Assembly (NCBI RefSeq): GCF_022690685.1
Contig: NZ_JALCYY010000049.1
Location: 1-38,002, forward strand
Length of the DNA stretch: 38,002 nucleotides
Source of the DNA: Anaeromyxobacter terrae
GTDB lineage: Bacteria > Myxococcota > Myxococcia > Myxococcales > Anaeromyxobacteraceae
Direction of reading: 5' to 3'
Below are positions 1-38,002 of this stretch, one piece after another; within the stretch, counting starts at the first letter, position 1; each line of letters begins with the position of its first letter. The notes beneath the pieces are model-generated. The model searched no databases. It was not told the DNA's origin and saw only the letters and a program-made list of their open reading frames with translations. The translations under genes were made by a program, and so were the position numbers.

Positions 1-577
1 GACCCGCCGCCGGCGCCGCACGCGCCACCTCTTCCCGCGCGGCGGGCGCGCGGACCCGGCTCTTCGCCGGCGGGGTGGGCTCGGCGCGACGCGGTGGCGG
101 CCTGACCGGGGCCGGTGCCTCCGCGGGCGCCGCCGCGCCGCTCGTCGCGCTCGCCTCGCCGGATGCTGCCGCCGCCGGCGCCGGAGGCGCCTCCGCGTAC
201 TGTCCGTGCCCGAGGAGCTCCTCGCCTTGCCGCTCCGCCGCTGGGCGCAGCGCGAGGAGCCGGTACGAGAGGGCGCCCACCGCGAGGAACAGGGCGGCGA
301 GGGCGGAGGCGGACCAGATCCAGGCCGGCAGGATCCGCACGGGCGCGCGGTCGCGCGCCGCCTCGCGGGCGGCGGCGAGCAGGATCCTCTCGCCGGCCTC
401 GGGCGCGCGCTCCTCCGGGAGCGCTCCCATGATCCGCCGCGTCGCGCGGACGCGCGCGAGCTCCGTGCGGCACTCGGCGCAGGCCGCCGCGTGCGCCTCC
501 ATCTCCCGCGCCTCGCGCGGAGAGAGCTCGCCGTAGGCGTGCTCCAGGAGGCGATCTGCGAAGCGCTCGTGGCTCAT
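1..577 (-). CDS. Zinc-finger anti-sigma factor, membrane-anchored (partial, C-terminus beyond window)
   Basis: 192 residues are visible from the ATG at 577; the frame stays open to base 1, so the C-terminus lies outside the window. The N-terminal cytoplasmic part carries H29-x3-C33-x2-C36, the anti-sigma zinc-finger signature. One membrane segment follows (about residues 84-106), then an Ala/Pro-rich periplasmic part. Proteins of this type hold a partner ECF sigma factor inactive at the inner membrane and release it on an envelope signal. The start codon overlaps the stop of the upstream sigma-factor gene (ATGA, 574-577), which implies translational coupling and a matched pair. The periplasmic part has no domain I recognise, so the signal sensed is unknown. 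Confidence 0.85.
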   Translation of the reverse strand, partial: MSHERFADRLLEHAYGELSPREAREMEAHAAACAECRTELARVRATRRIMGALPEERAPEAGERILLAAAREAARDRAPVRILPAWIWSASALAALFLAVGALSYRLLALRPAAERQGEELLGHGQYAEAPPAPAAAASGEASATSGAAAPAEAPAPVRPPPRRAEPTPPAKSRVRAPAAREEVARAAPAAG

Positions 578-1185
578 CGGGACGCCCCTCCCGCCGCGAC
601 GGGCGCGACGTCGTCGGGGCCGACGCCCGCCGCCGCGAGATCCGCGCGGAGCGCCTCGAGCGCGTAGCGCATGCGGCTCTTCACCGTGTTCTCTGGCGTG
701 CCGGTCACGTCCGCGATCTCCGCGAAGCGCAGGCCTGCATACTCGCGCAGGAGGAACACCTCGCGCTGCTCCGCCGGCAGCGCCGCGAGGGCCGCCTCGA
801 GCTTGGGCCGGAGGAGCGCCGCGTCGGCGACCGCGTCGGGGGGCGGATCGTCCGCGGGGTGCACCGCCGCGCCCGCCGGGCCGGGCGCGTCGAGCGGCTC
901 GGCGCGGCGGAACGCTGCCCTTCGCGCCTCGTCGACCGCGAGGTTCCGAGCGATCGCGTAGAGCCAGGTGCGGAAGCGCGCGCGCTCCTCCCATGTCCGG
1001 GATGCCTTCACCACCTTGAGGAACACCTCCTGACAGAGATCCTCGGCACGCGCGCGGTCGGCCGTGAGGCGCGCCAGGAACGAGAAGACGGGCGTGCGGT
1101 GCCGGCGCACGAGGACCTCGAAGGCCCGCGCGTCGCCTCCACGGAACCGCAGCATGAGTCGCTCGTCGCTCTCGTCCGCCGCCAC
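574..1185 (-). CDS. ECF-family RNA polymerase sigma factor (RpoE-like)
   Basis: About 203 residues from the GTG at 1185. Region 2 covers roughly residues 20-88 and includes DLCQEVFLKVVKA and the RTWLYAIARN block. Region 4 covers about residues 135-182, with LPAEQREVFLLREYAG and the helix-turn-helix ENTVKSRMRYALEAL. No region 3 lies between them, as expected for an ECF sigma factor. The frame is open up to an ATG at 1263. The GTG at 1185 is preferred because a GGAG sits about 5 nt upstream and because a possible -10 element (1242-1247) would put the transcript start downstream of 1263. The gene overlaps the anti-sigma gene by 4 nt. It probably activates its own promoter plus envelope-stress or redox targets, but the regulon cannot be read here. 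Confidence 0.9.
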   Translation of the reverse strand: MAADESDERLMLRFRGGDARAFEVLVRRHRTPVFSFLARLTADRARAEDLCQEVFLKVVKASRTWEERARFRTWLYAIARNLAVDEARRAAFRRAEPLDAPGPAGAAVHPADDPPPDAVADAALLRPKLEAALAALPAEQREVFLLREYAGLRFAEIADVTGTPENTVKSRMRYALEALRADLAAAGVGPDDVAPVAAGGASR

Positions 1186-1241
1186 CAGCGCTCCGGGCCT
1201 CTGGCTCTCGAACGCACGAGCCACCAAAAGGATCTGCGCGG

Positions 1242-1247
1242 ATTGTA
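1242..1247 (-). promoter_or_regulatory. Possible -10 element upstream of the ECF sigma gene
   Basis: Read on the minus strand the hexamer is TACAAT, one base from the TATAAT consensus and unusual in such GC-rich DNA. No convincing TTGACA-like -35 lies 16-18 nt further upstream, so this is only a candidate. If used, transcription would begin near 1235, which favours the GTG at 1185 as the sigma-factor start. Confidence 0.3.
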
Positions 1248-1447
1248 GCCGGCGAGCGAGCACCCGTCGCGTCGGGGGCGCAGCGCGGCCGCATCCCTAG
1301 CGGCGGAGGGGCGTCCGTGAGGCGGCTCCTTCGCCCCGCCCCATCACGGCATCGAGCCGCTGCGGAGGCGGCGGCCGAGGGCCGCCCGCGCGAGGCGCCC
1401 CGGCGCGGCGCTCGCATGGCCACGCGCGGCGCGCTACCACCGGCCGG

Positions 1448-2872
1448 ATGACCTCGCCCGACGCCGTGGTGGTCGGCTCCGGCCCGAACGGCCTCGCCGC
1501 CGCGGTGGCGCTCGGCGAGGCCGGACTGCGCGTACGGGTGCTGGAGCGGAACGCCGAGGTGGGCGGCGGGGCGCGCACGCTGCCGCTCACCCTGCCCGGC
1601 TTCCGCCACGACCACTGCTCCGCGATCCACCCGCTCGCAGCGGGCTCGCCGTTCCTGCGCCGGCTCCCCCTCGCGGCGTACGGGCTCTCCTGGATCGAGC
1701 CCCCCGCCGCGGTCGCGCACCCGTTCGACGACGGCACCGCAGCGCTCCTCTCGCGCTCGTTCGCCGCGACGGGCGGGACGCTCGACGGCCCCGACGCACG
1801 AGCCTGGCGCGCGCTCCTCGAGCCCATCGCAGACGGGTTCGAGGCGCTCGTCGAGGAGACGTTCGGCGGCCTCCTGCACCTCCCTCGCCGACCGCTCCTC
1901 CTCGCGCGCTTCGGCCTGCCGGCGCTCGTCCCGGCCGCCTCGCTCGCCCGCGCGCGCTTCCGGGGGCCGCGGGCGCGCGCGCTCCTCGCCGGCCTCGCCG
2001 CGCACGCGCAGCTCCCGCTGGAGCGCACCCCGAGCGCGGCGTTCGCCCTCGTGCTCGGCGGGGCGGGCCACGCCCTCGGCTGGCCGTTTCCGGCCGGTGG
2101 CGCGCAGGCGATCGCGGACGCGCTCGCCGGGCTCGTCCGGGCGCAGGGCGGCGCGATCGCGACGGGGGAGGAGGTGACCTCCCTCGATGCGCTCCCGCCC
2201 GCGCGCGCGACGCTCCTCGACCTCACCCCGCGCCAGGTGCTCCGCGTCGCCGGCGACCGTCTTCCGCGGCGCTACTCGGCGGCGCTCGCGCGCTTCCGCT
2301 ACGGACCGGGCGCGTTCAAGGTGGACTACGCGCTCGAGGGACCGATCCCCTGGCGCGCGGCGGAGTGCGCGCGGGCGGCGACGGTGCACCTCGGCGGCAC
2401 CCTCGAGGAGATCGCCGCGGCCGAGGCCGCCGTGTGGCGGGGAGAGCTGCCGGCGCGGCCGTTCGTGCTCGTCGCGCAGCACACCCTCTTCGACCCCTCG
2501 CGCGCGCCGATGGGCCGGCACACGGCGTGGGCGTACTGCCACGTCCCGAACGGCTTCGCCGGGAACGCGCTCGCCGGGCTCGAGGCGCAGCTCGAGCGGT
2601 TCGCGCCGGGCTTCAGGGAGCGGGTCCTCGCGCGAGCGGTGCGAGGCCCCGCGGCGCTCGAGGCCGACGACCCGAACCTCGTCGGCGGCGACGTCGGCGC
2701 GGGGGCGAACACGCTCCTGCAGACGATCTTCCGACCCGCCGCGCGGCTCGTTCCCTGGTCCACGCCGGTGCGCGGCCTCTACCTCTGCTCGGCGTCCACG
2801 CCGCCGGGCGGCGGGGTGCACGGGATGTGCGGCTACCACGCGGCGCAGGCGGCGCTGAGGGGGATGCGGTAG
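1448..2872 (+). CDS. FAD-dependent oxidoreductase, phytoene desaturase/CrtI-like
   Basis: 474 residues. The N-terminal FAD-binding fold is clear: VVVGSGPNGLAAAVAL at residues 8-22, Glu33 at the end of the second strand, then the GG-motif region (VGGGARTLPLTLPGF, 38-52). The C-terminus has the final FAD-contact block (GLYLCSASTPPGGGVHGMCG) seen in CrtI/COG1233 proteins. Family members desaturate or isomerise polyenes such as carotenoids, but COG1233 is broad and no other carotenoid gene is in view, so the substrate is unknown. The gene stands alone: the ECF operon upstream runs the other way and a repeat-rich gap follows. The ATG at 1448 precedes the FAD motif by only a few residues, which suits the family. 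Confidence 0.85.
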   Translation: MTSPDAVVVGSGPNGLAAAVALGEAGLRVRVLERNAEVGGGARTLPLTLPGFRHDHCSAIHPLAAGSPFLRRLPLAAYGLSWIEPPAAVAHPFDDGTAALLSRSFAATGGTLDGPDARAWRALLEPIADGFEALVEETFGGLLHLPRRPLLLARFGLPALVPAASLARARFRGPRARALLAGLAAHAQLPLERTPSAAFALVLGGAGHALGWPFPAGGAQAIADALAGLVRAQGGAIATGEEVTSLDALPPARATLLDLTPRQVLRVAGDRLPRRYSAALARFRYGPGAFKVDYALEGPIPWRAAECARAATVHLGGTLEEIAAAEAAVWRGELPARPFVLVAQHTLFDPSRAPMGRHTAWAYCHVPNGFAGNALAGLEAQLERFAPGFRERVLARAVRGPAALEADDPNLVGGDVGAGANTLLQTIFRPAARLVPWSTPVRGLYLCSASTPPGGGVHGMCGYHAAQAALRGMR

Positions 2873-2882
2873 GGGGAGCGTC

Positions 2883-3026
2883 GACCTCGACTCCGACTCC
2901 GACCTCGACCCCGACCTCGACCCCGACCTCGACCCCGACCTCGACCCCGACTCCGACTCTGACTCCGACTCCGACTCCGACCTCGACCTCGACCCCGACC
3001 TCGACACCGACCCCGACCCCGACCGC
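2883..3026. repeat. Degenerate hexanucleotide tandem repeat, 24 copies
   Basis: 24 uninterrupted 6-bp units follow the pattern GAC + NNC, mostly GACCTC, GACCCC or GACTCC, starting 11 bases after the CrtI-like stop codon. The units vary mainly at positions 4 and 5 and the register is never lost. It would encode Thr/Ser-Pro dipeptides on the plus strand and Val-Gly/Val-Glu dipeptides on the minus strand, but no frame through it has a credible start or context. I read it as a noncoding simple repeat. Confidence 0.9.
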
Positions 3027-3302
3027 TACCTGATCAACCGAGCCCATCACCCTCCCCGCCCCCAGCGCGCCGCCCTCCATGGCGGGAGCTCGCGCCCGCA
3101 GGCGGGCCACTGGACGCGGTAGGCACCGCCCCGACCCACGGACCGCAATGCAACGCGGTTGGCCACGGCACCGTCGCCCATGTGCAGCCAGCGCCCGCAG
3201 CCCCGCGTTGCCGGCGGCGTCTGGCGGACGGCACCGCCCCCCGTACCTTGTCCCCGTCCATCGTGGCCCGCCGAGGACGTGAGCTCCCGCCCCAGGCGGC
3301 GC

Positions 3303-3466
3303 GCCACGGTCACGCTCCAGAGGAGCCGCCCGCCACCGTCACGCTCCAGAGGAGCCGCCCGCCACCGTCACGCTCCAGAGGAGCCGCCCGCCACCGTCAC
3401 GCTCCAGAGGAGCCGCCCGCCACCGTCACGCTCCAGAGGAGCCGCCACGGTCACCCTCCAGAGGAG
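3303..3466. repeat. 29-bp direct tandem repeat (minisatellite), five units plus a degenerate sixth
   Basis: The core CACGCTCCAGAGGAGCCGCC begins at 3311, 3340, 3369, 3398 and 3427, exactly 29 bp apart. The remaining 9 bases of the unit are CGCCACCGT. A shortened, diverged sixth unit starts at 3452. Inner units look identical. Because 29 is not a multiple of 3, translation changes frame with every unit, so the array is not a coding repeat. Units abut with no spacers, which rules out CRISPR. It ends about 85 bp beyond the RND permease stop codon. Confidence 0.92.
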
Positions 3467-3550
3467 AGCCGTCCGCCGAGGTCACCTCGAGAGGACCGCC
3501 GGGCGCGCAGTCCCCGCGGTCCGCCTCGGGCGTCCCGAAGAGCCTCACCT

Positions 3551-6500
3551 TCAGTCCAGCTCCCGCCTCACCCCGCCCGCGCGTGCGTGCGGCGACGGCG
3601 CGGGCTCGTGCCCGCCCTCGCCCGCGTGGCCCGGGCGCAGCACCCGCCGGAACATCCGGCGCACCCGCTCGCGGAAGCCGTCCATGATCTCGTAGACGGT
3701 GGGGATGACGAGGAGCGTGAGGACGGTCGAGGTGATGACGCCGCCGATCACCGACCGCCCGAGCGGTGCGCGGAAGTCGCCGCCCTCGCCCAGGCCGAGC
3801 GCCACCGGGATCATGCCGGCGATGATCGCGACGCTCGTCATCATGATGGGCCGCAGGCGGATCCGGCCCGCCTCGACGAGCGCGTCGCGGATCGAGATGC
3901 CTCGCTCCTCGCGCGCCCACTTCGCGAAGTCGATGAGGAGGATCGCGTTCTTCGCGACGATGCCGAAGAGCAGGATGACGCCGATGAGGCTCATGATGTT
4001 GAGCGTGTCGCCGGTGACGAGGAGCGCGCCGACGACGCCGATGAGCGACAGCGGGAGCGACATGAGGATCGCGAGCGGGTCGAGGAACGACCCGAACTGC
4101 AGGACGAGGATGAGGTACATGAGCAGCACCGCGAGGAGCAGCGCGAGGCCCACCCGCGTGAACACCTCGGCCTGGTCCGCGCTCTCGCCGCCCTGCCGGA
4201 GCGTGTAGCCGGGCGGGAGCTTCACCTCCGCGCCGAGCCGCTTCTCGATGTCCTGCACGACCTCGGAGAGCGAGCGTCCCGCGACGTTGCCCTGGATGTT
4301 GATGACGCGCTCGCGGTCGAGGTGCGAGATCTGCGCGGGCCCGAGGCCCTCGCGCACGGTGGCCACCTGGCCGAGCGGCACCACCTGCGGGTTCCCGCCG
4401 CCCTGGCCGTGGAGCACGAGCGGCAGCTGGCGCAGGTCGGAGGCGCGCTCGCGCGCCTCCGGGGCGAGCCGGACCATCACGTCGCGGGTCTCGCCAGTGG
4501 GGTCCACCCAGTCGCCGGAGTCGAGGCCGGCGAAGGCGATCCGGAGCGACTGCGCGATCTGCCCGACCGTGACGCCGAGGTTTCCGGAGAGGCCGCGGTT
4601 CACGGCCACCTCGAGCTCCGGCTTCTGGCCGCGCGTGGAGAGCCCGACGTCCACCGCGCCCGGCACCGACTGCGCCACCGCCTTGACCTTCTCGGCGTAC
4701 TCGGCGAGCACGCGCGAGTCCGGCCCGCGCAGCTCGAGCTGGATCGACTTGAACGCGCCGCCGAAGCCGCTCGTGAACACCGAGATGTCCGCGCCCGCGA
4801 CGCGCGAGAGCTCGCGGCGCAGGATCGCCCCGAGGTGGTCCTGCGAGACGCTGCGGTCCTTCTTCGGCACGAGCCGCACGTAGACGAGCGCCTGATCGAC
4901 GCCCGGGGCCTGCAGGGGGATGGGCGTGCCGATGGAGGAGTAGACGTACTGCACCTCCGGGTGGCGGCGGAGGATCGCGTTCGCCTCCTCGACCTTGGCG
5001 CGCGTGTAGTCGAGCGACGACCCCGGCGGCGTCTGGATGATGAGGTTCACCTCGCTGCGATCCGAGATGGGCACGAAGCCCGCGCCGCCGAACGACGCCT
5101 GCAGGAAGATCGCGCCGAAGAACGAGGCGGTCGCCACCGCGAGCATGATCCAGCGGTGATCGAGGGCCCAGGAGACGACGCCCTTGTAGCGATCCGCCTG
5201 ACGGTCGAACCAGGCGTTGAACGCGCCGAGCACGCGGCCGACCGGGCCGCGCGCCTGGCCCTTCTCGATCTGCGGGTCCGGCCAGTAGGCCGACATCATG
5301 GGGTCGAGCGAGAAGGAGACGAACAGCGAGACGAGCACCGCCGCCGCGATGGTGAGGGCGAACGGCTTGAACCACTGGCCGGCCACCCCGTACATGAACG
5401 CGACCGGGACGAACACCGAGACGATCGAGAAGGTCGTCGCCGCGACCGCGAGGCCGATCTCGTCGGTGCCCTTGAACGAGGCGGTGGTGTGGTCCTCGCC
5501 GAGCTCGATGTGCCGGACGATGTTCTCGCGCACGACGATCGCGTCGTCGATGAGGATGCCGATCGCGAGCGAGAGCCCGAGGAGCGACATGGTGTTGAGC
5601 GTGAAGCCGAACGCCCAGACGCTGATGAACGCGGCCAGCACCGAGACGGGCAGGGCGAGGCCGGTGATGACGGTCGAGCGCCAGGAGTTGAGGAAGAAGA
5701 ACACGACGAGCACGGTGAGGAGCGCGCCCTCGACGAGCGTGGTCTGGACCTCGTTCACCGAGCGCCGCACGCGCTGGCCCGCGTCCTGGACCACCTGGAG
5801 CTTCGCGGCCTTCGGCAGCCGCGCCTGGAGCGCCTTCGCGCGCGCCTTGATCTGGTCGGCGACCGCCGTCGTCGAGTAGCCCTTCGTCTTCAGCACCTCG
5901 AGACCGACCGCCTCCGAGGCGTCGTAGAGCGCGAGCGTGCGCGGCTCCTCCGCGCCGTCCTTCACGGTCGCGACCTGCCCGAGCCGGACCACCTGCCCGC
6001 TCCGCGTGGCGAGCGCGATGGCGGCGAACTCCTCCGGCGTCTGCAGCCGGCCGGTGAGCCGGATCGACTGCTCGCCGAGCTTCGTGTTCACCCGCCCGAC
6101 CGGCGCGGCGAGGTTCTGCGCCTGGAGGGAGGCGACGACGTCGCTCGCCGCGACGCCCGCGGCCGCCATCGCCTGCGGGTTCAGCTCCACGGTGAGCTCG
6201 CGCTTCTGCCCGCCCACGAGCCGGACGTCGGCGACCCCCTGCGCGGCGCGCAGCTCGCGCGAGACGACCTCGTCGGCGAGCCGGGTGAGCGCAGGGACGT
6301 CGATCGAGTCGGAGGTGAGCGTGAGCGAGACGATCGGCTCGTCCGACGGATCGAACCGCGTGATGATCGGCTCCTCCATCTCGAGCGGCAGGTCGGCGCG
6401 CTTCTCGCTGATGGCGTCGCGGATGTCCTGCGTCGCCTCCTGCAGGTTCTTCTCGAAGTCGAAGAAGACGATGAACTGGGCGAGGCCGTCGGTGGCGGAG

Positions 6501-6751
6501 GCGGTGGTCTGCTTCCCGTCGACCCCGCTGATGGAGAAGATCGCGTCCTCGATGGGATCGATGAGCTCGCGCTCCACCGTCTCCGGCGACGCGCCCGGGT
6601 AGACGATCGTGACGGCCACGACCGGCGGCTGCACGTCGGGGAACTCGTCGGTCTTCAGGGCGAGCAGCGCCACGAGCCCGAAGATCACGAGCGCGAGCAT
6701 CACCGTGACGGTGACGATCGGCTTCTTGATCGCGAAGTCGGAGATGAACAT
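3551..6751 (-). CDS. RND efflux pump inner-membrane permease (AcrB/MexB, HAE1-type)
   Basis: 1066 residues, the usual size for a resistance-nodulation-division transporter: 12 membrane segments and two large periplasmic loops. TM4 carries the proton-relay pair D402-D403 (GILIDDAIVVREN) and TM10 carries K934 (GIVAKNAILLIDFAKW). That is the drug-exporting HAE1 pattern rather than the heavy-metal pattern. It should trap substrates in the periplasm or outer leaflet and pass them, driven by protons, to an outer-membrane channel. The ATG at 6751 follows the adaptor gene's TAG with no gap, so the two are one transcription unit. No TolC-like channel gene lies nearby. Substrate specificity cannot be read from sequence. 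Confidence 0.96.
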   Translation of the reverse strand: MFISDFAIKKPIVTVTVMLALVIFGLVALLALKTDEFPDVQPPVVAVTIVYPGASPETVERELIDPIEDAIFSISGVDGKQTTASATDGLAQFIVFFDFEKNLQEATQDIRDAISEKRADLPLEMEEPIITRFDPSDEPIVSLTLTSDSIDVPALTRLADEVVSRELRAAQGVADVRLVGGQKRELTVELNPQAMAAAGVAASDVVASLQAQNLAAPVGRVNTKLGEQSIRLTGRLQTPEEFAAIALATRSGQVVRLGQVATVKDGAEEPRTLALYDASEAVGLEVLKTKGYSTTAVADQIKARAKALQARLPKAAKLQVVQDAGQRVRRSVNEVQTTLVEGALLTVLVVFFFLNSWRSTVITGLALPVSVLAAFISVWAFGFTLNTMSLLGLSLAIGILIDDAIVVRENIVRHIELGEDHTTASFKGTDEIGLAVAATTFSIVSVFVPVAFMYGVAGQWFKPFALTIAAAVLVSLFVSFSLDPMMSAYWPDPQIEKGQARGPVGRVLGAFNAWFDRQADRYKGVVSWALDHRWIMLAVATASFFGAIFLQASFGGAGFVPISDRSEVNLIIQTPPGSSLDYTRAKVEEANAILRRHPEVQYVYSSIGTPIPLQAPGVDQALVYVRLVPKKDRSVSQDHLGAILRRELSRVAGADISVFTSGFGGAFKSIQLELRGPDSRVLAEYAEKVKAVAQSVPGAVDVGLSTRGQKPELEVAVNRGLSGNLGVTVGQIAQSLRIAFAGLDSGDWVDPTGETRDVMVRLAPEARERASDLRQLPLVLHGQGGGNPQVVPLGQVATVREGLGPAQISHLDRERVINIQGNVAGRSLSEVVQDIEKRLGAEVKLPPGYTLRQGGESADQAEVFTRVGLALLLAVLLMYLILVLQFGSFLDPLAILMSLPLSLIGVVGALLVTGDTLNIMSLIGVILLFGIVAKNAILLIDFAKWAREERGISIRDALVEAGRIRLRPIMMTSVAIIAGMIPVALGLGEGGDFRAPLGRSVIGGVITSTVLTLLVIPTVYEIMDGFRERVRRMFRRVLRPGHAGEGGHEPAPSPHARAGGVRRELD

Positions 6752-7957
6752 CTACCGCCCCCCGCCGTCCGACGCCTGCGCGCCGTCCTCCGGCTTCACT
6801 CCCTTCCGCTCCGGGTCTGGCGGCCGCGCCCCGGCGCCGGCGGGCTCCGGCTGCGCCACGCGCACGGGCGTCCCCTCCGGGAGCGTCGCGCGCGCCGAGC
6901 CGAGCACGAGCACGTCCCCTTCCTTCACGCCCGACCGGAAGGCCACCGCGCCGGTCACGTCGTCGCGCAGCGCGACCTCCACCGGGACGCGCTCGACCTT
7001 GCCGCCCGCGACTCGCATCACCGTGGGCGGCTTGCTCGTGTCGTCCACGGCGGTGGCCGGGGCCGCCGGGCCGGTGGCGCTCTCCGCCGCGACGCGTCCG
7101 TGCGCATAGAGCCCCGAGATGAGCCGCTGGTCGTCGTTCTTCACGTCGACGTAGACGCGGACCTGCCCGGTGGCGGGGTCGACGGCGGGGTTCACCCGCT
7201 CGATCTCGCCCTCGAACACCTGGTCGAAGCCGGTGACCGTGAAGTCCACGCGCGCGCCCGGCCGCACCAGGCCGACCTGCGCGGCCGGGACCGAGCCCTC
7301 GAACTGCAGCCGGGCCGGGTCGATGACCGTGAAGAGCGGCGCGCCCGGCGCGACGATGTCGCCGACCGAGACCTGCCGCTCGGACACGACGCCCGCGAAC
7401 GGCGCGCGGACCTGCGACTTCGCCACCTGCTGCTGCGCGGAGACGAGCCGCGCCTGCGCGTCGGCGAGCTGCGCCCGCGCGCCCTCGAGCGTCGCCTCGG
7501 CCTGCTCCGCCTGCTGGACGGCGAGCGCGCCTGCCTCGGCGAGCGTCCGTGCGCGCTTCGCGTTCGCCTCCGCCACGTGCAGCGTGTTCCGCGCGGCGGA
7601 GACGCCCGACTGCGCCGCGACGAGCGCGTCGCGGAGCGCCGTGGCGTCGATGCGCGCCAGCACCTTCCCCTGCGGGACGCGCTCGCCCGCCTCGGCGAGC
7701 ATCTCGAGGACGGTCCCCCCGACCTCCGCGCGCAGGGCGGCGGCGCGCTTGGCGCGCAGCGTGCCGGAGATGTCCGGCCCGGCCTGGAGCGTCCGCTCGG
7801 TCACCGTGGCGACGTTCTCGGGCGCGAGGGTGATCGGCTCCGGCGCGGCTGCCTTCCCGCCCGCTCCGTCACCGCCGCGCCTGCAAGCGCCGAGCGCCAG
7901 GACCGTGAGCGCGATCGCGGCGACGCGCGTCGCCATCCGGTGGGGTCGCCTCGCCAT
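6752..7957 (-). CDS. RND efflux pump periplasmic adaptor lipoprotein (membrane fusion protein)
   Basis: 401 residues from the ATG at 7957, which has AGGGAAGG about 5 nt upstream. The frame stays open far beyond this, but the signal peptide fixes the start: basic N-terminus, hydrophobic stretch, lipobox ending LGAC with acylated Cys25. Next come the first half of a lipoyl/barrel-sandwich domain, a long alpha-helical hairpin (Ala/Gln-rich coiled coil), the second lipoyl half (QVRAPFAGVVSERQVSVGDIV), a beta-barrel and a membrane-proximal domain. It bridges the permease encoded immediately downstream to an outer-membrane channel. A hairpin followed by a T-rich stretch lies in the leader, about 30 nt upstream of the start. 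Confidence 0.95.
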   Translation of the reverse strand: MARRPHRMATRVAAIALTVLALGACRRGGDGAGGKAAAPEPITLAPENVATVTERTLQAGPDISGTLRAKRAAALRAEVGGTVLEMLAEAGERVPQGKVLARIDATALRDALVAAQSGVSAARNTLHVAEANAKRARTLAEAGALAVQQAEQAEATLEGARAQLADAQARLVSAQQQVAKSQVRAPFAGVVSERQVSVGDIVAPGAPLFTVIDPARLQFEGSVPAAQVGLVRPGARVDFTVTGFDQVFEGEIERVNPAVDPATGQVRVYVDVKNDDQRLISGLYAHGRVAAESATGPAAPATAVDDTSKPPTVMRVAGGKVERVPVEVALRDDVTGAVAFRSGVKEGDVLVLGSARATLPEGTPVRVAQPEPAGAGARPPDPERKGVKPEDGAQASDGGGR

Positions 7958-7979
7958 GCGTGCCTTCCCTCTTCGTAGA

Positions 7980-8008
7980 AAAACAAGGTCCGCCCCAGCT
8001 GGCGGACC
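7980..8008 (-). promoter_or_regulatory. Hairpin with T-rich tail in the efflux-operon leader (attenuator or operator candidate)
   Basis: A perfect 8-bp inverted repeat, GGTCCGCC (7987-7994) and GGCGGACC (8001-8008), is separated by 6 nt. Read on the minus strand, toward the adaptor gene, it is followed directly by TTGTTTTTC, so it looks like an intrinsic terminator 22-30 nt before the start codon. No minus-strand gene lies upstream to be terminated. It could be an attenuator of the pump operon, or its symmetry could be the operator of a repressor such as a TetR protein, although no regulator gene is adjacent. Confidence 0.55.
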
Positions 8009-8215
8009 CCTCCTTATGACCGAAATGGGGGCCAAAGCGCGAGCCTGATTGGGGTCAACGATCTTTCGCTCGCGATCTGCGCTCGCGCCACGCGGGGCGC
8101 GGAAGGCCGACACGGATGGTGCGCGCGATGGGGCGTCCCTCCAGTCCCGGCGTCCGGGCGAGCGAGCCGCGCTACGCTCCTCGCACTCTCCGCCAACTCT
8201 GGCCCGAGGTGCGCC

Positions 8216-9343
8216 ATGGCCCTCTCGAAGCTCGCGCCGTCTTCCCTCTTCGCGCTGCTCGTCGCTGCCGCGCTCGCCGCGTGCGGTCCCGCCGCGGCGC
8301 CGAACCTCTCGACCTCCACGGACGCCATCAGCGCCTCCGCCGTCGACCCCGGCAATGCCGGGGGCAACAGGCTCACCACCGTCATGAGCCGCAACCTCTA
8401 CCTCGGCGCCGAGCTGGGGCCGGCGATCGCGGCGACGAACCTGGACGACTTCCTGAAGGCCACCACCGAGATCTGGGCGATGGTGCAGACGAACGACTTC
8501 TCGGTGCGCGCGCAGGGCATCGCCGACGAGATCGCCGCGGCGCGGCCGGAGGTGGTCGGCCTGCAGGAGGCCTACACCTGGACCTTCCGCACCGCCGCGC
8601 AGGCGCCCGAGGACGCGACCGTCGTCTACGACTACGTCCCGCAGCTCATCGACGCGCTCGCCGAGCGTGGGCTCCACTATCGCGCGGCGGCGAGCGTCAC
8701 GCTCTTCGACTTCGAGGCCCCCATCCTCACGCCCGAGGGGCTCGCGTTCGTGGGCATCACCGACCACGGCGTCATCCTGGCGCGCGAGGACGTGACCGCC
8801 GTGAACCCCTCGGCGCACGTGTTCGACACCCTCCTCCCGCTGAACGTCTTCGGGGCGCCGCCCATGAAGCTCCCGCGCGGCTGGGTGAGCGTGGACGTGA
8901 AGGATCAGGGCGAGTGGTACCGCTTCGTCTCGGTCCACCTCGAGGCGTACTACGCCCCGGTCCGGGTCGCGCAGGCGATGGAGCTCGCCGCCGCGCTCGC
9001 CGAGGTGCCCGGGCGGCTCATCGTCGCCGGCGATCTCAACTCCGATCCCGGCACGGAGGGCGCGGGCGTGCTCGTCGGCTCGGGGCTCGCGGACCTTTGG
9101 CCTGCACTCCACTCCGGCGAGCCGGGCTTCACGAGCCCGTACCACGAGAACCTCACCTTCGAGGAGGTCACGCTCGACGAGCGCATCGACTACGTGCTCT
9201 TCCGCGGCGATCTCACCCCGATCTTCGCCGACGTGGTGGGCGAGGAGCTCGGCGACCGCGTCGGCGGCCTCTGGCCGAGCGATCACGCCGGGGTCGTGGG
9301 AACCTTCCGGCTCGAGGAGCCGCGCTTCCTCGTGCTGCGATAG
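8216..9343 (+). CDS. Secreted endonuclease/exonuclease/phosphatase-fold lipoprotein
   Basis: 375 residues. The N-terminus is a lipoprotein signal with lipobox LAAC (Cys23). The mature part has the ordered catalytic signature of the DNase I-like EEP superfamily: N60 (MSRNLYLGA), E118 (VGLQEAY), H241 (VHLEAYY), D273/N275 (AGDLNSDPG), D325 (ERIDYVLF) and D356-H357 (PSDHAGV). All expected metal-binding and catalytic residues are present, so it should be an active phosphodiesterase or phosphatase at the cell envelope. The superfamily covers nucleases, sphingomyelinases and inositol phosphatases, and I cannot choose among them. The gene is single: divergent from the efflux operon and convergent with nifJ. 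Confidence 0.9.
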   Translation: MALSKLAPSSLFALLVAAALAACGPAAAPNLSTSTDAISASAVDPGNAGGNRLTTVMSRNLYLGAELGPAIAATNLDDFLKATTEIWAMVQTNDFSVRAQGIADEIAAARPEVVGLQEAYTWTFRTAAQAPEDATVVYDYVPQLIDALAERGLHYRAAASVTLFDFEAPILTPEGLAFVGITDHGVILAREDVTAVNPSAHVFDTLLPLNVFGAPPMKLPRGWVSVDVKDQGEWYRFVSVHLEAYYAPVRVAQAMELAAALAEVPGRLIVAGDLNSDPGTEGAGVLVGSGLADLWPALHSGEPGFTSPYHENLTFEEVTLDERIDYVLFRGDLTPIFADVVGEELGDRVGGLWPSDHAGVVGTFRLEEPRFLVLR

Positions 9344-9365
9344 CGCACGGTCTCAGGCGAAAAGG

Positions 9366-9401
9366 GACGGGCCCGACCCGCCGGAGCGGATCGGGCCCGT
9401 C
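9366..9401 (-). terminator. Intrinsic terminator of nifJ (between convergent genes)
   Basis: An 11-bp perfect stem, GACGGGCCCGA (9366-9376) with TCGGGCCCGTC (9391-9401), has a 14-nt loop. On the minus strand it is followed by CCTTTTCGCC, a short T-rich tail, 19 nt past the nifJ stop codon. On the plus strand the tail is T-poor, so it serves nifJ best, though the hairpin may also stop the lipoprotein transcript. Confidence 0.75.
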
Positions 9402-9420
9402 GTGTCTTCGGGGCTCGAGG

Positions 9421-12400
9421 CTACGCGCGCGCCTTCGGCGGCGGCGGCTTGCCCGGAGCGGCCGGGGCCGGGGCGGCGGCGCCGGGGACGAGGTTCGCCG
9501 GGTTCATCGCGCGGGCGAGCTGCTCGTAGAGCGCGTAGCGCTCGCGGACGTCCTTCTGCGCCTGCGCGAGCATCTTCGCGAAGCCCTCGGGGTTCGCCGC
9601 CTCCACCTGCCGGAAGCGGGTCTCGTTCTCGACGAAGCGGGCGAGGTCGATCTTCGGCGCCGGGCTGTCGAGCTTGAGCGGGCTCTCCCCCTGGGCGACG
9701 CGCCGCGGGTCGTAGCGGAAGAGCGGCCAGTAGCCAGACTCGACCGCCCTCTCCTGCTGCCCGAGCGCCTCGGACATCTCGTAGCCGTGCGCGATGCAGT
9801 GCGAGTAGGCGACGATGACGGACGTGCCGGTGTAGCTGTCCGCCTCCTTGAACGCGTTCACCGTCTGCGCGTCCTTGGCGCCGAGCGCGACCCGCGCGAC
9901 GTACGGGTGGCCGTAGGTCATCGCGAGCATGGCGAGGTCCTTCTTCGGCAGGGTCTTGCCGGCCACCGCGAACTTCGCCGCGGCGCCCATGGGCGTCGCC
10001 TTCGACGCCTGGCCGCCGGTGTTCGAGTACACCTCCGTGTCGAGCACGAGGATGTTCACGTCGCGGCCCTGCGCGATGACGTGGTCGAGGCCGCCGTACC
10101 CGATGTCGTACGCCCAGCCGTCGCCGCCCACGATCCAGACCGACTTGCGGACGAGGTAGTCGGCGATCTTCGAGAGCCAGCGCGCCTCGAAGGTGTCGAG
10201 CTTCGCGAGCTTCTGCTTGAGGAGCGTCACGCGCTCGCGCTGCTTTCCGATCGCGGCCTCGTCGCCCTGCTCCGCCTTCAGGATCTCCTCGACGAGCCCG
10301 TCGCCCACGGCGGTGCCCATCTTCGCGAGGAGCTCCTTCGCGTGCTCGGCCTGCTTGTCGATGGCGAGCCGCATGCCGAAGCCGAACTCGGCGTTGTCCT
10401 CGAAGAGCGAGTTCGCCCAGGCCGGACCGCGGCCCGCCTCGTCCTGCGTGTACGGCGTCGTCGGCAGGTTCGCGCCGAAGATGGAGGAGCAGCCCGTCGC
10501 GTTCGCGATGATGGCGCGGTCACCGTAGAGCTGCGTGAGGAGCTTCAGGTACGGGGTCTCGCCGCAGCCGGTGCAGGCGCCGGAGAACTCGAAGAGCGGC
10601 TGGAGGAACTGCGTCCCCTTCACGTCCAGCTTCACGCGGGTGCGGTCCGCCTCGGGGATGGACAGGAAGAACGCCCAGTTCGTCCGCTCCATCTCCTTGA
10701 GCGGCATGGCGTCCTTCATGTTGATGGCCTTCTTGCCCTTCTCGGTCTTCGACTCGGCCGGGCACATCTCCACGCACAGCGAGCAGCCGGTGCAGTCGTC
10801 CGGGGCGACCTGGAGCGCGTACTTGTTCCCCTTCACCTCCGGCGACTTGAAGTCCATCGTCACGAAGGTCTTCGGCGCGGCGGCTAGCACCTCGGGCGCG
10901 AAGAACTTCGGGCGGATCGCCGCGTGCGGGCAGATGAGCGCGCACTTGTTGCACTGGATGCAGAGGCTCGGCTCCCACACCGGCAGCTCGAGCGCGATCG
11001 AGCGCTTCTCCCACTTGGACGTCCCGGTCGGCCAGGTGCCGTCCACCGGGAACGCCGACACCGGGAGCTGGTCGCCCTTGCCGGCGAGCATGAGCGCCGT
11101 GACGCGCTTCACGAAGTCCGGCGCAACCTCGGCGACCGCCGGCGGGCGCGGCGTCCCGCTCACCTTGCGGTTCGCGGTGCTCACCTCGAAGAGGTGGGCG
11201 AGGGTGTGGTCCACCGCGGCGAAGTTCTTCTGGACGACCTCCGGCCCCTTGCGCGCGTAGGTCTTCTCGATCGTCTTCTTGATGTGCCCGATCGCCTCGT
11301 CGCGCGGGAGCACGCCCGAGATCGCGAAGAAGCAGGTCTGCATGATGGTGTTGATACGCACCCCCATGCCCGTCTCGCGCGCGACCTTGTACGCGTCGAT
11401 GACGAAGACCTTGAGCTTCTTGAGCAGGATCTGGTCCTGCACCTCCGCCGGCAGGTGGTCCCAGACCTCGTCCGGCCCGTAGTGCGAGTTGAGGAGGAAG
11501 GTCGCGCCGGGCGCCGCCGCCTCGACCATGTCGTACTTCTCGAGGAAGCCGAACTGGTGGCAGGCGACGAAGTTCGCCTTCGAGATGAGGTACGCGGAAC
11601 GGATCGGCTTCGGCCCGAAGCGCAGGTGCGAGATCGTCACCGAGCCGGACTTCTTCGAGTCGTAGACGAAGTAGCCCTGCGCGAAGTTGGGCGTGTCCTC
11701 GCCGATGATCTTGATGGAGTTCTTGTTCGCGCCGACCGTGCCGTCCGCGCCGAGACCGTAGAAGAGCGCGCGCACGACGCCGGCGGGCTCGGTGTCGAAG
11801 GCCGGGTCGTACTTGAGCGACGTGTGGCTGATGTCGTCGTTGATGCCGACGGTGAAGTGGCGCTTCGGCCGCGGCTTCCCGAGCTCGTCGAAGACCGCCT
11901 TCACCATCCCGGGCGTGAACTCCTTGGAGGAGAGGCCGTAGCGGCCGCCGATGACGGTGAGCTGGTGGTGGAAGCGGTCGATGTGCGCCTGCTCCGCCTC
12001 GCGCAGCGCGGTGACGACGTCCTGGTAGAGCGGCTCGCCGAGCGCGCCCGGCTCCTTCGTGCGATCGAGCACCGCGATGTGGTGCACGGTCCGCGGGAAG
12101 ACCGTCATGAACGCCCCGAGGTCGAAGGGCCGGTAGAGCCGGACCTTCACGAGGCCGACCTTCTCGCCCTTCGCGACGAGGTGCTCGACCGTCTCCTCGA
12201 TGGTCTCGCACGCGGAGCCCATCGCGACGACCACGCGCTCCGCCTCCGGGTGGCCGACGTACTCGAAGAGCTTGTAGCGGCGGCCGGTGAGCTTGCCGAA
12301 CGCGTCCATCGCCTCCTGCACGTGCTCGGCGGCCTCGGCGTAGAACGGGTTGCACGCCTCGCGCGCCTGGAAGAACGCGTCGGGGTTCTGGGCGGTGCCG

Positions 12401-13050
12401 CGCACGCTGGGCCGGTCGGGCGTGAGCGCCCGGGCACGGTGGGCGGCGACCAGCTCCTCCGGGATCATCTGGCGGAGGTCGTCGTCGGTGAGCTCCTCCA
12501 TCTTCGCGACCTCGTGCGAGGTGCGGAAGCCGTCGAAGAAGTGGAGGAACGGGATGCGCGAGAAGAGCGAGGCGCGCTGCGCGATGGCCGCGAAGTCGTG
12601 CGCCTCCTGCACCGACGCCGAGGAGAGCAGCCCGAACCCGGTCTGGCGGACGGCCATCACGTCGGAGTGATCGCCGAAGATCGAGAGCGCGTGGGTCGCG
12701 AGCGTGCGCGCGCTGACGTGCATGCAGAACGCGGTGAGCTCCCCCGCGATCTTGTACATGTTCGGGATCATGAGGAGCAGGCCCTGCGACGCCGTGAAGG
12801 TCGTCGTGAGCGCCCCCGCCTGCAGCGCGCCGTGCACCGCGCCGGCCGCGCCGCCCTCCGACTGCATCTCGGAGACCGAGGGCACCGTGCCCCAGATGTT
12901 CTTGCGGCCCTTCGCCGACCACTCGTCGGCCCACTCGCCCATGTTGGAGGAGGGGGTGATCGGGTAGATCGCGATCACCTCGTTGATCCGGTGGGCGACC
13001 GACGCGACGGCCTCGTTGCCGTCCATGGTCACCATGCGCCTGTTCGCCAT
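9421..13050 (-). CDS. nifJ: Pyruvate:ferredoxin (flavodoxin) oxidoreductase, single chain
   Basis: 1209 residues, normal for the single-chain homodimeric enzyme. It oxidises pyruvate plus CoA to acetyl-CoA and CO2 and reduces ferredoxin or flavodoxin. The N-terminal domain has IYPITPSSNMGEWAD (28-42). The ferredoxin domain has two 4Fe-4S motifs, C697-x2-C-x2-C-x3-C707 and C753-x2-C-x2-C-x3-C763. The proximal-cluster cysteines begin at C826/C829 (ACTGCGETPYLK). The thiamine-diphosphate site is GGDGWAYDIGYGG (975-987) with LDTEVYSNTGGQASKATPMG (1003-1022). The frame extends upstream to 13644, but the ATG at 13050 has GAGGAGG about 8 nt upstream and matches the family N-terminus. It is divergent from a kinase gene, monocistronic, and followed by a terminator. 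Confidence 0.98.
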   Translation of the reverse strand: MANRRMVTMDGNEAVASVAHRINEVIAIYPITPSSNMGEWADEWSAKGRKNIWGTVPSVSEMQSEGGAAGAVHGALQAGALTTTFTASQGLLLMIPNMYKIAGELTAFCMHVSARTLATHALSIFGDHSDVMAVRQTGFGLLSSASVQEAHDFAAIAQRASLFSRIPFLHFFDGFRTSHEVAKMEELTDDDLRQMIPEELVAAHRARALTPDRPSVRGTAQNPDAFFQAREACNPFYAEAAEHVQEAMDAFGKLTGRRYKLFEYVGHPEAERVVVAMGSACETIEETVEHLVAKGEKVGLVKVRLYRPFDLGAFMTVFPRTVHHIAVLDRTKEPGALGEPLYQDVVTALREAEQAHIDRFHHQLTVIGGRYGLSSKEFTPGMVKAVFDELGKPRPKRHFTVGINDDISHTSLKYDPAFDTEPAGVVRALFYGLGADGTVGANKNSIKIIGEDTPNFAQGYFVYDSKKSGSVTISHLRFGPKPIRSAYLISKANFVACHQFGFLEKYDMVEAAAPGATFLLNSHYGPDEVWDHLPAEVQDQILLKKLKVFVIDAYKVARETGMGVRINTIMQTCFFAISGVLPRDEAIGHIKKTIEKTYARKGPEVVQKNFAAVDHTLAHLFEVSTANRKVSGTPRPPAVAEVAPDFVKRVTALMLAGKGDQLPVSAFPVDGTWPTGTSKWEKRSIALELPVWEPSLCIQCNKCALICPHAAIRPKFFAPEVLAAAPKTFVTMDFKSPEVKGNKYALQVAPDDCTGCSLCVEMCPAESKTEKGKKAINMKDAMPLKEMERTNWAFFLSIPEADRTRVKLDVKGTQFLQPLFEFSGACTGCGETPYLKLLTQLYGDRAIIANATGCSSIFGANLPTTPYTQDEAGRGPAWANSLFEDNAEFGFGMRLAIDKQAEHAKELLAKMGTAVGDGLVEEILKAEQGDEAAIGKQRERVTLLKQKLAKLDTFEARWLSKIADYLVRKSVWIVGGDGWAYDIGYGGLDHVIAQGRDVNILVLDTEVYSNTGGQASKATPMGAAAKFAVAGKTLPKKDLAMLAMTYGHPYVARVALGAKDAQTVNAFKEADSYTGTSVIVAYSHCIAHGYEMSEALGQQERAVESGYWPLFRYDPRRVAQGESPLKLDSPAPKIDLARFVENETRFRQVEAANPEGFAKMLAQAQKDVRERYALYEQLARAMNPANLVPGAAAPAPAAPGKPPPPKARA

Positions 13051-13161
13051 CGGTTCTGCCTCCTCGAGACGTGCGCGCCGCGGCGCGCGCTCTTGCGCCG
13101 CGGAACAGCCGAGCGGGATTGACTTGACTTCGGGTCGATTGGAGCCGCTGGAGCCCAAGGA

Positions 13162-13191
13162 CTGTAGCAGATCGACCGACCCCTCCGACAA
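13162..13191 (-). promoter_or_regulatory. Possible sigma-70-type promoter for nifJ
   Basis: On the minus strand, TTGTCG (13186-13191) and CTACAG (13162-13167) are separated by 18 nt, in the 254-bp gap between nifJ and the divergent kinase gene. Both boxes match the consensus only partly. It would give a leader of about 105 nt. Confidence 0.25.
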
Positions 13192-13304
13192 CCCCGGGGA
13201 ACGGCGACGTTCTTCCAGGACCGGACCACTCCGGTTTCGCTCCCACATCCGCGCGCAGCCGCCTGCTTGCACGCCGGGTCGCGGCCGTCGCAAGCTGCCC
13301 GGCC

Positions 13305-14363
13305 ATGGTGCGCAAGGTCGGGACGAGCCGGATCGTCCGGGAAATCGGGCGTGGCGGCATGGGCGTCGTCTACGAGGCCCACCAGGACGGCCTCGAGCGC
13401 CCGGTGGCCGTGAAGGCCCTCGACACGAAGCTCGCACGCTCGAAGGAGATAGTGGAGCGCTTCCGTCGGGAAGGGCGGGCGTACGCCCGGCTCCGGCACG
13501 AGGCCATCGTCGGGGTCCACGACCTCGTCGAGAAGGACGACGGCCTCTACCTCGTGACCGACCTCGTCGACGGCGCGGACCTCGCCCGCGTCCTCGCGAC
13601 CGGCGGCGCGCTGCCCGCCGACTGCGTGGCGGTGGTCGGCGCACGGATCGCCGACGCGCTCGACTACGTCCACTTCAACGGGCTCCTCCACCGCGACGTG
13701 AAGCCCGCGAACGTGATGGTCTCTCGGGACGGCGAGGTGAAGCTCATGGACTTCGGAATCGCGAAGGGCGCCGAGGACCTGTCGCTCACCAAGGCCGGCA
13801 TGCTGGTGGGCAGCCCCTCGTACATGGCGCCGGAGGTCCTCGCCGGCGAGGAAGAGGGGCCGGGCGCCGACGTGTGGGCGCTCGGGGTGACGCTCTACGA
13901 GCTCACCACCGGCGAGAAGCCCTTCCGCGGCAAGAACGCCGAGGAGCTCTTCGCCGCCATCGCGCGCGGCCGCTTCAAGAAGGTCCGCGCCCTCGCGCCC
14001 GACTGCCCGCGGCGGCTCGCGCACGCGATCGAGCGCTGCCTCTCGCGCAAGCCCTCCGCCCGCATCGCCTCCGCGGGCGCCCTCGCCCGCGTGCTCGACG
14101 CCACCGCCGCGCGGCTCGTCGGCCGCAAGCTCCACCCGCGCGCCCGCCTCGTCGCGCTCCTCGCGAACCGCGGCTACGCGACGGAGGAGGTCGCGCTCTC
14201 CAAGCTCGACCTCTCCACCCTGCGCGCCACCCGCGTCGCCGACGTCCGCGGCTCCGCCACCGCCGCCGAGTTCCCCATCCGCCGCCGCGCCCCGTTCCGG
14301 CTCGGGCTCGCGATGATCCTCGCGCTCGCCGCGGGGGTGGCGGCGTGGTTCGTGAGGATCTGA
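13305..14363 (+). CDS. Tail-anchored Ser/Thr protein kinase (Hanks type)
   Basis: 352 residues. The kinase domain starts almost at residue 1: glycine loop G15-R-G-G-M-G20, ATP-anchoring K37 (VAVKAL), catalytic loop H129-R-D131-VKPAN, metal-binding D149-F-G and the activation-segment end SPSYMAPE (170-177). All key residues are intact, so it should be active. A linker of about 70 residues follows, then one hydrophobic segment at the extreme C-terminus (about 331-349) with only two or three residues after it. There is no extracellular sensor. It would sit on the cytoplasmic face, held by a tail anchor. The gene diverges from nifJ. Substrates are unknown. Such kinases are abundant in Myxococcota. 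Confidence 0.93.
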   Translation: MVRKVGTSRIVREIGRGGMGVVYEAHQDGLERPVAVKALDTKLARSKEIVERFRREGRAYARLRHEAIVGVHDLVEKDDGLYLVTDLVDGADLARVLATGGALPADCVAVVGARIADALDYVHFNGLLHRDVKPANVMVSRDGEVKLMDFGIAKGAEDLSLTKAGMLVGSPSYMAPEVLAGEEEGPGADVWALGVTLYELTTGEKPFRGKNAEELFAAIARGRFKKVRALAPDCPRRLAHAIERCLSRKPSARIASAGALARVLDATAARLVGRKLHPRARLVALLANRGYATEEVALSKLDLSTLRATRVADVRGSATAAEFPIRRRAPFRLGLAMILALAAGVAAWFVRI

Positions 14364-14455
14364 GGGTCAGGCGCGCCGCCGCCGGTCGCTGCCCGAGCGC
14401 GCTCCTTCGCGCGCTCTCATGCCCGCGCCGCGCCGAGCGACTAGGATGCGCCCCC

Positions 14456-15349
14456 GTGCGCGCCCGCATCGTCCTCGTCTACGTCGCCATCGCCTTCCTG
14501 TGGGGCTCCACCTGGTCGGTGATCCGCGTCGGGCTCGAGCACCTGCCGCCGCTCCGCTTCGCGGGCTTGCGCATGGCGCTCGCGGCGGCGCTGCTCGCTC
14601 CGTTCGCGCTGCGCGGCGGGGCCTGGCGCGTGCTCGTCGGCGAGACGGGGCCGCGCATCGCGCTCGTGGGCATCTTCCAGATCGCCCTCCCCTACGGGCT
14701 CATGTTCGTCGCCCAGCAGTGGGTCCCCTCCGGCCTCGCCGCGCTCCTCTTCGCGAGCTTCCCGGTCTGGATCGCGCTCCTCGCCCGCGTCTTCCTCCCC
14801 GGCGAGCGGCTGACCCCCGCGAAGCTCGCGTCCGCGGCGCTCGGCGTCGCGGGCATCGCGGTCCTCCAGGCGCCGCACCTCGGCGCGCTCCAGGGCTCGG
14901 GGCGGCTCGCGCTCGGGAGCGCGCTCATCGTCTCGGCGTCGATCGTCGTCGCGCTCGCGAACGTGCTCGTGCGGCGCCACCTCGTCGCCGTCTCGCCGCT
15001 CGCGATGACGGCGGGGCAGACCGTCGTCGGCGCGGTGGTGCTCCTCGCCGCGGCGCTGGCGCTCGAGCACGGCCGTCCGGCGGAGTACACGCCCGCGGCG
15101 CTCGGGGCGCTCGCCTACCTCGCGGTGTTCGGCACGGCCCTCACCTACATCGGCCTCTACTGGCTCGTGCCGCGCGTGCCCATCGCCGCCGTCGGCGCGC
15201 TCCCGCTCCTCGACACGACCGTCGCGGTCACCCTCGGCGCGGTCCTGCTCCACGAGTCCGTCGGCTGGAACCTCGCGCTCGGCGGCGCGATGGTGCTCGC
15301 AGCCGCCGCGCTCGCGACGCGCGACGCACAGCCCGCTGCGGACGCCTGA
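14456..15349 (+). CDS. EamA/DMT-family metabolite exporter
   Basis: 297 residues from the GTG at 14456. The open frame begins much earlier, but upstream translation is not membrane-like. The first membrane helix starts right after this GTG (VLVYVAIAFLWGSTWSVIRV), and an AGGA lies about 8 nt before it. The protein shows two EamA repeats of five helices each, including ALPYGLMFVAQQWVPSGLAAL in the first and AYLAVFGTALTYIGLYWLV in the second. Family members export amino acids, nucleobases or other small metabolites across the inner membrane; the substrate is unknown. It lies 92 nt after the kinase gene and 68 nt before the cytochrome gene. Confidence 0.9.
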   Translation: MRARIVLVYVAIAFLWGSTWSVIRVGLEHLPPLRFAGLRMALAAALLAPFALRGGAWRVLVGETGPRIALVGIFQIALPYGLMFVAQQWVPSGLAALLFASFPVWIALLARVFLPGERLTPAKLASAALGVAGIAVLQAPHLGALQGSGRLALGSALIVSASIVVALANVLVRRHLVAVSPLAMTAGQTVVGAVVLLAAALALEHGRPAEYTPAALGALAYLAVFGTALTYIGLYWLVPRVPIAAVGALPLLDTTVAVTLGAVLLHESVGWNLALGGAMVLAAAALATRDAQPAADA

Positions 15350-15417
15350 CGGCGAAAACTGGCGCGACCGGCGCGATTCTCCGAGGATCCCCGGAGGGGG
15401 AGGCTCGGGAGAGTTCG

Positions 15418-16761
15418 ATGGCTCGCATCTCGCTGCAGGACGCGCTCCGCGCGCTCGCGCTGACGCTGCTCCTCGCGGGAGCTTGCGACTCCCGTGCACC
15501 CATCGGCCCGAGGCGCGAGCCACCCCCGGGCGAGCCGCCCCCCGGTGAGCCGCCGCCCGTCGCGACCGGCCCCTGCGACTCCTGTCACGGCGCCCCCCCG
15601 CAGACGGGCGCCCACCTGGCGCACGCGCTGCCGGTGAGCGTGGACGGGCTCGTCTACGGCGACCTGCGCATCCTCGAGGACGTCGCGACGGGCGGGACGC
15701 GCTACGCCTTCGGCTGCGGCCACTGCCACCCGCTCGATCCGGCGGCGCACGAGGCGGACCTCGGCAACGATGGGCTGCCCGACGTCGTGCTCACGCCGCC
15801 GCCGCAGCCGGTCGCCGGGGACGCCATCAAGCGCCGCAACGCCCCCCAGGCGGCGTGGGATCCGGCGACGGGCACGTGCAGCGGGGTCTACTGCCACTCG
15901 AGCGGCCTCGGCGCGCCGGACGCGCCGCTCGACTACCGGACGACGCCCGCCTGGACCGCGGCGCCCGGCGCGCTCGGCTGCGACGGCTGCCACGGGAACC
16001 CGCCGCGCTACCGCTCCGCCGGCTCCGCGAGCGCCGCGCCCAACTCGCACCTCCAGCTCGCGAGCGACGGCTGGGAGTGGGGTCACTACGCGGGCCTGCC
16101 CGGCGCGTGGCACCCGTCGGGCTCGAAGCATGGCGGCGGCCTCGGCTGGGTGGGCGAGCACGCGGCGGCACCCATCACCTGCCAGACCTGCCACTTCGAC
16201 ACCGTCGATCCCGCCAACGTGAAGCAGAGCGGCTTCTATTACCTCGACACCCAGGGCAGCTACGCGTTCGACGTGCCGGAGGCGGACCCGTCGCGCACCG
16301 GATCCCTGGACTGGCAGGCGTCGCAGTGCGCGACCTGCCACGACGGCGTGCTCGCGCACGTGGGCGCCGGCAAGGTGCTCCCGCTCCGGCACGTGAACGG
16401 GCGGGCCGACGTCGCCTTCGACCCGCGCCCGTCGCTGCCCTCGTACTACCCCGGCACCGGCCTGCCTCCGCTCACGCCCGCGTGGCCGATCGAGCCGTAT
16501 TACGTCTGGAGCTTCAACGCCCGGGTCGACGCCGCGGCGCTGCCGCCCGGCACGGCGGTGCACGAGGCGGCCGATGGGACGCGCGTTCTCGGCGTCTCGC
16601 TCGAGCACGCGACCTACGACCCGGCGACCCGCACCTGCTCCAACGTGGGGTGCCACCTCGAGCGGCAGGCGTACGTCGACGCGGGGACGCTGAAGCCCTT
16701 GCGCTGGGGCGACCCGTACGACTTCTACTGGGCCTGCAACTACTGTCACCCGCGGTTCTAG
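15418..16761 (+). CDS. Multiheme c-type cytochrome lipoprotein (mixed CxxCH and CxxxxCH motifs)
   Basis: 447 residues from the ATG at 15418, with GGGAGAG just upstream. A lipoprotein signal (LLLAGAC, Cys23) is followed by a Pro/Gly/Glu linker with PPPGE repeats. Eight haem-type motifs follow: CxxCH at C53, C100, C188, C255, C304 and C440, and CxxxxCH at C154 and C407. This mixture is typical of the CxxxxCH/CxxCH family (TIGR01904-like) of Geobacter and Anaeromyxobacter. It is probably anchored in the periplasm or on the outer membrane and carries electrons for respiration of metals or other acceptors. Whether the CxxxxCH sites bind haem is uncertain. The stop lies 16 nt from the convergent rsfS stop. 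Confidence 0.93.
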   Translation: MARISLQDALRALALTLLLAGACDSRAPIGPRREPPPGEPPPGEPPPVATGPCDSCHGAPPQTGAHLAHALPVSVDGLVYGDLRILEDVATGGTRYAFGCGHCHPLDPAAHEADLGNDGLPDVVLTPPPQPVAGDAIKRRNAPQAAWDPATGTCSGVYCHSSGLGAPDAPLDYRTTPAWTAAPGALGCDGCHGNPPRYRSAGSASAAPNSHLQLASDGWEWGHYAGLPGAWHPSGSKHGGGLGWVGEHAAAPITCQTCHFDTVDPANVKQSGFYYLDTQGSYAFDVPEADPSRTGSLDWQASQCATCHDGVLAHVGAGKVLPLRHVNGRADVAFDPRPSLPSYYPGTGLPPLTPAWPIEPYYVWSFNARVDAAALPPGTAVHEAADGTRVLGVSLEHATYDPATRTCSNVGCHLERQAYVDAGTLKPLRWGDPYDFYWACNYCHPRF

Positions 16762-16777
16762 CGGCCCCCGGAGAGCC

Positions 16778-17359
16778 CTACCCCTCCACCGTGAACCGCG
16801 GCGCGTCCGCCCAGAGCCCCTCGATGTCGTAGAAGCCGCGCGAGTCGCGGCTCATGACGTGCGCCACCACGTCGCCGTAGTCGACGAGGATCCAGCGGCC
16901 GGTCTCGTAGCCCTCCACGCCGACCTTGGAGACCCCCTGCTCCTTCATGGTCTGCTCGACGTGATCGGCGATGGCGGAGGCCTGCCGGTCCGAGTCGGCG
17001 GTCATGACGACGAAGTAGTCCGCGTAGCTCGTGAGGCCGCGCACGTCGAGGACGGTCACGTCCTCGGCCTTCTTGTCGAGCCCGGCCTGGGCGATCGCGA
17101 GCGCGGTCGGGCGCGCGACGTCGGGCAGGGGCGCGGCGACCTCGGCGGCCGCGGAGACGGCGCCGCCGCCGGCCGGCCGCTTCGCCGCGCGCGGCGTCCG
17201 CTTCTGGGCCTGCGACACCGGCGCGGGAACGCGCCGCCGCTTCGCCGGGACCTTCCCTCCGCGGGCGGGCTGCCTCCCGCCGCGCGCGGGCGCCTTTCCG
17301 AGCTTCGCCGTCGTCTTCCTCGTCGCCTTCTTCGCCGTCGCCTTCTTCTTGATCGCCAT
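16778..17359 (-). CDS. rsfS: Ribosomal silencing factor RsfS with a basic histone-H1-like N-terminal extension
   Basis: 193 residues from the ATG at 17359, preceded by AGGGGAAAG. The RsfS/Iojap domain occupies about residues 84-190 (DVRGLTSYADYFVVMTADSDR, then GRWILVDYGDVVAHVMSRDSRGFYDIEGLW). RsfS binds ribosomal protein L14 (uL14) on the large subunit and blocks subunit joining when nutrients are short. Residues 1-65 are an added tail rich in Lys, Ala, Arg and Pro (AIKKKATAKKATRKTTAKL), like the Lys/Ala-rich tails of bacterial H1-like proteins. Family members usually have only about 105-130 residues. It starts 8 nt after the proA stop, in one operon with proB and proA. An upstream start would read into proA. 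Confidence 0.92.
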   Translation of the reverse strand: MAIKKKATAKKATRKTTAKLGKAPARGGRQPARGGKVPAKRRRVPAPVSQAQKRTPRAAKRPAGGGAVSAAAEVAAPLPDVARPTALAIAQAGLDKKAEDVTVLDVRGLTSYADYFVVMTADSDRQASAIADHVEQTMKEQGVSKVGVEGYETGRWILVDYGDVVAHVMSRDSRGFYDIEGLWADAPRFTVEG

Positions 17360-17367
17360 TCTTTCCC

Positions 17368-18663
17368 CTAGCCCCGCACGTGCCCGTCGCCCTCCACCAC
17401 GTACTTCTGGGTGGTGAGCTCGGAGAGGCCCATCGGGCCGAACGCGTGGAGCTTCGTCGTAGAGATTCCGATCTCGGCCCCAAGGCCGAGCTCGCCGCCG
17501 TCGTTGAACCGTGTCGAGGCGTTCACCATCACCGCGCTCGCCGTCACCTCGCGCTCGAAGCGGCGCGCGCTCGCGAGGTCCCGCGTGAGGATCGCCTCCG
17601 TGTGGAGCGAGCCGTAGCGGGCGATGTGATCGAGCGCGCCGTCGAGATCGTGGACGACGCGCACCGCCAGGATCTTGTCCGAGAACTCCTTGCCGAAGTC
17701 GTCGGGCGCCGCCGCCACCGCGGGCACGCCGGCGCGCGCGAGGATCGTGAGCGAGGTCGGGCAGCAGCGGAGCTCGACGCCCGCCTCGGCGAGGGCGCGC
17801 CCCACCGCCGGGAGGAGCCGCGCCGCCGCCTCGCGGTGCACGAGGAGGCACTCGGTCGCGTTGCACACGGCGGGGCGCTGCACCTTGCCGTTCAGCGCGA
17901 GGGCGATCGCCTGCTCGAGCGGCGCGCTCTCGTCGAGGTAGAGGTGGCAGACGCCCTGGTAATGCTTCACCACCGGCACGCGCGATCGCTCCGCGACGGC
18001 GCGGATGAGCGACGGGCCGCCGCGCGGGATGGCGAGGTCGATGAGGTCGTCGAGCTTCAGGAGCTCGAAGGTCGCCTCGCGGTCCGTCGTCGGCACGACC
18101 TGGGCGCTCGCGGCAGGCAGGCCCGCCGCGGCGAGCCCCTCCGCGAAGGCCGCGGCGAGCGCGAGCGACGAGCGGAGGGCGTCCGAGCCGGGCCGCAGGA
18201 TCGCGGCGTTGCCGCTCTTCACGCAGAGCGCCGCCGCGTCCACCGTCACGTTCGGCCGCGCCTCGTACACCATCAGCACCACGCCGAGCGGGATGCGGAC
18301 CTTCCTCACGGAGAGGCCGTTCGGGCGCCGCCAGCTCGCGGTCACCTCGCCCACCGGATCCGGCAGCGCCGCGACCTCGCGCAGCGCGCCGGCGATCTCC
18401 TCGAGCCGCCTCGCGTCGAGCGCGAGCCGGTCGAGGTAGGCGTCCGACTGCCCCGCGGCGCGCGCCGCGGCGAGGTCCTCGGCGTTCGCGGCGAGGATCT
18501 CCGCCTGGTGCCGGCCGATCGCCTCGGCGGCGGCGCGCAGCGCGGCGTCCTTGGCCCGCGTCTCCGCGCAGCCGAGCACGCGCGCGGCGTCGCGGGACGC
18601 CTCCGCGAGCCGCCGCATCTCGGCAGCGAGCCCCTCGCTCGCGGGCTGTCTCATGGCGGTCAT
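17368..18663 (-). CDS. proA: Gamma-glutamyl phosphate reductase (glutamate-5-semialdehyde dehydrogenase)
   Basis: 431 residues, the normal length. It reduces gamma-glutamyl phosphate with NADPH to glutamate-5-semialdehyde, step two of proline synthesis. Seen here: the conserved [20 protein letters not shown] block (119-138), [12 protein letters not shown] (151-162) and the catalytic cysteine C267 in [17 protein letters not shown]. The first ATG (18663) overlaps the proB stop as ATGA, so translation is probably coupled; a second Met three residues in is also possible. Downstream comes rsfS. In many bacteria nadD lies between proA and rsfS, and it is missing here. Confidence 0.97.
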
Positions 18664-19793
18664 TCCCGGGGTTCGAGCACGACGAGATCGTCCCGGTGGA
18701 CGATCTCGTCGAGGTACTTATACCCGAGCGCCCGCTCGATCTCGCTCGTCTTCAGCCCCGCGATCTTGCGGATCTCCTCGGCGGCGTAGCCGGCGAGCCC
18801 GCGCGCGAACGGCCTCGCCGGGTCGACCGCGATGTCGACCGGGTCGCCCACCCCGAACTGACCCTCCACGGTCCGGACCCCCGAGGGGAGGAGGGAGCGG
18901 CCCTGCTCGGTGAGCGCCCGGCGCGCGCCCGGATCCACCACGATGACGCCCTTGCCCTTGGCGGCGGCGGCGAGCCAGCCCTTGCGCGAGGTGAGCCGAT
19001 CGGTGCCGCGCGCGAACACCGTCCCCACGCGCTCGCCCGCCAGGAGCGCCGCGAGCGCCCCCGGGCGGCGGCCGGAGAGGAGCGCGGTGACGACGCCCTG
19101 GGCGCCGAGCCGGCGCGCCGCCTTCACCTTGGTCGCCATCCCGCCGACGCTGCGCTCGCTGCCGGCGCCGCCCGCGAACCGCTCGATCTCCGCGGTCACG
19201 CGCGGCACGTCGTGGAGGAGCGTGGCGCCCCGCTCGGCGGGGTTCCGGTCGTAGAGCCCCTCGACGTCCGTGAGCATGGCGACGAGCCCCGCCTCGACGC
19301 AGCCCGCGACCAGCCCCGCGAGCGTGTCGTTGTCCCCCACCTTGATCTCGTCCACCGCGACGGTGTCGTTCTCGTTCACCACCGGCACGACGCCGGCCTC
19401 GAGGAGCTTCTCGAAGGTGCGCCGCGCGTTGAGGAAGCGCTTGCGCGAGGCGAGGTCGTCCGCGGTGAGGAGCACCTGCGCGACGGTGAGGCCGTGCGCG
19501 CCGAGGGCGTCGCCCCACGCCGCCATCAGGTGCGGCTGGCCGACCGCGGCGCACGCCTGCTTGGTCGGGATGTCCCAGGGCTTGCCCTTGCCGCGGACGA
19601 GCCCGAGCCGCTCCGCGCCGAGCGCGACGGCGCCGGACGAGACGAGCACGACCCGGTGGCCGCGGGCGATCTGCGCGAGCTCCGCGCCGAGCCGGGCGCA
19701 GTTCTCCCGATCGAACCGGCCGCTCCGGTCGGTGAGCGTGCCGGTGCCGACCTTCACGACGAGCCGTTTCGTGCGGGAGAGCGCGCTGCGCAT
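18660..19793 (-). CDS. proB: Glutamate 5-kinase with C-terminal PUA domain
   Basis: 377 residues from the ATG at 19793. It phosphorylates glutamate to gamma-glutamyl phosphate, the first and usually feedback-regulated step of proline synthesis. The amino-acid-kinase domain has [14 protein letters not shown] (9-22), [17 protein letters not shown] (49-65), [15 protein letters not shown] (135-149), FGDNDxL-like [10 protein letters not shown] (151-160) and [12 protein letters not shown] (217-228). Residues of about 282-360 form the PUA domain. The frame is open for another 370 codons upstream, but that translation is not protein-like and the family N-terminus begins here. It is the first gene of proB-proA-rsfS. 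Confidence 0.97.
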
Positions 19794-19879
19794 GGGGGCG
19801 AGAGCGTACCCGATCCGGGTCCTCGCGCCGAGCCACGGCCGCGCGGCCGCCCGGCGCCGAATCCCGCGCGACCTCCGGG

Positions 19880-20476
19880 CTACCCCGCGAGCCCGCGCCC
19901 GATCTGCCAGGCGCCGAAGGCGAGGAGCACGGCGCCGGAGAGGACCCCGAGCGCGCGGGTGAAGCGGGGCCCGAGCCGGCTCGCCGCGCCGGCGAGCCCG
20001 ACGATGGCGAGGTTCCCGCCGGTGAGGAACAGGTAGAAGCCGGCGAGGAACGCGAGCGCGCGCGCCGGAGCGTCGCGCCAGGCCTCGGCGAGCAGCGGGC
20101 CGCCCACGAGGCTCCAGAAGATCCAGGCGTTCGGGTTCGTGAGGTTCACGAGCGTCGCGCGCACGATCCCGCGCGGCGGCGCCCGCCCCTCCGCCACCAC
20201 GCCGGCATGGGCGGCCCGCAGGGTCGCGAGGGCGAGCCAGAGGACGACGGCGCCGCCCGCGATCTGCAGGCCGCGGAGGAGCCCCGAGGGGAGCTGGGAG
20301 AGGACGAGGAGGACGACGGCGATGACCGCCGGATCCGAGAGGAACGGCACGAGCGCGACGGGCAGCGTGCGCGCCGCGCCGTTCCGGAGCGACTGCGCGA
20401 GCAGGTAGGCCTGGTACGGCCCGGGCTGCGCGGCGGCGGAGAGGCCGAGCGTCGCGCCGGTGAGGAAGAGCGTCAC
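19880..20476 (-). CDS. LysE-family amino-acid exporter
   Basis: 198 residues if it starts at the GTG at 20476. The frame is open to an ATG at 20641, but the extra 55 residues are charged and Pro-rich and do not fit the family, whose first membrane helix lies at the very N-terminus. Visible family features are LFLTGATLGLSAAAQPGPYQAYLLAQSLRNG near the start and LVNLTNPNAWIFWSLVGGPLL in the middle, within about six membrane segments. LysE/RhtB proteins export amino acids or homoserine lactones. The gene lies upstream of proB on the same strand (86 nt gap). There is no strong ribosome-binding site at the chosen start, so its exact position is uncertain. Confidence 0.82.
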   Translation of the reverse strand: MTLFLTGATLGLSAAAQPGPYQAYLLAQSLRNGAARTLPVALVPFLSDPAVIAVVLLVLSQLPSGLLRGLQIAGGAVVLWLALATLRAAHAGVVAEGRAPPRGIVRATLVNLTNPNAWIFWSLVGGPLLAEAWRDAPARALAFLAGFYLFLTGGNLAIVGLAGAASRLGPRFTRALGVLSGAVLLAFGAWQIGRGLAG

Positions 20477-20724
20477 GGCGGGGAGGAAACACGAAAGGGC
20501 GCGCGCCGTCGAGGGCGGTCCAGGTACCGGTCGCGGCCGATCGCCGGACGGCGCTCCACGTCGCGCTTCTCCCCACGACGTCGGGGTCTCGCTCGGCCGC
20601 CGCGCAGCAGCGTCGCGGGGCCGGCGCCCCGCTCCCCACATCGTCCGACCTCGCGCGATGACGCAGGGTGGAGCCCATGCACGATGCGTGATAGGCGTGG
20701 GCCTCTCCCGCCTGAGGAGCCGCC

Positions 20725-21993
20725 ATGCACCGGAACCCCCTCACCCTCCTCCTCGCCGTCGCGCTGCTCGCCGCCTGCGCCGGCGGCAGCGACGGCTCGA
20801 CGAGCGGCCCGCTCGTCGTGACCGGGTCGGTCGTCGGCTCCGACCGCCTGCCGGTCGAGGGCGCCCGGGTCGCGACGCGGACCGCGGACGGCTGGCGCAG
20901 CACGACGTCGGACGTGCAGGGCGCGTTCGCGCTCCAGGTCGACGGCGTGCCCTACGATCTCGCGGTCGTGCGGGGCGACCAGGTGGACCTCTATCTGGGC
21001 GTCACGCGCACCAACCCGCAGGCTCGGCTGGCCCTCCCCGCCGGCGGCTTGGGCGCCCTCGGCGCGACCTTCACGACGACCATCACGGGCGACTGCGGCG
21101 GCGCGGGGTGCCCGCCGGCCGGCTACGAGGGTAACGGGCAGCTCACCTTCACGACGGGGACCGCGTACTGGTTCGGCACCGCTCAGCCGCCGGGCTCGGC
21201 CGGCACGTACAACCTGGCCTGGATGGGCCCCGCGGGCACGCTCTTCGCCATGTACTGGGCGTGCCCTGGCACGTGCGCGGCGAGCGCGCCCGGCGCGTTC
21301 TGGCTCGCGCGCCAGGACGCGGTCGCGCTCCGCGCCGGCGTGACGACCGACCTCCCCGCGCTCGCGCTCGCGCCCCTGCCGACCGCCCCGCTCGGCGTGA
21401 ACCTCACCGCGCCGCAGGGCGTCTCGCCCCAGGCCATGATGGGGTTCGCGCTCGGGACGCCGGCGGCCTACTGGCTGCACGCCGCCGGGCCGGCTGCGCC
21501 GGGCGCCCACACGTTCCTCGTGCCGCTCGCCCAGGACCTCCGGACGATGGTGTACGTCACGGCGTCGCCGGGCGGCGGCGCCATGACCTCGGCGACGTGC
21601 GCCGGGACCACCCCGACGGCGAGCGTGGTCGATCTCGCGCTTCGCGCGGTCCCATCGCTCCTCGAGCCGCTCGACGGCGCGACCCTCGGGGCAGGGACCC
21701 GGTTCGCGTGGTCGAGCGAGCCCGGCGCCGTCCACGTGCTCGGGCTGGTGTCGAGCACGACGGGCGCCCCCGACTTCCACGTCACCACGACGGCGCAGAC
21801 GTTCGAAGTGCCGGACCTGTCCGCCCTCGGCATCACGGTCCCCGCCGGCGCGGCGTACACCTGGAGCGTCCGGAGCCAGCCGACGACCGTGGACGGGCGG
21901 CTCGCGCCCACGTCCACGGCGCCGATCCCGCCGTCGCAGTTCACGTCGTCGTGGAGCACGCAGTCGGCGACGCGCACGGCGACCGTGCTCTAG
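20725..21993 (+). CDS. Hypothetical lipoprotein with a carboxypeptidase-regulatory-like N-terminal domain
   Basis: 422 residues. The signal peptide ends in the lipobox LAAC (Cys18), followed by a Gly/Ser linker. Residues of about 32-90 (VVTGSVVGSDRLPVEGARVATRTADGWRS and onward) look like the beta-sandwich CarboxypepD_reg fold. The rest is Ala/Gly/Thr-rich, beta-type and low in charge. Four cysteines in its first half (GDCGGAGCPP and WACPGTCAAS) could form two disulfides. The C-terminal part (PSLLEPLDGATLGAGTRFAWSS) resembles fibronectin- or Ig-like modules found in surface lipoproteins of Myxococcota. I do not recognise a function. The gene stands alone and converges on the exonuclease gene 18 nt away. 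Confidence 0.8.
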   Translation: MHRNPLTLLLAVALLAACAGGSDGSTSGPLVVTGSVVGSDRLPVEGARVATRTADGWRSTTSDVQGAFALQVDGVPYDLAVVRGDQVDLYLGVTRTNPQARLALPAGGLGALGATFTTTITGDCGGAGCPPAGYEGNGQLTFTTGTAYWFGTAQPPGSAGTYNLAWMGPAGTLFAMYWACPGTCAASAPGAFWLARQDAVALRAGVTTDLPALALAPLPTAPLGVNLTAPQGVSPQAMMGFALGTPAAYWLHAAGPAAPGAHTFLVPLAQDLRTMVYVTASPGGGAMTSATCAGTTPTASVVDLALRAVPSLLEPLDGATLGAGTRFAWSSEPGAVHVLGLVSSTTGAPDFHVTTTAQTFEVPDLSALGITVPAGAAYTWSVRSQPTTVDGRLAPTSTAPIPPSQFTSSWSTQSATRTATVL

Positions 21994-22011
21994 CGCCCCC
22001 GCGCGCTCGTC

Positions 22012-22530
22012 TCACCGCGCCTGGAGCTTCAGCCCCATGTCGATCATCGCGAGGATCGCCTCGGCGTTCCCCTTGGCGTCGTTCACGGGGTGGTGGTCGT
22101 GCCCGGTCTTGCGCAGGTGCTTCCACTGCGCGTACGCGTCCTTCACCATCCCGCAGTAGAGGTCGCCGATGCGCCGGCCGCTCCAGCCGAAGGGGTTCCG
22201 GGACAGGTACGTGTGGAAGTACCAGTTCACGAACTGCCAGTCGAAGGCGAGGTTGTCCGAGAAGAAGACGGGCTTGCCGCGCGTCGTCTCCTGGATCCAG
22301 CGCTCGAACGCCGCCATCACCTCGCCCGGCTCGTCGTAGCGCAGGTGCTCCTCGCGCGTCGTCGCCGACACCGCGAGCGCCTCGGGGAGGAAGGCGTCGG
22401 AGATGGGGCGCGTGCGCCCGTAGAAGGTGCGGCCGAGCCCGGGCTCGACGAGCACCGCGCCGAGCGACACCATCGAGTACTTCCCCGGGATCGGACCGTC
22501 CGCCTCGACGTCCACCACGTAGAGCGACAT
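22012..22530 (-). CDS. DEDDh-type 3'-5' exonuclease (DnaQ-like fold)
   Basis: 172 residues. The exonuclease signature is in order: D7-x-E9 near the N-terminus (YVVDVEADGP), D97 in the middle (SDNLAFDWQF) and H147-P-V-N-D151 at the C-terminus (HHPVNDAKGNAEAIL). These residues bind two metal ions and hydrolyse DNA or RNA from the 3' end. No other domain is present, so it is a stand-alone nuclease rather than a polymerase subunit. It starts 9 nt after the MFS transporter stop and is probably co-transcribed with it, although the two have no evident functional link. Confidence 0.88.
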   Translation of the reverse strand: MSLYVVDVEADGPIPGKYSMVSLGAVLVEPGLGRTFYGRTRPISDAFLPEALAVSATTREEHLRYDEPGEVMAAFERWIQETTRGKPVFFSDNLAFDWQFVNWYFHTYLSRNPFGWSGRRIGDLYCGMVKDAYAQWKHLRKTGHDHHPVNDAKGNAEAILAMIDMGLKLQAR

Positions 22531-22539
22531 GGGCTTCCT

Positions 22540-23799
22540 CTAATCGCGCTCGACGTAGTCGAGGTCGACCCCGAAGGTCTCCCGCAGCCGGAGCGCCGAG
22601 ACGAGCGCCAGCGCGAACCAGACCGCGCCGACCGCGAGCGCTCCGCCGAGGAGCCCGAGGGACGGGCGCAGGAACACGAACGACGAGGTCACCACCACGA
22701 CGAGCCCGCGGACGAAGTTCGGCACCGTCGTCGCGACGGTCGCGCGGATGTTCGTGCCGAACTGCTCGGCGGCGACGGTGACGAAGATCGCCCAGTAGCC
22801 GCTCGTCACCCCGAGGAGGCCGCAGAGCGCGAGGAACACCCCCGGCGAGGCGCCCCGGCCGACGAGGAAGTAGGCCGCGATCGCCCCGGCGAGGAGGGAG
22901 AGGAAGAGGAGCACCACCTTGCGCCGGCTCTGGAGCACCTGGGAGAGCGTCCCGCTCGCCAGGTCGCCGGCGACGAGCCCGCCGTAGAAGAACGCCACCG
23001 CGTCGCCGGCCGAGACCGGCCCGGTGACGCCGAGCGCCTGGGCGAACTCGGGCGCGCCGAGGACCAGGATCGCGTTCGCGAACCAGATCGGCACGGCGAT
23101 GAGGATCGAGGCGAGGTAGCGCGTGAGCCGCTCGCGGTCGGTGAAGAGGGAGAGGAAGTTGCCGCGCGAGACCCCCTTCGCCTTCGCCACGCGGCGGAAC
23201 ATCCCCGACTCGCGCACCTTGATGCGCAGGACGAGGAGCACGAGGCCGAGGCCGCCGCCGACGAGGTAGGCCCAGCGCCAGTCGAGCCACTTCGCGACGA
23301 GGTTCCCCGCCACCGCGCCCGACACGCCGACCGACGCGACGATCATCGTCCCGTAGCCGCGCAGCCGGGCGGGCAGGATCTCCGAGACGAGCGTGACGCC
23401 CGCGCCGAGCTCGCCGGCGAGCCCGAGCCCGGCGGCGAAGCGCAGGAGCTTGTAGGTCGCGAGGTCCTGCACGAAGCCGTTCGCGAGCGTGGCGAGCGAG
23501 TAGAGCGTGATCGAGCCGAAGAGGATCTGCAGCCGCCCGAGCTTGTCGCCGACGACGCCGAACAGGATGCCGCCGATGAGCATCCCGACCATCTGCCAGT
23601 TGAGGATCGAGAAGCCCTCGGTGAGGAGCAGCTCGGGGGCGACGCCCAGCGCGGTGAGGCTCGGCTTGCGGACGATCGAGACGAGGATGAGGTCGTAGAT
23701 GTCGACGAAGTACCCGAGCGCCGCGACGATCACGGCGGCGTTCAGGACCGCGCCCGCGCCCGTCGGCGCCTCGGCTTCGGGGGAGACGAAGGTCGCCAT
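22540..23799 (-). CDS. MFS transporter, metabolite:H+ symporter type
   Basis: 419 residues with 12 predicted membrane segments. The first helix carries YFVDIYDLILVSIVRKPSL, and the loop between TM2 and TM3 carries the MFS motif A (GVVGDKLGRLQILF, 81-94). RFAAGLGLAGELGAGVTLVSE in TM4 resembles the sugar-phosphate/carboxylate symporter branch (ShiA/ProP-like). A long cytoplasmic loop (RESGMFRRVAKAKGVSRGNF) follows TM6. It probably imports an organic acid or similar solute with protons; the substrate is unknown. It is the first of two tightly spaced minus-strand genes, 150 nt downstream of the HAD hydrolase gene. Confidence 0.9.
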   Translation of the reverse strand: MATFVSPEAEAPTGAGAVLNAAVIVAALGYFVDIYDLILVSIVRKPSLTALGVAPELLLTEGFSILNWQMVGMLIGGILFGVVGDKLGRLQILFGSITLYSLATLANGFVQDLATYKLLRFAAGLGLAGELGAGVTLVSEILPARLRGYGTMIVASVGVSGAVAGNLVAKWLDWRWAYLVGGGLGLVLLVLRIKVRESGMFRRVAKAKGVSRGNFLSLFTDRERLTRYLASILIAVPIWFANAILVLGAPEFAQALGVTGPVSAGDAVAFFYGGLVAGDLASGTLSQVLQSRRKVVLLFLSLLAGAIAAYFLVGRGASPGVFLALCGLLGVTSGYWAIFVTVAAEQFGTNIRATVATTVPNFVRGLVVVVTSSFVFLRPSLGLLGGALAVGAVWFALALVSALRLRETFGVDLDYVERD

Positions 23800-23949
23800 G
23801 CTGGCCGGCGAGTGAAGCAGAGTCCGGCGGCGGAGTCGAGGCGGCGACGCCCGCGGGCCTTCGCCAGCTCGCGATGACGCGCCGCTTCGTGCGCCGGCCC
23901 GCAGCAGCGCGGGCGCGTCGGGCTCGTCCGCGCGCGAGCGTGGCGCGGG

Positions 23950-24621
23950 TCACCCGCGGCCGAGCGGAGACGCGTCGAAGCGCGCGAGCAGGTCTTCTGG
24001 ACCGGAGTAGATGGCGACGCAGCCGGCGCGGCGGAGGTCCTGCTCGTCGAAGCCGCCGGAGAGGAGCCCGACGGTGCGGAGGCCGGCCCGCCGCGCGGCG
24101 AGCGCGTCCCAGGGCGAGTCGCCCACCGCGATCGCGCGCTCGGGCGGCGCGTGCACGCGCGCCAGCGCGGCCTCGAAGATGTCGGGGTGCGGCTTCGAGC
24201 GCTCGGCGTCGTCCGCGGTCGTCGCGCCCTCGAGGAGCGCGTCGATCCCGAGGAGCCGCCGGTTGTGCTCCACCTCGTCCTCCTTGCCGCTCGAGGCGAG
24301 CGCGATCCGAAGCCCCGCGTCGTGGGCTCGCCGCACGAGCTCGCGCGCGCCGGGGAGCGGCCTCACCCGCGGCATGTACTCCCGCCGCCACAGCTCGCCG
24401 CGGAAGCGCTCGAGCGCCGCGCCGTCCCGCGCGCGCTCGTCCTCGGAGAGGAACACCGGGATGAGCTCGTCGCCGCCCTTGCCGATCTGCCGGCGCACCT
24501 CCTCGAGCGGGACGTCCTTGCCGAACTTCCGGAGCGCCTCCCGCCACGCGTGGGCGTGCAGGTCGACCGAGTCGACGAGCGTCCCGTCCACGTCGAACAG
24601 CACCGCCTCCGGAAGGGCCAT
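23950..24621 (-). CDS. HAD-superfamily hydrolase (phosphoglycolate phosphatase / beta-phosphoglucomutase-like)
   Basis: 223 residues from the ATG at 24621. The HAD motifs are complete: nucleophile D10 and acid D12 (FDVDGTLVDS), motif II Ser110/111 (IALASSGKED), motif III K143 (RSKPHPDIFE) and motif IV D168/D172 (VGDSPWDALAARRAG). A helical cap lies between motifs I and II (about residues 18-88). This makes it a subfamily I phosphatase or phosphomutase on a small phosphorylated metabolite; the exact substrate is not evident. The frame extends 165 codons upstream, but the nucleophile lies at the usual distance from this ATG. It diverges from the STAS-like gene. Confidence 0.9.
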   Translation of the reverse strand: MALPEAVLFDVDGTLVDSVDLHAHAWREALRKFGKDVPLEEVRRQIGKGGDELIPVFLSEDERARDGAALERFRGELWRREYMPRVRPLPGARELVRRAHDAGLRIALASSGKEDEVEHNRRLLGIDALLEGATTADDAERSKPHPDIFEAALARVHAPPERAIAVGDSPWDALAARRAGLRTVGLLSGGFDEQDLRRAGCVAIYSGPEDLLARFDASPLGRG

Positions 24622-24861
24622 GTCCGTGAAGGTGGGCGTTGCCCGCACCCGCGGCACCCGTGCCCGGGCGCCGGCAGCGCGACCCAGGGGCGACCCGTAC
24701 ACAGGGTCGAATGGGGCATCCCGGGCGTGAGTCCTGCGAGCACGGCCAGCCGAAACGCGGACCTGCATGTACGGAGCGTGCACGCGTCCCCGGAGGCCGG
24801 TCCCGGCACGGATCTTCCAGGCACGAGTCTTTGCGGCGCGGGGCCGCGGGGGGAAGACCAG

Positions 24862-25188
24862 ATGAGCGCTAACGGCGCTAACGGCGCGAACGGACCGACA
24901 CGGCGCACGGCGCGCCTGCTCCAGCTCGAGGGCGTCTTCGACGTGCCCGCCGCGCAGCGCGTCACGCGCGCGCTGGCCGACGGGGACGTCGACGAACCGG
25001 TGCACCTCGACCTCACCCACGTGCGCGAGTTTCACGACTTCGGGGTGGCGTTCCTCGCCCAGGCGCTCGCCGCCCGCCCGCGCCACGTGGTGGTGCGGGG
25101 CCTCCGCCAGCACCACCTGCGGCTCCTGCGCTACCTGCGCATCGACACCGCGGGCGTCGATCTGGGCCCTGACACCGAGGCGGCCTGA
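24862..25188 (+). CDS. STAS-domain-like protein without the phosphorylatable serine motif
   Basis: 108 residues from the ATG at 24862 (GGGGAAG about 6 nt upstream). Residues 1-15 are a low-complexity Asn/Gly/Ala leader with a repeated ANG unit. Residues of about 18-95 follow the STAS pattern: strand LLQLEGVFDV, helix AAQRVTRALADG, strand VHLDLTHVREF, then H58-D-F-G61 and helix VAFLAQALAAR. SpoIIAA-type anti-anti-sigma factors have DSSG at that loop, with a phosphorylated Ser. Here there is no Ser, so regulation by the usual kinase is unlikely. No anti-sigma kinase or transporter partner is adjacent. The fold assignment is mine by pattern. Confidence 0.7.
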   Translation: MSANGANGANGPTRRTARLLQLEGVFDVPAAQRVTRALADGDVDEPVHLDLTHVREFHDFGVAFLAQALAARPRHVVVRGLRQHHLRLLRYLRIDTAGVDLGPDTEAA

Positions 25189-25219
25189 GGCCGCTCGGGC
25201 GCTGCCCCCGGCCCCTGCG

Positions 25220-25245
25220 CCGCCTCGCCCGGCACGGCGAGGCGG
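25220..25245 (+). terminator. Strong hairpin after the STAS-like gene
   Basis: A perfect 10-bp stem, CCGCCTCGCC (25220-25229) with GGCGAGGCGG (25236-25245), has a 6-nt loop and lies 31 nt past the STAS-like stop codon. No T tract follows, so it may act as a terminator only with help, or as a transcript-stabilising 3' end. Confidence 0.5.
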
Positions 25246-25351
25246 GCTCCGCTCCGCCCGGCTTCCTGGCTGCTGAGCGACCGTCGGCAGGCCCGCCCGG
25301 GGAGATCCGCTCGATCGGCGCCCCGCGCGTGGCTATGCTCCGTGGCAGCGA

Positions 25352-27151
25352 ATGCAAGACGTCCTCGGGAACACCCTCGGCCTCAAGCCCTCCCAGCTCC
25401 ACGCCCTCCGCCGCACCTATCGCCGCCGCGTCGACGCCGGCTCGATCGTGACGCCGGAGCTCGCGCGCCACCTCGCCGAGGTGTCGCACGAGACGAACCG
25501 GCAGATCGGAGTGCTCCTCGACCGCAAGGGCGACGTGCACTCGGTCATCGTCGGCGACGCGCGCAAGCTCGAGCTGCCCGACGTCGGCCGCGGCCGCGCC
25601 GGCGAGAGCCGCCTGCGCGGCCTCCGGCTCGTGCACACGCACCTGAACGGCGAGCCGCTCACGCGCGACGACCACACCGACCTCGCGCTCCTGCGCCTCG
25701 ATCTCGTCGCGGCGATCGAGGTCCGCGAGGACGGGTTCCCGGGCAAGGTGCACTACGCGCACCTCGTGCCGGAGAATGCGCAGGGCGCGATGTGGAAGGA
25801 CGAGGAGGCGCCGAGCGTCCACGACCTCGCCTACGACGCGCTCGGCGGCGCGCTCGCCCTCGAGGAGGAGTTCGCCCGGGCGCGCGCGGTGCGCCGCACC
25901 GGCGGGCGCGAGCGGGCGATCCTGGTCGGCTTCGGCGGCAAGGGCCGGACCCGCGCCGACGCGGAGTCCTCGCTCGAGGAGCTGAAGGAGCTCGCGCGGA
26001 CGGCGGGGGTCGAGGTGATCGACGCGACGGTCCAGCTCCGCCGCGATCCCGACCCGCGCTACCTCATCGGCAAGGGCAAGCTCGAGGACGTGGTGCTGCG
26101 CTCGATGCAGCTCATGGCCACGGTGATCGTCTTCGACGCGGAGCTCTCCCCCTCGCAGGCGCGCCACATCGCCGAGGCGACGAGCCTCAAGATCCTCGAC
26201 CGCACCCAGCTCATCCTCGACATCTTCGCGCAGCGCGCGCAGAGCGCCGACGGCAAGCTCCAGGTCGAGCTGGCGCAGCTCAAGTACCTCTACCCGCGCC
26301 TCGTCGGCCGCGACGACTCGCTCTCCCGGCTCGCGGGCGGCATCGGCGGCCGGGGCCCCGGCGAGACGAAGCTCGAGATCGACCGCCGCCGCGTGCGCGA
26401 CCGCATCACCGCGCTCGAGCGACGCATCGAGGCGCTCGGCTCGAACCGCCAGCTCCGCCGCAAGCAGCGCAACGACCGCGGCCTGCCGGTGCTCTCCATC
26501 GTCGGCTACACCAACGCCGGCAAGTCGACGCTCCTCAACGCGCTCACCGACTCGGCCGTGCTCGCCGAGGACAAGCTCTTCGCGACGCTCGATCCGACGA
26601 GCCGCCGGCTCCGCTTCCCGCGGGACCGCGAGGTCATCATCACCGACACCGTCGGCTTCATCCGCGACCTGCCGCCCGACCTCGTGAACGCGTTCCGCGC
26701 GACGCTCGAGGAGCTCACCGACGCCGACCTCCTGCTGCACGTCGTCGACGCCTCCGACCCGCGCCACCCGGAGCAGATCGAGGCGGTGGAGAAGATCCTC
26801 GCCTCCCTCGCCCTCGACAAGAAGCAGCGGCTGCTCGTGTTCAACAAGATCGACCGGCTGCCGCCCGGCGAGGGCGCCGCGCTCGCGCACCGCGAGGAGG
26901 GCGTGCCCGTGTCCGCGGTGACGCGCGACGGGCTCGCGGAGCTCCTCCACCTCTGCGATCGCCTGCTCTGGGCGGAGCGACGCGTCGCCTTCGCGGACGT
27001 CGAGGCGAGCGCGCCCAAGACCACCTTCGGCGCGCAGCGCGCCGAGGCGCACGAGCCCGCCCCGGAGCGAGCGCCCGCCCGCGAGGGCGACGCGCCGGCC
27101 GAGGTCGCGCCAGGGCGGCTCCTGCCCTCGCGGCTGCTCCCGGTGTCGTAG
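25352..27151 (+). CDS. hflX: GTPase HflX, long form with N-terminal extension
   Basis: 599 residues; short-form HflX has about 425. HflX binds the ribosome, splits stalled or hibernating 70S particles and hydrolyses GTP. Residues of about 187-340 form the HflX N-terminal domain ([37 protein letters not shown]). Residues of about 330-375 form the [14 protein letters not shown] helical segment. The G domain has G1 at 385-393 (GYTNAGKST), G3 DTVG 432-435, G4 NKID 498-501 and G5 SA 521-522. The first 185 residues are an extra domain containing [20 protein letters not shown] (91-110), which resembles a JAMM/RadC metal motif. The C-terminal 45 residues are a Pro/Ala tail. A lipoprotein gene follows 49 nt later. 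Confidence 0.97.
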
Positions 27152-27200
27152 GCGGGCGCCGTGGCGCCTCGGTGCCTTCCGGTCTAGAGTCGCGGCCCGC

Positions 27201-28250
27201 ATGACCCGCACGCTCGCCCTCGCCCTCGCCGCCCTCCTCGCGGCCTGCTCCCGCTCCGGCTCCGACGGCGGGAAGGAGCGGCTCAAGGCCCGCACCGAGG
27301 CGGAGCGCGCCGCGCACCCCGCGTTCGACTTCTCCAGGCCGGGCGAGGCGCTGGTCCTCTCCGCGGACGACGTCGCCCGCGCCCTCGGCTCCTTCGAGTG
27401 GTCTGCGGCGATCGACTGGACGGTCGCGAGCGAGGGCGCCGCCGAGCCCGCGCCGTCCCCCGCGCCACCCCCTCCGCCCGCCGCCGAGGGTCAGCCGGCG
27501 CCGTTCGTGCCCCCACCTCCGCCGCCGCCCCGGGTCCACGCGCTCGAGCGCCACCGGATCCGCCAGGCCACGACCGGCGAGTTCCGGGTCGAGATGGACG
27601 TCGATCCCGGCCTCGGCCCCGGCTCCGACACCGGCAAGGAGATCGTCTACGCGGGCGGGATGACCTACGCGCGCGCCCGGTTCGCGCCGTTCCGCGAGCG
27701 CCCGACCGACCACGGCCGCGACGCGCGCCGGTTCCGCGAGGACAGCTTCCACGTCGGCCGCGCGCTCACCGCGCTCTACGGCGGCGCGCTCGCGATCGAG
27801 CCCGCCGGCGACGCGACCGTGCTCGGCCGCACCGCGCGCCGCTACCGGCTCTCGCTCGCGCCCGGCGCCGCGGCGGGGACGAAGCCTCGCGTCCTCCCCG
27901 CCGGCACGCCCGATCCCGACTCCGCCGCCCGGTTCAAGTTCCTCGACGGGCGCGTGCCCGAGTCGGCCGAGGGCGAGCTCCTCCTCGACGCCGAGACCGG
28001 CGCCCCGCTGCGCCTCAGGCTCGCGGGCGCATTCACCGTGAAGGACGCGCCCGGCGTGCGCGCCACGGTGGAGCTGCTCGCGCAGGTGACGTCGCTCGGC
28101 GACAAGGTCGCCGCCATCGAGCCGCCGAAGTCGCCGCTGCCCGACGTCCGCAAGCCGCCCGGCGTTGCGGGCGCGCTCGAGGCCGCGGGCCTCAAGAAGA
28201 AGACCGAGGCCGAGGCCGGCGGGTCCGAGCCGGTCGACGACGAGCAGTAG
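27201..28250 (+). CDS. Hypothetical lipoprotein with a proline-rich segment
   Basis: 349 residues. The signal peptide ends in the lipobox LAAC (Cys16). A charged segment is followed by a proline-rich stretch (about residues 82-110, several runs of five to seven Pro) that may cross the periplasm or act as a spacer. The rest is a beta-rich domain (FRVEMDVDPGLG, KEIVYAGGMTYARARFAPF, ARRYRLSLAPG, GELLLDAETGAPLRLRLAGAF). The alternation of strands and the 'lipid-carrier' feel recall LolA/LppX-type folds, but this is only an impression. No catalytic motif is seen. It lies 49 nt after hflX and converges on the CoA-binding gene. Confidence 0.78.
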   Translation: MTRTLALALAALLAACSRSGSDGGKERLKARTEAERAAHPAFDFSRPGEALVLSADDVARALGSFEWSAAIDWTVASEGAAEPAPSPAPPPPPAAEGQPAPFVPPPPPPPRVHALERHRIRQATTGEFRVEMDVDPGLGPGSDTGKEIVYAGGMTYARARFAPFRERPTDHGRDARRFREDSFHVGRALTALYGGALAIEPAGDATVLGRTARRYRLSLAPGAAAGTKPRVLPAGTPDPDSAARFKFLDGRVPESAEGELLLDAETGAPLRLRLAGAFTVKDAPGVRATVELLAQVTSLGDKVAAIEPPKSPLPDVRKPPGVAGALEAAGLKKKTEAEAGGSEPVDDEQ

Positions 28251-28251
28251 C

Positions 28252-28266
28252 GCGGGGTCACCCCGC
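28252..28266. terminator. Small hairpin between convergent genes
   Basis: GCGGGG (28252-28257) and CCCCGC (28261-28266) form a 6-bp stem with a 3-nt loop in the 36-nt gap between two convergent genes. There is no T tract, so it is a weak candidate. Confidence 0.3.
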
Positions 28267-28286
28267 CCAACGGGCACCGTCGCCGC

Positions 28287-28733
28287 TCACCCCGCGACGA
28301 GCCGCCTCCAGTCGACCATGAGGCAGCGGTCCTGGACGACCTGGATGCCCGCGCGGGCGAGCCGCTCGGCGACCACGTCGTTCCGGATGCCGAGCTGGAG
28401 CCAGACCGCGCGCGGCCTCTTCGCGAGGAGGTCGTCGAGGTGGGCGGGGACGTCGCTCGGCCGGCGGAAGACGTCGACGAGGTCGAGCTCGCCCGGCACG
28501 TCGACGAGCTTCCGGTACACGCGCCGGCCCAGGATCTCCTGGACCTCCGGGTAGTAGACCGGGACCGGGACCACCTCGGCCCCCGCGCCGGCCAGGTACT
28601 TCGGCACGTAGAACGCCGCCTGGCTCGCCTGCTCCTCGGTCTTGATGCCGAGGACGGCGACGCGCCGCGTCGACCGGAGGAGTGCGCCGATCGCCCCGTC
28701 GTCCTCGAGGATGTTGTCGCGCCAGTCAGGCAT
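28287..28733 (-). CDS. CoA-binding domain protein (YccU-like)
   Basis: 148 residues from the ATG at 28733, preceded by GGAGGAAGGG. This is a compact Rossmann-type CoA-binding domain: RRVAVLGIKTEEQASQAAFYVPKYLAGAGAEVVPV (about 23-57), VDVFRRPSDVPAHLDDLL and AVWLQLGIRNDVVAERLARAGIQVVQDRCLMVDW. The same domain forms the N-terminal part of succinyl-CoA synthetase alpha, but here it stands alone and lacks the ligase parts, so it probably binds a CoA or nucleotide ligand without catalysing the ligase reaction. Its role is not established. It is a single gene, divergent from the next. Confidence 0.88.
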   Translation of the reverse strand: MPDWRDNILEDDGAIGALLRSTRRVAVLGIKTEEQASQAAFYVPKYLAGAGAEVVPVPVYYPEVQEILGRRVYRKLVDVPGELDLVDVFRRPSDVPAHLDDLLAKRPRAVWLQLGIRNDVVAERLARAGIQVVQDRCLMVDWRRLVAG

Positions 28734-28927
28734 GTCCCTTCCTCCGTTGGAGGGGATACATGCCGGTTGGGAAGGGCTCGCGCAACCGCGCTTGCGGGTC
28801 CCCCATCGCCTCGAAATCACTCCGGGTAGGGTGGGAGATTCGTGTGCGATATCGTGGGCTTGATCCCACGGCCGCTCTGCAGGCGAGGGGCTCGCGAAAA
28901 ATGGACAGGGGGCAGTGCGCGCCTACC

Positions 28928-29269
28928 ATGACCTCCATGGACAAGAAGAAGAAGCCCGGCGTCGCGGTGGTCACCGAGGGCACGGCCCAGGCCGCGCTCC
29001 GGCGTGCTCCCGCGAAGGAGCTCGCGCCCGAGGAGGAGAAGGTCCTCCGGATGCGCCTCGGCGCGGCGCCGCCCCGGGCAGCCCCGCTCGAGAAGGCGGG
29101 CGCGGGGCTCACGGACCTCGAGATCGAGCTGCTCGCCTACGAGATCGAGGCCCATCTGCGCTGGAAGGAGCACAGGGCCGCACACGAGGAGCGCGCGAGG
29201 CCGGCGCCCTCCCCGGTCCCCTCGCGGACGAAGGAGAAGATCGTCCGCGCGCTCCGCAAGAAGACATAG
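28928..29269 (+). CDS. Small basic hypothetical protein
   Basis: 113 residues from the ATG at 28928; a second ATG lies three codons later and a possible earlier one at 28901. The sequence is strongly charged: a Lys cluster at residues 5-8, an Ala/Pro/Glu-rich centre (APAKELAPEEEKVLRMRLGAAP with LTDLEIELLAYEIEAHLRWKEHR) likely to form helices, and a basic tail (RTKEKIVRALRKKT). No cysteines, signal peptide or membrane segment. I do not recognise a family. Sense frame usage and the Lys-rich ends support a real gene, but the start is uncertain and the ribosome-binding site is weak. Confidence 0.6.
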   Translation: MTSMDKKKKPGVAVVTEGTAQAALRRAPAKELAPEEEKVLRMRLGAAPPRAAPLEKAGAGLTDLEIELLAYEIEAHLRWKEHRAAHEERARPAPSPVPSRTKEKIVRALRKKT

Positions 29270-29296
29270 TCGGCCCCACGGCGGCCCGGCCGCCCC

Positions 29297-30667
29297 TCAC
29301 CTGCCCTCGAGCTTCCCCGCGAGCCGCCGCGCCGCCTCCACCGGCGCCGGCGGCTCGGCCGCATCCGGGAGCCGCCCCGCCGCGAGGAGCCCGGCGAGGT
29401 GGGCGGCGGTCCGCGGGTTCCGCCACCAGTCCTCATCGAACCGCTCGACGAGCCCGCGCCGGAGGGCCTCGCCCGCGCCTGCGCCCGCGAGCGCCGCGCC
29501 GAGCCGCGCCGCGTCCGCGTCGCGCGAGGCGCGCGCGAGCTCCCATTCCGCGCCGGTGGCCGACGTGAGCGCCTCGCGGTGCGCCTCCCGCCACGCGGCG
29601 CCCGAGAGGCCCCGCTCCACCTCGGTGGCGACGCGCAGCGCGGCGGCGTCGGCGCGGAGCGCGAGGAGCCGGCGCAGCGCGAGGGCGCGCACGACGTCCG
29701 TCGCCTGGCGGCGCTCCACGTCCGCGCGATCGTGGAGCCAGCGCGGCTCGAGGAGGAGCGAGCCGAGGAGCCACGCGAGCGCCTCGCCGAGCACCGGTTC
29801 CCGCAGGTGCGGGCGCACCGCCCTCGCGGCGAACGCGCGCGCCACCGCGGCGAGCAGATCGTGCCAGTCGCCGGCGCCGCCGCGCGGCCGGAACGAGACG
29901 CGCGCGCCGACCGCGTGCGCGCCCGGCCACTTGGCGGGACGCGCGGCGTCGTCGATCCGCACGCCGCCGAGGTCGAGCCCGAGCGGCTCGAGCGTGAGCT
30001 CGAGCGCGATGGGGAGCATGCCCGGGCGGAACAACCCGTCGTACCGCGGCGCCTCGACGAGGTGGAGGAGGTCGGCGCGACCGAGATCGCCCGCGGGGTG
30101 CGGCGCGAGCCCGAGCTCGCGGCGGGCGGCGAAGGCGAGGACGTCGCGCCAGGCGTCGTCGGACGCGGCGAGCGTCGCGTCCCCCTCCACCACGATGCGC
30201 CAGTCGGGCGCGAGCCCGACCTCCGCCCGCGCCCGCGCGCGGGCCTCGGCGGCGCGCTCGCGCAGGGAGGCAGCCGGCGCGAGCGCCTCGGCCGCCGCAC
30301 CGGCGAGCTCGAGCCGGCGCGCCCGATCCCGCTCGCGCAGGAGCGCGATTTCGAGCGCGGCGAGGGAGGCCCTACCATCGGGGCCGCGCGCCGCGGCCTG
30401 CGCCTCTGCAGCGCGCCAGGCCTCCTCGTCCTCGGCCTGGGCGCGCTCGGCGCGGAGCGCGCCGACCCGCGCCGCGAGCGGCGCGTCGCCGGCCTCCCGC
30501 AGCGCCTTCACCGTGTCGCGGTGCGCCGCGTGCGGCCGGGCGGCGAACGGCCGGGCGAGCGCCGGCTCCGGCTCGAGCCCGGCGACGTGGCGGAACCGCT
30601 CCTCGTCGAGGGCGGCGCCGAGCGCGTCGAGCTCGCCCGGCAGCAGATCCATCGGGTGGGCGTCCAT
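29297..30667 (-). CDS. M3-peptidase-like protein lacking the HExxH motif (probable pseudoenzyme)
   Basis: 456 residues, cytosolic, mostly helical, extremely Ala/Arg-rich. The second half follows the layout of M3-like gluzincin peptidases as I know them: ADLLHLVEAPRYDGLFRPGM (198-217), VGARVSFRPRGGAGDWHDLL (253-272), then EALAWLLGSLLLEPRWL (295-311) and RFDEDWWRNPRTAAHLAGLLAAG (409-431). In active relatives the segment after DW/DY reads LLHExGH. Here it reads LLAAVARAF, with Ala273, Ala274 and Arg277 in place of His, Glu and His. Glu295, the position of the third zinc ligand, remains. I infer a catalytically dead relative, perhaps a peptide-binding or regulatory protein. It is single and divergent from the FmdB-like gene. 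Confidence 0.62.
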   Translation of the reverse strand: MDAHPMDLLPGELDALGAALDEERFRHVAGLEPEPALARPFAARPHAAHRDTVKALREAGDAPLAARVGALRAERAQAEDEEAWRAAEAQAAARGPDGRASLAALEIALLRERDRARRLELAGAAAEALAPAASLRERAAEARARARAEVGLAPDWRIVVEGDATLAASDDAWRDVLAFAARRELGLAPHPAGDLGRADLLHLVEAPRYDGLFRPGMLPIALELTLEPLGLDLGGVRIDDAARPAKWPGAHAVGARVSFRPRGGAGDWHDLLAAVARAFAARAVRPHLREPVLGEALAWLLGSLLLEPRWLHDRADVERRQATDVVRALALRRLLALRADAAALRVATEVERGLSGAAWREAHREALTSATGAEWELARASRDADAARLGAALAGAGAGEALRRGLVERFDEDWWRNPRTAAHLAGLLAAGRLPDAAEPPAPVEAARRLAGKLEGR

Positions 30668-30763
30668 GATAGAAGGCTTCCTCCGACCCGGTGGGGCGAC
30701 GGGCGCCGAGCGCGAACCAGGATCGCGGCGACGGCGCTCCCACCTACCGCGCCGGGCGGCCGC

Positions 30764-30791
30764 TTGACAGCGGTTCCGCCGATTCTAGCTT
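30764..30791 (+). promoter_or_regulatory. Candidate sigma-70 promoter for the FmdB-like gene
   Basis: A perfect -35 hexamer TTGACA (30764-30769) is followed after 16 nt by TAGCTT (30786-30791). The start codon lies at 30813, so the leader would be about 15 nt and would include a GGAG ribosome-binding site. This is the best consensus promoter in the window. Confidence 0.5.
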
Positions 30792-30812
30792 CCCCGTCGG
30801 AGATTCACGGGT

Positions 30813-31097
30813 ATGCCCATCTACGAGTACGAGTGCCCCAAGTGCGGGCGCTTCGATCACCTCCAGAAGATGTCCTCGCCGCCGCTCGAGATCCACGAGG
30901 TCTGCGGCTCGAAGGTGACGAAGGTCATGTCCGCGAGCGCGTTCGCCTTCAAGGGCTCGGGCTTCTACATCACGGACTACAACGGCCGGAACTCGGCCGC
31001 GATCACCGGCAAGGCCGACAAGCCCGAGTCGAAGCCGGAGCCGAAGGCCGACGCCTGCGCGACCTGCCCCGCGAAGCAGGGCGCCGGCGCGTGCTGA
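30813..31097 (+). CDS. FmdB-family zinc-ribbon protein with a His-for-Cys change
   Basis: 94 residues. The N-terminus is the typical FmdB/CxxC_CXXC_SSSS start (MPIYEYECPKCGRFDHLQKM), with C8-x2-C11 as the first knuckle. The second knuckle, normally CPxCG, reads H28-E-V-C31-G, so one cysteine is replaced by histidine; a CCHC zinc site remains possible. The conserved FKGSGFYITDYN block (46-57) follows. The tail is Lys/Pro/Glu-rich and ends with C82, C85 and C94. Family members are small putative regulatory or zinc-binding proteins of unclear role. A consensus-like promoter lies just upstream. The next gene, rluA-like, starts 76 nt later. Confidence 0.88.
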   Translation: MPIYEYECPKCGRFDHLQKMSSPPLEIHEVCGSKVTKVMSASAFAFKGSGFYITDYNGRNSAAITGKADKPESKPEPKADACATCPAKQGAGAC

Positions 31098-31173
31098 TGC
31101 GCCGCCCGCTCGGGCTGATCCCCTGCTGCGGCGCACGCGGGCGGGCGCGAGCGGGCAACGCCTCGGCGCGCGC

Positions 31174-32067
31174 TTGAAGCGGCTCTCCCTCGTCGTCCCC
31201 GCGGCTGACGCGGGCGAGCGGCTCGATCGCTTCATCGCCGCGCGCGGCGGCATCTCGCGCGGCCTCGCGCGGCGCGCGCTCGACGCGGGCGGCGTGTTCC
31301 TCGACGGGCGCCGCTGCAAGGTGTCCGGCAAGCTCCTCCACGCCGGCCAGCAGGTGGTCGTGAACCTCGAGGAGGCGGGCCGCTCCGCGCCCGCGCTCGC
31401 CGCGCTCGAGCGCTCCCGGCTCATCTACGCGGACCAGGACCTCGTCGCGGTGGACAAGCCCGCCGGCGTGCCGTCGCAGCCGACGCTCACGAGCGACCAG
31501 GGCACCCTGCCCGAGCTCGTCGCTGCCTTGCTCGGCGCTCCGGTGACGCTCGTCCACCGGCTCGACCGCGAGACGAGCGGCGTCACCGTGCTCGCCCGCA
31601 GCGCGGCGGCGGCCGCGGCGCTCGCCGAGGCGTTCCGCACGGGAACGCCGGAGAAGACCTACCTCGCGCTCTGCGCCCGCGCCCCGTCGCCGCCCGAGGG
31701 GCGGATCGACGCGCCGCTCGGGAAGGATCCGGCGCGCGCCGGGCTCCGCCGCGTGGATCCGCGCGGCGACGCCGCGGCGACCCGCTACCGTACGCTCCGC
31801 GAAGGCCCGCTCGCCGCGCTCGTCGAGGCGCGGCCCGAGACCGGCCGCACGCACCAGATCCGCGTCCACCTCGCCCACCTCGGCGCGCCGCTCCTCGGCG
31901 ATTCGCGCTACGGCGGACCTCGCCGCGTGGGCGAGGTGGCGATCCCGCGCGTCATGCTCCACGCGCGCCGGCTCGAGATCGATCATCCGTCGACCGGCGC
32001 GCGCCTGGTCCTCGAGGCGCCCGTGCCGGAGGATCTCCGCGCGGCCGAGGCCGCGCTCCTCCCCTGA
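31174..32067 (+). CDS. RluA-family RNA pseudouridine synthase
   Basis: 297 residues from a TTG at 31174; no in-frame ATG or GTG lies at a fitting distance, so TTG is the best start. The N-terminal S4 RNA-binding domain covers about residues 14-65 (RLDRFIAARGGISRGLARRALDAGGVFLDG). The catalytic domain begins near LIYADQDLVAVDKPAGVPSQ and contains the catalytic D131 in HRLDRETSGVTVLAR, then the ARPETGRTHQIRVHLAHLG block and LGDSRYGG. It isomerises uridines in rRNA or tRNA to pseudouridine. The target (RluA, RluC or RluD type) cannot be fixed from sequence. It converges on the DUF4303 gene. Confidence 0.93.
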   Translation: MKRLSLVVPAADAGERLDRFIAARGGISRGLARRALDAGGVFLDGRRCKVSGKLLHAGQQVVVNLEEAGRSAPALAALERSRLIYADQDLVAVDKPAGVPSQPTLTSDQGTLPELVAALLGAPVTLVHRLDRETSGVTVLARSAAAAAALAEAFRTGTPEKTYLALCARAPSPPEGRIDAPLGKDPARAGLRRVDPRGDAAATRYRTLREGPLAALVEARPETGRTHQIRVHLAHLGAPLLGDSRYGGPRRVGEVAIPRVMLHARRLEIDHPSTGARLVLEAPVPEDLRAAEAALLP

Positions 32068-32068
32068 C

Positions 32069-32095
32069 GCGCGCGGTCGGGGCGGCGCCGCGCGC
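32069..32095. terminator. Hairpin between convergent rluA-like and DUF4303 genes
   Basis: GCGCGCGG (32069-32076) pairs with CCGCGCGC (32088-32095) around an 11-nt loop, starting right after the stop codon at 32065-32067. It has no T tract on either strand, so function as a bidirectional terminator is only suggested by position. Confidence 0.35.
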
Positions 32096-32110
32096 CGGGC
32101 CCGCGGACGC

Positions 32111-33196
32111 TCAGGACCGCCGCGGCACGAACGGCTCCGGGTTCTGGAGCTTGTAGGTGGCCGGGTCCATGACGCTCTCGGGGAACCGACGCGGGCGGAG
32201 CTCGTGCAGCACGCGGGCGGTGTTCTCGGCGAGCGTGGAGGCGATCTTGAGGCGCCGGTCGCGCTCCACGAACGCTGCGACGAGCGTCTGCATCCGGTGG
32301 ATCTGCCCCTCCGGCACCGCGCCGATGCGGCGGACGAGGAAGAGCGCGCTGCCGGCGAGCCACACCTCGCGCGTCTCGAGCTCGCGGGCGGAGTCGAACG
32401 GCGGCGCGAACCCGTAGTGGGCGAGTAGGTCGATGAGCTTCGGCACCACCTTGGGCCCGAACTTCACGAGCTCGGCCTCCACGTCCCACGGCGACATGCC
32501 GCGCGCCCGCGCCTCCTCGGCGATGGGCGTCTTCCACTCCATGTACAGGTCCTCGTACAGCGCGAGCCAGATCCGCATCCGCTCGCGCCGCGGCGCGCGG
32601 TTCACGGCCCGCACGAGCGGGGCGGCGTCCGTCTCGCGCAGGTGGCGCTCCACCGTCGGCACCGGGTTCAGGGCGCGCAGGTTCCGGACGAAGAAGGCGC
32701 GCGACGGGTGCGGGCAGAGGACGTTCACGGTGAGGAACGCACGATCGGCGCCCCGGCCGAAGAGGCCGGCGCGGTCGACCGACTTGAGCGCGCCCACGAT
32801 CGCCGCGAGGATCGCGCGGTCCTGCGACTCGCGCCGCCCCGCCGGATCCGGCAGCGCCACCTCCCGGACCCCCGCGTCGAAGTCGTGGTAGTCCCAGTCC
32901 GCCGCAGACCAGCGCAGGAGGCGCCGCCCCGCCTCGCCGCGGAAGCGCGGGTCGTCGGCGGCGCGCGCGGTCGCCGCGCGCGCGAGCCCCTCCTCCGTGT
33001 TCGCCGAGGCGCGCACCGACGCGTAGCCGGACTCGGCGTCGGTGTAGAGCGCGAAGGCGTAGAGCGTCTCCGAGCCGATGCGCTTGCGGAGCGCACGGAC
33101 GGCGGCGGCGGTCCGGTCGGTCAGCGTGCGCCGGAAGGCGGCGAGGTCGAATGGGGCTACCGGGGGGCCGACGTCGGCGTGGGAGGGCGCGCGCAC
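32111..33196 (-). CDS. DUF4303-like hypothetical protein
   Basis: 361 residues from a GTG at 33196. The N-terminal 110 residues match the DUF4303 pattern as I know it: ETLYAFALYTDAESGYASV (43-61), SANTEEGLARA (65-75) and LRWSAADWDYHDF (94-106). The remaining 250 residues are soluble, alpha/beta, charged, with HRMQTLVAAFVERDRRLKIASTLAENTARVLHEL near the end. There is no signal peptide or membrane segment. DUF4303 proteins occur in varied contexts, including toxin-immunity loci, but no toxin gene is near, so I make no functional claim. There is no clear ribosome-binding site before the GTG. Confidence 0.72.
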   Translation of the reverse strand: MRAPSHADVGPPVAPFDLAAFRRTLTDRTAAAVRALRKRIGSETLYAFALYTDAESGYASVRASANTEEGLARAATARAADDPRFRGEAGRRLLRWSAADWDYHDFDAGVREVALPDPAGRRESQDRAILAAIVGALKSVDRAGLFGRGADRAFLTVNVLCPHPSRAFFVRNLRALNPVPTVERHLRETDAAPLVRAVNRAPRRERMRIWLALYEDLYMEWKTPIAEEARARGMSPWDVEAELVKFGPKVVPKLIDLLAHYGFAPPFDSARELETREVWLAGSALFLVRRIGAVPEGQIHRMQTLVAAFVERDRRLKIASTLAENTARVLHELRPRRFPESVMDPATYKLQNPEPFVPRRS

Positions 33197-33314
33197 TTGG
33201 AGAGCGACGGTAGCCCCGTCGTCGGCCGGGAGGCCATCCCGCCCCGGCGCGGTCGGGGACCGCTGAGGTCGGGTTCGGCCCCCGCGGTCGCGAACGACGG
33301 CTCGACCCGCCGCG

Positions 33315-34319
33315 TCAGCAGACGCAGCGATAGTCCGCGAGCTCCTCGAACCCCGCTCGCTCGAGCTCCGTGCGGATGAGCGCGCGCGCGCCGGGCGCGC
33401 CGACGGCGACCAGCAGCGGGAGCCCCCGCGCGCGCGCCACCTCGCCGTAGCCGATGACCGGGGCGCCGCGGATCTGGCGGCCGATCTTGTTCCGGTCGAC
33501 CTCGACGAAGAGCGCGACGCGGACGCCCTCGCGGAGGAGCGCGTCGGCGAAGGTCTTGCCGGTCTCCCCCGCTCCCCACACCGCCACCTCGCGCCGCCCG
33601 GCGAGCGGCCCGCGCGCGAGGTGGTGGCACTTCAAGGCCACGTGGCGCGCGAGCGCGTAGCGCGGATCGGTGCGCGTCGCGCGCGCCGGCGCCTCGCGCC
33701 AGGCGAGCAGTGTGCGCGGCACGTTCGCGAGCCGGCCGCCCGCGGCGTGGAGGCGGAGCCAGAGGTCGTAGTCCTCGGGGAAGTCGCCGTCGCGCCAGCC
33801 GCCCGCCGCCGCGAGCGCGGCACGGCGGATCGTGGTGGCGGGGTGCACGAGCGGCGCCTCGACGAAGAGGTCGCGGTGGAGCTCGTCCGGCGTCGTGAGG
33901 CCGTTCAGCCAGGCCGCGTAGCGGAGCATGCCCGGTCGGAGGATCCGGCGCGGGAAGAGCCGCACGCGCGAGCCCGTGGCGGCGAGCGACGGATCGGCCT
34001 CGAGCGCGACGCGCTGGAGCGCGAGCCGCGCGGGGTGGGCCACGTCGTCGGCGTCCATCCGCGCGACGAGCTCCGCGTCGCAGGCGGCGAGGCCGCGGTT
34101 CAGCGCGCCGGCGATGCCCTCCCCCGGGCCGCGCACCACGACGACGCGCCGGTCGCGCGCGGCGAGCCGCTCGAGGATCTCGGCGGTGCCGTCCCTCGAC
34201 CCGTCGTCCACGCAGACGAGGGCGAGGTCGCGCTCGCTCTGGCGGAGGATCGACACCGCCGCCGCCCGCACCGTGGCGGCGGCGTCGCGGGCGGGCATGA
34301 GGACGGCGACGCGGGGCAT
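33315..34319 (-). CDS. Family 2 glycosyltransferase with C-terminal Rossmann-like domain
   Basis: 334 residues from the ATG at 34319. Residues 1-235 are a GT-A domain: VAVLMPARDAAATV (4-17), VDDGSRDGT (37-45), the metal-binding MDADD (88-92) and the acidic FPEDYDLWLRLHAAGG (180-195) near the acceptor site. Residues 243-334 are a second domain that starts EVAVWGAGETGKTFADALL (244-262), with a Gly-rich dinucleotide-binding turn, and continues APVIGYGEVARARGLPLLVAVGAPGAR, as in sugar O-acyltransferase/PglD N-terminal domains. The tail has two cysteines (YRCVC). It should transfer a sugar from a nucleotide sugar during surface-glycan assembly. It lies 98 nt after aroQ, beyond two hairpins. Confidence 0.9.
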   Translation of the reverse strand: MPRVAVLMPARDAAATVRAAAVSILRQSERDLALVCVDDGSRDGTAEILERLAARDRRVVVVRGPGEGIAGALNRGLAACDAELVARMDADDVAHPARLALQRVALEADPSLAATGSRVRLFPRRILRPGMLRYAAWLNGLTTPDELHRDLFVEAPLVHPATTIRRAALAAAGGWRDGDFPEDYDLWLRLHAAGGRLANVPRTLLAWREAPARATRTDPRYALARHVALKCHHLARGPLAGRREVAVWGAGETGKTFADALLREGVRVALFVEVDRNKIGRQIRGAPVIGYGEVARARGLPLLVAVGAPGARALIRTELERAGFEELADYRCVC

Positions 34320-34363
34320 TCTCGCTGGCGGGCGGCTCCGACGGCGTTCGGGGCGGCAGCGCG

Positions 34364-34404
34364 CCGGCCGGCCACCCGCAGGCCGGCCGGGGAGACACCT
34401 CCCC
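34364..34404 (-). terminator. Double hairpin ending the shikimate operon
   Basis: Two adjoining stems lie just past the aroQ stop. GGGGAG/CTCCCC (34389-34394 with 34399-34404) has a 4-nt loop. CCGGCCGGCC/GGCCGGCCGG (34364-34373 with 34381-34390) has a 10-bp perfect stem and 7-nt loop. They overlap by two bases, so they could exclude each other. No T tract follows. They separate the aro operon from the glycosyltransferase gene. Confidence 0.5.
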
Positions 34405-34417
34405 GCTCCGCCGCGGC

Positions 34418-34885
34418 CTAGAGCTTCGGCGCGCCCTCCCGCTCGACCGGCACGGCGCCGATCTCGGCGCACAGCCACTCGGCGGCGAGGAGGTAGCCGC
34501 GCATCCCGAGGCCGGCGATCTGCCCGCGGCAGGCGGGCGCGACGACGCTCGTCCGCCGGAACGCCTCGCGCGCGTGGATGTTCGAGAGGTGCACCTCGAT
34601 CACCGGCACGTGCGGGATGGACTTCAGGCAGTCGTGGAGGACGTAGCTCGTGTGCGTGAGCGCCCCGGGGTTGAGGAGGATCCCCTGCGCGACCTTGCGG
34701 TGCTCGTGGATGAAGTCGACGATCGCGCCCTCGTGGTTCGACTGGAACGCCTTCACCTCCACGTTCCAGGCCGCGCACGCCTCGCGCACGAGCGTCTCCA
34801 CCTCGGGGAGCGTCGTCCGCCCGTACACGTCGGGCTCGCGCTCCCCCAGCAGGTTCAGGTTCGGGCCGTTCACGAGGAGGATCAT
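34418..34885 (-). CDS. aroQ: Type II 3-dehydroquinate dehydratase
   Basis: 155 residues from the ATG at 34885, the usual length. It removes water from 3-dehydroquinate to form 3-dehydroshikimate, the third step of the shikimate pathway. Family residues are all present: VNGPNLNLLGEREPDVYG (5-22) with R16 and catalytic Y21, QSNHEGAIVD (48-57), LNPGALTHTSYVL (71-83) and catalytic H99 in EVHLSNIHARE. The start overlaps the aroB stop as ATGA (34882-34885), implying translational coupling. It is the last gene of the aro operon. The open frame upstream of this ATG is aroB read in another frame. Confidence 0.97.
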   Translation of the reverse strand: MILLVNGPNLNLLGEREPDVYGRTTLPEVETLVREACAAWNVEVKAFQSNHEGAIVDFIHEHRKVAQGILLNPGALTHTSYVLHDCLKSIPHVPVIEVHLSNIHAREAFRRTSVVAPACRGQIAGLGMRGYLLAAEWLCAEIGAVPVEREGAPKL

Positions 34886-36051
34886 CGGGCTGCCTTTCCG
34901 GCCGCGCCGCGGCCGCGCGCGAGGGTAGCGCGCCCCTTCGTCCGAGTCGAAGCGCGAGACGGGGCGGGCGCCCCGACCTCGGCGACGGTGGCGTCCACCG
35001 CGGCGGCCTCCGCCGCGACGTCCCACTCGACCGCCCACCGCCCGCCCTCGACCGCGACGGGCAGCACCCAGCGGAGCCCGCCGTCGCCGCGCTTCTTGTC
35101 GAACGCCATGAGCTTCGCGGCCGCGCGGGCGAGCTCGCGGGGCACGCGGACGGGCAGGCCGGCCGCGGCGAGGCGCTCCTCGACCGCGGCGGGCGCGTCG
35201 GCGCCGACGCGGCCGAGCCGTGCCGCGAGGCGGAACGCGAACGCGAGCCCCACGGCGACCGCCTCGCCGTGCGTGTAGCGGGAGAACTCGCCGGCCGCCT
35301 CGACGCCGTGACCGAAGGTGTGGCCCAGGTTGAGGAGCTTGCGCGGCCCCTGCTCGGTCGGATCCGCCTCGACCACGTCCACCTTCATGCGCGCGCAGGT
35401 CGCGATGACGAGCGGGTCGAGCTCCGCGGTGGCGAGCTGCGGCCCGAACACCTCGAGCAGATCGGGCCTCAGCGCGGCGTACTTCATCACCTCGCCCTTG
35501 CCGCTGCGGACCTCGCGCGCGGGCAAGGTCTCGAGCGCGGCGGGGTCGGCGAGCACCGCCTCGGGCGGGTGGAACGCGCCGACCGCGTTCTTCGCGACCG
35601 GCAGGTTCACCGCGGTCTTCCCGCCGATGGACGCGTCCACCATCCCGAGGAGCGTGGTCGGCACCGCGACCCACCGGACGCCGCGCATGTAGGTCGCGGC
35701 GAGGAACCCGGCGGCGTCGGTGACGGCCCCGCCGCCGAGCGCGACGACGAGGCTCCTGCGGGTCAGGCCGGCGCGGAGCAGCGCGGTCGCGCCGCGCTCC
35801 AGCTCGCGCAGGGTCTTGCCGCGCTCGCCGTCGGGGAGGACGTGCACGAGCGCGAGCGGCGCCTCGCGCTCGAGCCGCGCGCGCACCTGCTTGCCGAACG
35901 GCGTCGCGAGCACGCGCGCGCACGAGACGAGCGCCACGCGGTCGTGCTCGCCGGCGAGCGCGCCCACGAGCTCCGCCGCGCCGGAGCCGACGCGCACCGG
36001 GTACTCGTGCTCGCCCTGGCGGGCGGGGATCACCTCGACGAGCTCGGTCAC
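34882..36051 (-). CDS. aroB: 3-dehydroquinate synthase
   Basis: 389 residues from the GTG at 36051. It converts DAHP to 3-dehydroquinate with NAD+ and a divalent metal, the second shikimate step. The NAD site is VVALGGGAVTDAAGFLAATY (102-121). The metal ligands are E187 (GKGEVMKYA), H244 (NLGHTFGHGVE) and H261 (YTHGEAVAVG). Other conserved parts are DASIGGKTAVNLPVAKNAVG (139-158). The last 27 residues form a basic Ala/Arg/Lys tail not usual in the family. The GTG overlaps the aroK stop by 4 nt (GTGA, 36048-36051), and its own stop overlaps aroQ, so both junctions suggest coupled translation. Confidence 0.97.
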   Translation of the reverse strand: MTELVEVIPARQGEHEYPVRVGSGAAELVGALAGEHDRVALVSCARVLATPFGKQVRARLEREAPLALVHVLPDGERGKTLRELERGATALLRAGLTRRSLVVALGGGAVTDAAGFLAATYMRGVRWVAVPTTLLGMVDASIGGKTAVNLPVAKNAVGAFHPPEAVLADPAALETLPAREVRSGKGEVMKYAALRPDLLEVFGPQLATAELDPLVIATCARMKVDVVEADPTEQGPRKLLNLGHTFGHGVEAAGEFSRYTHGEAVAVGLAFAFRLAARLGRVGADAPAAVEERLAAAGLPVRVPRELARAAAKLMAFDKKRGDGGLRWVLPVAVEGGRWAVEWDVAAEAAAVDATVAEVGAPAPSRASTRTKGRATLARGRGAAGKAAR

Positions 36052-36545
36052 AACGACTCCAGGATGCGCCGCGCGACTGCCTCGGGCGAGAGCCCGTCCA
36101 CGGCGATGGTCAGGTGGGCGCGGCGGTAGAGGGGGAGGCGGCGGGCGAGGAGCTCCGGCCAGCGCGCGGCGAGCGGCCGGGCCGCGTCGCCGCCGCAGGC
36201 GCCGAGCCTGCGCGCCGCCTCGGCCGCGGACACGTCGAGGAACACCACCCGGCCGACCGCGAGGAGCCGGGCGGCGCTCGCCGCATCGCAGAACGCCCCG
36301 CCGCCGAGGTCCGCGACGACGCCCGCGGGGAGCGCCGCCACCGCCTCGCGCTCGAGCGCCCGGAAGCGCGGCTCGCCGTCCTCCGCGAAGATGTCGGCGA
36401 TGGGCCGTCCGGCCGCCCGGACGATCGCGTCGTCGAGGTGGACCACGCGCCGCCCGAGGAGCCGGCCGAGGTGCTCGGCGACGGTCGACTTCCCGGAGCC
36501 CATCATGCCCGCGAGGGCGAGCGTCTCAGCGGATCCGAGCGGCAT
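36048..36545 (-). CDS. aroK: Shikimate kinase
   Basis: 165 residues. It phosphorylates shikimate to shikimate-3-phosphate with ATP. Seen: Walker [10 protein letters not shown] (13-21), the FRALE block (61-65, shikimate-binding Arg62), GGGAFCD (81-87) and the lid Arg in [10 protein letters not shown]. The segment equivalent to the conserved DxD reads VVHLDDAIV (34-42): the second Asp (D38, shikimate-binding) is kept, but the first, a magnesium contact in characterised enzymes, is His36. Length and remaining motifs are normal, so I expect activity. The ATG at 36545 lies 20 nt inside the end of aroC, and the stop overlaps the aroB start. Confidence 0.95.
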
Positions 36546-37671
36546 AGGCGAGGACCGCCTTCTCCACGTCCACGATGGCGTCCCCGCCGAACTTCTCGAG
36601 GAACGCGTTCGCGAGCTCCCACGCCACCACCGCCTCGCCGACGATGGCGGCGGCCGGCACGGCGCACACGTCGCTCCGCTCGTAGCGGGCCTGCGTCGCC
36701 TCGCGGGTCGCGAGGTCCACGGTGGGGAGCGGCGTGAGCATGGTGGGGATGGGCTTCATGTACGCGCGGACCCGGAGCGGCATGCCGTCCGTCATGCCGC
36801 CCTCGAGCCCGCCGGCGCGGTTCGACGGGCGGTGGAAGCCGCGCGCGGCGTCGTACTCGATGGGATCGTGGAACTCGGGGCCGGAGCGGGCGACCTGCGT
36901 GCCGTCGCCGATCTCGGCCGCGCGGATCGCCTGGACCCCGCAGAGCGCGCCGGCGAGGCGCGCGGAGAGGCGGCGATCGGGGTGGACGTGGCTGCCGAGG
37001 CCGATGGGGAGCCCGGTCGCGTGCACGTCGAAGGCGCCGCCGATGGAGCCGCCGCGCGCCTTCTCCGCGTCGATGAGCGCGCGCCACTCCGCCGCGACCG
37101 CCTCGTCGTCCACGTGGAGGTCGGAGGCCTCGATCGCCTCGCGCTCGGCGTCGGTGGGCGGCTCCTCCACGTGGCGCAGGCGCGGGCCGATGGCGACGAG
37201 GCGCGAGGACACCCTCACGCCGAAGTGGGCGAGGAGCTGCTTCGCGAGCGAGCCGAGCGCGACCGTCGCCGCCGTGGAGCGGGCGCTCGCGCGCTCGAGC
37301 ACGTCGCGCGCGTCGGTGCGCGCGTACTTGAGCGCGCCGGCGAGGTCGGCGTGGCCCGGGCGGACCTGGGTGAACGGCCGCCCGCCGCGGGCGTAGGGCG
37401 AGACGAGGTCCTTCCAGCTCTCGTGGTCCTTGTTCCAGACGACGAGGGCGATGGGCGCGCCGAGCGTCTCGCCGCCGCGCAGCCCGGCGAGGAACTCGGC
37501 CTCGTCCTTCTCGATCTTCTGCCGGCCGCCGCGGCCGTAGCCCTTCTGGCGGCGGCGGAGGTCGCGGTTCACCTCGTCGAAGTCGATGGTGAGCCCCGCG
37601 GGGAACCCCTCCGCGATGGCGACGAGGGCGGGGCCGTGCGACTCGCCGGCGGTGAGGTAACGGATCGTCAT
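36526..37671 (-). CDS. aroC: Chorismate synthase
   Basis: 381 residues from the ATG at 37671. It converts EPSP to chorismate using reduced FMN, the last step of the common aromatic pathway. Family signatures are [20 protein letters not shown] (7-26, with the conserved His12), QTxxPGHAD-like [32 protein letters not shown] in place of the usual R-E-T-A block and the [20 protein letters not shown] segment late in the chain. The start overlaps the aroE stop as ATGA (37668-37671) and the end overlaps aroK by 20 nt. Downstream order aroK-aroB-aroQ places it in a single shikimate operon. Confidence 0.97.
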
Positions 37672-38002
37672 GAGGCCCTCCCGGGCGTGGCGATGGCGGA
37701 CGCCATGAGCGCCTCCGGCGCGGCGCGGCCGGTCCAGAGCGCGAAGGCGAGCGCCCCCTGCCGGACGAGGACGCGCTCGCCGGAGACGAGGCGCGCGCCG
37801 GCCTCGCGTGCGGCGCGCGCGAGCGCGGTGTCGCCGTAGACGAAGTCGAGGACGAGCTGCCCGGCGCGGACGGAGAGCGGGAGCGGCGCGTCGCCCGCGT
37901 GCAGCCCGACCGAGGTTCCGTTCACGACGGCGGCGGCGGCGTCCGCCTCGGCGCCGAGCGCCGCCCACGGCACGGCGACCGGCGGCGGCGTCCCGGGAGC
38001 GG
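37668..38002 (-). CDS. aroE: Shikimate dehydrogenase, C-terminal part (5' end beyond window)
   Basis: 111 residues are visible; the frame is open to the right edge, so the N-terminus with the shikimate-binding Lys/Asp pair is outside. What remains is the C-terminal half of the NADP-binding domain and the closing helix: [17 protein letters not shown] (where most relatives have NATPLGM), [23 protein letters not shown], then [22 protein letters not shown]. These match the AroE end closely. The enzyme reduces 3-dehydroshikimate to shikimate with NADPH. The stop overlaps the aroC start (ATGA). An internal GTG at 37973 is not a likely start because the family sequence continues upstream. Confidence 0.87.

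Follow-up and report, generated by a model that had tools for sequence, protein, structure and literature searches.

We consider it probable that the gene at positions 29297 to 30667 (reverse strand) of the window, the 38,002-nucleotide stretch of DNA of the soil bacterium Anaeromyxobacter terrae that was analysed, encodes a maintained pseudopeptidase of the M2/M3/M32 gluzincin fold, vertically descended from an HExGH...E zinc peptidase; its most likely present role, put forward more tentatively, is binding. The open reading frame of this M3-like gene, which belongs to a subfamily that we call A, is intact, starts with ATG and encodes 456 amino acids; a ribosome-binding-like site, identified by its sequence (GGAGGAAG, positions 30677 to 30684, reverse strand), lies 9 nt upstream of the start codon. 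The gene is present in single copy in the A. terrae genome, and none of the plasmid records that were searched carries it. Its product looks cytosolic and mostly helical, without an evident signal peptide, and the nearest named relatives are A. soli (92% identical) and A. oryzae (69%).

All of the residues named in a first-pass annotation of this DNA are present in the reading frame, which contains the landmarks G263-G264-A-G-D267-W268, A273-A274-V275-A276-R277, E295, L306-E-P-R-W-L and F410-D-E-D-W-W-R-N-P418. By alignment, G-A-G-D-W (residues 264 to 268; positions 29864 to 29878, like all protein features below on the reverse strand) represents the GG..DW segment preceding HExGH, with Gly264 conserved in nearly all family members. 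Models and alignment place helix 265-283 (29819 to 29875) on the HExGH helix 299-317 of the Myxococcus xanthus ortholog and helix 291-306 (29750 to 29797) on its third-ligand helix 333-348. The C-terminal block E-R-F-D-E-D-W-W-R-N-P (residues 408 to 418; 29414 to 29446) is invariant or nearly so in the alignments and is retained by HExGH-bearing and dead members of subfamily A alike.

Neither Pfam nor NCBIfam searches with the A. terrae protein gave a match, nor did a comparison of sequence profile A1 with PDB sequences, and the link to M3 was thus reached solely via HExGH-bearing relatives and structure; this bacterial family is without a Pfam or NCBIfam entry of its own. Of 60 relatives, 52 had a homolog, and scanning genome contigs with a profile yielded 80 loci, distributed over Anaeromyxobacter, Myxococcaceae, Archangiaceae, unnamed Myxococcota and Gemmatimonadota, many of them with HExGH. 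The best E value of HExGH members against the NCBIfam M3 oligoendopeptidase model TIGR02290 was 1e-9, and Pfam Peptidase_M3 (PF01432) weakly matched 18 of 38 members at E<=0.1 (best, 1.4e-6); wherever a curated Pfam or NCBIfam cut-off was shown, HExGH members scored under it. The 38 members gave no match to Pfam M2 at E 0.1 and a single one to M32 (E 0.03). The A. terrae genome also encodes two distant true M3 peptidases, which a profile of HExGH members matched at E 2.4e-7 with HELGH aligned on HESGH, and a profile headed by the A. terrae protein placed A-A-V-A-R on the HESGH of a true M3 peptidase.

The AlphaFold2 model of the A. terrae protein (mean pLDDT 94.6, pTM 0.93) is a mostly helical ellipsoid over the whole chain, as expected of the gluzincin M2/M3/M32 fold. 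The best 32 matches listed by Foldseek against the PDB were M3, M2 and M32 peptidases, headed by Pz peptidase A (E 6e-6), and VIA-align superposed 445 of the 456 residues on the ACE N-domain at 3.6 Å (Z 24.5), with oligoendopeptidase F (2h1j) scoring Z 23.5. The same fold picture was obtained with the M. xanthus ortholog (pLDDT 95.0; Z 25.5 with ACE2, 24.5 with Pz peptidase A and 24.8 with a thermostable carboxypeptidase), whose model has HEMGH in helix 299-317 and Glu337 in the third-ligand helix 333-348. The first-pass annotation had proposed homology to M3-type gluzincins, with structure prediction and a structural search as a check; the fold and profile comparisons bear this homology out and the structural search returned M2/M3/M32 similarity. 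As far as the models go, the label "M3-like" is correct if taken broadly to mean the M2/M3/M32 fold; M3 is not set apart from the other two families by the structure. The fold and profile evidence led us to reject the idea that the protein is unrelated and resembles these peptidases by chance.

Every residue of the HExxH motif that characterizes catalytic M3 peptidases has been lost from the A. terrae protein. Ala273, Ala274 and Arg277, within A-A-V-A-R (residues 273 to 277; 29837 to 29851), align to H, E and H of HExGH in homologs, and these columns hold H, E and H in all HExGH members. This alignment, together with the profile placement on HESGH, makes the correspondence of the two sites more than chance. 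HExGH is absent from 12 of 12 full-length aligned Anaeromyxobacteraceae A orthologs. Same-locus orthologs in Myxococcus, Corallococcus and Archangium, like the homologs in Gemmatimonadota, have HExGH and then Glu 25 residues on; by motif state, 51 members of the tree are HEH and 33 are dead. Ortholog alignment thus upholds the earlier claim that the whole zinc and acid triad was lost, and extends it across the genus and family. Judged from its residues, gluzincin-style binding of a catalytic zinc would be impossible for the A. terrae protein, and so it should not hydrolyse peptides.

The frame around the lost site, which had been described as intact, retains its landmarks but has been altered between and around them. 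In Anaeromyxobacteraceae, seven residues have been deleted from the interhelical loop, where HExGH members bear a conserved P-x-E-x-R-x-L-G; this deletion reduces the spacing from residue 277 to Glu295 to 18, compared with 25 in HExGH members. Conserved cavity residues have also been replaced: His280, Tyr346, Glu347, Tyr363, Tyr388, Tyr392, Arg394 and Trp396 (A. terrae numbering) are conserved in HExGH subfamily A and not in dead members, with less certainty for positions 280, 388 and 392, where a second alignment is offset. Given their place beside the motif helices, these residues probably line the cleft. Common to HExGH and dead members are Arg118, Leu166, Asp199, Gly264, Arg327, Arg338 and the block E412-D-x-W-R-N-P418. 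The ancestral cleft chemistry has therefore been lost as a whole, with other surfaces kept. Such a wholesale loss speaks against peptide binding of the ancestral style, and the peptide-binding role that had been suggested is weakened for the old cleft, since its conserved Tyr, Glu and Trp went with the zinc site.

The third zinc ligand had been regarded as kept, in the form of Glu295 (codon GAG, 29783 to 29785), which occupies the aligned third-ligand column, 18 residues on versus about 25. Its species distribution does not support this view, and on these grounds we set aside as unlikely the idea of Glu295 as a retained metal ligand. Glu is found in this column, encoded by GAG, in A. terrae and two sister species only; the next clade within the genus has Ala or Val (GCG, GCC, GTC), and other Anaeromyxobacteraceae have Ala, Phe (TTC) or Gln there or in the adjacent column. 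A single Ala-to-Glu change accounts for this distribution better than several independent losses, and Glu295 is probably a secondary change.

HExGH-bearing and dead versions share neighbouring genes, which indicates that the motif was lost in place, in orthologs. A gene for an RluA-type pseudouridine synthase (31174 to 32067, forward strand) is a syntenic neighbour in both Anaeromyxobacteraceae and Myxococcaceae. On the opposite side, a lipoprotein-like gene (27201 to 28250, forward) is found at 7 of 11 Anaeromyxobacteraceae loci, at all 14 HExGH Myxococcaceae loci and at 10 of 12 loci of a third set (Myxococcaceae and Archangiaceae, mostly dead). A small convergent gene without a Pfam match (28955 to 29269, forward) is a neighbour at 10 of 11 Anaeromyxobacteraceae loci and at some in Myxococcaceae. 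Since HExGH is found in M3 and in Gemmatimonadota, we infer that the direction of change was loss, and HExGH orthologs at the same Myxococcaceae locus attest to the descent. Two further genes were observed nearby: an FmdB-type zinc-ribbon gene (30813 to 31097, forward) sits between the pseudopeptidase and RluA-type genes, and a DUF4303 protein (E 8e-33) is encoded beside the pseudouridine synthase (32111 to 33196, reverse), among the compared loci in Anaeromyxobacter only.

The gene is under purifying selection. The reading frame is intact across the family, and comparison with the two nearest relatives gave Nei-Gojobori dN/dS values of 0.17 and 0.23; with third codon positions at 96% G+C, the dS estimate is probably too low and the actual ratio, if anything, smaller. 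Nonsynonymous change was lowest in residues 301 to 360, not at the old motif site. The Anaeromyxobacteraceae A proteins have longer branches and evolve faster than HExGH members. In two draft genomes (G012 and G016), the gene lies in pieces across frames or contigs, possibly through assembly error and possibly through real disruption.

In a whole-phylum search, most Myxococcaceae genomes were found to have two family members, A and an unlinked paralog, B. Both could be read in 57 genomes, where HExxH was present in both (23 genomes), in neither (30), in B only (4) or in A only (0), so that the states agree in 53 of 57. The A. terrae genome and those of its two nearest relatives have no paralog B, and A. 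terrae has no other family member besides A. In other Anaeromyxobacteraceae, the motif of B has decayed by degrees, mostly reading HELG and then a non-His residue, with the stages HELGA, HELGV, HEMGV and HELAT and, further along, HAVGV and RALGS. Most of these B copies have lost the second His alone, and together the variants document, in nature, successive steps in the loss of an active site; paralog B of genome G110 reads HQMGH, in which the catalytic Glu is changed to Gln with both His kept, mimicking the usual laboratory inactivating change. Some Myxococcota genomes with a dead A also encode members of a third subgroup, C, in which HEAGH or HEGGH is intact. The neighbourhood of paralog B offered no functional clue.

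If loss is taken as irreversible, HExGH disappeared repeatedly, about 6 to 8 times; on an RpoB tree, from which one row (G013, wrong frame) was pruned, the count under this assumption was about 8 losses in A and 5 to 6 in B. These counts depend on irreversibility: under plain parsimony, a combined A+B tree required no more than 2 changes in A and 5 in B. Every B loss on the RpoB tree falls on branches where A was lost or already dead. A-dead lineages make up 70 to 76% of the branch length, however, giving a chance p of 0.11 to 0.25 for this placement, and independent-pair tests of co-loss had too few contrasts (2 to 5 pairs). We thus regard the co-loss of A and B as suggestive, a lead rather than a result, and statistically not established. 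That the two paralogs form one functional unit, in which cleavage was switched off several times independently across Myxococcota, the proteins were retained and an essential noncatalytic role predates the loss, seems to us rather unlikely.

Protein A might alternatively be a regulatory subunit that pairs with and controls the unlinked B or a true M3 peptidase, like the catalytic and noncatalytic halves of M16B enzymes. Such pairing would fit the co-occurrence and agreeing motif states of A and B, the confinement of B losses to branches with A lost or dead and the true M3 peptidases of A. terrae, but A and B are unlinked, their co-loss is nonsignificant by branch-length share, B is dead as well in Anaeromyxobacteraceae and, with B absent from A. 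terrae and its two nearest relatives, A would have no relative of its own family to regulate. We thus judge this reading to be distinctly improbable. Inhibition of a paralog, which the first-pass annotation had entertained, is excluded in the A. terrae genome for an active family paralog by the absence of one; the two distant M3 peptidases are possible partners.

The peptidase could also have become dispensable, with both copies decaying and B vanishing first in the A. terrae clade. Repeated motif loss in both paralogs, the graded stages of B and its absence from this clade would agree with such a relaxation, as would the long branches. Against it, the aligned full-length Anaeromyxobacteraceae sequences show A to be present with an open frame under the constraint described above, its C-terminal block and synteny are retained and its predicted fold is confident, which makes a gene heading for loss an unlikely explanation. 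Least plausible of all is an enzyme that now uses another chemistry or a metal site elsewhere in the protein. The fold of the cavity persists, and the review PMC10211241 points out that catalytic residues may have been relocated in some supposed pseudoenzymes, but the old-site residues vary freely among close relatives (AAVAR, EGVGR, LAVGR, DAAGR, GAVGQ) and no new invariant set of His, Cys, Asp or Glu was seen near the old site.

Under the preferred explanation of a maintained pseudopeptidase, an HExGH...E zinc peptidase of the kind still carried by Myxococcaceae at the same locus would have been inherited vertically and would have lost its zinc site in place, leaving a protein predicted not to hydrolyse peptides. 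The fold would then act as a rigid scaffold for a putative protein or peptide partner, with Arg118, Asp199, Arg327, Arg338 and the E-D-x-W-R-N-P block, common to HExGH and dead members, as candidate partner surfaces. The ancestral enzyme may have had partner binding as its second function, one that survived the end of cleavage; we put forward this scaffolding step tentatively, at somewhat below even chances. As an intact, selected gene with its zinc site entirely gone and same-locus relatives that have it, the protein is a clear candidate for a noncutting pseudoenzyme whose new job can be searched for, and the ortholog series offers natural material for studying which functions a peptidase fold has apart from cleavage.

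Among known systems, the M3 peptidases (oligoendopeptidase F, Pz peptidase A, thimet oligopeptidase; PF01432, TIGR02290) have the same fold as the A. terrae protein and share with its HExGH relatives the HExGH helix and the downstream Glu; unlike catalytic M3 enzymes, the A. terrae protein has no HExxH and no Pfam or NCBIfam match. The M2 peptidases ACE and ACE2 are alike in fold, with the highest Z scores, within 1 unit of M3, yet without a sequence match to family members, and the fold of M32 carboxypeptidases also matches. Our literature search found no paper on this bacterial family. Pseudopeptidases of other metallopeptidase families have been reviewed (PMC11266112, PMC12731061); in a word search, the former did not mention M3A, M32, neurolysin, thimet or ACE2. 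The inactive subunits and core proteins of M16B likewise lack the metal motif of the metallopeptidases to which they are homologous and are retained because they bind partners (PMC12731061, PMC11266112), but their family differs in its HXXEH motif and clam-shell architecture, and bacterial active/inactive pairs such as TTHA1264/TTHA1265 are encoded by neighbouring genes, a pairing not seen for the A. terrae protein. Family M2 has known gluzincin pseudopeptidases, ACN-1 of Caenorhabditis elegans and ANCE-2, -4 and -5 of Drosophila (PMC1325048), the latter apparently secreted. Whereas these M2/M3-fold pseudopeptidases that we found described are animal proteins of family M2, the present family is bacterial and of a different lineage; its active-site and dead versions occupy a single locus as orthologs, and a paralog displays the loss in graded steps.
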